NCBI GenBank assembly: GCA_009840575.1
Contig: VXNO01000115.1
Location: 1-49,221, forward strand
Origin: Chloroflexota bacterium
Lineage (GTDB): Bacteria; Chloroflexota; Anaerolineae; Aggregatilineales; Phototrophicaceae
Length of the DNA: 49,221 bases
Direction: 5' to 3'
In this document: positions 1 through 49,221 of the stretch, piece by piece
Layout of the letters: each line of letters starts with the position of its first letter
Numbering within the stretch: the first letter of the stretch is position 1
The notes under the pieces: generated by a model
What the model was told of the DNA's origin: nothing
Seen by the model: only the letters and a program-made list of their open reading frames with translations
Databases searched by the model: none
Program-made: the position numbers and the translations under genes

Positions 1-844
1 TGGTTTTGATGATGCGTTCAAGCAAAGCGAGAGGTTTTTGAGTGGGATAGCCTAGGTACTCATTCGAGCGCCCTACAGGGCTGAATTCTGCCCACCAATC
101 TTCTGGTACTTTGCCTAACTGAGCTAATTCTTGATTGCGTTTAGTATCATGCCCGCCACTGAAAATTGTGGATTTACCAGCGCCTTCCTTGTACTTCTTC
201 TTGAATCGTTCAACATAGCTTTCGCTATACGGGACCCGTACATCGTCTCGATTGAACTCCCATTGGTCCCCATTCGTGTAGAATAGAATAGTGTCGTGTT
301 TTCGTGGAAACCAGCGTGTTGTGTTCGAGGGACCCGTATAACACCAGATAATCTCATTGCGGAAATTCTCCTTCTGAAAGGTCGCGTCCATCGTTGCTTT
401 CAAGTAATGACTCGCATACCAATCACAATGCAGGTAGATGCTGCCAGTCGGCTTCAACACCGCTTTCATCGCCAGGAGACGCTCCGACATATTCAGCAGA
501 TAAGCCGCCAAGCTGTTCTGCCTTTTCCGCCTGCTCCCCCTCCTCAAGGGCACTTGTTCTATGCGCTGCGCCACCTCAACAATCATCGCCAGCGTCGGGC
601 GCGGCTCGGGCAGCTTGCGAAACTCCGCCAGCCGCGCATCGTCATCGGCTGTCCATGTCCAGGTATCCACAAAAGCCTCGACTGGCTCATAGCCTTTGTC
701 CTTGCCTTTGAAGGGCAGGTTGTACTTGGCGTTAGAATTGAAAGGCGGGTCGAGGTAGATGAGGTCAACCGATTCGGGCTGGATGTAGTCGCGCAGGATA
801 TCCAGGCAATCGCCTCGGTAGAGCTTACGTATTGTGTTGGACAT
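1..844 (-). CDS. Site-specific DNA methyltransferase, partial (C-terminus beyond window)
   Basis: The minus strand is open from an ATG at 844 to the window edge (281 codons). The product starts MSNTIRKLYRGDCLDIL and has the catalytic DPPF motif (LDPPFNSN, residues 31-38), then GSIYLHCDWYASHYLK, NEIIWCY and finally YPTQKPLALLERII, the motif that normally directly precedes the AdoMet-binding FxGxG loop. DPPF before the FxGxG loop is the beta-class order of N6-adenine/N4-cytosine methyltransferases, as in type III Mod subunits and orphan enzymes. It would methylate DNA at an unknown target. The AdoMet loop and stop must lie just outside the window. No restriction gene is visible beside it, so orphan versus restriction-modification cannot be decided. 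The gene is divergent from the dehydrogenase at 935. Confidence 0.85.
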   Translation of the reverse strand, partial: MSNTIRKLYRGDCLDILRDYIQPESVDLIYLDPPFNSNAKYNLPFKGKDKGYEPVEAFVDTWTWTADDDARLAEFRKLPEPRPTLAMIVEVAQRIEQVPLRRGSRRKRQNSLAAYLLNMSERLLAMKAVLKPTGSIYLHCDWYASHYLKATMDATFQKENFRNEIIWCYTGPSNTTRWFPRKHDTILFYTNGDQWEFNRDDVRVPYSESYVERFKKKYKEGAGKSTIFSGGHDTKRNQELAQLGKVPEDWWAEFSPVGRSNEYLGYPTQKPLALLERIIKT

Positions 845-899
845 GGCCTTTTCCTGGCAGAATATCGAAAATATGCGTGAAACCCCGCACTGTGTAGAT

Positions 900-905
900 T
901 ATAAT
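900..905 (+). promoter_or_regulatory. Candidate -10 box (TATAAT) for the dehydrogenase gene
   Basis: A consensus TATAAT lies 30 nt before the ATG at 935, in the short divergent spacer with the methyltransferase gene. No convincing -35 box is seen at the usual distance. Confidence 0.4.
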
Positions 906-934
906 GCGCTTTGAGACAGTATCGGAGTCGCAAT

Positions 935-2086
935 ATGAAAGCCTTGACCCTATCCGCCGACTGGGTACCAAAACCCGGCTACGACCTGACCGCCAGCGAA
1001 CGCGAGCTGCGCCGCCCCCGCAATGCCAATATGGTCTGGCGCTCGCCGCGTCTATCGCTTGGGGATGCGCCCGACCCCAGCCTGCTGCCCGACCAGGTCA
1101 TGCTGGAAGTCGCGGCGGTGGGCATCTGTGGCAGCGACATGCACATGTACGAAGCCGGGGCTGATGGCTATATGATCTACCCGGGCTTGGTCTGCACGCC
1201 CAACATCCTGGGGCATGAATTCGCCGGGCGCATCATCGAGGTCGGCAAGGCGGTGCGCGGCCTGCGCGTGGGCGATTTAGTGGCGGTCGAGGAGATACAA
1301 TGGTGTGGGCAATGCACAGCCTGTCGGCGCGGCTTCGTCAATCATTGCCTGGATATTGAAGAAATCGGCTTCACCATCCCGGGCGCGATGGCGCAATACC
1401 TGCCCGTGCGCGCCAAATACTGCTGGAAGCTGGACGAAATCGCCGCAGCCTATGGCGAAGAAGAAGCGCTGATTATGGGCGCGATGGTCGAGCCGACCGG
1501 CGTGTCCTATCAAGGTTTGTTCAACCGCCTGCACAATTGGCTGCCCGGCAACAATGTCGTCATTTTTGGCGCGGGACCCATCGGGCTGGCGGCGCAAGCT
1601 TTGGTCATCGCCGCGGGCGCCGGGCGCGTCATCGTCTTTGACCCATCCACCAGCCGCCGCGAAATCGCCATGAAGATGGGCGCGTCGGCAGCGCTCGACC
1701 CCCGCGATATCGACCTGGACGCCGCCATCATGCAGTACACCCTGGGGCGTGGCGTGGATTATGTGGTGGAATGCGCAGGCTTCGCTGACAAGACCATTGA
1801 GCCGCTTGACCGCTGCCTGGCGGTGAATGCCAGCATCATCGACATCGGCATGGGCGGCGACAACCCGACCTTGCCTATCGTCGCCTACAAGCGCATGGGC
1901 GTGCAGTACGCCGGCTCACTTGGTCATGCGGGCGGTCCTTTCCAGCAGGTCATCCGCATGATGGCATCGGGACGCATCGACATGCGCCAGATGGTCAGCG
2001 CGCGCATGCCGCTGGACGATGCCGTCGCCGCTTTTAAGCGACTGGAAAGCCGCCAGGACGCAAAAATTATCTTGCAGCCGAACTAA
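935..2086 (+). CDS. Zinc-dependent scyllo-inosose 3-dehydrogenase-like enzyme (MDR family)
   Basis: The 383-aa product is a zinc-containing medium-chain dehydrogenase. Seen: CGICGSDMHMYE and LGHEFAG (catalytic zinc site), structural-zinc cysteines in WCGQCTACRRGFVNHC, and the Rossmann loop GAGPIGLAAQ. The start MKALTLSADW, the segment RNANMVWRSP and the phrase GFTIPGAMAQYLPVRAKYCW closely recall the inositol-pathway enzyme annotated as scyllo-inosose 3-dehydrogenase, which oxidises an inositol-derived ketone with NAD+. The ATG at 935 is chosen over the in-frame TTG at 911 because GGAG lies about seven bases upstream and family members start MKALT. No other inositol catabolic gene is present here, so the substrate is inferred from similarity; a general sorbitol/threonine-type dehydrogenase is the alternative. 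Confidence 0.85.
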   Translation: MKALTLSADWVPKPGYDLTASERELRRPRNANMVWRSPRLSLGDAPDPSLLPDQVMLEVAAVGICGSDMHMYEAGADGYMIYPGLVCTPNILGHEFAGRIIEVGKAVRGLRVGDLVAVEEIQWCGQCTACRRGFVNHCLDIEEIGFTIPGAMAQYLPVRAKYCWKLDEIAAAYGEEEALIMGAMVEPTGVSYQGLFNRLHNWLPGNNVVIFGAGPIGLAAQALVIAAGAGRVIVFDPSTSRREIAMKMGASAALDPRDIDLDAAIMQYTLGRGVDYVVECAGFADKTIEPLDRCLAVNASIIDIGMGGDNPTLPIVAYKRMGVQYAGSLGHAGGPFQQVIRMMASGRIDMRQMVSARMPLDDAVAAFKRLESRQDAKIILQPN

Positions 2087-2113
2087 AACGATTCATCGCG
2101 GAGACAAGCGGCT

Positions 2114-2335
2114 ATGGGAGACTGGATACTGATATTGGGCGGCATCGTCTTCTGGGTATTGGGCGCCTTGTGCTGGTGGCGGCGCGACCTGGTGTGGCGG
2201 CTGTATTCGCTGGAGCCGCGCTGGCGGGCAGATAACCCCGAACGCAGCGCTGCCTGGGATGAGAAAACCCGCCGCTCCGCCTATATCTTCGTGCTGGCGG
2301 GTGTAGTTTTCGTGGCGCTGGGCTTGTTGATTTAA
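2114..2335 (+). CDS. Small two-helix membrane protein (73 aa)
   Basis: Short protein with two predicted membrane helices: residues about 4-21 (ILILGGIVFWVLGALCWW) and 55-73 (YIFVLAGVVFVALGLLI), joined by a charged loop rich in Arg, Glu and Trp. It starts 27 nt after the dehydrogenase stop and is probably co-transcribed with it. GGAG at about 2099-2102 could serve as a distant ribosome-binding site. The family is not recognised and no catalytic motif is visible. Its stop overlaps the convergent dipeptidase stop by four bases. Confidence 0.6.
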   Translation: MGDWILILGGIVFWVLGALCWWRRDLVWRLYSLEPRWRADNPERSAAWDEKTRRSAYIFVLAGVVFVALGLLI

Positions 2336-3708
2336 GACACCGCCCCCAAATTATGATACAGGCGCACGCCCGCCTCCAGCCCGCTGCAGAAGCTGTCGAT
2401 ATCCAGGTACTCGTTGGGTGAGTGGATGCCTTCGCCATGCCCGTAGGCGAATGCTGTGATGGGCAAGCCAATCAGCCGATTGAAGACGCCCAGGATGGGG
2501 ATGCTGCCGCCGGTGCGGACTAGCTGCGCGCGCTGCCCAAAGGTAGCGGCAATGGCTGATTGCACCGCTTCCAGCCAGGGGCCGTCCATATCCAGTTGGA
2601 AGTACCAAGCCTCTTCGCCGATATTGCATTCGACTTGCACGGTCTCGCTTGCAAAACTCTCGATGTGCATTTTGAGCTGCTGCGAAACGACTGTCGGGTC
2701 TTGGTCGGGCGCGAGCCGCATAGTAACTTTGAAACCGGCTTCGGCGGGGATAATGGTCTTGCTGCCGGGGCCTTGATAGCCGCCCCACATGCCGTTGATA
2801 TCCAGCGTTGGGTAGACCGTGGCGCGCTCCGCAGCCGGGGCAAGGCCCTCGCCCCAGAATTGAGCGACGCCGGCATTTTCGCGCAGCGCCTCGGCATCAA
2901 ACCCAGCGGCGATGCGCGCTTTTTCGCCGGGGCTGGCTTCTTGCAGGGCGTCATAATAACCGGGCAGACAAACGCGCCCGGCCTCATCATGCAAGCTGCC
3001 GATGATCTTGCCCGTTACATGCAGCGGGTTCTGCACGATGCCGCCGTAGAGCCCGGAGTGGATATCGGCGCTGGGTCCCGTCACGCGCACCTCGGCGCTG
3101 ACGATGCCGCGCCCGGCATAGACCAGTTGCGGCGCATCCGGCTGCAGGTCGCCATCGCAATTCAGCAGCACATCAGCGCTGAGCCGCTCTTTGTTGGTGG
3201 CAACGAAAGTTTCAATGCTGGGCGAGCCGGATTCTTCTTCGCCCTCGAACATAATCTTGACATTGACCGGCAGCTCGCCATTTGCTCGCAGCAGCGCTTC
3301 GAAGGTTTTGAGATTGCCCCAGACGCCGGCTTTGTTGTCGGATGCGCCCCGCGCGTACATACGCCCAGCGCGGATGGTACCGGTGAAGGGCTCGCTATCC
3401 CACAGCGGCAACGGGTCGACCGGCTGCACATCATAATGGGCATAGACCAGCACGGTCGGTTTGTCCGCGCCAGCCCGTAGCCATTCGCCATAGACAACCG
3501 GATGCCCGCCAGTGGCGACAGCTTCGCAATTCTCAAAACCAAGCGCGCGCAGCTCCGTGACGATCCACTCAGCGCAGGCTTTTACATCCGCGTTGTGGGC
3601 GGGGTCCGCGCCGATGGATGGGAAACGTAGCAATTGCTTGTAATCTTCCAGCATGTTGTCGCGCGTTTCTTGCAGGTAGTCGATGGCATTCTGGATTGTG
3701 TCAGACAT
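2332..3708 (-). CDS. M20 family metallodipeptidase (CNDP-like)
   Basis: A 458-aa cytosolic M20/M28-superfamily hydrolase of usual length for the dipeptidase subgroup. Di-zinc site residues are visible: YAHYDVQPVD (His91, catalytic Asp93), the bridging Asp124 in GASDNKAG, the catalytic-base/metal Glu pair Glu158-Glu159 in EGEEESGSPS, and a C-terminal metal His in GEGIHSPNEYLD. The dimerisation (lid) domain sits between, with GPSADIHSGLYGG. It should hydrolyse dipeptides or N-acyl/N-carbamoyl amino acids; the substrate cannot be read from sequence. It is monocistronic, divergent from the two-component system and convergent with the small membrane protein, whose stop codon it overlaps. Confidence 0.92.
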   Translation of the reverse strand: MSDTIQNAIDYLQETRDNMLEDYKQLLRFPSIGADPAHNADVKACAEWIVTELRALGFENCEAVATGGHPVVYGEWLRAGADKPTVLVYAHYDVQPVDPLPLWDSEPFTGTIRAGRMYARGASDNKAGVWGNLKTFEALLRANGELPVNVKIMFEGEEESGSPSIETFVATNKERLSADVLLNCDGDLQPDAPQLVYAGRGIVSAEVRVTGPSADIHSGLYGGIVQNPLHVTGKIIGSLHDEAGRVCLPGYYDALQEASPGEKARIAAGFDAEALRENAGVAQFWGEGLAPAAERATVYPTLDINGMWGGYQGPGSKTIIPAEAGFKVTMRLAPDQDPTVVSQQLKMHIESFASETVQVECNIGEEAWYFQLDMDGPWLEAVQSAIAATFGQRAQLVRTGGSIPILGVFNRLIGLPITAFAYGHGEGIHSPNEYLDIDSFCSGLEAGVRLYHNLGAVS

Positions 3709-3793
3709 AGGTGCGCCTCTTTGAGAGTCTGCTTGTCAATTTGCTGGATTAAACCACAGAAGCAATTGGAAGTATGTAATGAAAATATCATCC

Positions 3794-3849
3794 CCCCAGA
3801 GGCACAGAATCTTTGTTCCCTTTGCGTGCTTTGTGTCTTTGTGGTTAAA
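3794..3849. repeat. CACAAAG/CTTTGTG periodic dispersed repeat
   Basis: The intergenic stretch contains CCAGAGGCACAGAATC followed by a CTTTGTG-type tract ending CTTTGTGGTTAAA. A 21-nt block (3829-3849) recurs identically at 9187-9207, directly before menD. The element has a roughly 9-nt periodicity of (T)CTTTGTG units. Function unknown. Confidence 0.75.
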
Positions 3850-3932
3850 ATTTCACCGACTTACTTGTGATTGCCTCGCTGCCGCTGTGATGAAAAAAAC
3901 GCTACAATACGCTCAGTGGAGGCTGGATAGCG

Positions 3933-4652
3933 ATGCTAAAACATATTCTCGTCGTCGATGACGAGCGCACCATCCGTGAAGTCGCCCGGCGCTACCTTGA
4001 GCTAGAAGGCTATGTCGTTACGGAAGCGGAGACAGGTCCCCAGGCGCTGTCGCTGCTACACGCGGGACGCCCCGACCTGATCGTGCTGGATGTGATGCTG
4101 CCGGGCACGGACGGATTCGCCATCACGCGTCGCCTGCGCCAGCATGAGGACTTCAGCCCCCTGCGCGCGGCTGGCGATATTCCTATCATCTTGTTGACTG
4201 CCCGCAGCAGCGAGGTCGACCGCGTGGCGGGCTTGGAGCTGGGCGCGGACGACTACCTCACCAAGCCATTCAGCCCGCGTGAGTTGGTGGCGCGGGTCAA
4301 GGCGGTCTTGCGGCGCTCCAGCCCGACGGCAAAAGCCACCAGCGACCAGGCAATCACTGTTGGCGCTGTGTGGCTGGATCCCGCGCGGCGCGCGGCCAGC
4401 GTCGCCGGCAAGCAAATGACGCTCACCGCCAAAGAATTTGACCTGTTGGCTTTTTTCATGCGCAACCGCAGCCAGGTATTCAGCCGCAGGCAGTTGCTCG
4501 ACCAGGTCTGGGGCTATCAATTTTATGGCGATGAGAGCACGGTCACGGTGCATGTGCGCCGCCTGCGCGAGAAGCTGGAGCGCAACCCCAGCCAGCCCGA
4601 TTACATCCAGACAGTCTGGGGCGTCGGCTACAAGTTTGAAGCGCCGGACTAA
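3933..4652 (+). CDS. OmpR/PhoB-family response regulator
   Basis: A 239-aa DNA-binding response regulator. The receiver domain (residues 1-120) shows the acidic pair Asp9-Asp10, phospho-acceptor Asp53 in IVLDVMLPG, Thr89 and Lys111 in LTKPFSPREL. The C-terminal winged helix contains LTAKEFDLLAFFMRN, SRRQLLDQVWGY and the recognition/wing segment TVTVHVRRLREKLE, ending QTVWGVGYKFE. It is phosphorylated by the histidine kinase encoded 8 nt downstream. The receiver has a small insertion (HEDFSPLRAAGD) between alpha3 and beta4. Target genes are unknown; the weak TACAAT at about 3904-3909 may be its own -10 box. Confidence 0.93.
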   Translation: MLKHILVVDDERTIREVARRYLELEGYVVTEAETGPQALSLLHAGRPDLIVLDVMLPGTDGFAITRRLRQHEDFSPLRAAGDIPIILLTARSSEVDRVAGLELGADDYLTKPFSPRELVARVKAVLRRSSPTAKATSDQAITVGAVWLDPARRAASVAGKQMTLTAKEFDLLAFFMRNRSQVFSRRQLLDQVWGYQFYGDESTVTVHVRRLREKLERNPSQPDYIQTVWGVGYKFEAPD

Positions 4653-4660
4653 GCGAGCTC

Positions 4661-5905
4661 ATGCGACTGCCACGCCACCCCACCCTGGTCTTCTTTAGCC
4701 TGCTGATCATCCCTATCGCTGGCACGCTCTTCAGCGAGCTGGTCATGTTCGACCTGCCCGGCAACGAGGTGCAGCAATTGGTCGCTTTTATGATTATCAC
4801 CGGCATCAGCAGTTCATTTTTGTCCTATGCCTTGTATCGGCTCGGCGTGCTGGAATGGTTCCGCAGCCTGCGCTGGGCGATCTGGATGGTCATCGCCCTG
4901 CTGGTGCTGATGATCTTCTTGAATGTCTGGGTCATCGCGCGCTTCACCTTCATCCAGATGCACTACCTGGCGCTGACATCGCTGCTGCTGGTCTTTGCGG
5001 GTTTGTCGGCATTGAGCATCGGCTTCTTCGCCTCAAAGACCATGACCGACCGCCTGTCGCAGCTCAGCGAGGCGACCAGCGCGTTGGCTGGGCAAGATTT
5101 CACTGTGCGGCTGGCTATCAGCGGCAATGATGAAATTGCCCAACTGGCGGATACCTTCAACCAGATGGCGCAAAAGCTGGGCGAAGTCGAAGCGCAAAAA
5201 GCCGAGCTCGAGCAGACGCGCCGCGACTTGACCGCCTGGGTATCGCACGATTTGCGCACGCCGCTGGCCTCGCTGGCAGTGATGATCGAGGCGCTGCAAG
5301 ATGGCGTCGTCAGTGATGAAGCGACTGTACAACGCTACCTGGCCGGCAGCCGCGCCGAAATCGAGCATCTGACCGCCTTGATCGACGACTTGTTCGCCCT
5401 GGCACAGTTGGATGTCGGGCACCTCAACCTGAATTGGCAGAGCGCTTCCATCCGCGATTTGATTTCTGACACGCTCGGCAGCATGCGCCGACAAGCGCAG
5501 CAAAGCGAAATCGCGCTGCATGGCGAGGTGGAAGACGATGTGGATGTCATCCAGATGGCGACGGACAAAATCCAGCGCGTGCTGAGCAACCTAGTCGACA
5601 ACGCTATCAAATACAGCGCCAGTGGCGAAAGCGTCACCCTGCGCGCCTGGCGGGCGGATGGCGATATCCGTATCGACATTCACAACAGCGGCGCATACAT
5701 CCCCAGCAATGTGCTGCCGCGCTTGTTCGAGAGCTTTTATCGTGGCGAAGGCTCGCGGGCGCAGGCGCAGGATGGCGCGCGTGGCACGGGCTTGGGCTTG
5801 GCGATCGCGCGCGGTTTTATCGAAGCGCACGGCGGACGGATATGGGCGACCAGCAGCCAAGACAGTGGCACAACCTTCAGCTTCACCCTGCCCCAACCGC
5901 CCTAG
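4661..5905 (+). CDS. Membrane sensor histidine kinase (HAMP-HisKA-HATPase)
   Basis: The 414-aa kinase has about four membrane helices in the first 125 residues (roughly 8-27, 40-60, 72-93, 103-124) with almost no extracytoplasmic domain, suggesting it senses within the membrane or through a partner. A HAMP linker (about 122-175) precedes the HisKA domain with His196 in VSHDLRTPLASL. The ATPase domain has the N-box NLVDNAIKYS and the G2 box RGTGLGLAIARGF. The G1 box reads HNSGAYIP rather than the usual DxGxGI, a mild deviation. It forms a cognate pair with the regulator 8 nt upstream. Its stop codon overlaps the convergent deaminase stop (shared CTAG). Confidence 0.92.
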   Translation: MRLPRHPTLVFFSLLIIPIAGTLFSELVMFDLPGNEVQQLVAFMIITGISSSFLSYALYRLGVLEWFRSLRWAIWMVIALLVLMIFLNVWVIARFTFIQMHYLALTSLLLVFAGLSALSIGFFASKTMTDRLSQLSEATSALAGQDFTVRLAISGNDEIAQLADTFNQMAQKLGEVEAQKAELEQTRRDLTAWVSHDLRTPLASLAVMIEALQDGVVSDEATVQRYLAGSRAEIEHLTALIDDLFALAQLDVGHLNLNWQSASIRDLISDTLGSMRRQAQQSEIALHGEVEDDVDVIQMATDKIQRVLSNLVDNAIKYSASGESVTLRAWRADGDIRIDIHNSGAYIPSNVLPRLFESFYRGEGSRAQAQDGARGTGLGLAIARGFIEAHGGRIWATSSQDSGTTFSFTLPQPP

Positions 5906-6288
5906 TCCACCAGCGCGTAACATTCATCCAGCCGCAGCTCGACCAGCTCAATGCCATGCGCCTGCATGAATTCCCGCGATGGCGCATTGTGCGACCAGCT
6001 TGCGCCGATGATGACACGCGGGATTTGGTAGCGCACGATAGCCCCCGCGCACATCAAACACGGAAAGGCGCTGGTATAAAGCACAGTATCGGCATAGCTT
6101 TCCTGCAAGCCCGCCGCCTTGATGGCTTCCATCTCACCGTGGCTGAGCGGGTCATTGTTTTGGATCATCCTGTTGCGCCCCCGTCCGATGACCTGCCCGC
6201 CACGCACCAGCGCCGCGCCAAAGGGGCTGCCGCCTTCCGCTTTGGTGGCGCGCGCTTCCTCGATAGCGACGCGCATGAATTCGTCCAT
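5902..6288 (-). CDS. Zinc-dependent nucleoside/cytosine deaminase
   Basis: A 128-aa single-domain cytidine-deaminase-fold enzyme. Zinc ligands and proton shuttle are visible: His50-x-Glu52 (SHGEMEA) and PCLMC (Cys77, Cys80). The surrounding text, GRGRNRMIQNNDPLSHGE and AIVRYQIPRVIIGAS, resembles fungal-type cytosine deaminases and bacterial guanine deaminases more than TadA, which has a different C-terminal region. It should hydrolytically deaminate a nucleobase in salvage. A TATACT on the minus strand (complement of 6317-6322) may be its -10 box. Confidence 0.85.
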   Translation of the reverse strand: MDEFMRVAIEEARATKAEGGSPFGAALVRGGQVIGRGRNRMIQNNDPLSHGEMEAIKAAGLQESYADTVLYTSAFPCLMCAGAIVRYQIPRVIIGASWSHNAPSREFMQAHGIELVELRLDECYALVD

Positions 6289-6358
6289 GCTGTTTATCCC
6301 CTCGTCTTTCGCCCTGAGTATACCTTGCCTGCTTGCCCCAAGGCAGCAAACGCTGTGT

Positions 6359-6364
6359 TATAAT
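6359..6364 (+). promoter_or_regulatory. Candidate -10 box (TATAAT) for the 6441 gene
   Basis: A consensus TATAAT lies 77 nt before the ATG at 6441 in the divergent spacer; no strong -35 box. The predicted leader would be about 70 nt. Confidence 0.4.
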
Positions 6365-6440
6365 CTCGGCGGCGAGTTGATTCAGCTGCCTGGCTGAGCT
6401 TGCAGCAATTCTTTTTTCAATTTCTCAGGAGCTTCCCAAA

Positions 6441-6881
6441 ATGGCGGAAAAAGCAAATGACGCGCACACTGATTTGAGGAACAACCAACACGGCATCATC
6501 ACCATCGTGGCTGTGGTCGTAGCCGCTGCTGCGGGCTTGTTGCTTCGCAATGACCTGCTCTTTGGCTTGGTGATGGGCACGATCTACTTAAGCTCATTTC
6601 GAGCAGGACCCAAAGTAGCCACCGCGATTGCCGAGAACGCCGAAGAGTCGCAAGCGCCAGCGCACATCATTGGCAGCATCGTCGCCGGTATCGTTGCCAG
6701 CGCCATCGCGGCAGTCATCCTTCTCATTATTCGCAGCCTGGTGGGCGAGGCAATCAATGTAACGGCGGACGACAACATCATCGTGCAGATAATCAAACAC
6801 TTTTTTGATGCCTGGGCATGGCTGCCTGCGGGCTTGGGCTTGGCAATCGGCTCGCTGACCTATCGGGCTGGCGCGGACTAG
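6441..6881 (+). CDS. Small integral membrane protein, unknown family (146 aa)
   Basis: Predicted helices: about residues 19-55 (two packed segments, GIITIVAVVVAAAAGLLL and DLLFGLVMGTIYLS), 72-98 (HIIGSIVAGIVASAIAAVI) and a C-terminal segment 125-142 (LPAGLGLAIGSLTYRAG). A polar N-terminal 18 residues precedes them. AGGAG at about 6426-6430 gives a good ribosome-binding site for the ATG. No motif assigns a function. It sits alone between a deaminase and the TetR/men operon. Confidence 0.7.
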   Translation: MAEKANDAHTDLRNNQHGIITIVAVVVAAAAGLLLRNDLLFGLVMGTIYLSSFRAGPKVATAIAENAEESQAPAHIIGSIVAGIVASAIAAVILLIIRSLVGEAINVTADDNIIVQIIKHFFDAWAWLPAGLGLAIGSLTYRAGAD

Positions 6882-6955
6882 ACCGCCCGAGCTAGCCGCG
6901 CTGACTTGTGCCGATTGGCGCTTGCCACAATAAGAAATTGTCGCTATCCTCACAA

Positions 6956-6971
6956 TACTGACCAGTCAGTA
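6956..6971. promoter_or_regulatory. Probable TetR-family operator (palindrome)
   Basis: Inverted repeat TACTGAC-CA-GTCAGTA, perfect 7-bp arms with a 2-bp centre, ends 10 nt before the start codon of the TetR gene. Symmetry and position are typical for an autoregulatory operator of this family. Because menF follows the regulator by 2 nt, the same site probably also governs the men genes. Confidence 0.65.
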
Positions 6972-6981
6972 CTGTGCAAAT

Positions 6982-7569
6982 ATGGATTCCCCAGAGAAAC
7001 GCCCCCCCACTCGCGAGCGTATCCTGGATGCGGCGCTCAACATCTTCAGCGCCAAGGGCTTCCACGATACCAAGCTGGACGAAATCGTCGCTGAAGGCAG
7101 CGTCAGCAAAGGCAGCATCTACTTCCACTTCCCCAACAAAGAGAAGCTCTTCATCGCATTGGTCGATCAATTTGCTGATTTGATCGAGCGCCGCGCCAAA
7201 GAAGCCATCGCCCAAGAAGCGCCCGGCATGCAGCGAGTCCGCGCCGCGCTGGAAGCTGTGCTGGAAACATTTGGCAAGTACCGCCGCCCCGCCAAGCTGC
7301 TGCTGGTGCAAGCGGTCGGCTTGGGCAGTGTCTTCGAGCGCAAGCGCCTGGAGGTCAACGACCGCTTCGCCCAGTTGATCCAAATTTACCTGGACGAAGC
7401 TATCGCCGATGGCTCAATCGCTCCGGTCAACAGCCATATCGTGGCGCATGCCTGGATGGGCGCGATCTACAATGTCGTCATCCAATGGGTGTATACGGGC
7501 GAACCCAGCCAGGAAGACATCATGGACGCGCTGCTGCCGCTGCTGCTGAAGAGCGTCGATTATCGCTAG
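6982..7569 (+). CDS. TetR/AcrR-family transcriptional regulator
   Basis: A 195-aa one-component regulator. The N-terminal helix-turn-helix (about residues 10-57) reads TRERILDAALNIFSAKGF, TKLDEIVAEGSVSKGSIYFHF and PNKEKLFIAL, the standard TetR signature. The C-terminal ligand domain (60-195) is all-helical and not assignable to a ligand class. The gene lies 10 nt after a palindrome and 2 nt before menF, so it is most likely an autoregulated repressor of the menaquinone operon. A ligand related to isoprenoid quinone or acyl-CoA metabolism is possible but purely inferred. Confidence 0.9.
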   Translation: MDSPEKRPPTRERILDAALNIFSAKGFHDTKLDEIVAEGSVSKGSIYFHFPNKEKLFIALVDQFADLIERRAKEAIAQEAPGMQRVRAALEAVLETFGKYRRPAKLLLVQAVGLGSVFERKRLEVNDRFAQLIQIYLDEAIADGSIAPVNSHIVAHAWMGAIYNVVIQWVYTGEPSQEDIMDALLPLLLKSVDYR

Positions 7570-7571
7570 CC

Positions 7572-8927
7572 ATGCCAAAGCCACCTGGCGAGCGCCTGCT
7601 CAGCTATAGCCTGCCCGGCCCGGGTATCTCTCCGCGCGACTTTCTTGCCGCGCATGAAGGGAGAGCGCGCTTTGCCTGGGCATCCGCCGATGGTTCGCTG
7701 GAATTGGCGGGAGCTGGCAGCGCCGTTGAACTATTCGCCTGGGGCGATGCCCGCTTCGATGCGATTCGCCGCGATGCCCGCGTCCTGTTCGCGGAAGCGC
7801 TGCAATCCGACAAGTCGTCGCTGGCAGGTCCGCGTTTGTTCGGCGGCTTCGCCTTTCGCGGCGACTTCGCGCCCGACAACACCTGGTCGATTTATGCGCC
7901 GGCGTGGCTTGTGCTGCCGCATTATCAGCTGGCGCGCGCCCAGGCCCAGGGTGAAGTCTGGCTGACCATCAACGCGCAGGTACCACGAGACGAATCCCCA
8001 GCCAGCATGCTGCCCGCGCTGGAAGCGGCGCTGCGGACGAAGATCAAGCAGCTGCGCGCCTTTTCTACGCGGCGCAACCAGCGACAAAGCCACCTGCTGG
8101 CTATCAACTACCCCATGAGCTTGGCCGCCTGGACGCGCATGATTGATCGGGCACGGGGCAACATCCATGCGGGCGAGCTGACCAAGGTGGTGCTTTCTCG
8201 CGCGGCTGAATTGCGCTTTGACGGCGCGATAAACCTGCTGCCTATTTTGGATCACCTGGCAGGGCGCTACGCCGATTGTTATCGCTTCCTGTTTGAACCG
8301 CGTCCGCGTTATGCCTTTTATGGCGCTACACCCGAATTGCTGGCTGCCGTCACGGGGCGGGAGCTGCAAACCATGGCGCTGGCTGGCAGCATCAAACGCG
8401 GCGCAAACCCAGCCGAAGATGAGCGGTTGGGGCAGCGCCTGCTGCAAAGCGCGAAAGAGCGCAGCGAACAGCAGATTGTCGTCGATAAAATCCGCGAAAG
8501 CCTCGCGCCACTCGCCCAATCCTTGGAAGTCTTGCCGCTGCGCCTGTGCAAGCTACGGCACATTCAGCACTTGCACAATCCCATCCGCGCTTGGCTGAAA
8601 GAGGCGTCTGGTTTGTTGCCGCTGGCCAAGACCTTGCATCCCACGCCCGCACTGGGTGGCGACCCGCGAAGCCACGCCCTGCAGCTAATCCGCCAGCTCG
8701 AGCCCATCCCCAGAGGCTGGTATGGCGCGCCAGTCGGCTGGCTGGATGCGCAGTTGGATGGTCAATTCGCGGTGGCGATTCGCTCGGCGGTGGCGCAAGA
8801 GTCGCGCGTATGGGTCTATGCCGGCGCCGGCATCGTCGCCGACAGCCAGGCTCAAGCCGAATGGGAGGAGACTACGCTCAAGCTCCGCCCCATGCTCGAG
8901 GCGCATGGCGAGAATCCGAGTACATAA
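7572..8927 (+). CDS. menF: Isochorismate synthase MenF
   Basis: 451 aa, chorismate-binding fold: converts chorismate to isochorismate (Mg2+-dependent), the entry step of menaquinone synthesis. Seen: GELTKVVLSRA (the Lys that activates water), FYGATPELLAAV, ALAGSIKRG, KERSEQQIVVDKIRE, HPTPALGGDP and the C-terminal GAGIVADSQAQAEWEET. The ATG at 7572 is preferred over an upstream in-frame start at 7485, since it follows the TetR stop by 2 nt and begins the natural N-terminus. Salicylate- or siderophore-type isochorismate synthases share these motifs, but the following menD/B/E/H genes settle the role. Confidence 0.92.
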   Translation: MPKPPGERLLSYSLPGPGISPRDFLAAHEGRARFAWASADGSLELAGAGSAVELFAWGDARFDAIRRDARVLFAEALQSDKSSLAGPRLFGGFAFRGDFAPDNTWSIYAPAWLVLPHYQLARAQAQGEVWLTINAQVPRDESPASMLPALEAALRTKIKQLRAFSTRRNQRQSHLLAINYPMSLAAWTRMIDRARGNIHAGELTKVVLSRAAELRFDGAINLLPILDHLAGRYADCYRFLFEPRPRYAFYGATPELLAAVTGRELQTMALAGSIKRGANPAEDERLGQRLLQSAKERSEQQIVVDKIRESLAPLAQSLEVLPLRLCKLRHIQHLHNPIRAWLKEASGLLPLAKTLHPTPALGGDPRSHALQLIRQLEPIPRGWYGAPVGWLDAQLDGQFAVAIRSAVAQESRVWVYAGAGIVADSQAQAEWEETTLKLRPMLEAHGENPST

Positions 8928-8931
8928 TTGA

Positions 8932-9171
8932 CACATTGAACGACAAAAGCATATCAATGTCGACTATAAGGGACATAACATGGGAAGATACATCGCAGAT
9001 ATCATCATGGAGAATCGCGCAATTGTTGAAGTCAAGTCAGTCAAGCAGTCGGGGCGCATACATACCGCTCAGCTATTGACCTGCCTCCGGCTGGCCAACC
9101 TCCAGGCGGGACTGCTGATAAACTTCAATGTGCCTGTGCTGCGCAATGGGATCAAGCAGGTGGTTTTGTGA
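8932..9171 (+). pseudogene. Truncated GxxExxY-family (PD-(D/E)xK fold) remnant
   Basis: Translation beginning just after an in-frame TGA at 8929 gives VDYKGHNMGRYIADIIMEN followed by RAIVEVKSVKQ, HTAQLLTCLRL and AGLLINFNVPVLRNGIKQ. This matches the C-terminal half of GxxExxY proteins (about 125 aa), retaining the Asp and ExK of the nuclease-like core, while the N-terminal half with the GxxExxY motif is absent. An ATG at 8980 could still yield 63 aa. The fragment lies between menF and menD and looks like an insertion scar rather than a working gene. Confidence 0.7.
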
Positions 9172-9175
9172 TTGA

Positions 9176-9208
9176 CTCTTTGTGCCCTTTGTGTCTTTGT
9201 GGTTAAAG
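9176..9208. repeat. CTTTGTG periodic dispersed repeat, second copy
   Basis: Consecutive CTCTTTGTGCCCTTTGTG units ending CTTTGTGGTTAAAG abut the menD start codon. Bases 9187-9207 are identical to 3829-3849. Its last bases occupy the position where a ribosome-binding site would be. Confidence 0.75.
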
Positions 9209-10930
9209 ATGCCTAACCCCGCCAGTAAGTACGCAAGGACATTCATCGACGCGCTGGTCGCCGCGGGGCTGCGCCATGTCTGCATCGCGCCGGGCTCGCG
9301 ACATACCCCGCTGGCGCTGGCATTGGCGAGGCACCGCGAGCGCGTCCAGCTCACTTCGCATCTGGACGAACGCAGCGCGGCTTTCTTCGCTTTGGGCTTG
9401 GCGCTGGGCAGTGGCAAACCCGCCGCCATTGTCTGCACATCGGGCTCAGCCGCCGCCAATTTCTTCCCCGCTATCGTTGAGGCGCGTCAATCTCGCCTGC
9501 CACTCATCGTCCTGACTGCTGATCGTCCGCCCGAACTGCGGCACAGCGGCGCTAACCAAACCATCGACCAACTCAAACTTTTTGGCAGCTATGTCGATCT
9601 CTTCGTGGATGCGCCCCTGCCCGAAGCCGACCCGCCCAAGCTGGCGCTGGACAACCTGCGCGCACTGGCAGCGCGCGCCTTTGTCACTGCGCGGGAAAAA
9701 CGCGGCGTCGTACACATCAATCTGCCTTTCCGCAAGCCTTTCGAACCCGCTGCCGATGATGAGTTGGCGATCGACCGTCGCCCGCCAACGCGCTTTATCC
9801 CGCCGATTCCGCGGGGCGAACCCGTTCTGCGCCGCTTGCTCACGCCGGATTTGCGTAATTGTCGCGGGCTTATCTATTGCGGGCATGGCAGCGCCCGCAA
9901 CACAGCCGAACAACGCGCCCTGTCGCCTTGGTTAGCAAGGCTCTCGCAAGTTACGGGCTTCCCTGTGCTGGCGGAGTTCAGCTCGAATCTGCGCGGTGAA
10001 GATGTCTTGGGCGCGTATGAATCCTGGCTGGCGGGCATTGACATGAGCCGCCTGTCCGCGCTGATACGGCTGGGCGCGCCGCCGCTCTGCGCCACTATGC
10101 AGGATTTGCTGGCAGAGAGTCGATTCGATTATCACATCTATTGCAGCCGCGCTGGCGAATGGACGGACGCCAGCCATAGCATCAGCCATCATTTGACTAT
10201 CGATCCCGCTGCTGTCCACCCACGCGAGTTCGAGGATATGCTCGCCGCCGATGACATTTGGCGCGCTCAACTGGCAAAGCTCGATACCAATGCTTGGCAG
10301 GTCATCCGCAGCGAACTGGCGAATGGCAATTATTTTGATGGCGCAGTTGCTTTTGATATGGCGCAGTTGCTGCCTGAGGATGGCGCGGTCTTCGCTGGCA
10401 GCAGCCTGCCCGTTCGCCAGTTGGATCAGTTTGCCCCGCCCCGCCAGCCACCGCCCCAGGTATTTGCCAATCGCGGCGCATCCGGCATTGATGGCAATGT
10501 CTCGTCCGCGCTGGGCATCGCCATGGCGCGCAAGGGCAAACCCACGGCTGCGCTGCTGGGCGATATCACGGTCTACCACGATATGAACGGGCTGCTGGCA
10601 ATAAAGCGCTGTGGCATTCCTATCACGATTGTGCTGCTGAATAATGATGGTGGCGGCATCTTCCAGCGCCTGCCCGTGCGCCGATTCAAGCCCGCCTTCC
10701 AGGATTTCTTTCTCACGCCGCATGGGCTGGACTTCGCCCTGGTCGCAAAATTGTATGGCTTGCGTTATAGCCGCGCCGACGACCGCGCCACATTCCGCCG
10801 CGCGTTTGCCGAGTCCATCAAAAGGTCAAGCGCGACATTGATCGAAGTCCGCAGTGATGCCTTGGGCGACCTGCAACGCCGCGAAGAAATCATGCGCGCA
10901 GTCAAGGCAGAGGCAAGGCAGTCGGTATAA
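9209..10930 (+). CDS. menD: SEPHCHC synthase MenD
   Basis: 573 aa, thiamin-diphosphate enzyme joining isochorismate with the succinic semialdehyde-ThDP anion from 2-oxoglutarate. N-terminal PYR-domain motifs include [16 protein letters not shown] and the catalytic Glu in [17 protein letters not shown]; the C-terminal PP domain has [14 protein letters not shown] and [11 protein letters not shown], the family's ThDP/Mg2+ loop. The ATG at 9209 is chosen because upstream in-frame codons from 9182 lie inside a dispersed repeat. No clear Shine-Dalgarno is seen since the repeat runs up to the start. It follows menF after a 281-nt spacer with a gene remnant. Confidence 0.93.
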
Positions 10931-10931
10931 T
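10926..10931 (+). promoter_or_regulatory. Candidate internal -10 box (TATAAT) before menB
   Basis: TATAAT overlaps the menD stop codon and lies 47 nt before the menB ATG. No good -35 box; it may allow extra expression of menB-menE-menH. Confidence 0.3.
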
Positions 10932-10940
10932 CCAATTCAG

Positions 10941-10965
10941 CACAGAGACTCACAGCACACAGAGG
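10941..10965. repeat. CACAGAG-type repeat between menD and menB
   Basis: CACAGAGACTCACAG followed by CACACAGAGG, same 9-nt-periodic type as 3794-3849 but opposite orientation. The terminal GGGAG at 10964-10968 can serve as the menB ribosome-binding site, so the repeat has been co-opted into the translation signal. Confidence 0.55.
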
Positions 10966-10977
10966 GAGATACAAACT

Positions 10978-11862
10978 ATGACCAGCGCCGAGCAGCAAGC
11001 CAAAATCAGCACCGCCGACCTCATGCAGCTGGCGGACTGGCGCGAGGTTGCGCCTTATGAAGATATCACCTATCACCAAGCCGAGGGCATCGCGCGCATC
11101 GCCTTCGACCGCCCCAACATCCGCAACGCCTTCCGCCCCAAGACCATCGACGAAATGACCGAAGCCGTCTTGCATGCCTGGCAGGACAGCGGCATCGGCG
11201 TATTGTGGATCACTGCCAACGGACCCAGCACAAAAGATGGCATCTGGTCATTCTGCGCTGGCGGCGACCAAAAAGTGCGCGGGCACAGCGGCTATGTCGG
11301 CGATGATGGCGTGCCGCGCCTCAATGTTTTGCAGCTGCAACGCTACATCCGCAATATCCCCAAGCCAGTCCTCGCGGTTGTGCCGGGTTATGCCATCGGC
11401 GGCGGGCATGTCTTGCATGTTTGCTGCGACCTGACGATCTCCAGCGACAACGCCATCTATGGGCAGACGGGGCCCATCGTGGGCAGCTTTGACGCCGGCT
11501 TCGGCTCATCTTTTCTGGCGGCGCATATCGGTCAGAAAAAAGCCCGCGAGATCTGGTTCCTTTGCCGGCAATACAGCGCCGAGCAAGCTCAGGAGATGGG
11601 CATGGTCAACACCGTCGTGCCCCTGGCGCAGTTGGAGCGAGAGGCGCTGCAATGGTCGCGCGAGATTCTCAGCAAAAGCCCCATCGCCCTGCGCTTCATC
11701 AAAGCCGGCTTGAATGCCGAGCTGGATGGCCAGACCGGCCTGCAAGTGCTAGCTGGCGACGCCACCATGCTCTTTTATATGACTGAAGAAGGCAGCGAGG
11801 GCAAAAACGCCTTCCTGGAAGGGCGCAAACCCGACTTCGGCAAGTTCCCGCGCCGATCGTGA
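10978..11862 (+). CDS. menB: 1,4-dihydroxy-2-naphthoyl-CoA synthase MenB
   Basis: 294 aa, crotonase-fold enzyme that cyclises o-succinylbenzoyl-CoA to dihydroxynaphthoyl-CoA. MenB-specific motifs: [29 protein letters not shown] (oxyanion hole), [18 protein letters not shown] and [16 protein letters not shown], and a C-terminal [14 protein letters not shown]. Length is normal for the long MenB group. The stop codon overlaps the GTG of menE (GTGA at 11859-11862), implying translational coupling. Confidence 0.96.
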
Positions 11863-13379
11863 AAGTTCACGGGCGAGTCACCGCCTCGCCCCTACAATAC
11901 GGCGGGGGTGGCGGGGATTATTTCTGGGCTGCTGCGGAAGCCGCGCCCGACAAAACCTTCATCGCCTATCAGGGGCGCGAGTTAACATTCGCCCAGGTAA
12001 ACCACCTGACCGCGAAGACCAGCGCCTGGCTGCAAAGCCACTGCCAGTCGCAGCCCGGCGACAAGGTCGGCATCCTCATGCCCAACTGCCTGCCCTATGT
12101 ATGGACTGTGCTGGCATTGATGCGCCTGCGCGTCATCATCGTGCCGCTGAACACCCGGCTAACCGCGGACGAATTACAATGGCAGCTCGAAAAGGCGCAA
12201 TGCAAGCTGGTGATATGCGCGCCCGAAACCCTCGCCAAAGCGAAAAGCTGCACGACCAAGTTCCTGTTGTTTCCGCCAGAGAGCCAGCTACATCCGCCCG
12301 CCGCCATAGACAGGTTCGCTAGGCCTGCTCTCGCTGAGGACTTCGCCATCATCCATACCTCCGGCACCAGCGGCCGCCCCAAAGCGACTGTTTTGAGCTA
12401 TGGCAATATCTACCACAGCGCCCTGGCATCGGCGCAGAGGCTCGGCGCGCTGCCCGACGATCGCTGGCTCTGCGTATTGCCGCTCTGCCATGTTGGCGGG
12501 CTGAGCATTATCCTGCGTTCGCTGATTTATGGCACGGCGGTGGAACTGCTGCCGGCTTTTGATGTTGACGCAGTAAATCGCCTGCTGAGCGAGCAGCCGA
12601 TTTCGCTCGTCTCGCTGGTGCCGACCATGCTGCAGCGACTGCTGGCCGCGAAACAGCGCGGCTGGAATCCACGCCTGCGGTTGATCTTGCTGGGCGGTGA
12701 AGCGGCTCGACTCAGCTTGATTGAGCGCTGTCTGGCTGAGCAGATTCCCGTTGCCGCGAGCTATGGGTTGAGCGAGGCCTCCTCGCAGGTGGCGACGGCT
12801 CTATCACAGCAACTGCGCGAAAAAAGCGGCACAGTTGGCAAGCCCTTGCCCGGCACACAAGCGCGCATCGTAGACGAGCAGGGGCGAACCCTGGCGGCGA
12901 ATACGGCGGGCGAAGTGCTGGTCAAGGGCGCGACGGTCATGCGCGGCTATTATGACGACGTTGCCGCGACCAACCGGGCATTGCGCGCTGGCTGGTTGCG
13001 CACCGGCGATATCGGCTACTTGGATGCCGATGGCGACCTGTTCATCATGCAGCGACGCAGCGACCTTATCATCAGCGGCGGCGAAAATATCTACCCCGCC
13101 GAGGTCGAAGCCGCCCTGCGACAGCACCCCGCGCTGGACGATGCCCTGGTCTTCGGCTTGCCCGACGAACAGTGGGGACAGCGCGTCGCCGCCCTTGTAC
13201 AATTGAAGCCGGGCGAAATTGTAGCTGTAAATGAGCTGATTGACTTCGCGGGGCAGCGCCTGGCTCGTTACAAAATCCCCCGCGAATACGCATTTGCCAA
13301 ATTGCCACGCAGCGCCGCTGGCAAAGTCAATCGCAGCGCCGCCCGAAAAACCTTCCATGCTGCGATTGCGCGCCGCTAG
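11859..13379 (+). CDS. menE: o-Succinylbenzoate-CoA ligase MenE
   Basis: 506 aa ANL-superfamily adenylate-forming enzyme. Seen: P-loop [31 protein letters not shown], the hinge [34 protein letters not shown], and the catalytic C-terminal Lys in [10 protein letters not shown]. It activates o-succinylbenzoate with ATP and CoA. The only in-frame start before the domain is the GTG at 11859, overlapping the menB stop. The first residues (about 5-14, [10 protein letters not shown]) are encoded by a dispersed hairpin repeat, so the native start region seems to have been replaced. There is no menC gene here to supply the substrate. Confidence 0.93.
11871..11895. repeat. GGGCGAG...CTCGCCC hairpin repeat inside the menE start
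   Basis: Sequence of type GGGCGAG-TCACCGC-CTCGCCC-CTAC: 7-bp inverted ends with a 7-nt loop, then CTAC. Near-identical copies at 42794-42818 and (with the loop reverse-complemented) 27327-27351. This copy is translated in frame as menE codons 5-13. Confidence 0.8.
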
Positions 13380-14178
13380 CGGCAATCGCTATGCCATACG
13401 CCGTCAAGGCACAGGCGAGCCGCTATTGCTGCTGCATGGCTTCACAGGCGACCACAGCGGCTGGCAGGGCGTCGCGCCAACCTTGGCAAGGAAATACCAG
13501 CTAATTTTGGTCGACCTGTTGGGACATGGCGGCAGCGAATCGCCGAAATCCACCGCAGCCTGGCGTATGTCCAGCATCGCCACCGACCTGGTTAGCTTGC
13601 TGGACGCGCTGGAGCTGACGCAAGTCCACCTGCTTGGCTATTCCATGGGCGGAAGACTGGCGCTGTATCTGGCGCTGCGCTATCCACGCCGCTGTATGTC
13701 CTTGACCTTGGAAAGCGCATCGCCGGGCATCGCCGATGAACAGCAGCGTATGGCGCGCCAGCAAAGCGACAATCAACTGGCGGACAAAATCAAAACGCGC
13801 GGAATCGCCTGGTTCGTCGACTATTGGCAGTCGCTGCCCATGTGGGCTTCCCAAGTTCAATTGCCAGCCCAAGCACATTTAGCGCAGCGAGGGCAACGGT
13901 TGCGCTGCCAGCCAGTTGGCTTGGCGAAGAGCTTGCGTGGCATGGGCAGCGGCGCGCAGCCCAGCTTGTGGGCGGAATTGCCCAGCCTGCAAGCCCCGAC
14001 TCTGCTCGTCGTTGGCGGGCTGGATGACAAGTTTCGGCGCATTAATGCGGCAATGCAGGATGCTATCCCCGACGCGTGGCTGGAAATCATCGGCGACGCC
14101 GGGCACAACGCGCACTTGGAAAAACCCGGGCAATTCACCCGTCTGCTGATGGCGCATCTGGCGGCGGCTTCGCCTTAA
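13357..14178 (+). CDS. menH: SHCHC synthase-like alpha/beta hydrolase MenH
   Basis: 273 aa alpha/beta-hydrolase fold protein. Seen: oxyanion loop LLLLHGFTGDHSGW, nucleophile Ser in LLGYSMGGRLAL, and the C-terminal acid/His pair around VVGGLDDKF and DAGHNAHLEKP. In MenH this triad eliminates pyruvate from SEPHCHC. The ATG at 13357 overlaps the menE end by 23 nt and precedes the family start ([16 protein letters not shown]); an upstream start at 13240 would overlap menE by 140 nt. Position as last gene of the men cluster supports MenH over a generic hydrolase. It ends convergently with the 3D-domain gene, sharing TTAA. Confidence 0.85.
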   Translation: MLRLRAASGNRYAIRRQGTGEPLLLLHGFTGDHSGWQGVAPTLARKYQLILVDLLGHGGSESPKSTAAWRMSSIATDLVSLLDALELTQVHLLGYSMGGRLALYLALRYPRRCMSLTLESASPGIADEQQRMARQQSDNQLADKIKTRGIAWFVDYWQSLPMWASQVQLPAQAHLAQRGQRLRCQPVGLAKSLRGMGSGAQPSLWAELPSLQAPTLLVVGGLDDKFRRINAAMQDAIPDAWLEIIGDAGHNAHLEKPGQFTRLLMAHLAAASP

Positions 14179-15491
14179 TTGCAGCCGCCGGGCACACTGC
14201 GAATGGGTCTCCAAGCGGGCAGCAAGGCATTGAACCTGGCGGGGAGGGGCGTCAGCAGATAGACCTTCACATACTCGTGCCAATCCCGCGAATAGTCGGC
14301 ATCGCTAAAACCCAAGTCGATCCAATAAGGCGAGCTGCGGTAACCGGCGGTGTCGGCCATGTAGCCGACTCCGTAGCCAGGCACAAAGACATCGCTGCGA
14401 TAGGGGATGAGGTCGGGGTCAGAAGCGACGATGCCCCTGCGCAGGGTCTCGCCGATGGCTGTTATGGTATTGCCGCCGCTTGAACGTGGACTATAGCTGG
14501 TCGCGTACATACACAGCACGCGCCAATACTCACGCGGACCCGCCGGTGTATTGACCGCGCCTAAGACGACCGGCTTAGTGCCATAGCCGATAATCTGATT
14601 CTGCGGCGGCTGCACCAGTTGCGATTCAGCGGTCTCTCGGCTGACCTCGCTGCCATTTTCATAACGAGCCAGCGTGATTGTCTCGCGGATTCCGGGCTGC
14701 GCGGGCTGAATCTCGCTGGTTTTATCCAAGGGCGTATTCGGGTCGGGGCGATATTCGGGATTGCCGGGCGGGACTTCTTCGCGCTCCACCAGCTCTTCGA
14801 TGCGCACGCGCAGCACTTCGATTTCTGATTGGCTATCGAGCCGGGCATCCAGGGGCGGCCGCGTATAATCCAGGCTGCTCAGGGGGATTTCCAGCTCATC
14901 CAGCAGGTCAGCTACCCGTTTGGCAGCCGTGCGCGCTTCGATGACCTCGCCATCCACCAGCAGCCGCACCGGCAAGCCGCGCGTGATTGTCAGCTGCATA
15001 GCGCTATCCAGCCGGGTATCCAGCGGCAGGCTGAGTTCATCGCCCGCGCCCAGCCTTATGCCGGCTTCGTTCAGCGCCTCGCCAATGGTGCCAGCGGCAG
15101 AGGCAATGGTGATTTCAGCGTCACCATCCTGGATGCGTAGATGCAGGGCGCGACGTATTTCGATTGTGTTGGCTGGCACAGTCCAGCCGGGCAGCGCTTC
15201 TTGATAAGCCAGCGCGCCATTGATCCACACTTTGTCCTTCACGCCCAGCGAGATGCCAGCGCGCTCCAGTATCGGCAGCGGCTCATGCCGAATCGTCCGC
15301 AGTTGACTCGCTCCCCCGGCGTCGATGATGCGGACGATTCGCTGTGGCGCTGGTGTCAGCTCGACCACAGTCACGCCGCCATCCGCCCAGCGCAGCAAAG
15401 CTGCCGCCAGCAAGCCGCCCGTGACGAAGAGCAGGCTGCTGCATAAGACGATAATCAGCAGCAGAATGCGCCTGGCTCGGTCTGCGTTCAT
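14175..15491 (-). CDS. Secreted/anchored DUF348-G5-3D domain protein (YabE/Rpf-like)
   Basis: 438 aa. An N-terminal hydrophobic segment (residues 9-33) is a signal anchor. Then come about three DUF348 repeats (roughly 45-100, 108-165, 170-230; e.g. GTIGEALNEAGIRLGAGDEL and RVADLLDELEIPLSS), a G5-like region (about 232-310, IRETITLARYENGSEVSRET) and a 3D domain (about 330-420: MYATSYSPRSSGG, GIVASDPDLIPYRSDVFVPG, YMADTAG, WIDLGFSDAD). The 3D domain is a double-psi barrel related to MltA-type lytic transglycosylases, so peptidoglycan cleavage outside the membrane is expected. Such proteins occur in Firmicutes, Actinobacteria and Chloroflexota. It is divergent from znuA. Confidence 0.85.
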   Translation of the reverse strand: MNADRARRILLLIIVLCSSLLFVTGGLLAAALLRWADGGVTVVELTPAPQRIVRIIDAGGASQLRTIRHEPLPILERAGISLGVKDKVWINGALAYQEALPGWTVPANTIEIRRALHLRIQDGDAEITIASAAGTIGEALNEAGIRLGAGDELSLPLDTRLDSAMQLTITRGLPVRLLVDGEVIEARTAAKRVADLLDELEIPLSSLDYTRPPLDARLDSQSEIEVLRVRIEELVEREEVPPGNPEYRPDPNTPLDKTSEIQPAQPGIRETITLARYENGSEVSRETAESQLVQPPQNQIIGYGTKPVVLGAVNTPAGPREYWRVLCMYATSYSPRSSGGNTITAIGETLRRGIVASDPDLIPYRSDVFVPGYGVGYMADTAGYRSSPYWIDLGFSDADYSRDWHEYVKVYLLTPLPARFNALLPAWRPIRSVPGGCN

Positions 15492-15550
15492 ATTGCAAAT
15501 GATACACGCAGATTAGGGCTTGCGCTGGTTATTTCTTTCACATAGCATAT

Positions 15551-15573
15551 TTATTGATACCGCGTATCAATAA
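15551..15573. promoter_or_regulatory. Probable metalloregulator operator before znuA
   Basis: Perfect inverted repeat TTATTGATAC-CGC-GTATCAATAA (10-bp arms, 3-nt centre) ends immediately before the GGAG ribosome-binding site (15574-15577) of znuA. A possible promoter, TTGCGC (15520-15525) and TAGCAT (15543-15548), lies just upstream, so a bound repressor would cover the transcription start. A Zur-, MntR- or DtxR-type regulator is expected; which one cannot be read from the site. Confidence 0.75.
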
Positions 15574-15585
15574 GGAGCTAAACGC

Positions 15586-16926
15586 ATGAAAGTACGAATA
15601 GTCGCTCTTGTCCTGTTGGCGCTGCTGCTCGGCGTCAATGTCGGCGCTCAATCGGCGCAGCCGGTCGTGATTGCATCCCACAGCATATTGGCGGATGTGG
15701 CGCGCAATATCGCCGGCGACCACCTCGAAGTCCGCACGCTCATCCCGGCGGGCAGCGACCCGCACCACTTCGTCCCTACGCCCAGCGACCTCGCTGCTGT
15801 CGCCGATGCTGATCTGGTACTCATCAACGGCGTTGGCTATGAAGAAACACTGCTGGAAGCGATAGAAAATGCCGGCGTGGATGTCAATATCGTCGTCGCC
15901 TCGGCTTGCATCGATATTCGCCCCGCGAGCGCGCATGATGAAGACCACGACGACCATGAGCATGAAGACGATATGCACGATGACCACGACGACCATGCGC
16001 ACGATGACGATGACGAACACGCCCACGATGAAGACCATGACGACCATGGGCATGATGAAGACCATGACGACCATGGGCATGATGAAGACCATGACGACCA
16101 TGGGCATGATGAAGACCATGACGAGCACGGGCATGACGAAGACCATGACGAGCACGGGCATGATGACGATGACGAACTAACCGGCTGCGATGCGCAAGAT
16201 GCCGAATTCCATGCCCTCGGCTTTCACAGCCATGGCAAATTCCTGGGCCGCGCCGAAGACATCGAGTGCGCGGGACACGACCATGGCGACCATGGGGACG
16301 AGCATGAAGACGACCATGGAGATGAGCATGAAGACGACCATGGCGACGAACATGATGACCATGTCGATGAGCATGGTGGGCACGAAGAAGGCGCTTGCGA
16401 CCCGCATATCTGGTTCGACCCGCAGAATGTTATCCGCTGGGCGCTGACCATTCGCGACAGCTTCAGCGAGATCGACCCCGACCATGCCGCCGATTATCAC
16501 GAAGCGGCGCTGGCTTATGCCATGGAGCTGGACGCGCTGGAAAGCGAATTCATCTGGCCCCTGCTGGAAAACCTGCCCGAAGAAAAACGTCTGCTGGTTA
16601 CCGCCCACGATGCCCTGGGCTACCTGGCTGGCACCTTCCACTTTGAGATCGTCAGCACCGTCATCCCTGGCGTCAGCACTGTCGTCGAGCCGAGCGCGAG
16701 CGATGTCGCCACGGTGATCGACGTCATCCGCGAGCAGGGCTTGACCGCCATCTTTGGCGAATCAACCACCAGCGACAGGATCCTGCAGGTTATCGCCGCG
16801 GAAACTGACGTCGAAATCGCGCCGCTCTACACCGATTCGCTCGGGCAAGCGGACGGACCCGCCGGCACCTACCTGGACTATATGCGCTACAACTTCACGA
16901 CTATAGTTGAAGCGCTGAGCAGTTGA
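15586..16926 (+). CDS. znuA: Zinc/manganese ABC transporter substrate-binding protein (ZnuA/cluster A-I) with giant His/Asp loop
   Basis: 446 aa. A signal peptide (about 1-23) precedes the cluster A-I fold: ASHSILADVARNIAGD, first metal His in GSDPHHFVPTPSD, second in CDPHIWFDPQN, third in VTAHDALGYLAGTF, and the C-terminal Glu/Asp region FGESTTSDRIL and DSLGQADGPAGTYLDYM. The metal-chelating loop between the first two sites is enormously expanded: residues about 122-265 are mostly His, Asp, Glu and Gly, arranged in 9-residue (DEDHDDHGH) and 8-residue (GDEHEDDH) tandem units. In ZnuA proteins this loop captures and hands over zinc. Family proteins are usually about 300 aa. The operon has znuC 25 nt downstream and znuB after it. 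Zinc is favoured by the His content, manganese not excluded. Confidence 0.9.
   Translation: MKVRIVALVLLALLLGVNVGAQSAQPVVIASHSILADVARNIAGDHLEVRTLIPAGSDPHHFVPTPSDLAAVADADLVLINGVGYEETLLEAIENAGVDVNIVVASACIDIRPASAHDEDHDDHEHEDDMHDDHDDHAHDDDDEHAHDEDHDDHGHDEDHDDHGHDEDHDDHGHDEDHDEHGHDEDHDEHGHDDDDELTGCDAQDAEFHALGFHSHGKFLGRAEDIECAGHDHGDHGDEHEDDHGDEHEDDHGDEHDDHVDEHGGHEEGACDPHIWFDPQNVIRWALTIRDSFSEIDPDHAADYHEAALAYAMELDALESEFIWPLLENLPEEKRLLVTAHDALGYLAGTFHFEIVSTVIPGVSTVVEPSASDVATVIDVIREQGLTAIFGESTTSDRILQVIAAETDVEIAPLYTDSLGQADGPAGTYLDYMRYNFTTIVEALSS
16027..16161 (+). repeat. 27-bp tandem repeat in znuA (five units)
   Basis: Five head-to-tail 27-bp units, each encoding DEDHD[DE]HGH. Units 1-3 (16027-16107) are identical at the nucleotide level; units 4-5 carry DEH variants, pointing to recent slippage expansion. 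Confidence 0.9.
16294..16365 (+). repeat. 24-bp tandem repeat in znuA (about three units)
   Basis: Three imperfect 24-bp units encoding GDEHEDDH, the third degenerate (GDEHDDHV). Separate from the 27-bp array by about 130 nt that encodes a Cys-containing segment (TGCDAQDAEF ... DIECAG). Confidence 0.8.
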
Positions 16927-16951
16927 GACAGAGCAGGCGAGAGATAAACTG

Positions 16952-17743
16952 ATGGCATCTAAAAAGGGCGCGCAGGCGGCGCTGATTGTCCGCCAGCTAG
17001 GCACAGGCTATCCAGGCAACCGGCACGCCCTTTCCAATGTCAGCTTCACAATTCAAGCCGGCGAGCGCGTCGCCGTTATCGGAGCCAACGGCGCTGGCAA
17101 GAGCACGCTCATCAAAGCCATCGTCGGCATGCTGCAGTTCAACTCCGGCAGCATCTCGATCTTCGGCAAAGATTGCTACAGCAGCCACAGCCTGGTCGGC
17201 TATGTGCCCCAGCAAAACGACATCGACTGGAGCTTCCCTGTCTCCGTGTACGATGTTGTGATGATGGGGCGCGTCCGGCATATCGGCTGGTTTCGGCTGC
17301 CGCGCCGCGCCGACCATACTGCCGTGCGCGATACCCTGGCGCATCTGCGCCTGGCGCACTTGGCAAAGCGGCAAATCAGCGAGCTCAGCGGCGGGCAACG
17401 GCGGCGTGTCTTCATCGCCCGCGCGCTGGCGCAAGAATCCCGCGTGCTGCTGCTGGACGAACCCTTCAGCGGCGTCGACCAACAGGCAGAAGGCGAAATC
17501 ATCGAGGCGCTGGATATCATGTCTCGGCGCGGCATCACCATCCTGATGTCGACGCACCACCTGGAGAATGCGGCGCTGCGCTTCGACAAGATACTGATTC
17601 TCAATCAAGGCGAGATTGCGGCTTTTGGCGCTGCCGAAGAAGTGCTGGTGCCGCAGACGCTACGGCGGGCATTTGGCGGCAGCATGACCCTGCTCAGTGA
17701 TGACCTACTGATGTTGGCGCGCCAAAGAGAAAGGTCGGCTTGA
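16952..17743 (+). CDS. znuC: Zinc/manganese ABC transporter ATP-binding protein
   Basis: 263 aa ABC ATPase. Walker A GANGAGKSTLIKA, Q-loop VGYVPQQNDIDWSFP, signature LSGGQRRRVFIARALA, Walker B VLLLDEPFSGVD and switch His in MSTHHLENAA. The Q-loop text PQQNDIDWSFP is typical of the metal (ZnuC/MntB) subfamily. It energises uptake of the metal bound by the znuA product. It lies 25 nt after znuA and directly before the permease, with a 1-nt gap. Confidence 0.94.
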   Translation: MASKKGAQAALIVRQLGTGYPGNRHALSNVSFTIQAGERVAVIGANGAGKSTLIKAIVGMLQFNSGSISIFGKDCYSSHSLVGYVPQQNDIDWSFPVSVYDVVMMGRVRHIGWFRLPRRADHTAVRDTLAHLRLAHLAKRQISELSGGQRRRVFIARALAQESRVLLLDEPFSGVDQQAEGEIIEALDIMSRRGITILMSTHHLENAALRFDKILILNQGEIAAFGAAEEVLVPQTLRRAFGGSMTLLSDDLLMLARQRERSA

Positions 17744-17744
17744 C

Positions 17745-18599
17745 ATGGATATGGTGGCTTTCCTGGCTGAGCCATTGCAATATAACTTTATTCAGCGCGG
17801 CATGTTGGCGCTGATTTTGGTCGGCGGCATCAACGCGGTGGTCGGCTGTTTTGTGATGGTGCGCAGCATGGCTTTCTTCGGCGATGCGCTGGCGCATTCG
17901 ATCCTGCCGGGCATCGCCCTCTCCTACACAGCCAGCGGCGGCAACATCGGCAGCAGTCTCTTCTTCGGCGGCTTGGGCGCGGGGGTATTCTCGGCAATGG
18001 TGATCGCCTGGCTGACGCGCAAGCAAGAGATAAAAGAAGACAGCGCTATCGCCATTGTCTTTGTAACCATGTTTGCGCTGGGCATCGCCATCATCAGCAC
18101 GCAATCCAGCTACGCCATCGACTTGACGCATATCCTCTTCGGCAGCATCAACGGCATCAGCCAGCAGGACTTGCTCATCATGGCGGTCATGGGCGCTATC
18201 GTGCTGGTCTTGATCGGCTTGTTCTACAAAGAGTTTCTCATCATCAGCTTTGACCTAAGCCTGGCGCAGAGTTTGAAGCTGCCGGCGGAAGGGCTGCGGC
18301 TGCTGCTGCTGATATTGGTCGCCGTTACTATCGTCGTCAGCTTGCAGGCGGTGGGCATCGCGCTGATGCTGGCGCTTTTGATCACGCCGGTGGCGACGGC
18401 GCGGCTGCTGGTCAAGCGCTTGCACCACATGCTGTTTCTCTCCAGCCTGCTGGGCATCGTCAGCGGCATCGTCGGCTTTTATGCGTCCTATTACCTGGAT
18501 ATCCCCTCCGGGGCTTGCATCGTGCTGGTGCTCAGCGCGCTGTTTGGGCTGGTCTTTATGATGCAGTCGGCATTGAATCGGCTGGCAGAGCGCAACTGA
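17745..18599 (+). CDS. znuB: Zinc/manganese ABC transporter permease
   Basis: 284 aa ABC-3 family permease with about eight membrane helices. Family landmarks: FIQRGMLALILVGGINAVVG, GCFVMVRSMAFFGDALAHSILPG (the conserved early loop), KEDSAIAIVFVTMFALGIA, and the coupling region GIALMLALLITPVATARLL. It forms the homodimeric channel of the znuABC system. Starts 1 nt after znuC. It is convergent with rsfS, with only 12 nt between stops and no obvious terminator. Confidence 0.93.
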   Translation: MDMVAFLAEPLQYNFIQRGMLALILVGGINAVVGCFVMVRSMAFFGDALAHSILPGIALSYTASGGNIGSSLFFGGLGAGVFSAMVIAWLTRKQEIKEDSAIAIVFVTMFALGIAIISTQSSYAIDLTHILFGSINGISQQDLLIMAVMGAIVLVLIGLFYKEFLIISFDLSLAQSLKLPAEGLRLLLLILVAVTIVVSLQAVGIALMLALLITPVATARLLVKRLHHMLFLSSLLGIVSGIVGFYASYYLDIPSGACIVLVLSALFGLVFMMQSALNRLAERN

Positions 18600-18611
18600 C
18601 CTGCCCCGCCG

Positions 18612-18989
18612 TTACTGGATGCGCAGCATGACGCGCCCGGCGGCATCCCACAGGTCTTCGAGCGTATAGTATTTGCGCTTCTCAGGGGCGAAGAAGTGCG
18701 CCACCACATCGCCATAGTCCATCACCACCCAGCCGCTTTCCGCCGTGCCTTCGTTGGCGAAAGGCAGTTTACTGTGCTTGTCTTTGACATCCAGGCGCAC
18801 TGTGTCGATCAGCGCGCGCAGATGCCGCTCGTTATCGCCGCTGCAGATGATGAAAAAATCGGCGATGAGCTGGTCGGGGCGCAAGTCGAGCAGCAGAATG
18901 TCTTCCGCCTTGCGGTCTTCGACGATGTCGACAATATCATGCGCCAGTTTCAATGAGTCCAAAGGCGCTGCCTCCTGGTAGCATTCCAC
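18612..18989 (-). CDS. rsfS: Ribosomal silencing factor RsfS
   Basis: 125 aa Iojap/RsfS protein, usual length. Family motifs: VEDRKAEDILLLDLR, ADFFIICSGDNERHLRAL and GWVVMDYGDVVAHFFAPEKRKYY with the downstream DLW. It binds ribosomal protein uL14 and blocks subunit joining when nutrients are short. In many bacteria it sits beside nadD; here it is alone, divergent from the Liv operon. The start at 18989 is the only Met before the domain. Confidence 0.95.
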   Translation of the reverse strand: MECYQEAAPLDSLKLAHDIVDIVEDRKAEDILLLDLRPDQLIADFFIICSGDNERHLRALIDTVRLDVKDKHSKLPFANEGTAESGWVVMDYGDVVAHFFAPEKRKYYTLEDLWDAAGRVMLRIQ

Positions 18990-19069
18990 ACAATACGCCT
19001 ATCTTAGCACATTATTGGGCAGCATGAGTGTCATCAATTCAACCATCTGCGCCGCCGACTTGCACATAT

Positions 19070-19099
19070 TTGCGCCACGCCACAAGGTTCTTGTATACT
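19070..19099 (+). promoter_or_regulatory. Probable sigma-70-type promoter of the Liv operon
   Basis: TTGCGC (19070-19075), 18-nt spacer, TATACT (19094-19099), 65 nt before the substrate-binding protein ATG. A small palindrome ACTCA-ATAG-TGAGT (19097-19110) overlaps the -10/start region and could be an operator. Confidence 0.5.
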
Positions 19100-19163
19100 C
19101 AATAGTGAGTCGCGATGGTTGCGCGGCATCAATTCGTAAATGGAATAAAGGAGTGGAACAACC

Positions 19164-20432
19164 ATGAAGAAGTACTTGCTTTTGTTCACCGCGTTGAGCC
19201 TGCTCTTCGCTTTCAGCCTGCCCGCTATGGCGGACGGGCACTGCATGGACGAGTTGGGCTGCGTAGAAGTGGGTCAGGATGATCCGATCGTCATCGGCGC
19301 ATTGCTCACCGTATCCGGCGCGACATCCTTTTATGGCGAGGATTCACGTGGTGGCATTGAGATAGCCATTGACGCCCGTGATGGCATGCTGCTGGGCCGC
19401 GAAATCGAACTGGTCGTCGAAGACAGCCTGTGTTCGGCAGAGGGCGGACAAGCCACAGCACAGCGCGCAGCCGCCGATGAGAGTATTGTCGGCTTGATTG
19501 GCACGACCTGCTCCGGCGCGGCACAAGGCGCGATGCCCATCATCAGCGAAGCCGGCATGTTGATGATTTCGCCTTCCAATACATCGCCGCGCTTGACGAA
19601 TGACGATGTGGATGCCGGCGGCACCTACTATCCAGGCTACTTCCGCACGGCGCATAACGACCTCTTCCAGGGCTCGATGGGCGCGCGCTTCGCCATTGAA
19701 GTGCTGGGCGCGGAGACAGCCGCCACCATCCACGATGGCGATCCCTATACCGAGGGTTTGGCTGTTGTCATGGCGGATACCTTCGCCGAGATGGGTGGCG
19801 ATGTCGTTTTCCAAGGCGCGGTCGCCAAGGGCGATACCGATATGACGGCTATCTTGACTGAGATCGCCGCCAGCGGACCCGATGTCATTTACTTCCCCGT
19901 CTTCACGCCTGAATCGGAGTTCATCGCCAGCCAGGCGCGCAACACGCCAGGCTTGGAAGACGCCCAGTTGATGGTCAGCGATGGCAGCTTCTCCAGCTCC
20001 TTCGCCGGCAATGTTGGCTCTGGGGCAGTCGGCATCCACATGACCAGCCCCTATGTCGCCGGCGAAGAATACGACGCCTTCCTGATGACATGGGATGACC
20101 TGATCGGCGGCTCGCCACCCAGCGGATTCCACGCCCATGCCTATGATGCCGTCAATATGCTGATGGACGCCGTCGAAGCGGTCGCTGAAGAGGCTGACGA
20201 TGGCAGCTTGATGATCGGCCGGCAGGCGCTGCGCGATGCCGTCTCCGCGATAGAAAACTACGCTGGCTTGACCGGCACACTGACCTGCCAGGACGAATCG
20301 CCCTATCGTGGCGACTGCGCGACTGGCTCGGCGCTGGCGGTCTACGAGATCACCCAGGCGGAAGTCGATGGCGCATGGCCCCCCGCCGTCGTCTGGGATA
20401 TGTCCATGGCCATGGGCATGGACGAAGGCTAG
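19164..20432 (+). CDS. Branched-chain amino-acid-type ABC transporter substrate-binding protein
   Basis: 422 aa periplasmic-binding-fold (type I, LivJ-like) protein. Signal peptide residues 1-23 (cut near AMA-DG), no lipobox cysteine seen. Fold motifs: DPIVIGALLTVSGATSFYG, SRGGIEIAIDARDG, VVEDSLCSAEGGQATAQ, GLIGTTCSGAAQGAMPI, and SPSNTSPRLT, where LivJ contacts the ligand alpha-carboxylate and amine. AAGGAG about 12 nt upstream is its ribosome-binding site. It is first in a five-gene transporter operon and separated from the permeases by a strong hairpin. Leucine-type ligand is the default; short amides, urea or nucleosides are possible for the family. Confidence 0.9.
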   Translation: MKKYLLLFTALSLLFAFSLPAMADGHCMDELGCVEVGQDDPIVIGALLTVSGATSFYGEDSRGGIEIAIDARDGMLLGREIELVVEDSLCSAEGGQATAQRAAADESIVGLIGTTCSGAAQGAMPIISEAGMLMISPSNTSPRLTNDDVDAGGTYYPGYFRTAHNDLFQGSMGARFAIEVLGAETAATIHDGDPYTEGLAVVMADTFAEMGGDVVFQGAVAKGDTDMTAILTEIAASGPDVIYFPVFTPESEFIASQARNTPGLEDAQLMVSDGSFSSSFAGNVGSGAVGIHMTSPYVAGEEYDAFLMTWDDLIGGSPPSGFHAHAYDAVNMLMDAVEAVAEEADDGSLMIGRQALRDAVSAIENYAGLTGTLTCQDESPYRGDCATGSALAVYEITQAEVDGAWPPAVVWDMSMAMGMDEG

Positions 20433-20466
20433 AGCCTGCCACCGCAACGCAGGCCTTTGCAATTTT

Positions 20467-20504
20467 GGAACAAGCCAGGGCACAGCTGTGTTCTGGCTTG
20501 TTCC
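20467..20504. terminator. Strong stem-loop between substrate-binding protein and permease genes
   Basis: GGAACAAGCCAG pairs with CTGGCTTGTTCC over 12 bp, enclosing CACAG-CTGTG, so the stem continues after a GG/TT internal pair of mismatches. No U-run follows, so intrinsic termination is doubtful; a 3'-end-stabilising or attenuating hairpin is more likely. Confidence 0.55.
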
Positions 20505-20603
20505 CTGCATTAGAGAGCCTGCCCGCCCAAAGGGGTTTTGTGATACACTTCATTTGTCAATTAGTCACGCGGTCTGGCGCGCGTTTACCTACTTGCGGCA
20601 CGG

Positions 20604-21677
20604 ATGATGCCTATGTTCAGAAATAAATCCGGCGAGTTTTCTTGGGTCGATTTCACGATTGATGTGCTGCGCGTGCTCATCGTGCTGGCGGTGGTGGTTG
20701 GCGCTTGGAACACCTTGTCATCGGGGCGCATCAGCCTGGCGCAATGGGTCAACCTGTTTGCGGCGGGTTTGTCGCAGGGCAGCATCTATGCTTTGATCGC
20801 GCTGGGCTACACGCTGGTCTATGGCATCTTGCTGATGATCAACTTCGCGCATGGCGAGGTGTTCATGGCGGGCGCGTTTTCCGCTTTCTTCCTGGCGGAA
20901 GCGCTAAACCAAACCGGCTTCCTGAATGCGCAGCCGATTTTGGCTATCCTGCTGCTATTCATGTTCGCGGGCTTGGTCTCGATGACTGTGGCGGTGCTGG
21001 TGGAGCGCTTCGCTTATCGCCCGCTGCGAGGCAGTCCTCGTCTCGTGCCTTTGATTACGGCTATTGGCGCGTCGTTCTTCTTGCAATACACCTTCCGCGG
21101 CTTATATGGCTCACACTTCAAAGCCTATCCCCAGGTGCAGCTGCTGCAAGGCACCTTGCAGCTCGGCGATATCAGTATCCCGGTGACTCAAATCTTTGTA
21201 TTTTCTTCGGCGCTGGTCTTGATGTTTGGGCTGCACTGGCTGGTCGAGCGCACCCGCATTGGCAAAGCCATGCGCGCGGTATCCGAAAACAAAGAAGTGG
21301 CGCGCCTGATGGGCATCGACATCGACTGGGTGATCCTCTTCACCTTCGGCGTTGGCGGATTTCTGGCTGGCTCGGCTGGCGTCATCAACGGGTTGTTTCG
21401 TCCGCAAGGCGTGAACTTCTACATGGGCTTCATTCCCGGCATCAAAGCCTTTACCGCCGCAGTGTTGGGCGGCATCGGCAATATCCCCGGTGCCATGCTG
21501 GGCGGTTTGTTCCTCGGGGTCATCGAGGCGATTGGACCCAATCTCGTGCTGGCGGGGCTGGGCATCCCCGGCGCAAACCAACTCAAGGATGTCATCGCCT
21601 TCACCATGCTGGTGCTGGTGCTGATCTTCCGTCCTCAAGGCATCTTGGGCGAACGGCTGTCCGAGACAAAAGCCTAA
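20604..21677 (+). CDS. livH: Branched-chain amino-acid ABC transporter permease LivH
   Basis: 357 aa BPD_transp_2 permease with about nine helices. LivH landmarks: LSQGSIYALIALGYTLVYG, MINFAHGEVFMAGAF, VERFAYRPLRGSPRLVPLITAIGAS, GKAMRAVSENKEVARLMGID (coupling loop with the EAA-like motif) and GVNFYMGFIPGIKAFTAAVLGGIGNIPGA. A first N-terminal helix precedes the usual LivH start, making it about 50 aa longer than the E. coli type. Three Met codons (20604, 20607, 20613) are possible starts. It pairs with the LivM-type permease 10 nt downstream. Confidence 0.93.
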   Translation: MMPMFRNKSGEFSWVDFTIDVLRVLIVLAVVVGAWNTLSSGRISLAQWVNLFAAGLSQGSIYALIALGYTLVYGILLMINFAHGEVFMAGAFSAFFLAEALNQTGFLNAQPILAILLLFMFAGLVSMTVAVLVERFAYRPLRGSPRLVPLITAIGASFFLQYTFRGLYGSHFKAYPQVQLLQGTLQLGDISIPVTQIFVFSSALVLMFGLHWLVERTRIGKAMRAVSENKEVARLMGIDIDWVILFTFGVGGFLAGSAGVINGLFRPQGVNFYMGFIPGIKAFTAAVLGGIGNIPGAMLGGLFLGVIEAIGPNLVLAGLGIPGANQLKDVIAFTMLVLVLIFRPQGILGERLSETKA

Positions 21678-21687
21678 AGGAGGCGGT

Positions 21688-23562
21688 ATGAACATCCTCG
21701 CATCGCAAGCCAGCCGCCGCGTCCTGGGCTTGGGGCTTCTATCGGGCGGCTTTATCTTGTTCGCTGGCGTCATCGGCATGGTCGCGGCTTTCCACGAGCG
21801 CGAAATCGTCGACGATTTCATCAGCCTGGGACAAGTGCTGTTGCTTGGCTCCCCATTTATTACCAGCTATCTGATGGCGGCGCGCTTGACCGAAACTGGC
21901 GAAGACCCGCCTGTGATATTGGCGGGCGGCGCGTTGATCGGCTTGCTGACCGCGCTGCCGACCGTGATCCTGCTGCTCTTCAACTCAGATGAATACCGCT
22001 ACTTGCTGGACGCTTCTTTGAAAATAATCCCCTTTGTTGCCGCCAGTTACCTGGCTTGGAAGAGTCATGCGCAGGGAAATGAAACCCGGCAAGTGGCGGC
22101 GACCTGGCTGGTCGCGGCGCTGCTGATCGGCATTGTTTCATTCGGCTTTGCGCTGATCTTCGAGGTGAAGGGCGACCTGCGCGGCGTGCTGGTCAATGTC
22201 GACCGCGACTGGGTGGAAGTGGTGACATTCGACCACCGCAGAGAATTGTGGACGGGCATCGGGTTATTGCTGGCTGCTTCGGCTGGCGCTGGGCTGGCTG
22301 GCGTGATCATGCGCATCTTGCCCGACATTCCGCGGCGCGCCTTGCTGTATGGCTTGGGCGTGACCTTGCTAGTGGGCGCATTTGGCGAAACAGTGCGGCT
22401 TATCCTGCAGGAGAATCTGGACCGCGATACCCTGCGCGAAATCTTCCGCCGCGATACTTTGCGCCAAAATGCCGCTGCAGTTTTGTTCATCGTCAGCACA
22501 TTGGCTGGCTTCTTGTGGGCGATGTTTGGCGGACGGGCGCAGAGCGAATTCGCCGCGCTGGACGACAGCCGCCGGCACACGATGCGCAATCTGGGCATGC
22601 TGTTATTTGCCGCACTGCTGCTGGCGCTGCCCTGGTTGATCGGACGCACGCTCAGCGATGTCGCGGTGACCATCGGCATCTTTGTGCTGATGGGGCTGGG
22701 CTTGAATATCGCGATCGGCTTGGCGGGCTTGCTCGACCTGGGTTATGTCACTAATTACGCCGTCGGCGCGTATATCCTGGCGGTGCTGACTTCGATCGGT
22801 CCGCTGGGCTTGTTCAAGGGCAGTTTCACCTTTTGGATGGTCATCCCGGTCGCGCTGCTGGCCGCCATGTTCGCCGGTTTCATTTTTGCTGTGCCGGTGC
22901 TGCGGATGCGCGGAGATTATTTGGCGATTGCCACGCTGGGCTTCGGCGAGATCATCGGCAAGTTGGCGCTTTCTGACTGGCTGAAGCCCTTGATTGGCGG
23001 CGCGCAGGGCGTGCAGAATATCCCCAAGCCATTTCTGTTTGCGACCGAGCTGAAAAATCCGGAACAACTGTATTACATCGTGCTGGTGGCGAGCCTGGTC
23101 ACGCTATTCGTATCGATTCGCTTGAACAATTCGCGCACCGGGCGGCAGTGGATGGCCATCCGCGAAGATGAAGATGTGGCCACCGCCATGGGCATCGATA
23201 CGGCGCGGGCCAAGCTGCTGGCATTTACCTTGAGCGCGGCTACAGGTGGCGTGGCTGGTGCGATATTCGCGGCGAAAGTCGGCACAGTCTTCCCCAACAG
23301 CTTCACTGTTTTCATTTCGATCAATGTGTTGAGCTTGATCATTGTCGGCGGCATCGCCAGCAATCCGGGCATCGTGGTGGGCGCGGTCGTGCTCATCGGC
23401 ATGCCCGAGCTGCTGCGGGAGTTTAGCGACTTCCGATTTTTGATGTATGGCGCGCTGCTCATCCTGATGATGATCAACCGCCCGCAAGGCTTGATCCCCT
23501 CCAAGCTGGTCATGCACGAAGCCCACGCGGGGGCAAAACCCAAGCTCAGCGCGGGCGACTAA
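21688..23562 (+). CDS. livM: LivM-type permease with ~290-residue N-terminal membrane extension
   Basis: 624 aa, roughly twice the size of ordinary LivM. The C-terminal part (about 295-624) is a standard LivM: VAVTIGIFVLMGLGLNIAIG, LAGLLDLGYVTNYAVGAY, RGDYLAIATLGFGEI, WMAIREDEDVATAMGIDTA (coupling loop) and RPQGLIP near the end. The N-terminal part has about eight further helices (approximately 12-34, 47-65, 76-98, 110-124, 136-160, 188-208, 218-240, 262-282) and soluble loops such as NVDRDWVEVVTFDHRRELW; it is not recognised. The ribosome-binding site is AAAGGAGG, 6 nt before ATG. One continuous frame is present, so this is a real fusion or extension and not a sequencing join. Confidence 0.92.
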   Translation: MNILASQASRRVLGLGLLSGGFILFAGVIGMVAAFHEREIVDDFISLGQVLLLGSPFITSYLMAARLTETGEDPPVILAGGALIGLLTALPTVILLLFNSDEYRYLLDASLKIIPFVAASYLAWKSHAQGNETRQVAATWLVAALLIGIVSFGFALIFEVKGDLRGVLVNVDRDWVEVVTFDHRRELWTGIGLLLAASAGAGLAGVIMRILPDIPRRALLYGLGVTLLVGAFGETVRLILQENLDRDTLREIFRRDTLRQNAAAVLFIVSTLAGFLWAMFGGRAQSEFAALDDSRRHTMRNLGMLLFAALLLALPWLIGRTLSDVAVTIGIFVLMGLGLNIAIGLAGLLDLGYVTNYAVGAYILAVLTSIGPLGLFKGSFTFWMVIPVALLAAMFAGFIFAVPVLRMRGDYLAIATLGFGEIIGKLALSDWLKPLIGGAQGVQNIPKPFLFATELKNPEQLYYIVLVASLVTLFVSIRLNNSRTGRQWMAIREDEDVATAMGIDTARAKLLAFTLSAATGGVAGAIFAAKVGTVFPNSFTVFISINVLSLIIVGGIASNPGIVVGAVVLIGMPELLREFSDFRFLMYGALLILMMINRPQGLIPSKLVMHEAHAGAKPKLSAGD

Positions 23563-23577
23563 AGCGGGGGCGCGCAG

Positions 23578-24399
23578 ATGGCAGCAGCAAACACAAACGG
23601 ACAGCGCCGCATCCTCGAAGCGACGGGCATGACGAAGCGCTTCAGCGGCTTGGTGGCGGTGGATAACCTTGACTTTTATATCCCCGAAGGCGCGATCGCC
23701 AGCATCATCGGACCCAACGGCGCGGGCAAAACCACCTTCTTCAATTGCATCACCGGCTTTTACCAGATTGATGAGGGCGCGATCTTATTCGAAGGCGAGC
23801 GCATCAGCGGCAAGACGCCTGACCTGATCACCCGCGCTGGCATCTCGCGCACATTCCAAAATATCCGCCTCTTCAACAACATGTCGGCGATTGAGAATAT
23901 CATGGTCGGGCAGGAGCCGCACCTGCGCTCCAGTTGGATGGGCGCGATCCTCGGCTTGTCATCCACGCGCCGCGAAGATGACAACTGCGAAGCGCGCGCG
24001 CGGGAACTGCTGCATTTTGTCGGCTTGGAGGGCAAGGGCGATATGCTCTCCAAGAATCTGCCCTATGGCGACCAACGCCGCCTGGAAATTGCGCGGGCGC
24101 TGGGCAACCGTCCCAAGCTGGTCTTGCTGGATGAACCGACCGCCGGCATGAACCCCCGCGAAACGATCGAAACCACCGAATTCATCCTGCGCCTGCGCGA
24201 CGAATTGGGCATCACCGTGGTCTTGATTGAGCATGATATGCGCGTGGTGATGGAAATCTCTGAACATATCACCGTGCTGGATTATGGGCGCAAGATCGCC
24301 GAAGGCTTGCCAAGAGACATCCAGACCAACCCCAAAGTGATCGAAGCCTACCTCGGCAGCGGTGCCAGCCAAGCCAAGCCCGCCGAAGCAAACAACTAG
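23578..24399 (+). CDS. livG: Branched-chain amino-acid ABC transporter ATPase LivG
   Basis: 273 aa ABC ATPase. Walker A GPNGAGKTTFFN followed by CITGFYQIDEG, the LivG-specific ISRTFQNIRLF, signature LPYGDQRRLEIARALG, Walker B LVLLDEPTAGMNP and switch region VVLIEHDMRVVMEISEHI with LDYGRKIAEG. The NQR-type Q loop and the ISRTFQNIRLF motif separate LivG from LivF. It sits 15 nt after livM and 15 nt before livF. Confidence 0.94.
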   Translation: MAAANTNGQRRILEATGMTKRFSGLVAVDNLDFYIPEGAIASIIGPNGAGKTTFFNCITGFYQIDEGAILFEGERISGKTPDLITRAGISRTFQNIRLFNNMSAIENIMVGQEPHLRSSWMGAILGLSSTRREDDNCEARARELLHFVGLEGKGDMLSKNLPYGDQRRLEIARALGNRPKLVLLDEPTAGMNPRETIETTEFILRLRDELGITVVLIEHDMRVVMEISEHITVLDYGRKIAEGLPRDIQTNPKVIEAYLGSGASQAKPAEANN

Positions 24400-24414
24400 G
24401 AGAAAACCAGCCCC

Positions 24415-25125
24415 ATGGCGCTGCTGGAAGTCAAGGACATTCACACCTATTATGGCAATATCCACGCCCTGAAAGGCATCTCCTTCGAGGTCGATAGCGG
24501 TGAGATTATCGCTCTTATCGGCTCGAATGGCGCGGGCAAGACCACCACCCTGCGCACCATCTCCGGTTTAATGGCACCGCGGGAGGGCAGCATCATCTAC
24601 GGCGGACGCGAGATTTCAGCAATGCGCGCGGATTTGCTGGTGCTGCGCGGCATCTCCATGGTGCCGGAGGGTCGCGGCGTCTTCGCCAAGCTCACGGTCG
24701 AAGAAAATCTCGACATGGGCGCGTATATCCGCAGCGATGGCAGGGTCGCCGAAGACCTCAACAGCGGCTATGCGATGTTTCCGCGCTTAAAAGAACGGCG
24801 CAAACAATTCGCTGGCACGCTCAGCGGCGGCGAGCAGCAGATGCTGGCTATTGCCCGCGCCTTGATGTCCAAGCCCCGCCTGCTGCTGCTGGATGAGCCC
24901 TCGATGGGTTTAGCGCCGGTGCTGGTGGATGTCGTCTTTGAAGCCATCCAGCGCATCGCCAGCGAAGGCGTAACCATCCTGTTGGTGGAGCAAAACGCGC
25001 ACATGGCGCTGCAAATCGCCGACCGCGGCTATGTGCTGCAAAGTGGCGAAGTCGCTTTCAGCGATACAGCCGCCAGCCTGCAGCGCAATGAAATCGTGCA
25101 AAAAACCTACCTCGGCATCGACTAA
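24415..25125 (+). CDS. livF: Branched-chain amino-acid ABC transporter ATPase LivF
   Basis: 236 aa ABC ATPase, normal LivF length. DIHTYYGNIHALKGISFEV at the start, Walker A GSNGAGKTTTLRTISG, VPEGRGVFAKLTVEENLDMG (LivF hallmark), LSGGEQQMLAIARALM, LLLLDEPSMGLAP and VEQNAHMALQIADRGYVLQ. It forms the heterodimer with the LivG product under the LivH/LivM permeases. AGGAG before the ATG; the kinase gene follows after 2 nt. Confidence 0.94.
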   Translation: MALLEVKDIHTYYGNIHALKGISFEVDSGEIIALIGSNGAGKTTTLRTISGLMAPREGSIIYGGREISAMRADLLVLRGISMVPEGRGVFAKLTVEENLDMGAYIRSDGRVAEDLNSGYAMFPRLKERRKQFAGTLSGGEQQMLAIARALMSKPRLLLLDEPSMGLAPVLVDVVFEAIQRIASEGVTILLVEQNAHMALQIADRGYVLQSGEVAFSDTAASLQRNEIVQKTYLGID

Positions 25126-25127
25126 TC

Positions 25128-26270
25128 ATGCTGACCGCGACCAGCGACCCTGCCACCGAGCGGCGTTTGGCGGAACTGACGGCGGCGCAGATAACCGAAC
25201 TAGCGCGGCTGGCTGCTGACGATGCTTCGCTGGCTGCGGCTGCCTGGCGCTATGCAGCCGTGCAGGGCGGCTTTGGCGGCGCGATCGGCGGTACAGCGCT
25301 CTATCGCTTTTGGATCGACTGCGAAGCCAAACCGCCTGTTTCGTTGATTTTGAAAATCCTCTACTTGCGCCGCGGCGAAACAGCGACTTCGCCTTATTAT
25401 TGGAAGCGCGAATACGAACTTTACCGCGCCCGCCTGTTGGAAGACCTGCCCGCGCGCACCTTCATCGCGCCGAAGATCGTGCAACTGCGCGACTTTGGCG
25501 ACTCCTGCTGGATATGGATGGCGGATTATGCCGACCACAAAACAAGCTGGACATTTGACGATTATCGTGCCGTCGCTCGCCGGCTGGGCAGGATGAATGG
25601 CAGCATGGTCGACCGCGATTTGCCAGCCAGCGACTGGCTCGCGCAAAGTTGGCACAGCGCTATCGTGCCGGGGCTGGCGGATGCCTTTGCGGCGCTCCCA
25701 AATAGCCTGGAGCAGCCGCTGGCACGCATCACCCTGCCGCTGGACGCGCGAGACGAAATTATGGCGACCTGGCGCGACCGCGAGCTTTTCCGCGCGGCGC
25801 TTAGGCAGCTCCCGCAGACGCTCTGCCACAACGATGCCTTTCGGCGCAACATCCTGCACAGCGACGCAGGCGTCGTTCTGCTGGATTGGGCGCTGGCTGG
25901 ACGTGGCGGCTTGGGCGAAGAACTGGTCTCGCTGGTTGCGCTGGCGTTGTATTACAGCGGCTTCACGCAAGAATATGCCGCGCGGCTCGACCAGGCGGTC
26001 TTCCACGCCTATATCGAAGGCTTGCGCGAGGCGGGCTGGCAAGGCGATGCCAGGCTTGCGCGCATCGGCTACACCTGCGGCATGACTCTGCGCGGGCTGG
26101 CGGGCGTCAAGCAAGATATCAACCTGCTGATTGACCCCAGCCAGCACCAGGAACTACGGAATGTACATGAGCGCGACAGCGTAGAAGACATCGCCGCTTT
26201 CTTCGCCGAGGTGCGCCGCTTCCGCCTGGTCCGCATAGCGCGCGAGGCTCGGCGCTTGTTAGCCAGCTAG
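25128..26270 (+). CDS. APH-fold small-molecule phosphotransferase family protein
   Basis: 380 aa protein kinase-like (aminoglycoside phosphotransferase family) enzyme. Catalytic loop TLCHNDAFRRNIL (HxDxxxxN) and the metal-binding Asp in VVLLDWALAGRG are clear; SLILKILYLRRGE likely supplies the ATP-binding Lys and TSPYYWKREYELY the paired Glu. Tight coupling to livF (2-nt gap) suggests that it phosphorylates or acts on the imported compound, but no substrate is recognisable; antibiotic resistance is unlikely from context. The stop shares CTAG with the convergent EamA gene. Confidence 0.8.
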   Translation: MLTATSDPATERRLAELTAAQITELARLAADDASLAAAAWRYAAVQGGFGGAIGGTALYRFWIDCEAKPPVSLILKILYLRRGETATSPYYWKREYELYRARLLEDLPARTFIAPKIVQLRDFGDSCWIWMADYADHKTSWTFDDYRAVARRLGRMNGSMVDRDLPASDWLAQSWHSAIVPGLADAFAALPNSLEQPLARITLPLDARDEIMATWRDRELFRAALRQLPQTLCHNDAFRRNILHSDAGVVLLDWALAGRGGLGEELVSLVALALYYSGFTQEYAARLDQAVFHAYIEGLREAGWQGDARLARIGYTCGMTLRGLAGVKQDINLLIDPSQHQELRNVHERDSVEDIAAFFAEVRRFRLVRIAREARRLLAS

Positions 26271-27151
26271 CCGGCGCGCAAGGAAATCAGCACGCCAACC
26301 ACGATAAGCAAGCCGCCCAGCCACAGCGAGGCGCTCATCTGCTGCCCCAGCAACAGTCCCGCCAGCGCCGCGCCCGTGAAAGGCTGCGCGAAGAAAAACA
26401 GCGACGCCACGCTGGCGGGTACCAAGGCAAAGGCGCGATTCCACAACAGCAGCGCAAAAGCTGTGCAAACCAGCCCCAGATACAGCACGGCAGCCACGAT
26501 GCCCGCGTCCAGGGCGCCGAGCGGGTCTTGGGACAATTCCAACAAGCTGGCTGGCAGCGAAACCAGCAAGCCACCCAGCAGCGCAAAGACGGTTACGGTC
26601 AATGTGGGTTGCGGATAGCGCAAGGCAAGCAGCCGCACCAGCGCCGAATACAAGCCCCAGGTCAGCGCGGCGAAAGCCAGGAACAAGTCGCCCAGAAAAG
26701 TATCGGCAGCGAAGTCAGCGCTGGGGAAATCAAGAATCGCCAAGACGCCGGCCGTTGCCAGCACGATGGCAAAAAAGCGCCAGCCAGTCAGCCGCTCGCG
26801 CAGGATGATGATGGCAAATAGCACGACAAAGGCAGGCGATGCGCTGGTAACAAGCGCGCCATTGATTGCGTTGGACAGGTCTGTGCCTACAAATTGCGCG
26901 CCCAGGCTGATGCCAATGCCAACCACGCCAACCGCCAGCATACGCAGCAGGTTGGGCAAGTTGGGCTTGGCGAGCCCGTGCCGCCAGGCCAAGGGCAGCA
27001 AGACCAGCAAAGCCAAGACCAGCCGCAGGCTCAACAAGGTGAAAGGCGGCAGGACCAGCAGCGTTACATCCGAAACAACATACATGCTGCCCCAGAGGCT
27101 GGCAGCTGTGATGCCATAGATGCTGCCGCGCAGCAGCGCCGGATTGACCAT
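26267..27151 (-). CDS. EamA/DMT-superfamily transporter
   Basis: 294 aa with ten predicted helices in two EamA repeats: RGSIYGITAASLWGSMYVVS opens the first, and FLGDLFLAFAALTWGLYSAL the second; the first repeat ends with FVVLFAIIILRERLTGWRF and the second with AQPFTGAALAGLLLGQQ. Such exporters move amino acids or metabolites; substrate unknown. The ATG at 27151 has GGAG upstream; an in-frame GTG at 27190 would add 13 residues with no better signal. Convergent with the APH gene. Confidence 0.88.
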   Translation of the reverse strand: MVNPALLRGSIYGITAASLWGSMYVVSDVTLLVLPPFTLLSLRLVLALLVLLPLAWRHGLAKPNLPNLLRMLAVGVVGIGISLGAQFVGTDLSNAINGALVTSASPAFVVLFAIIILRERLTGWRFFAIVLATAGVLAILDFPSADFAADTFLGDLFLAFAALTWGLYSALVRLLALRYPQPTLTVTVFALLGGLLVSLPASLLELSQDPLGALDAGIVAAVLYLGLVCTAFALLLWNRAFALVPASVASLFFFAQPFTGAALAGLLLGQQMSASLWLGGLLIVVGVLISLRAG

Positions 27152-27281
27152 CGCCGTCGTAGCTCCAAGCAAGTCGTGAAAAACTATCACAGAAGTAATT
27201 AAAAGTAAGTCGTTAAACTTAATTCACCCCAGAGGCGCAGAAGTAGAATCAAGAAAGTAATGCGAAAATCCAGGAATGAAT

Positions 27282-27351
27282 GTAGGGGCGAGCCTTGGGT
27301 CGCCCGCCGTTTTCTGTGATGATTCTGGGCGAGGCGGTGACTCGCCCCTGC
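27282..27351. repeat. Paired GGGCGA/CTCGCCC hairpin repeats forming a larger inverted repeat
   Basis: Two copies of the GGGCGAG...CTCGCCCCTAC family face each other: one reversed (27282-27306, starting GTAGGGGCGAG) and one forward (27327-27351, ending CTCGCCCCTGC). Outer arms 27282-27292 and 27341-27351 pair with one mismatch. The forward copy has the loop of the menE copy in reverse-complement. Confidence 0.75.
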
Positions 27352-27397
27352 TTGGTTCTACTGAGCCTCATAGGAAAAACCTGGATTGGCGCGATAG

Positions 27398-27428
27398 TTG
27401 CAATTGATGCGCCGCCCAAGAGTATAAT
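27398..27428 (+). promoter_or_regulatory. Candidate promoter for the TIR/NACHT operon
   Basis: TTGCAA (27398-27403), 19-nt spacer, TATAAT (27423-27428), 37 nt before the GTG at 27465. The perfect -10 box is the stronger part. Confidence 0.5.
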
Positions 27429-27464
27429 TGGGCTGAGCAGAAACAATCACGGCGAAGGACAGCT

Positions 27465-30400
27465 GTGGCGACGGACGGAGCGATTTACCTCTCATACCAC
27501 AACAAGGACATCGACCGAGCCTTCCGGCTGGCGATGCTGCTGCTGCGCTGTTATCGGCGCGTGTGGCTGGACCGCTTTGAGGTTGCGCCCGGCGAAAACT
27601 GGCATGCGGGCATTCGCCAGGCTCGCGACGCGGCAGCCGGTGCCGTGGCGGTCGTCAGCGATTCGTATTTGCAGTCGCCGCTTTGCCAGGCTGAGTTCGC
27701 CGCTTTCACCGAGCGTGGCTTGCCCGTCACCGCGGTCATCGCGCGCGATTTTTCCACCGGCAACATCACCGATTATCAATTCACCGACTGGATCGACTTT
27801 CGCCGCTGGTTTAGCGACCCCCGCGAACAAAACATAGAAGAGCTGCTGAATCGCGTCCCGCAGGCGGGGGACATGCCCGAGCCTGGCCAGCGACTGGACT
27901 ACCTGCGCGGCTTCATCCACCAGCTTGAGCTGTCGCTTGCCAACATGCCGACAGCCTGGGCGGCGCTGCGCAATGCGGACGCGGCTGGCGGCAGCGACAT
28001 CCGACCGCGCAACGGGCAGTTTGGCTTGCTGCGCGATTGGGCATTCACAGGGCATAAATCTGGCGCGGAATTGCCCGTCAGCGACCTGGCGCAATGGGCG
28101 CAGACCGAGCCGCAATTCGTCCTGCGTGGCGCGCCCGGCAGCGGCAAGACGGTGTTTGCGCAGCTATTGGCGCTGGAACAAGCGCATGTCGCTTTGCGAG
28201 ATGAAGCCGCGCCCCTGCCCATCTGGCTCGACCTGGCGCTGTGGCGCGAAGACTTGGAAACGCTTGATGCTTTTGTGGAATCACAGTGGCAGTTGTTGAC
28301 CTATTGGCGGCATTGGCTGGAAGAGCGAGCCTCGCTGCTCCTGCTGGACAATTATAGCGAATTGCAGGCGCAGCGCCCTGAGCAAGCTCAAGCCGTCCGC
28401 GAGTGGATTGACGCCAGCCCGCGCCATCGCTTCATCGTGCTATCGCGCGGGTATGCAGGGGATGAGCCGAAGCTGCCGACCTTGGAAATCGGAGCAATCA
28501 CCACCGCGCTCGCGCAGAAGTTCGCCAGGCGGCATCTACCCGTCGGGCAGCAATACGACTTTCGCCAATTGCTGCGACAGAAATCCGAGCAGGTCGCAGC
28601 GCGGCAGGTGGATTATTTGTCGCTCGGCATTGAATTGCTGGCGGCTGACCGCGCCCTTGCCCACAGCCAATGGTCAAAAGACCCCAGCCCAGCGCTGGTC
28701 GCCTTGCGCTTGCAGCAAGAGCCTGACGCGGCGGGGGGCTTGGGCGCTCTGCAACTGCTGCGCGGATTGCAGAGCCTGGCTTGGTCAATGATGTTGGCGG
28801 AATCACACCGCTTTATCCCGCGCGCCGCTGCCGAGCGAGAGGCGAAAGACCCCCGCGTTGTGCCGGCGGCTGTGGCGCTGGGCTTCTTGGGCGACTACGG
28901 GGGCTGGCTCTGCTTCCAGCCCGAGGCGCTGCAATTTTATCTCGCCGCGGAGCCGCTAAAACATGATGGTTTGCTCAAGTTTATCAAAGCGCCTGAGTTC
29001 ACTGACGATGGCGAGTGGCTGCCACGCAAGTGGGACAAGCTGGCGCTGCTCATCATCACGGGCTTGGCGGAGGAATCACGCGAGCAAGCGCTGCTGCGCA
29101 TCTCAGCGGTCGACCCCTACCTGGCGATGATGGCTTTGCAAGGCGCAAAACCGATATCCACACCAATTCGTCAGGTATTGCTTGAGCGGCTGTTACAGCT
29201 ATGCGCCGAAAGGCCCGCAGCCCGGCGCGCCTTCCGCCAGGCGCTGGCAGGCCTCCCAGATGCCGACGCCACTGCCCAAGCGCTAATCGGGCAGTTGGGG
29301 CGCTACAATAGCGACACGCAGCTTTGGCTGTGGCAGGAGCTGCGCGCCCTGCCCCTGGAAATGCCGCTGGATTTCTTCAGTTTGCTAGCCGATGTCGACC
29401 GCGAAAATCCAGCAAATATGCTGAAGCAGTTGGATGCCCAGCCCTTGGCGCTTTCGGCTGCTTGGCTGGTCAAGCTATCCGTCCACCCGGAAGAAAAGCT
29501 GCGCCGCAATAGCATTTGGATGCTGGGCGAGTTGAAATACCTGCCCACGGCGATCCTGCTGCTCGATGATTTGCAAAACGGCGATGGCAGCGACCAATCG
29601 GAATTGCTGCCGGCGTTGATGAAGTTTGCTTATTCCGAGATATTGGCGCGCGTATTGCGCTGGGCGCAGCCGCAGCCAGGAAATACCGCCGCCGTGGTTC
29701 GCGCGCTGGCGCAGCAAAAACGCCTGGTGACGAGTCGCCTGCTGGCGATGGCGGATGTGCGCCTGCTGACTTTGACTGACGAGTTTTATACTGTGGTGGT
29801 CGAGCGCAACGAAACAGAAATCGCTATCGGCTTGGCGCAGGTCATCGGCGAGGCTGTTGCGCTCCCCGACGAAATCACCACAGCCATCTTGTCGCATCGG
29901 CAAGCGGAGGAACTGCGGCAAGAAATCGCCGCTGTCATCAAGCACCTGCCCAATCGAGATCAATATGCGCAGTTGGTCGCGGATATTGGCGCGGTGCTGC
30001 GCGACCCGCCAGATGCGACTGTGCTGGCTGGCAGCAAGCTGGAGGCGCTTGTTTTCGGACAATCGCCCTTTGTTAAAGAGACCGCTCAGGCTGCCGCGTC
30101 CGCCCCTGCGCTGCCAGCAAACCTGCGCAGGCAATTACAGCACGATGATTGGCAGCAGCGGTATCGCGCGCTCAACAGCCTGGTGGATTACCCCGCCGCG
30201 CAATCCTTGCCCGCCCTGCTGAGCGCAATTGATGACAGCGACCAAGGGGTGCGCCTGGCGGCTTATGAAGTGCTGGCGCGTTTTGCAGACGAAAGCGCCG
30301 CGCAGAAGCCGCTCATCGCTGCGCTTTCCGACCCGGACACCGCGACCGTCCGCGCCGTGACGGACTTGCTGAAAACAGCGCCCGACCTCGATTGTGAAGC

Positions 30401-31394
30401 GCTGCTCAATCTGCTGGAAAGCGCCAACCCGCCGACCGTCGCCGCCGCCATCGAGATAGTGGCAGAAAAAAAATACCCGGCCGCCCTGCCCGACCTGGAG
30501 CGACTGCTCGCTAGCCCGCTCACGCTCGCCGATGGCAGGGCGATCAGCCAGTTGGCGCGCGCTGCTATGAGCGAGATTGAAAGCGCCGCGGCTGAAGCAG
30601 CGCCCGCTCCCGGTGGCTCGGCAACGGCTGGTTTCACCGATAGTGAAAAAATCTCGCGGACTTTGCAGGTGCTGCGCGATGATGACTGGGGACGCACCCA
30701 GAAAGCCGCCAAGTTTTTGCGCCGCTTCGCCCGGCATCTGCGTGGCAATGAAGACAGCCAGACGCTGGATATGCTCTGCGAGGCGCTGGACGATGACAAC
30801 TGGAGCGTGCGCTGGGCGGTTGCCGAGGCGCTGGCAGTGCTGCGCAATCCCGCCGCTGGCGAGCATTTGCGCCGCCGACTGAATGACGAAAACTGGATCG
30901 TGCAGATCGCTGTCGTGCGCTCGCTGGCGGAGCTGCGGGTTGTCGCCAGCGCGAGCGAAATGGCGCGCCTGCTCAGCCATGAGAATGCCGCCCTGCGCGA
31001 AGCCACCGCCGAGTCGCTGGGCAAGCTGCGCCAGCCGCAGGTCATCCCGGCTTTGGGTGAAGTGATGCAAGGCGATAGAGATGAATTTGCGCGCTTCGCC
31101 GCTTTAAGAGCCATCCACCAGATCAATCCGCAGCAAGCCCGCCCCTGGTTGGAGCTGGCGCTGAGCGATGCCAGCCTGCCCATGTGGCATTTTGCCCTCC
31201 AGCAGTTGGTGCCCCAGATGACCGACAGCGACTTGCCCCTCTTGCAGAAAATGCTGGAGGATCAGCGCAAGCCCGAAGGCGAAGACGAAAGCCTGCATGA
31301 CCTGGCGGTGCGCGCGCTGCGGAAAATTGACAGCGCCGCCAGCCGCGCCCTGCTGGATGAACCGCCGCAGACCGCCGAGAGCGCCAGCGCATGA
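27465..31394 (+). CDS. TIR - STAND/NACHT-like NTPase - HEAT-repeat protein
   Basis: 1309 aa. Residues 1-125 are a TIR domain: GAIYLSYHNKDIDRAFRL, VWLDRFEVAPGENW (BB-loop region), VAVVSDSYLQSPLCQAEF with Glu77 at the position of the catalytic Glu of NAD-cleaving TIRs. Residues about 185-460 are a P-loop NTPase with Walker A GAPGSGKT (222-229) and Walker B-like LLLLDNYSEL (291-300), where Asn follows the Asp instead of the second acidic residue; FIVLSRGYAG is the sensor-1 strand. A long helical region follows, with HEAT-like repeats from about 880 (HDDWQQRYRALNSLVDYP, LDDDNWSVRWAVAEALAVL, NDENWIVQIAVVRSLAELR). This is NLR-like: effector, switch, sensor. Start is GTG with GAAGGA five bases upstream. 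It overlaps the next gene by ATGA. Confidence 0.85.
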   Translation: MATDGAIYLSYHNKDIDRAFRLAMLLLRCYRRVWLDRFEVAPGENWHAGIRQARDAAAGAVAVVSDSYLQSPLCQAEFAAFTERGLPVTAVIARDFSTGNITDYQFTDWIDFRRWFSDPREQNIEELLNRVPQAGDMPEPGQRLDYLRGFIHQLELSLANMPTAWAALRNADAAGGSDIRPRNGQFGLLRDWAFTGHKSGAELPVSDLAQWAQTEPQFVLRGAPGSGKTVFAQLLALEQAHVALRDEAAPLPIWLDLALWREDLETLDAFVESQWQLLTYWRHWLEERASLLLLDNYSELQAQRPEQAQAVREWIDASPRHRFIVLSRGYAGDEPKLPTLEIGAITTALAQKFARRHLPVGQQYDFRQLLRQKSEQVAARQVDYLSLGIELLAADRALAHSQWSKDPSPALVALRLQQEPDAAGGLGALQLLRGLQSLAWSMMLAESHRFIPRAAAEREAKDPRVVPAAVALGFLGDYGGWLCFQPEALQFYLAAEPLKHDGLLKFIKAPEFTDDGEWLPRKWDKLALLIITGLAEESREQALLRISAVDPYLAMMALQGAKPISTPIRQVLLERLLQLCAERPAARRAFRQALAGLPDADATAQALIGQLGRYNSDTQLWLWQELRALPLEMPLDFFSLLADVDRENPANMLKQLDAQPLALSAAWLVKLSVHPEEKLRRNSIWMLGELKYLPTAILLLDDLQNGDGSDQSELLPALMKFAYSEILARVLRWAQPQPGNTAAVVRALAQQKRLVTSRLLAMADVRLLTLTDEFYTVVVERNETEIAIGLAQVIGEAVALPDEITTAILSHRQAEELRQEIAAVIKHLPNRDQYAQLVADIGAVLRDPPDATVLAGSKLEALVFGQSPFVKETAQAAASAPALPANLRRQLQHDDWQQRYRALNSLVDYPAAQSLPALLSAIDDSDQGVRLAAYEVLARFADESAAQKPLIAALSDPDTATVRAVTDLLKTAPDLDCEALLNLLESANPPTVAAAIEIVAEKKYPAALPDLERLLASPLTLADGRAISQLARAAMSEIESAAAEAAPAPGGSATAGFTDSEKISRTLQVLRDDDWGRTQKAAKFLRRFARHLRGNEDSQTLDMLCEALDDDNWSVRWAVAEALAVLRNPAAGEHLRRRLNDENWIVQIAVVRSLAELRVVASASEMARLLSHENAALREATAESLGKLRQPQVIPALGEVMQGDRDEFARFAALRAIHQINPQQARPWLELALSDASLPMWHFALQQLVPQMTDSDLPLLQKMLEDQRKPEGEDESLHDLAVRALRKIDSAASRALLDEPPQTAESASA

Positions 31395-33025
31395 AGATTT
31401 TTGTCAGTTATGCGCGCGAAGACAAACCCTTCTGCATTCGCATCATCGAGACGTTGCACGCGCACGAAGTCTGGTATGACCAACGGCTCTACGCCGGGCA
31501 GGATTGGTGGAAAGAAATCCGCCGCCGCCTGGCTTGGTGTGAGGTCTTCGTCTTTCTGCTTTCACCGGAGTCGGTCGCTTCACGCAATTGCCTGCGCGAG
31601 CTGGCAATCGCCCGGCAGCTCAAGCGCGCCATCATCCCGGTGCTTATCGACAGCGCGACTGTGCTGCCCGAAGCCATGCGCGCCTGGCATTATGTGGATT
31701 TGTCCCAGGATTTGACAGCGCAGAATGTCTCGCGCCTGCTGTCGGCTGTGCTGATGGCGGAGCGAGCGCAACACGCCGCCACATCATCATCATCCGCGCC
31801 CAAATCACCAGCCAGCCAGCCCGACGCGACCAAGCCAGCGGCCTTGATTTCGGCGGCTGTGCAGGCGATGGAAGAAGAAAATTATCAATCGGCGGTTCGC
31901 TTGCTGCGCCAGGCAAATGCCAGCGGCTACCAATCGCGTTTTCTGCGCGTGGATGAGCTGCTGCGCTCGGCGCAAGCTGCCTTGTCGGAGCGGCAGCCGC
32001 AGCGAGAAGCGCAGCGCGAATACCAGCACATTGCCGCGCTATTCAATTTTGAAAGCACGCGCGGGATCGCCTGTGAGGCGCTGGCGGAGTTCCAAAAGGA
32101 ATTCGGCGATTATGACCCGCAGAACCTGCGCCGCCATTGCGCTGCTGAGATGCAGAACCAAACACCCGCGCCACTGCCACAGCCCGTCCCAGCGCCCAGC
32201 CAGCCGATAGCAAGCTCGCCAATCAAAGCGGCTGCTGTGACGATGCCGAGCGAACCGCCCGCTCCCCCGCCAGCCCGCGAATCGGTCGCTGCGTCCTTTT
32301 CTGTCAACGACTTCCTGCCTATGCTACAATGGTGCGATATCCCGCATGGCAATGTAACCATCAGCAGCATCGTCGGCGCGGATGAAGAATTCGGCGAGAT
32401 CACCGAGCAGGTAGACAATTTTGTGATGAGCAAGTACCCGGTGACCAACGCCCAATTCGCAATTTTTGTGCATGCCGAAGATGGCTATCGTAACCCGCGC
32501 TGGTGGGCTTTTTCTGAGTATGCCCAGCGCTGGTTCGCTGCCAACCGCCGCGCCGCCGAGCCGCGTTTTGCCGGCGAGACCTTGCCGCGAGAAAATGTCA
32601 ATTGGTACGAGGCGAAAGCTTTTGCCAACTGGCTGGGCGCGCAACTGCGCATGAAGGTGAACCTGCCGACGGTCGCGCAATGGCAGCGCGCCGCCAAAGG
32701 CGATGACGATCGTTATTTCCCCTGGGGAGATGACTATGACGAAGACCGCTGCAACACGGTCGAGACCGGCTTGAAGCAGACCACGTCCGTCGACCGCTAT
32801 CACAAAGGCGTCAGTCCCTATGGCGTCTATGATATGTCGGGCAATACCTGGGAGTGGACCTTGAACACGGCAGCCGCAGCCGAAGATGGGCGCGACTTGC
32901 GGCGGGCGGTGGCTGGTGGCAGCTATGTGAGCAGCTGCGACCGCGCCCAGACCTCCGTGCGCTATTATCTGGAGCCGCGCGTGCGTTATTCGTCCATCGG
33001 TATGCGCCTGGTGGCAACGACATGA
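31391..33025 (+). CDS. TIR - linker - FGE-sulfatase (SUMF1) domain protein
   Basis: 544 aa. TIR domain (1-115): MKIFVSYAREDKPFC, VWYDQRLYAGQDWW, FVFLLSPESVASRNCLREL with Glu70 as putative catalytic residue. A Ser/Pro-rich linker is followed by a helical region (about 148-250, ALISAAVQAMEEENYQSAV, TPR-like), a second Pro-rich linker, and an FGE domain (about 305-544): FVMSKYPVTNAQFAIFV, PRENVNWYEAKAFANWLG, LPTVAQWQRAAKG, YFPWGDDYD, DMSGNTWEWTL and AGGSYVSSC. Active FGE carries two cysteines just after GGSY; here the spacing and number do not match (one Cys), so this is probably a binding module, not a formylglycine enzyme. Coupled by ATGA overlaps to both neighbours. Confidence 0.85.
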   Translation: MKIFVSYAREDKPFCIRIIETLHAHEVWYDQRLYAGQDWWKEIRRRLAWCEVFVFLLSPESVASRNCLRELAIARQLKRAIIPVLIDSATVLPEAMRAWHYVDLSQDLTAQNVSRLLSAVLMAERAQHAATSSSSAPKSPASQPDATKPAALISAAVQAMEEENYQSAVRLLRQANASGYQSRFLRVDELLRSAQAALSERQPQREAQREYQHIAALFNFESTRGIACEALAEFQKEFGDYDPQNLRRHCAAEMQNQTPAPLPQPVPAPSQPIASSPIKAAAVTMPSEPPAPPPARESVAASFSVNDFLPMLQWCDIPHGNVTISSIVGADEEFGEITEQVDNFVMSKYPVTNAQFAIFVHAEDGYRNPRWWAFSEYAQRWFAANRRAAEPRFAGETLPRENVNWYEAKAFANWLGAQLRMKVNLPTVAQWQRAAKGDDDRYFPWGDDYDEDRCNTVETGLKQTTSVDRYHKGVSPYGVYDMSGNTWEWTLNTAAAAEDGRDLRRAVAGGSYVSSCDRAQTSVRYYLEPRVRYSSIGMRLVATT

Positions 33026-33564
33026 AAGCGCGCCGCGAAGACACTGACGACAGCCTGGCCAGCGAAGGAGGAGTCGTGGCATCCCCATACCGCCGTGACA
33101 TGCACATCGAGATCGACCAGCTTTCTGTGACCGGGCATGTCGTCTTCGCCGGGCGCGATGGCATGGTCAAGGTGCAGACCGGTGGCAATGTCGCGCAGAA
33201 CACGCACCAGTCCGTTCAAATCGGCGGGATCGAAACGACGCCGCAGGAAGTCCAACAAATGCTGGGGGAGATACGGCGCGTCGAAGAGACGATTAAGCGC
33301 GCGAGCCTGCTGCCCGAAAGCAAGGAAGCCGCCCAGCATGATTTGCAGACGGTCAAAGCGCAGCTGACGACGCCCAAGAAACCGAACCAGCGCATCCTCG
33401 TGCGGGCGGCAAAGTCGCTGCTGCGCTATTCGCCGGCTTTGACAGCCGCCGCCTTGACACTCTTTGACCAGCCGCTGGTCGGCGCGATCGTAGGCAGCGC
33501 GGGGGAAGTCGCAGCCAGCTTTCATGATCTTGTCAGCCGCCACAAAGCCTCGCAAGAATCCTAA
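33022..33564 (+). CDS. Small conflict-operon protein with GHVxFAGxD motif, putative adaptor
   Basis: 180 aa, no recognised family. Residues 27-70 look beta-rich and repetitive: MHIEIDQLSVTGHVVFAG, VKVQTGGNVAQNTHQSVQIGG. Residues 72-118 are helical and charged (TPQEVQQMLGEIRRVEETIK), and 138-168 form a Gly/Ala-rich moderately hydrophobic segment (YSPALTAAALTLFDQPLVG, AIVGSAGEVAASF). The nonamer GHVVFAGRD (38-46) reappears as GHVIFAGQD in the next gene. The VQIG tetrad recalls cores of amyloid-type signalling motifs that link NLRs to effectors, though this is speculative. The ATG at 33022 overlaps the previous stop (ATGA); an earlier in-frame start at 32854 would lie inside the FGE domain. Confidence 0.7.
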   Translation: MKARREDTDDSLASEGGVVASPYRRDMHIEIDQLSVTGHVVFAGRDGMVKVQTGGNVAQNTHQSVQIGGIETTPQEVQQMLGEIRRVEETIKRASLLPESKEAAQHDLQTVKAQLTTPKKPNQRILVRAAKSLLRYSPALTAAALTLFDQPLVGAIVGSAGEVAASFHDLVSRHKASQES

Positions 33565-33585
33565 GGGCGGATTGTCAACAGCCAC

Positions 33586-35985
33586 ATGAGCCGCCCGCCC
33601 CGCCAGAAACCAGCCCGCGCCCCTGCCACGCGCGCCATTTCCAGCCCGCCCGTCATCGGCTCGCCCGCTGCCTGGCGAGGCTTCGTGCAGAACAACTGGA
33701 GCCGCCTCAAGCAGCAAGCCGACCAGTCGTCGCTGCGATCGCCCTACCAGAAACTGGTCATGATGGTCTTCACGCCGGTCATGCCCAATCCGGATACCAA
33801 GCTGACCCTGCTGCGACGCTTGCTGCGCAAGGTTCGTTATTGCGCGCCCTTGAGCAAACGGCTGACGGAGATTTACCGCGACCGCAATTATGAGCGCAAC
33901 GCCGAAGAGCTGGCGCGGGATTGCCTCGCGCCGCAGCAGCTTTCCAACGATGAACTGGTCGGGCTGGATTGGCTGATTGTGGCGACTGGCGGCTTGGATG
34001 GCTCGGCTGCGCAGGGACAGCGGGCGATCGCTTTTGCGCGCAGCCTGCTCGAAGCCATGCGCGAACAGCGTGATTATCCATCGGCGGTGCGCGTGCAGGC
34101 GGGCAGCATCTCGGCAGGCGGGCATGTCATCTTCGCCGGGCAGGATGTCAATATCGTCGCCGAGCATTATCAAGGCAGCAAGGCGGCGCTGAAGAGCTAC
34201 CTGGCGGCGGTGCGCACGGAATGGAATATCCCCACCACCACCATTCATCCCGCCTCACAGCACCATAGCCCGGCCATGCTGCACCAGTTGTATACGCCAG
34301 TTGATATCTGGACGGACCAGCGCCAATTTCACAGCGTGGGCATCGAAGAGCTCAACGCGCGGCGTTACCAGGCGATCGAAAAAGACCTGGGTTATGTGCG
34401 CGAGTCGGTATTCGAGGTGGTGGCATCGCACCCGCGCATCGTCATCACTGGGGCGGCCGGCACCGGCAAGAGCTCGCTGTGCCGCTTCATTGTTACCGCG
34501 CTGGCTTATGCCTGCGACCCGCGCGCTGAGAAACAAGACGGCGTCAAGGGGCTGGAGATGTTGGGTCCCGCCTGGATTCATGGACCGCTCTTGCCTATTT
34601 ATGTCAGCCTGCGCGACTTCGCCAACAGTGGCGATTTGTTCCCGCGCGCGCTGCAAGATGCCTCCGCCGAGCAACTCTTGAGCTACATCATGCGCGCCAC
34701 CGGCAACCTGGCAAAGCACCTGGAAGCCTATCTGACGCAGACCGACGCGGCGCAGGGCAGCTTGCTGGCGCTGGATGGCTTGGACGAGGTTTATGCCGCT
34801 AAAGACCGCATCATCCTGCAGCGCATTATTGAGAATTGGGCAGACCGCTTCCCCACCTGCCGCATCATCGTAACCAGCCGCACCTATGCCTACCGCCAGG
34901 ACGCGCGCTGGCGGCTTTCGGGGCGCTTCGCATCCGCCGAGCTAGCGCCATTTTCCTGGCAGCAGGTCAAAACCTATATTGAACGGTGGTATGCCAATGT
35001 CGCCGAGTCGCGCCCGGGCGTCTTGGGCGGGCGGGCTGTCGCGCAGAAGCAAGCGGCGCTGATGGCGAAGGATCTATACAAAACCATCCGCGAGACAGGG
35101 TCGCTTATCCCGCTGGCGCGGCAGCCACTGATGCTGGCGCTGCTGACCTTGATCCACGAAGATTACAAGCAACTGCCCGACAAACGCGCCGAGCTCTACG
35201 AACAGACTGTCGAGCTGCTCGACCGCTGGAATATCCCCTCGCCCGATGACAAGCTGCACGAAAAGCTGGCAAACATCAACCTGGATCGCATGCGGGCGGC
35301 GCTGAAGCTGATTGCCTTCGAGCTGCATTCCGAACAGCAGAGCTACCAACGCTACCCGACCATCATCGAGCGGGCGCGGCTGCTGGACAAGCTGCTCGAG
35401 CAGCAATCGCAGGGCGGCGGGCTGGGCGCGGGCATCGAAGATGTGCTGGAATACCTGGCGACTCGCAATGGCATCCTGGTCGCCGATGCGCCTAACTTGT
35501 ACCGCTTCCCACATTTGACGATCCAAGAATACCTGGCAGCCAGCGCGCTGCTGGAGTTCTATGATGAATGTCGGATGCCGGCCGGTTTATCGCCACAGAG
35601 CGCGGACGGCTGGACATTCCCGGAGAATGTGGTCGCGCTGCTGCGGCATGATTATGCGCGCTGGCGAAATGTAACGCTCTTCGCTGGCGCTATCATCGCG
35701 GCTGGCAAATGGCAAGATATGCGTTGGCAACTGATTGACGAGCTGCTGCCGCAAGCCATGCGTAGCGCGCCGCCTGTGCAGAGCCTGCATTGCATCAGCG
35801 TGGCGGCGGAGATATGGGGGGAAAGCTGGTTAAAATCCCGCACGCGCAGCCAGTTGGTCATCGAGGCGCATCTGTTGCGCTGCCTGCGGCATATTCACAA
35901 TGACGAGCGCATCGACGCGCCCGAACGCGCCAACAACAGCGCCATTCTCAATCGCTTGCTGCGCAGCCAGAAGGCGCGCGCATGA
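33586..35985 (+). CDS. NACHT-domain NTPase with GHVxFAGxD motif
   Basis: 799 aa. The N-terminal 165 residues are helical and unrecognised (WRGFVQNNWSRLKQQA, SPYQKLVMMVFTPVMPNPD). Residues 168-195 carry a beta-type motif, VRVQAGSISAGGHVIFAGQD. NACHT: Walker A GAAGTGKSS (289-297), LLPIYVSLRDFANSGD, Walker B LLALDGLDEV (393-402) with the tiny/acidic pattern typical of NACHT, CRIIVTSRTYAYR as sensor, and RFPHLTIQEYLAASALLEFY in the winged-helix part. C-terminal 150 residues are helical, perhaps a sensor. It is separated from the adaptor gene by 21 nt and is the last conserved member. No effector domain is fused, so it would act through partners, perhaps the TIR proteins. Confidence 0.87.
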   Translation: MSRPPRQKPARAPATRAISSPPVIGSPAAWRGFVQNNWSRLKQQADQSSLRSPYQKLVMMVFTPVMPNPDTKLTLLRRLLRKVRYCAPLSKRLTEIYRDRNYERNAEELARDCLAPQQLSNDELVGLDWLIVATGGLDGSAAQGQRAIAFARSLLEAMREQRDYPSAVRVQAGSISAGGHVIFAGQDVNIVAEHYQGSKAALKSYLAAVRTEWNIPTTTIHPASQHHSPAMLHQLYTPVDIWTDQRQFHSVGIEELNARRYQAIEKDLGYVRESVFEVVASHPRIVITGAAGTGKSSLCRFIVTALAYACDPRAEKQDGVKGLEMLGPAWIHGPLLPIYVSLRDFANSGDLFPRALQDASAEQLLSYIMRATGNLAKHLEAYLTQTDAAQGSLLALDGLDEVYAAKDRIILQRIIENWADRFPTCRIIVTSRTYAYRQDARWRLSGRFASAELAPFSWQQVKTYIERWYANVAESRPGVLGGRAVAQKQAALMAKDLYKTIRETGSLIPLARQPLMLALLTLIHEDYKQLPDKRAELYEQTVELLDRWNIPSPDDKLHEKLANINLDRMRAALKLIAFELHSEQQSYQRYPTIIERARLLDKLLEQQSQGGGLGAGIEDVLEYLATRNGILVADAPNLYRFPHLTIQEYLAASALLEFYDECRMPAGLSPQSADGWTFPENVVALLRHDYARWRNVTLFAGAIIAAGKWQDMRWQLIDELLPQAMRSAPPVQSLHCISVAAEIWGESWLKSRTRSQLVIEAHLLRCLRHIHNDERIDAPERANNSAILNRLLRSQKARA

Positions 35986-36010
35986 GCCAGACAAAGGGCA
36001 GGATAATCAA

Positions 36011-37207
36011 ATGGCAATTCACATCGGTACGGCATTGCGCATATTCAGCGGCATTCTAGCGCTGCTGCTCTGCCTGCCTGCATTTGGGCAAGGCGCGGAG
36101 GCCATCATCAGCCGCGATACTCCGCCCGACCCGGCGGCAATCCAACTTAGGGCGGTGGCAACTGGCTTTCATCGCCCGATTTATGCGACCCATGCCGGCG
36201 ATGGCAGTGGGCGGTTCTTCGTGCTGGAGCAGAGCGGCAAGATATGGATCCTGGAAGATGGCGCGCGGACAACTGTGCCATTCCTGGATGTCTCGGCGCT
36301 GATTAGCCCCAGCGCGCTCAGCCAACGTTATAGCGAGCAGGGCTTGCTGGGCTTGGCTTTTCATCCCGAGTATGCCAGCAACGGCACTTTCTTTATCTAT
36401 TACACCGACCACGGTGGCGGCACTGTCGTCGCGCGTTACCAGGTCATGCCCCAGCAGCCCTACCTCGCCGACCCGGGCAGCGGGCAAATCCTCTTCAGCC
36501 TCAACCAGCCCTACGCCAACCACAATGGCGGGCACATTGACTTTGGACCTGATGGCTATTTGTATATTGCCCTGGGCGATGGCGGCTCTGCCAACGATCC
36601 ACTAGGCGCGGGGCAAAATCGGGGGATGCTGCTAGGCACGCTCTTGCGGCTGGATGTCGATAGCGCATTTCCCTATGCCATCCCGGCGGATAATCCCTTC
36701 GTGGACGACGCGGCGGCGCGGGATGAAATCTGGGCTTATGGCTTGAGGAATGTCTGGCGATTCAGCTTTGACCGCGCGACCGGCGATATCTACCTGGCGG
36801 ATGTCGGGCAGAACCAATGGGAAGAGGTCAATTTTCAGCCTGCCGAGAGCCGCGGCGGCGAGAATTATGGCTGGAATGTCTACGAAGCCAATACGATATT
36901 CGCCGGTGGCAGCGCGCCCAATCATGTTGCGCCTTTCTTCGCCTACCGACATGCGTTGGGCTGCTCGGTTACGGGCGGCTATGTCTATCGCGGCAGCGCC
37001 ATTCCCGAATTGCAAGCCGCCTATCTCTTCGGCGATTATTGCACCGGGCGCATCTGGGCAGCCTGGCGCGACAGCAGCTTGACCTGGCAGACGGTTGAGC
37101 TGATGAAGACGAATATGGCTATCAGCAGCTTTGGCGAGGACGAGACCGGCGAAGTCTATGTCATTGATTACGTCGGCGCTGTGTATCGCTTTGAGCCGCC
37201 CGCTTAG
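36011..37207 (+). CDS. PQQ-dependent sugar dehydrogenase-like beta-propeller (GSDH family)
   Basis: 398 aa. Signal peptide about residues 1-28 (RIFSGILALLLCLPAFGQG). Beta-propeller motifs: GLLGLAFHPEYASNGTFFIY, NHNGGHIDFGPDGYLYIALG, EIWAYGLRNVWRFSFDRATG, YLADVGQNQWEEVNF and GENYGWNVYEA. It belongs to the glucose/sorbosone dehydrogenase family; PQQ use is inferred and many family members have unproven substrates. The ATG at 36011 is chosen because it begins a signal peptide; an upstream in-frame start at 35900 lies inside the NACHT gene. It follows the NACHT stop by 25 nt but is unlikely to be functionally linked. Confidence 0.88.
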   Translation: MAIHIGTALRIFSGILALLLCLPAFGQGAEAIISRDTPPDPAAIQLRAVATGFHRPIYATHAGDGSGRFFVLEQSGKIWILEDGARTTVPFLDVSALISPSALSQRYSEQGLLGLAFHPEYASNGTFFIYYTDHGGGTVVARYQVMPQQPYLADPGSGQILFSLNQPYANHNGGHIDFGPDGYLYIALGDGGSANDPLGAGQNRGMLLGTLLRLDVDSAFPYAIPADNPFVDDAAARDEIWAYGLRNVWRFSFDRATGDIYLADVGQNQWEEVNFQPAESRGGENYGWNVYEANTIFAGGSAPNHVAPFFAYRHALGCSVTGGYVYRGSAIPELQAAYLFGDYCTGRIWAAWRDSSLTWQTVELMKTNMAISSFGEDETGEVYVIDYVGAVYRFEPPA

Positions 37208-38580
37208 TTCATCTGCTGGGTTTCAGTCGGCGCGGTGATGCCGGCGCGGGTGCGCTTGTATTGGGCGATGAGCGTCTTTATCTGCAATTCCAGCGGGTGG
37301 TAGCGCTTCATGATTTGCTTGCCTTCGGTCTGCAATTGCAGCATGCGCGTTTCAAGCTGGCGCAGTTGTGATTCCAGCTTGCCGCTGCGGTTCTTCCAGT
37401 CGATGTAAGCCAGCGGCACGAGCAAAATGCAGAATGCGCCCAAGCCGTACATAATCGCCGCGTAGTCGGCCTCGCCCATATAGTCGAAATAAAAACCGAC
37501 CGCCCCGCTGGCTGCCACCAGCATGATGTGCAGGAACATGCGCCGGAAAAAAGCGCCGCGTTTTTCGCGCTTTGCCTGCTTTTTCAGCAATTTATCGCGC
37601 TGCTGCCGTTGGCTTTCCAGCTCGGCGCGGATGGCATCAACGCGCTCTCGCAGTGGTTGCGCCTCGGCGATGAAACCGTCCAGCCGCTTCTTTATCAAGC
37701 GCGCTGCTTCCCAGCCGTCCAACATGCGGTTGTAATGCACTTCCAGCGCCTTGATTTGCAAGTCGAGCGGTTGGTAGCTTTGTCGCTGCTGCATGCCCTG
37801 CGCGCGCGCCTGCTGGATTTGCCGTTCCAGTTTGCGCTGTTGGGACAGTTTGCGGGTGCGCGGGTTTCTCCAGTTGAGGATAGCAATGGGGATCATAATC
37901 GCGCAGGCGCCGCACAAGACCCAGGCGACTGTGCTGAAGTCACGGTCGGCATGCCACATTTGCCAGCCGATTAAGCCGCTCGCCACGCCAGCCAGGACCA
38001 GCAAGGCGATTTGCAGGCGGATGGTGGCGGGCTGTTGGCGGCGGTCGATCTTGGCTTGGCGTTTCTCGTGCTCGGCGGTCAGCGCTTCCAGCTCGCTGCG
38101 AACGCCGCTCAACTGCTCACGGGCTGGCTGGCTTTGCTCACGCAGGGCATCCAGCCGCGCCTTGAATTGCTGGATGCGCCCCCATTCGTCAAGCTCGCTC
38201 TGCCCGCCGATGAACCAATCGCCGCTGGCTTCGTCGCCGAAGATATAGCGCCCGAAATCAAAGCTATAGGGGACAGGCTTGCCGGTGCTCAGGCTGCGTT
38301 CGAGGTCGCCGACTTCTTCGACCAGTTGTTCGTGCAGCAGCAGCAGCAGGCTGTAGGGCGCTGTGGCGCGGCGGAGGGCTTCGGGCGAAAGAGCGCCGTT
38401 GATCTCGGCGGCTTGGTCGCGCTGCAAGCTCAATTCTCCGCGCAGCCTGCCCAATTCCTGGCGGGCGCGTCTGATGCCGGCGGCGCGGTCACGCGGGTCG
38501 ATATGCGGCAAAAACAAGCGCGTTATGCCGATGGCATGCAAGTCATCAAGGTAATCCTGGGGGCTGGGCAGGTTGTTCAT
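37204..38580 (-). CDS. Coiled-coil membrane protein with internal duplication (458 aa)
   Basis: Not assigned to a known family. The N-terminal third is soluble (residues 1-135, SYSxDFGRYIFGDEAS region), followed by a coiled coil and two copies of a module of about 130 residues: helical hairpin in the membrane, then basic coiled coil ending in a YxPLxLQIKxL sequence. Copy 1: helices at about 188-207 and 218-237 then YQPLDLQIKALEVHYNRM. Copy 2: helices at about 350-370 and 378-396 then YHPLELQIKTLIAQYKRT. The layout suggests a peripheral or scaffold protein spanning the membrane four times. Its stop overlaps that of the convergent dehydrogenase. Confidence 0.75.
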   Translation of the reverse strand: MNNLPSPQDYLDDLHAIGITRLFLPHIDPRDRAAGIRRARQELGRLRGELSLQRDQAAEINGALSPEALRRATAPYSLLLLLHEQLVEEVGDLERSLSTGKPVPYSFDFGRYIFGDEASGDWFIGGQSELDEWGRIQQFKARLDALREQSQPAREQLSGVRSELEALTAEHEKRQAKIDRRQQPATIRLQIALLVLAGVASGLIGWQMWHADRDFSTVAWVLCGACAIMIPIAILNWRNPRTRKLSQQRKLERQIQQARAQGMQQRQSYQPLDLQIKALEVHYNRMLDGWEAARLIKKRLDGFIAEAQPLRERVDAIRAELESQRQQRDKLLKKQAKREKRGAFFRRMFLHIMLVAASGAVGFYFDYMGEADYAAIMYGLGAFCILLVPLAYIDWKNRSGKLESQLRQLETRMLQLQTEGKQIMKRYHPLELQIKTLIAQYKRTRAGITAPTETQQMN

Positions 38581-38700
38581 ATCGAACAGTGAAAATCGCT
38601 TTGGCGCAGAAAAACCGGCGAATATGCCGCATATAGATTATAGCATACGCAAGCGCAGGGGATACTTTGTGGCGCGGCGCAATCCGTCAAATAGTTTTTA

Positions 38701-38736
38701 CCACCGAGTACACCGAGCTGAAGGAGTGCGCCGAGA
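38701..38736. repeat. CACCGAG-type periodic repeat upstream of manA
   Basis: CCACCGAGTACACCGAGCTG followed by a GCGCCGAG unit resembles the CACAGAG family with roughly 9-nt periodicity. It lies just upstream of the manA -10 box. Confidence 0.45.
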
Positions 38737-38755
38737 GTTTGTTAGACTGTGCGGT

Positions 38756-38761
38756 TATAAT
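38756..38761 (+). promoter_or_regulatory. Candidate -10 box (TATAAT) for the mannose-6-phosphate isomerase gene
   Basis: Perfect TATAAT located 29 nt before the ATG at 38790; -35 not clear. An alternative ATG at 38760 falls within this box, which argues for the later start. Confidence 0.45.
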
Positions 38762-38789
38762 GGCTGCAAATTGCGAAATTGTGACGCTG

Positions 38790-39737
38790 ATGACACTACC
38801 CGCTTTACATCCCCTCAAGCTGGTGCCGGCGCTGCACAGCAAAGTCTGGGGCGGGCGGAAGCTGGCAACGCAACTGGGCAAAGCGCTGCCGACGCCCGAA
38901 CCGTATGGCGAAAGCTGGGAATTGCATGATAGCTGCCGCGTGCTGAATGGTCGCTTGCGCGGGCGCAGTCTGGGTGAGTTGCTGAAGACCTACGGGCAGG
39001 CGCTGGTCGGCGCGGGGCATGACGCGGGCGCGGGCTTCCCTCTGCTGGCGAAGTTCATTGACGCCCAGGATTGGCTCTCCATCCAGGTGCACCCAGACGA
39101 CCAGCAGGCGCGCGAACTGGAAGGCGAGCCACGTGGCAAGAACGAAGCCTGGCTGGTGCTGGCGGCGGAGCCAGACGCGCAGTTGGTCATCGGCTTGCAA
39201 CCCGGTACAGACCGCGCGCAGCTTGCAGAGGCGATCCAGGCAGGAACACTGGAAGCGCTGCTGGTGTATAAAAATGTGCAGGCGGACGATGTGCTATCCC
39301 TGCCGGCTGGCACAGTCCACGCTTTGGGTCCCGGTATCTTGATTTACGAAATTCAGCAAGCCAGCGACAGAACCTATCGGCTTTACGATTGGGGACGGCT
39401 GGGACTGGGCGGAAAGCCGCGCGACCTGCACATCGACAAAGGCTTAAGCGTGGCAAACTTGGCATCGCTGCCACAAGTGACGCATCCGCAGGGCGAGCTG
39501 CTAATTGACGGCGCGTATTTTCGTACCTGGCGGCATCAACTGCATGACGAAGCGCTTTCGCTGGCCAGCCAAGGCTGCTTCCAGGCGCTGACCTGCATCG
39601 CCGGCGAATTGCAAATCCACACTACTGGGCAGGACTCGCTGCCGCTGCGGCTGGGCGAGACCAGCTTGCTGCCCGCCTGCATCGATTCTTTTACGCTACG
39701 AGGCAGTGGCTGTATCATCCGTTCCTGCCCCGCCTGA
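38790..39737 (+). CDS. manA: Mannose-6-phosphate isomerase, class I
   Basis: 315 aa cupin-type zinc enzyme interconverting mannose-6-phosphate and fructose-6-phosphate. Seen: opening LKLVPALHSKVWGGRKLATQ, GESWELHD, zinc/active-site QVHPDDQQARELEG and GKNEAWLVLAAEPDAQ, and AGTVHALGPGILIYEIQQAS with YDWGRLG. These match the compact bacterial type I isomerases (about 310-320 aa). The ATG at 38790 directly precedes the conserved start; in-frame ATGs at 38667 and 38760 would add residues encoded by a dispersed repeat and the promoter. It feeds mannose into glycolysis or supplies mannose-6-P for GDP-mannose. Confidence 0.9.
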   Translation: MTLPALHPLKLVPALHSKVWGGRKLATQLGKALPTPEPYGESWELHDSCRVLNGRLRGRSLGELLKTYGQALVGAGHDAGAGFPLLAKFIDAQDWLSIQVHPDDQQARELEGEPRGKNEAWLVLAAEPDAQLVIGLQPGTDRAQLAEAIQAGTLEALLVYKNVQADDVLSLPAGTVHALGPGILIYEIQQASDRTYRLYDWGRLGLGGKPRDLHIDKGLSVANLASLPQVTHPQGELLIDGAYFRTWRHQLHDEALSLASQGCFQALTCIAGELQIHTTGQDSLPLRLGETSLLPACIDSFTLRGSGCIIRSCPA

Positions 39738-39851
39738 GCGCATCTCCCCAGCCACCTGCGAATTTGCAAACAATTTACGCGCCGTCTACACATTTCTAGC
39801 ATCCGCTGGCCATACTCGGTGAAAAGCGACTGGCTCCGGGAAGGAGAGGCG

Positions 39852-42449
39852 ATGGACTTCAACCGTTACACCAACAAAGCGCAACAAGCTTTGCTATCGG
39901 CACAGAATCTGGCTGCCGAGCATCATCACAGCGCGGTTGAGCCAGCGCACATTTTCACCGCGCTGATGACGCAGGACGATGGCTTGGCACCACGTATCAT
40001 TCAGAAGATCGGCGCGCAACCGGCTGCCCTCCTGCGCGAGCTGGAAGCGGCGCTGGCAGCTTTGCCGCGCACGAGCCAGTCAGCCAGTAGCCTGGGTCTC
40101 TCCCGCGCGAGCATCGCCTTGTTCGCGCAGGCGGAAAAAGAAGCTGGCAAGATGCGCGATGACTATACCAGCAGCGAACATCTCTTGCTGGCGCTGGCGA
40201 CGGACCGCAATATGAGTGAATTGCTGGGGCGGCAGGAGGTTGCTTATGACGACATCCTGCGGGCGCTGCAAGCCATCCGCGGTTCCCAGCGCATCACCAG
40301 CGCCGACCCCGAATCCACCTACGAAAGCCTGAAAAAATATGGACGCGACCTCACGGCGGACGCGCAGCAAGGGGCGCTCGACCCCGTAATCGGACGCGAT
40401 GACGAGATCCGCCGCTTGATCCATATCATCAGCCGCCGCAAAAAGAACAATCCGGTGCTGATTGGCGAAGCTGGCGTGGGCAAGACGGCCATTGCCGAGG
40501 GGCTGGCGCAGCGCATCGTGAATGGCGATGTGCCCAGTAGCCTCCAGGACAAGACGATCATCGCGCTGGATATGGCGGCGCTGGTGGCGGGCAGCAAGTT
40601 CCGCGGCGAATTTGAAGAACGGCTGCGCGCAGTGCTGAAAGAAATCAGCGCGAGTGACGGCGGCATTATCCTCTTTATCGACGAGCTGCATACCATTGTC
40701 GGCGCGGGCGGGGCGGAGGGCGCGATGGATGCCGGCAACATGCTGAAACCCATGCTGGCGCGCGGCGAACTGCGCATGATTGGCGCGACTACGCTGGACG
40801 AATATCGACAGCGCATCGAAAAAGACGTCGCCCTGGAGCGCCGCTTCCAGCCCATCTTTGTCGACCAGCCCGGCGTCCCCGATACCATCAGCATCTTGCG
40901 CGGATTAAAAGAACGGTACGAAGTGCATCATGGCGTGCGCATCCAGGATGGCGCTGTCATCGCCGCCGCCACGCTCAGCCAGCGCTATCTGCCCGACCGC
41001 CAGCTGCCCGACAAAGCCATCGACCTGATTGACGAAGCCGCCGCCCAGCTCAAAATGGAGATCGACAGCAAACCCGCCCAGCTCGACCAAGCCGAGCGGC
41101 AGATTATGCAGCTCGAAATCGAACGCGCCGCCCTGCGCAAAGAAAAAGACGCGGCATCGAAGCAGCGGCTCGAAGACCTGGAAGGCGAGCTGGCGGATGC
41201 GCGCGAATCACTTTCGGGCTTGTTGGCGGTTTGGCAGCATTCAAAAGCGGTAATCGAGGGGCTTTCGCATATCAAGGCGCAATTGGATGAGGCGCGCATG
41301 CAGTTAGAGCAGGCTGAACGCCGCAACGACCTCGAGAGCGCGGCGCGATTGCGTTATGGCGAGCTGCCCGCGCTGGAGAAAGCGCTGCAAGAGCGGGAGG
41401 CGGCAATCAACGCGATGCGCCAAGCCGGTAGCTTGATGCTCAAGGAAGAAGTGGATGCCGATGAAATCGCCGCTATCGTCAGCCGCTGGACAGGCGTGCC
41501 AGTCGCGCGCCTGTTGGAAGGCGAAGTCGAGAAGCTGCTGCGTATGGAAGCGCATTTGCACGAGCGCGTGGTCGGGCAAGAGGCTGCTGTGCGGGCTGTA
41601 TCCGCCGCGGTTCGCCGCAGCCGCGCTGGCTTGAACGATACCAACCGTCCGCTGGGCGCGTTCCTGTTCTTGGGTCCCACCGGCGTCGGCAAAACCGAAA
41701 TGGCGCGCTCGCTGGCGCACTTCCTCTTCGATGATGAAGCGGCGATGCTGCGCATTGATATGAGTGAATATGGTGAAAAACACAGCATCGCCCGGTTAAT
41801 TGGCGCGCCACCCGGCTATGTCGGTTATGAAGAAGGCGGGCAGCTCACCGAAGCCGTGCGCCGCCGTCCTTACACCGTCTTGCTGCTGGATGAGATCGAA
41901 AAAGCGCACAGTGACGTCTTCAACATCTTCCTGCAGGTCTTCGATGACGGGCGGCTGACCGATGGGCAGGGGCGCACGGTTAACTTCAATAATTGCCTCA
42001 TCATCATGACCAGCAATGCCGGCAGCAGCTTGATCAAGCAGATGGGCGGCGAAGCGGGACAACGCAGCGCCATTCTGCGCGAGCTTGACCGGCATTTTCG
42101 CCCCGAGTTTCTCAATCGGCTGGATGAAATCATCACCTTTCACAGCTTGACGCGCGAGCACATCAGCCGCATCGCCGAGCTGCAACTGCGGCATTTGCGG
42201 GACGCGCTGGCTGAGCGCCGCATCAAGCTGGAGCTGAGCGCCGCGGCAATGGCGTTGCTCTCGGAGGCAGGATGGGACCCTGTCTATGGCGCGCGGCCAC
42301 TCAAACGAGCCATCCAGCGCCTGGTGAGCGACCCGCTGGCGCTGGCTTTGCTCAATGGCACGGTCGGCGAGGGCGATACGGTCTGGCTGGAGAAAAGCGC
42401 GAAGGGCGATTCGCTGGAGATTATGATGGAACCTGCGAAAACCGCCTAG
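39852..42449 (+). CDS. clpB: ATP-dependent chaperone/disaggregase ClpB
   Basis: 865 aa Hsp100 class I protein. N domain with [20 protein letters not shown] and the Clp_N repeats (1-145); NBD1 Walker A GEAGVGKT (205-212) and [19 protein letters not shown]; coiled-coil M domain (about 400-530) rich in Glu/Leu/Arg, diagnostic for ClpB over ClpA/ClpC; NBD2 Walker [10 protein letters not shown] (about 607-615) with [20 protein letters not shown], and the C-terminal D2 small domain [17 protein letters not shown]. It rescues aggregated proteins with DnaK. GGAGAGG before ATG supports 39852; earlier start would add 11 residues. The 114-nt upstream gap has no CIRCE element or clear sigma-32 promoter. 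Confidence 0.96.
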
Positions 42450-42453
42450 TCGA

Positions 42454-42693
42454 TCAGTCGGTGGGCGGTGGCACGGGCAGGTCGGTTTCGGCGGCGCTTT
42501 GCCATTTTTTGCCGACATCAACCAGCATGACCGGGATGCCATCGCGAATGGGATACTTGTAGCCGCTGTCGTCACAGACCAGCCAACTGTCTTTGACGAG
42601 GCGCAGCCGGCCCGGGTCGTCGCCTTTGTCGGTGTAATGCACAGCGACCGGGCAGCGCAGGATCTTCAGCAAATCTTCGGAAACCACCGCCAT
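42454..42693 (-). CDS. Trm112-family zinc-ribbon-like small protein
   Basis: 79 aa protein of the UPF0434/Trm112 family: LLKILRCPVAVHYTDKGDD, then VCDDSGYKYPIRDGIPVMLVD. The family normally has cysteines for zinc; here only Cys14 and Cys40 are left, as in some bacterial members. In eukaryotes Trm112 activates methyltransferases; the bacterial role is not settled. It lies convergent with clpB, four bases after its stop. Confidence 0.85.
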   Translation of the reverse strand: MAVVSEDLLKILRCPVAVHYTDKGDDPGRLRLVKDSWLVCDDSGYKYPIRDGIPVMLVDVGKKWQSAAETDLPVPPPTD

Positions 42694-42793
42694 CGCTTGC
42701 TCTCCCGGCTTATGGACACAATCCGCGCACGTTTTGCTCCCAACTTCGGGGGCTCAATGGCAGTATAGCCGCGCGGGGGCTATGCGTCAAATC

Positions 42794-42818
42794 GGGCGAG
42801 TCGCCGCCTCGCCCCTAC
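42794..42818. repeat. GGGCGAG...CTCGCCC hairpin repeat
   Basis: GGGCGAGTCGCCGCCTCGCC followed by CCTAC; differs from the copy at 11871-11895 by one base. A short CTCTGTG-type repeat (42826-42844) directly follows, so both repeat families sit together here as they do near 27230-27351. Confidence 0.8.
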
Positions 42819-42937
42819 ACGAGATCTCTGTGCCTCTGTGGCAAATAGTATTTGACGCGATTGCCCGATAGGAGCGCTGACGAAGCCGCCAAGCGCGACT
42901 ATACTAAAGCGCGAACTTCCGCCGAGCCGAGCCGCCC

Positions 42938-43927
42938 ATGCGCAGTCGACGCCAGCTATTCATTCTCGTCAGCCTCTTCGTCAGCGTGGCATCGCTGCTG
43001 CTAATCCTGCGCGATGTGCCTATGGGCGATGTGCTGGATGCCATGCGCGGCGCCGATGCGCGTTATTTGCTGGCGGCGGTTTTTGTCGCTTCGCCCCTGG
43101 CTTTGTTTTCGCGGGGAGTGCGCTGGTGGGGCTTGCTGAGTCGGCGGCTGCCACTGAGCCAAGCGGCGCACATGGTCAATATCATGTTCCTGGGCAACCA
43201 ACTGCCTTTGCGGCTGGGCGAAGTGGCGCGCAGTGTGCTGGCGGCGCGGGCTGGCATACCCTTAGTTACTTCCGCCACCAGCATCGTTGTCGAGCGGCTG
43301 ATTGATACCTTGGTCGTTGTGCTGCTAATCGCGCTGAGCCTCAGCCAATTGCCCGATGCGCCACCCGAAATCAGCGAGACGGCGGCTTTGGCAGGCGTGG
43401 CGGCTTTGGCGGGCTTCATAGCGCTGCTGGCTTTGGCGACTTCGCCGGCTTTCGCCGAGCGCGGGCTGGGAAAGCTACAGTCCGTCCTGCCCTGGCTCAA
43501 GCGCTTGCCATTGGAATCGGCATTGGCTTACCTGCTGGATGGCTTAAAGCCGCTGACCGACCCGCGCGCGTTGCTGCACAGCCTGGTGTGGACGGCGCTG
43601 GCTTGGGCATTTTCCATACTGCATTACTTCCTGCTGCATCAAGCGCTGGGCATCGTGCCTGACTCGCCTTATGGATTCCCGCTCGGGGTATCTCTGGCGG
43701 CGCTGAGCCTGGCGCTGCCGGTCAGCATTGCCGGGCTGGGACCTTTCGAAGCGTCCATCGTGCTCTCGGGTTCGCTGGTGGGCGTGAGCGCGCTGGAATC
43801 ACTTTCGCTGGGCTTCCTGCTGCATGGCTTGACGGTCTTCAGCTACGCGCTCTGGGGTGGCATCGGCATGTTGGCGCTGGGCGTATCGCCGAGTTATGCC
43901 TTTGCCAGCCGCGAGCCAGTCGATTAA
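42938..43927 (+). CDS. Flippase-like membrane protein (UPF0104/LPG synthase TM domain family)
   Basis: 329 aa with about eight helices. Family signatures: RYLLAAVFVASPLALFSRG with VRWWGLL, and MVNIMFLGNQLPLRLGEVARSVLAARAG, TSIVVERLIDTLVVVL; SIAGLGPFEASIV at the second conserved site. The family is the transmembrane part of lysylphosphatidylglycerol synthase/flippases; stand-alone members are presumed lipid or glycolipid translocators, though the substrate is unknown here. A TATACT at 42900-42905 may be its -10 box. Convergent with the Rieske oxygenase, sharing TTAA. Confidence 0.85.
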   Translation: MRSRRQLFILVSLFVSVASLLLILRDVPMGDVLDAMRGADARYLLAAVFVASPLALFSRGVRWWGLLSRRLPLSQAAHMVNIMFLGNQLPLRLGEVARSVLAARAGIPLVTSATSIVVERLIDTLVVVLLIALSLSQLPDAPPEISETAALAGVAALAGFIALLALATSPAFAERGLGKLQSVLPWLKRLPLESALAYLLDGLKPLTDPRALLHSLVWTALAWAFSILHYFLLHQALGIVPDSPYGFPLGVSLAALSLALPVSIAGLGPFEASIVLSGSLVGVSALESLSLGFLLHGLTVFSYALWGGIGMLALGVSPSYAFASREPVD

Positions 43928-45036
43928 TCGCGCGTCAAGTATTCATGCACCAGCGACTGAAAATGATGCACGCCATTCTCACGCAGGACCGAGAAGCGCC
44001 CGCGGTCGTAGGCATTCGATAACAAGCCGCGCTGCACCCATTCGCACAATTCGATGTCTTCCTGCTGGATTTGGTCGCTGAAGGCAATGATCTGCTGCAT
44101 GCTCTCCCAGCCTTCGCCGGTGCCGGGCGTCTCGAAGTACCACTCGAAGATCGTCAATGTTTTATCATGCCCTAGCGGCAGAATGATATTGATGGAGGTG
44201 TTATCCAGGTAGGCATTCAGCATGACATTGGGGAAGATCCAGTAATAGAGGGCGTCTTGCTCGCCTTCGCCGCTGCGCACATAGCGTCGGTCGCGCACTT
44301 CGCCGGGCGCTACCTCCCGGATGGGCGCGTGCTGCTTGGAATAGTGGCGATAGGTATCGACGCGGTATTGGTCGTAGTCGACTTCGCGGAAGAGACCCGG
44401 GTGGGCGATGGGCAGGTGATAGCCTTCCAGGTAATTGTCGACATAGACTTTCCAGTTGCAGTTGATGATGTAATCGCGACGTTCGATCAAGCGCATTTGG
44501 TCGAGCTTGAAGCCAGCCGCCAGGATTTCGCTGTGGATGTCGCCATAGATTTGCTGCATGGGCGCGGCTTCGGCAGCCAGGTTAACGAAGACCCAGGGTC
44601 CCCAGGCTTCCACGCGCAGGGGCTGCAAGCAAACTTCATCGGCATTCCAGTTCTGCACGCCTTCAAACTCTGGCGCGCGCAGCAGCTTGCCATCCAGGTC
44701 ATAAGTCCAGCCATGATACTTGCACTGCAAGCTCTTGCGGTTGCCACGGCCTTGCGCGACGACAGCCGCGCGGTGCGGGCAGACATTGTAAAAGGCGCGC
44801 AGTTCACCTTGCCGGTTGCGCACGACGACCAGCGGCTGGTCGAGCACTTCACAGGCGAAAAAGTCGCCAACCCGCGCGACATCTTCCAGCCGCCCGACTG
44901 GCTGCCAGGTGCGGTAAAAGATTTTCTCCGCTTCCAGGCGCAAGAAGTCAGGCTGCGTATACCAGCGCGCTGGCATGGTGGCAGCTTGCGCGAGGTCGGT
45001 GGCGGGGGTATAGTCGCTTAGGTCTGGTGCGTTCAT
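43924..45036 (-). CDS. Rieske non-haem iron oxygenase, alpha subunit
   Basis: 370 aa. Rieske cluster: CPHRAAVVAQG and QCKYHGWTYDLDG (Cys86, His88, Cys105, His108). Mononuclear iron ligands: DNYLEGYHLPIAHPGL (His207, His212) and an Asp in the later QQEDIELCEWVQRG stretch. This arrangement matches ring-hydroxylating and trimethylamine-type oxygenases such as choline/carnitine/glycine-betaine monooxygenases; the substrate is not decided. No reductase or ferredoxin gene is adjacent. The ATG at 45036 has GGAG before it; an upstream start at 45207 would add 57 basic, family-unlike residues. Confidence 0.9.
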   Translation of the reverse strand: MNAPDLSDYTPATDLAQAATMPARWYTQPDFLRLEAEKIFYRTWQPVGRLEDVARVGDFFACEVLDQPLVVVRNRQGELRAFYNVCPHRAAVVAQGRGNRKSLQCKYHGWTYDLDGKLLRAPEFEGVQNWNADEVCLQPLRVEAWGPWVFVNLAAEAAPMQQIYGDIHSEILAAGFKLDQMRLIERRDYIINCNWKVYVDNYLEGYHLPIAHPGLFREVDYDQYRVDTYRHYSKQHAPIREVAPGEVRDRRYVRSGEGEQDALYYWIFPNVMLNAYLDNTSINIILPLGHDKTLTIFEWYFETPGTGEGWESMQQIIAFSDQIQQEDIELCEWVQRGLLSNAYDRGRFSVLRENGVHHFQSLVHEYLTRD

Positions 45037-45240
45037 CTCGTCTCGCTCCCGGTCGGCTTGACGCTCATTTATGATGCAAGTGTAGGTTATTACAAAGATT
45101 TTACGAATGCTGAAGCTGGGTCTGGCGCTTTTTCGTATACTGAAAATAGAGCGAAGAGCTTGTTTTCGGTGGGGAGTGTGCCGAGTCCCGGTCAGTATTA
45201 ACAGCATAATACAAGCCCGCCAATACGGAGAACAATAGCC

Positions 45241-46311
45241 GTGCAGAAATTCTTCCGCTTGTTTTGGGTACTGATACTGCTGCTCAGCCTGGGCTGGGCA
45301 ATCGGTGGCTCGCTAGTCGCATCAGGCAACGTCAACGTCGATGATGGCGGCGTGAGCGAGCAACTGCTTGAAGACATTGTCATCTTCGCCGATGGCTTGA
45401 ATATGCCGCCAGAAATCCAGCCATGGATGTTATTCCTCATCACGGGCGTGCCGCTGGCTTTGTTGGCGCTTTTCTTTGCCTGGCGCAATCATCAGGCGCT
45501 AGCGATGCACGCAAAAGCGAAAGGTCATGAGCGCCGGGACCGCCAGGTGACACTGGCTATCACCTTGCTGTCGCTGGTTTGCGCGGGGCTGCTCTGGCAT
45601 GCCAGTGGCATTGAGGCGCAATATGCGGAAGCGCCGCTTGAAGACGGTAGCAACGGCTTGACAGTCATAACCTATCCTGTGCGGCTTTTCGTTACATTCG
45701 TGCATGAAGCCGGTCATGCCTTGGCGGCGCTGCTGACGGGCGGGGAGGTGCGGAGCTTCACCGTTTCGCCCAATGGCTCGGGCTTGGCGGTTACGGCGGG
45801 TGGCAGTGAATCGCTGATTTTGCCAGCCGGCTATCTTGGCGCTGCCTTGTTTGGGTCGCTGCTCTTTTTGCTCAGCAGCCGCGCGCCGTCGTTGACCCGC
45901 GCCTTGTCGCTGCTGCTAGGCATTGGCATCATCGCGCTCACGGTACTCTTCGCCCGCCCGGATGCCAGTGGCAACCTAACCGCGCTGCTGGTGGGCTTGG
46001 GATATGGCGGGGGGCTGGTGCTATTGGGGTGGCTTGCGCCGCAGGGCATCGCGGTCTTCTTGCTGAATACACTGGCGATCCTGGTCGGGCTTAATGCCGT
46101 CTTCGACCTGACCTATCTGGTTGCCAACCCGGGCATCGGCAGCGCGAATGTACTCAATGACGCCACCGCTTTTTCACAGCGGGTCGCGCCGCTGCTGCCG
46201 CCGTCGGTTGTGGCTTTGCTGTGGGCGGGCATCGCCGTGATGATGATGGGCGCGGCTATGTATTTCGGCTTGCTCAAACCAATGCGCAGCGAGTTTGCGG
46301 ACGGCAGCTAA
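45241..46311 (+). CDS. M50B-type membrane metalloprotease-like protein
   Basis: 356 aa with a GTG start. First helix about 6-25, a soluble segment (26-60), then several helices. A HEAGH motif (His155, Glu156, His159) in LFVTFVHEAGHALAALLTGG lies in a membrane segment, as in the M50/M50B intramembrane proteases; the likely third ligand Asp is in LNAVFDLTYLV. A conserved segment VRSFTVSPNGSGLAVTAGG and LPAGYLGAALFGSLLFLL follow. Function could be regulated intramembrane proteolysis, but no partner is visible. A clear paralogue without the catalytic residues follows 63 nt downstream. Confidence 0.8.
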   Translation: MQKFFRLFWVLILLLSLGWAIGGSLVASGNVNVDDGGVSEQLLEDIVIFADGLNMPPEIQPWMLFLITGVPLALLALFFAWRNHQALAMHAKAKGHERRDRQVTLAITLLSLVCAGLLWHASGIEAQYAEAPLEDGSNGLTVITYPVRLFVTFVHEAGHALAALLTGGEVRSFTVSPNGSGLAVTAGGSESLILPAGYLGAALFGSLLFLLSSRAPSLTRALSLLLGIGIIALTVLFARPDASGNLTALLVGLGYGGGLVLLGWLAPQGIAVFLLNTLAILVGLNAVFDLTYLVANPGIGSANVLNDATAFSQRVAPLLPPSVVALLWAGIAVMMMGAAMYFGLLKPMRSEFADGS

Positions 46312-46374
46312 GTTGTGAGTGGGCAGGGCCTGCCACGAGTGATTTTCGGAGACACAGAGTAGAGGAGCGGAGAC

Positions 46375-47172
46375 ATGCTTAGGACATTTGTAGAGCGCAA
46401 GGTTCGGCGGCAGATTGTGCGGCGCAGCCTAACCATCTCGGCGCTGGGCTTCGCGGCAATCCTGGCGATGTGGAATACGCCAGCATTGTCTGGCTTGATG
46501 CGCCCGCTGCGCATGTTCACCAACAATATCCATGGCGGTTTGAGCGCATTCGCCATGCAGATTAGCGGCGGCAGCGTCGAGAGCTTCACCCTCTCCGAGG
46601 CTGGCGCATACACCTTGCTCTTTCAGGATGGGGCGGAAGCGCTGATTATGTCGGCGGGTTATTTGGGTTCGGCGCTGTTGGGCGCGCTGCTCTTCTATCT
46701 GGTCAATCGCGCGCCCCACCTGCTGCGCGGCTTGTCCATCCTGCTGGGCATCTTCACGATAGGTTTCCTGGCGCTCTTCATCCGCCCTGATGTGGCTGGC
46801 GACTGGCTGTCTATGCTGGTGTGCATGGGCTTTGGCGCGCTGCTGATCTTCCTGGGGCTGACTGGCACGGGGGATATCAATCAACTGCGTTCACGCAAAT
46901 CCATCACGCAGGTCGTTTTATCCATCATCGCGCTGATGACGACGCTGCATATCGTGCTGGACTTGCCGGCCGTGCTGCAAGTCCCCGCCATGAGCGGCGA
47001 CACGATCACCAACCCGGTCGCTTACTTCGCCGATTATGTTATGCCCGGCGCGTCGGTGGAAATGGTCGCCTATAGCTGGAGCGCCATCGCCATCGGGCTT
47101 TTGGGCATCGCCTGCAACTATGCGATTATCCGCCCGCTGCGGCAAATCCCCAAGAACGACGACATCGTTTGA
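46375..47172 (+). CDS. M50B-like paralogue lacking the HExxH catalytic motif
   Basis: 265 aa membrane protein homologous to residues about 125-350 of its neighbour: SGGSVESFTLSEAGAYTLLF, IMSAGYLGSALLGALLFYL, RAPHLLRGLSILLGIFTIGF, IRPDVAGDWLSMLVCMGFG. At the active site the upstream HEAGH is replaced by HGGLS (53-57), so the first His remains while the catalytic Glu and second His are lost; the distal Asp is retained (LHIVLDLPAVL). It is therefore a predicted pseudoenzyme that may partner or regulate the active copy. The spacer of 63 nt contains a weak GGAG and a CACAGAG repeat. Confidence 0.8.
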   Translation: MLRTFVERKVRRQIVRRSLTISALGFAAILAMWNTPALSGLMRPLRMFTNNIHGGLSAFAMQISGGSVESFTLSEAGAYTLLFQDGAEALIMSAGYLGSALLGALLFYLVNRAPHLLRGLSILLGIFTIGFLALFIRPDVAGDWLSMLVCMGFGALLIFLGLTGTGDINQLRSRKSITQVVLSIIALMTTLHIVLDLPAVLQVPAMSGDTITNPVAYFADYVMPGASVEMVAYSWSAIAIGLLGIACNYAIIRPLRQIPKNDDIV

Positions 47173-47243
47173 ATCTGAGCCCCCAGCCCCTTGCCGCCAG
47201 AACGGGGGCGGGGAGTTAATCCAGCGATTTCGCGGCAAGGAAG

Positions 47244-47269
47244 CCCCTCCCTCATTTTTTGGGGAGGGG
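47244..47269. terminator. G/C-rich hairpin between convergent genes
   Basis: CCCCTCCC pairs with GGGAGGGG around a T-rich loop (47252-47261). It lies 72 nt after the plus-strand stop and 18 nt from the minus-strand stop. There is no strong T-run after it, so terminator is a likely but unproven role. A related GGGGGCGGGG segment occurs at 47204-47214. Confidence 0.5.
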
Positions 47270-47286
47270 TTTGGAGTGTGGGGGAG

Positions 47287-49092
47287 CTAGCGTCGAAATT
47301 GCGTGCCTTCCCACTCCGCAAACAGCCCTTGCAGCTTCAGACGTTGGTATTTCCCCGTTGAAGTAACCGGGATTTCGCTGCCGAAGACGACGGCTTTGGG
47401 CGACTTTTCGAATGTTAGCTGCGCGCGACAAGCGTCTAAAATGCCCGCGGCGGTCAGTTGCGCGCCGGCTTCCGGCACGATGTACGCGCCGACCTCTTCG
47501 CCATAATAAACATTGGGAAAAGCGATAGCCAAGCCCGCTTTCACGCCGTCTATCGCCAGCAAGGACTCTTCAATATCAAAGGGGCTGAACTTGACGCCGC
47601 CGCGGTTGATCAACTCTTTGATGCGCCCGGTGATGAAAAAGAAATCTCGCCCACCCTCTCCGCGCAGAAAGAAGCCTTCATCGCCGCTGCGAAACCAGCC
47701 GAACTTAAATGTCTCGGCATTGGCATCAGGGCGCTTGAAATAGCCTTGCATGATGTTGTGCCCGCGGATGCATATCTCGCCGCGTTCGCCCTCCGCCAGA
47801 CGCTCGCCGCTGCCATCAGCAGAGAAGATCGCCATCTCGTTGGGCTCAATCGGACAGCCAATGCTGGGATAGCCATGCGCGAGCAGCCAGCGCTGGTTCG
47901 CCGCCCAAGACAAGCTGATGGGCAAGAAGCAGGAATAACAAGTCGATTCGCTCAAGCCATAGCCGTGCAGGATTGTGAAACCAAATAGCTCGCTGAACTC
48001 TTTCGCCAGCGCCACGGACAAAGTGCCAGCGCCACAGATGAAATGGCGGAAATGCCTCAAGTCGCGGCGGTTGATGCCCGCGCCGAAGATCGTATCGCCA
48101 GCCGCCTGCTGCGCACGCCCGTATTCAATTAGAAATTGCAGCAAAGTCGGCACAACACTGACCACATTCACGCCCTCGCGCGCGATGCGCTCCCAAAAGC
48201 GACTGGCGCTGAAACGGCTGTTGAGCACGGTCGAGCCGCCGACCGTGAGCGGTGCCATGATAGTAACGACGATGCCGTTGACATGATGAATAGGCAGCAC
48301 GCACATGGTTCGCTGGTTGCCGGTGATGGCTTGCCACTGGGCGATGCCCTGCGCGTCCACCAGCAGGTTGTATTGCGACAGGATGACGCCTTTGGGACTG
48401 CCGGTCGTGCCGCTGGTATAGACCAGCAGCGCCTCGTCATCCAGCCCGGCTGTGGCTGCGCCGCCTTCGCCCAGTGGCAGGTCGGCGGCTTTCGCGCCTG
48501 AGTCATCGCCCAGGTAGGTGGTTGGGCGATCACGCAGCGCCGATTGAAAATGAATTCTCGCGTCCGATGCTCCGCCGCCGACCTGCACAATCTGCTGGAT
48601 GTTGGGCGCGCCGCCATTGCCATCTTCGCCGCTGATGATGCCTTCAGCGCGCTGCATGTATTCCGCCCGCGCCAGGCAGACTTTCGCTTCGCTATTGCGC
48701 AGGATAAAGGCGATGCGTCGGTCGTCTTCGGCGACATTCTGGGGGGCGACAGCCGCGCCAATCACCCAGCAGGCAAAATAGATGATGACATTGTCGCTGT
48801 GGTTAGGCGAGATTGTGGCGACGCGATCGCCCCGGCGCAGCCCCAGGTCTTCGTAGAAAAAATTGGCGGCTTGATGCGCGAGCGCCGTAAACTCCGCATA
48901 GCTATACTCCCTGCGCGCGCCAGCCTCGTCGTAGAAGATAAGGAAGGGCTTGCGTGGCGAAACCTTGCTGTGCAGCGCCAGCACATCACGAATGTTGCGA
49001 AATGGCGCTTTGCGCTGGTCCTGGCGCGCGCCTGCTTTCGTATGCGCGCGAAGCAGATTGGCTTGGGTCTGCGCATCCAACTGCTGCGACAT
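47287..49092 (-). CDS. AMP-dependent acyl-CoA synthetase/ligase
   Basis: 601 aa ANL-superfamily enzyme. P-loop VYTSGTTGSPKGVILS, GYGLSESTCYSCFLP, hinge-region FRSGDEGFF, ITGRIKELINRGGVKFSP, and the C-terminal Lys in TSTGKYQRLKL. It should activate a carboxylic acid to an acyl-AMP and CoA thioester; the substrate cannot be inferred from the pocket here. The ATG at 49092 has GGGAAGGGAA upstream; an in-frame start at 49158 would add 22 residues. A minus-strand TAAAAT (complement of 49131-49136) may be its -10 box. Confidence 0.9.
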   Translation of the reverse strand: MSQQLDAQTQANLLRAHTKAGARQDQRKAPFRNIRDVLALHSKVSPRKPFLIFYDEAGARREYSYAEFTALAHQAANFFYEDLGLRRGDRVATISPNHSDNVIIYFACWVIGAAVAPQNVAEDDRRIAFILRNSEAKVCLARAEYMQRAEGIISGEDGNGGAPNIQQIVQVGGGASDARIHFQSALRDRPTTYLGDDSGAKAADLPLGEGGAATAGLDDEALLVYTSGTTGSPKGVILSQYNLLVDAQGIAQWQAITGNQRTMCVLPIHHVNGIVVTIMAPLTVGGSTVLNSRFSASRFWERIAREGVNVVSVVPTLLQFLIEYGRAQQAAGDTIFGAGINRRDLRHFRHFICGAGTLSVALAKEFSELFGFTILHGYGLSESTCYSCFLPISLSWAANQRWLLAHGYPSIGCPIEPNEMAIFSADGSGERLAEGERGEICIRGHNIMQGYFKRPDANAETFKFGWFRSGDEGFFLRGEGGRDFFFITGRIKELINRGGVKFSPFDIEESLLAIDGVKAGLAIAFPNVYYGEEVGAYIVPEAGAQLTAAGILDACRAQLTFEKSPKAVVFGSEIPVTSTGKYQRLKLQGLFAEWEGTQFRR

Positions 49093-49221
49093 GGCGATTC
49101 CCTTCCCTGGCGGCGGTCTCTGGACGGGATATTTTACCCACATAGGCGCGCGCGGCATAGCGATATGGGGAGTGGCTAGTTGTATAGTCCCAGAGTAAGA
49201 TGGGTGGGTTTTTGGTGAAAT
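49093..49221. other. Window-edge intergenic segment, no feature seen
   Basis: No reading frame, RNA gene or repeat of note is recognised in the last 129 nt except the possible minus-strand -10 box at 49131-49136. Confidence 0.4.

Follow-up and report, generated by a model that had tools for sequence, protein, structure and literature searches.

A four-gene TIR-NACHT-FGE operon kept by vertical inheritance throughout a genus of Chloroflexota

We analyzed a stretch of 49,221 nucleotides (the window; GenBank assembly GCA_009840575.1, contig VXNO01000115.1) from a Chloroflexota bacterium of the class Anaerolineae, family Phototrophicaceae, which carries four adjacent genes, here named A to D, on the forward strand. 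Their features are as follows:

27465-31394, + strand: gene A, GTG start, 1309 aa; TIR domain, STAND-like NTPase, and HEAT repeats
27483..27848, + strand: TIR domain of A; C74 and E77 kept in 35/35 orthologues with the region
28119..28412, + strand: NACHT-like NTPase core of A; P-loop Lys kept in 28/35
30213..31157, + strand: HEAT repeats of A, the part retained in the HEAT-only A genes of genomes G045, G105, and G132
31391-33025, + strand: gene B, 544 aa; TIR domain, middle region, and FGE-fold domain
31397..31738, + strand: TIR domain of B; S64, C67, and E70 in 36/36 aligned sequences, the Glu also in G105 and not in G132
32330..33013, + strand: FGE/C-type-lectin-fold domain of B, without the catalytic cysteines (514 is Ser in 36/36; 519 is Ala in 35 and Ser in 1)
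33022-33564, + strand: gene C, a 180-aa putative adaptor
33106..33186, + strand: conserved GHVVFAGRDG...TGG segment of C, similar to a segment of D
33241..33558, + strand: predicted helical part of C, residues 74-179
33586-35985, + strand: gene D, an NLR-type NACHT NTPase of 799 aa
33664..34056, + strand: N-terminal helical domain of D, residues 27-157, without Pfam match
34057..34161, + strand: segment of D hit by the profile of C (SISAGGHVIFAGQDVNI)
34402..34995, + strand: NACHT NTPase of D; P-loop GKS and LDGLDE motifs in 36/36

All four open reading frames are intact in the window and tightly packed: A and B overlap at 31391-31394, B and C overlap at 33022-33025, and C and D are separated by 21 nt. 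An earlier note on this DNA, made from the sequence alone, had described a four-gene operon with ATGA overlaps and TIR, NACHT, and FGE domains, and this description was borne out in its coordinates, its junctions, and its domain assignments. Pfam matches were obtained for A (TIR_2, E 4e-15; NACHT, E 1e-7; HEAT_2, E 7e-37), B (TIR_2, E 8e-23; FGE-sulfatase, E 6e-38), and D (NACHT, E 8e-13), and C gave only weak coiled-coil matches below the Pfam cut-offs. The 4-nt overlap of A and B recurs in 32 of the 33 congeners, the exception being G033 with a gap of 9. With gene starts picked by rule, the 4-nt B/C overlap together with the 21-nt C-D gap is seen only in the window and in the four genomes closest to it. 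Two irregular operons were also encountered: in G004 (locus L062), C is split over two overlapping frames, which is either a real frameshift or an assembly error, and in G023 (L061) the operon looks eroded, with A shortened to 952 aa and the TIR motifs of B altered except for the Glu.

Upstream of the operon lie branched-chain amino-acid transport permeases, an ABC ATPase (so named by its look), an APH-family protein, and an EamA protein; downstream lie a glucose/sorbosone dehydrogenase (GSDH), a coiled-coil membrane-like protein (CCTM), a phosphomannose isomerase, and a Clp ATPase. None of the 14 neighboring proteins scanned is by name a mobile-element or defence protein, no tRNA was found within the window, and an Rfam scan of 24000-38600 gave no match. 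A promoter scan returned 6 sites (shuffle mean 2.3), none of them 5' of A on the + strand, and a terminator scan returned 14 (9.7 in shuffles); neither result was informative.

The four genes are adjacent, in identical order and strand, in all 33 congeners examined (34/34 including the genome of the window), which indicates a linkage beyond chance. The site is also largely settled: GSDH and CCTM genes lie downstream in 32 of 33 congeners, at times after an intervening stretch, and an EamA gene lies 5' of A in 28, while three loci begin at a contig end and two (L038 and that of G033) have no EamA gene. G033, which is the congener without the downstream pair, carries the quartet at a different site. 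Beyond the genus, C was present in 36 of 101 relatives (all 34 genus genomes, own included, plus G034 and G045), and a search of the order with its profile added G105 and G132, for a total of 38 of 154 genomes. With the D profile, 54 of the 98 genomes in the family matched at E <= 1e-20; scores of at least 627 bits were confined to the same 38 genomes, the next genome reaching 155. In a sample of the class, C matches were found in 24 of 396 genomes (12 within the family and 12 distant, E 5e-13 to 2e-5), and in a sample of the phylum, in the window's own genome only (1/400), with few candidates scored per genome in both searches. D had no match in phage records, and the 83 plasmid records with a match all fell below 60% identity, none covering 80%.

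In most accounts, bacterial NLRs and TIRs figure as mobile anti-phage weapons of patchy occurrence, and the earlier note had read the operon as a candidate NLR-like conflict system. A typical conflict system is not supported within the genus: the operon is not patchy, its gene kinds and their order are kept, it has followed the history of its flanks, and D combines the lowest dN/dS with the second-highest identity of the ten genes compared. Median pairwise identity was 0.83 for D, 0.73 for C, 0.68 for B, and 0.53 for A, and 0.89 (ABC ATPase), 0.70 (CCTM), 0.66 (EamA), 0.66 (GSDH), 0.63 (38667-gene), and 0.57 (APH) for the flanking genes (28-33 genomes per gene, leaving out G033, G034, and G045 and any match that covers <80% of the query). 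Among the five closest genomes (ten pairs per gene, six for the 38667-gene), the dN/dS medians were 0.074 (D), 0.159 (B), 0.221 (A), and 0.228 (C) in the operon and 0.097 (ABC), 0.135 (CCTM), 0.200 (APH), 0.204 (GSDH), 0.210 (EamA), and 0.280 (38667-gene) in the flanks. By rate, gene A evolves faster than the nine others (1.81, with the CCTM gene as reference), and its dN/dS lies near its neighbors' values. Where all ten genes are present (24 genomes), A, B, and D showed no supported split in conflict with the flank tree and C showed one; GSDH, itself a flank gene, showed four. Two defence markers are patchy in the same genus, namely Cas1 (4/34 genomes) and SWI2_SNF2, an HsdR-type domain that we take to be that of type-I restriction enzymes (14/34). 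Thus, given its lack of patchiness and the lowest dN/dS in D, the operon does not behave like an arms-race system within the genus.

The operon is composed of two modules, judging from gene content across the order. B-like matches (E <= 1e-60) occur in 90 of 98 family genomes and in 30 of the 396 genomes of the class sample, all in the window's own order. C/D orthologues are missing from 60 of the 98 family genomes; we fetched one B locus each from 38 of these, and two further loci came from a second family of the order. In 31 of these 40 loci, including the two from the other family (L239 and L240), B is directly preceded by an A homologue. By batch, the adjacency was found in 20/20 loci of the first and 11/20 of the second (8 without A and 1 at a contig end), in which several loci are weaker B matches and that of G060 is not its best match. 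Conversely, C+D are always accompanied by B and by A or its HEAT part (38/38 genomes). The earlier note had rightly treated the four genes as one linked unit; the finding that it said would refute this, homologues living mostly apart, does not hold for C+D, and A+B do stand without C/D in 31 of 40 loci. This asymmetry suggests that A+B are the older pair and that C+D were added, or else are a module lost elsewhere.

Across the order, A varies (HEAT-only, TIR-HEAT, or with a degenerate TIR/NTPase), and C+D are present in some genomes and absent from others. The few A homologues scanned showed no new effector domain. The HEAT-only A genes were assigned by profile match and position, and HEAT repeats resemble each other widely. 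In G105 and G132, the 417 and 471 nt between A and the next gene cannot accommodate the missing part; in G045, A is apparently HEAT-only and lies near a contig end. In these three genomes the arrangement also differs, with C convergent to the rest in G045 and on the opposite strand in G105 and G132, and B and D of G105 are cut by contig ends. HEAT-only A was considered as the ancestral form and rejected, since A+B loci with full-length A were found. Receiver-domain genes were seen at L204:3632-4030 and L203:8388-8837 (G105 and G132) and are a possible fifth component: that of G105 adjoins C (Response_reg, E 1.7e-9), and that of G132 lies between C and D with a match just below the Pfam cut-off (E 2.6e-6, 28 of 30.2 bits).

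Some TIR adaptors retain the catalytic-type Glu yet are inactive, so its conservation is no proof of NADase activity. Both A and B possess the TIR SxxCxxE segment with this Glu, which we take to be the catalytic residue of TIR NADases. The conservation of these Glu residues, which the earlier note had singled out, is evident in the alignments. In B, 37 of the 38 genomes with C/D have the Glu (36/36 aligned sequences and G105; G132 is without it), and so do all 30 loci that have A, lack C/D, and cover the TIR. In A, it is kept in 35/35 genomes of the C/D set where the region exists and in 25/30 loci without C/D, and it belongs to a set of 56 positions, out of 1309, that are identical in 35 or all of the 36 sequences. 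The P-loop Lys of A is less secure, being lost in 7 of 35 in the C/D set (28 kept) and present in 25/29 without C/D; the decay of A is thus not linked to C/D. Of the two switches originally proposed, the one in D stands with motifs invariant in 36/36, but counting A as a second was too generous.

The FGE fold proposed for B is present as well, but it is not a formylglycine-generating enzyme by its residues. Positions 514 and 519, which we take to be the active-site cysteine pair (mapped by eye from the positions in SUMF1), hold Ser and Ala/Ser, and among 40 further B homologues, 514 is never Cys (gap in 2) and 519 is Cys in 2. The domain is well conserved (over residues 301-544, 50-aa blocks have mean identities of 0.68-0.85 to the window), and B varies most in residues 251-300. 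Relatives with solved structures found by sequence include a Treponema variable protein besides enzymes. Together with the residues at the cysteine sites, this makes the FGE domain most likely a conserved binding fold.

D has a NACHT NTPase fold with Walker A and B motifs and no recognized effector domain; against solved chains its profile gave one match by sequence, RecD, over 39 residues only. Its N-terminal residues 27-157 lie outside the region compared with VIA-align. For C, AlphaFold2 predicted most of residues 70-160 as helical (block means 89-97, falling to 64 at the end), with the N-terminal 60 residues below 50, and no similar solved structure was matched at E <= 0.001. The C profile hits D weakly at 34057-34161 (E 6e-4 to 1e-3), and the local alignment score of the two was reached by 2 of 500 shuffles, which is suggestive of a related segment in both proteins.

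At least 162 proteins match C at E <= 0.001 (7996 candidates scored), of which at least 120 have no Pfam domain. Twelve distant C-like regions from elsewhere in the class were fetched: three belong to CHAT proteins with a C-terminal C-like domain (L207, L213, and L215), two to tandem-kinase proteins ending in such a domain (L217 and L218, with a sub-threshold EAD7 match), one to a 504-aa frame, and six to frames of 155-267 aa, three of which adjoin proteins with weak TPR matches. The fusions to CHAT and kinase proteins fit a role of C as an effector-linking adaptor. In L207, the gene next to the CHAT protein encodes TPR repeats. The kinase loci (L217:8992-17383 and L218:8824-11442) possibly represent another undescribed system; in L217, the neighbors are an 829-aa protein that matches nothing in Pfam and an NB-ARC protein carrying HYDIN-type Ig domains.

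No named system of A-B-C-D or A+B composition was found in PADLOC, NCBIfam, or the literature searched, in agreement with what the earlier note had supposed; PADLOC and NCBIfam returned partial matches only (TIR, HEAT, P-loop, and FGE parts; others under the cut-off). Predicted conflict systems already contain these domains, also in company with one another (PMC7159879, PMC8195603, and PMC10907252); the evolutionary mode of the operon is unusual. A close likeness is to the STAND NTPase-FGS systems predicted by Kaur et al. 2021 (PMC8195603), which share the STAND/NACHT NTPase, the FGE fold (FGS), and TIR effectors, and for which FGS has been proposed as a lectin-like sensor. In those systems, FGS is fused to the NTPase, often in at least two copies, and often tied to diversity-generating retroelements, whereas here it is fused to the TIR of B, the NACHT protein D is separate, and each genome has one conserved copy of C and D. 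Reverse transcriptase (RVT_1) has no match in the window's genome and occurs in 7 of 34 genus genomes (frames of 853-993 aa). Similarly, the DGR-diversified CLec/FGE sensors treated in PMC10907252 have the FGE fold, NACHT, and TIR in common with the operon, but their FGE is hypervariable, and the FGE of B is conserved. The bacterial NACHT (bNACHT) and Avs anti-phage NLRs named there share the NLR-type NACHT NTPase fold; in contrast, D has no recognized effector domain, the effector-like TIRs are separate proteins, and the distribution is core and vertical. Thoeris (ThsB TIR) and other TIR defence systems share a TIR with catalytic-type Glu, with weak matches in PADLOC/NCBIfam, but the operon has no ThsA-type partner and has NACHT and HEAT proteins instead. 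In general, conflict systems are described in PMC7159879 as architecturally highly variable, with repeated effector displacement in a preserved context and molecules that are in part highly variable in sequence; here, the order and kind of the quartet are constant in 34/34 genus genomes, and A varies across the order.

Taken together, we favor, with a probability of about one half, the reading that the operon is a lineage-maintained, vertically inherited chromosomal NLR-TIR module that senses a conserved cue, rather than an exchangeable defence cassette. B (with A) would most likely be the enzyme pair, D an NTP-dependent switch, and C the coupler between them. From this gene set, we infer a complex and an order of events along the following lines. 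A+B would form a TIR effector pair, in which B places a TIR with catalytic-type Glu on a non-catalytic, lectin-fold FGE binding domain, and A holds a second TIR on an NTPase-HEAT scaffold. C+D would be the added control module, with D as a NACHT switch with strict NTPase motifs and C as a small adaptor. A conserved cue may bind the FGE domain, D, or both; D would then assemble in an ATP-dependent step, and this assembly, passed on by C, would join the TIRs of B and A, which in turn would hydrolyze NAD+ or produce an NAD-derived signal, leading to arrest or death. Several findings count against this reading: A is the fastest gene by rate, which fits a sensor under some diversification; A decays also in loci without C/D; the B of G132 is without the Glu, and G023 has an altered B TIR and a short A, so that full function is not kept everywhere; the G033 quartet sits at another site; the resemblance of C and D is weak; and C has no structure match.

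A more specific version of this module is a tentative proposal: a pathway "institutionalised" in core physiology, in which a conserved NACHT switch, a TIR enzyme, and a lectin-fold sensor would respond to a constant cue with regulated death or dormancy, C+D having been added to the older A+B, after which the older NTPase could decay. If true, it would be a bacterial counterpart of a hard-wired inflammasome. Animals and plants use NLR-TIR pathways as core machinery of regulated death or stress; whether bacteria do so too becomes testable with a NACHT-TIR operon that is inherited vertically and in which the NACHT gene shows the lowest dN/dS of the segment, and the natural series of A+B, A+B+C+D, and HEAT-only A with C+D makes the role of the NACHT switch addressable by gene removal.

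The strongest alternative, possible but doubtful in our assessment, is an ordinary anti-phage abortive-infection system that became fixed in the lineage, in which some unvarying feature of phages would be recognized by D or the FGE domain; abortive infection, which the earlier note had suggested, is a possible outcome. The parts list speaks for an arms-race system, since such parts occur in anti-phage or predicted conflict systems (PMC7159879, PMC8195603, and PMC10907252), as do the speed of A and its varied architecture across the order. The divergent congener G033 also points to a defence-like background in the lineage: its genome has 88 TIR_2 and 17 NACHT matches, and the 33 other genus members have 4-11 and 0-3, respectively (G019 falling below the NACHT threshold despite the presence of D). 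Against a plain arms-race system stand the constancy and constraint within the genus, that is, presence in every genome at a mostly settled site with unchanging gene kinds and the strong constraint on D, along with the phage- and plasmid-record results for D and the patchiness of Cas1 and the HsdR-type domain.

It appears unlikely that the operon serves physiological or developmental signaling with its TIR, HEAT, and FGE domains as interaction scaffolds and no NAD+ consumed. Its core, vertical, and constrained character, the non-catalytic FGE, and the receiver-domain genes near C in G105 and G132 would suit such a role, but scaffolds alone would not account well for a Glu that is among the few nearly unchanged positions of A and is kept in nearly all B proteins of the C/D genomes. 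A symbiosis-specific module aimed at an animal host is very improbable: many congeners are presumably sponge-associated (by MAG-name conventions) and sponges have NLRs, but the quartet or its remains also occur in UBA6055 and in MAGs named LaPlata-7m, L.E.CH.71, and MAG-262, and A+B are found across the order.

Besides the operon, the difference in TIR/NLR repertoire between G033 and the 33 other members is striking within one genus. The window's own genome has two NACHT matches, namely D and A. Among the TIR matches listed, tandem TIR genes (frames of ~150-205 and 250-280 aa) were observed at G000:C126:985-2060 and, in similar form, in several congeners; this recurring pair is perhaps a second conserved TIR locus.
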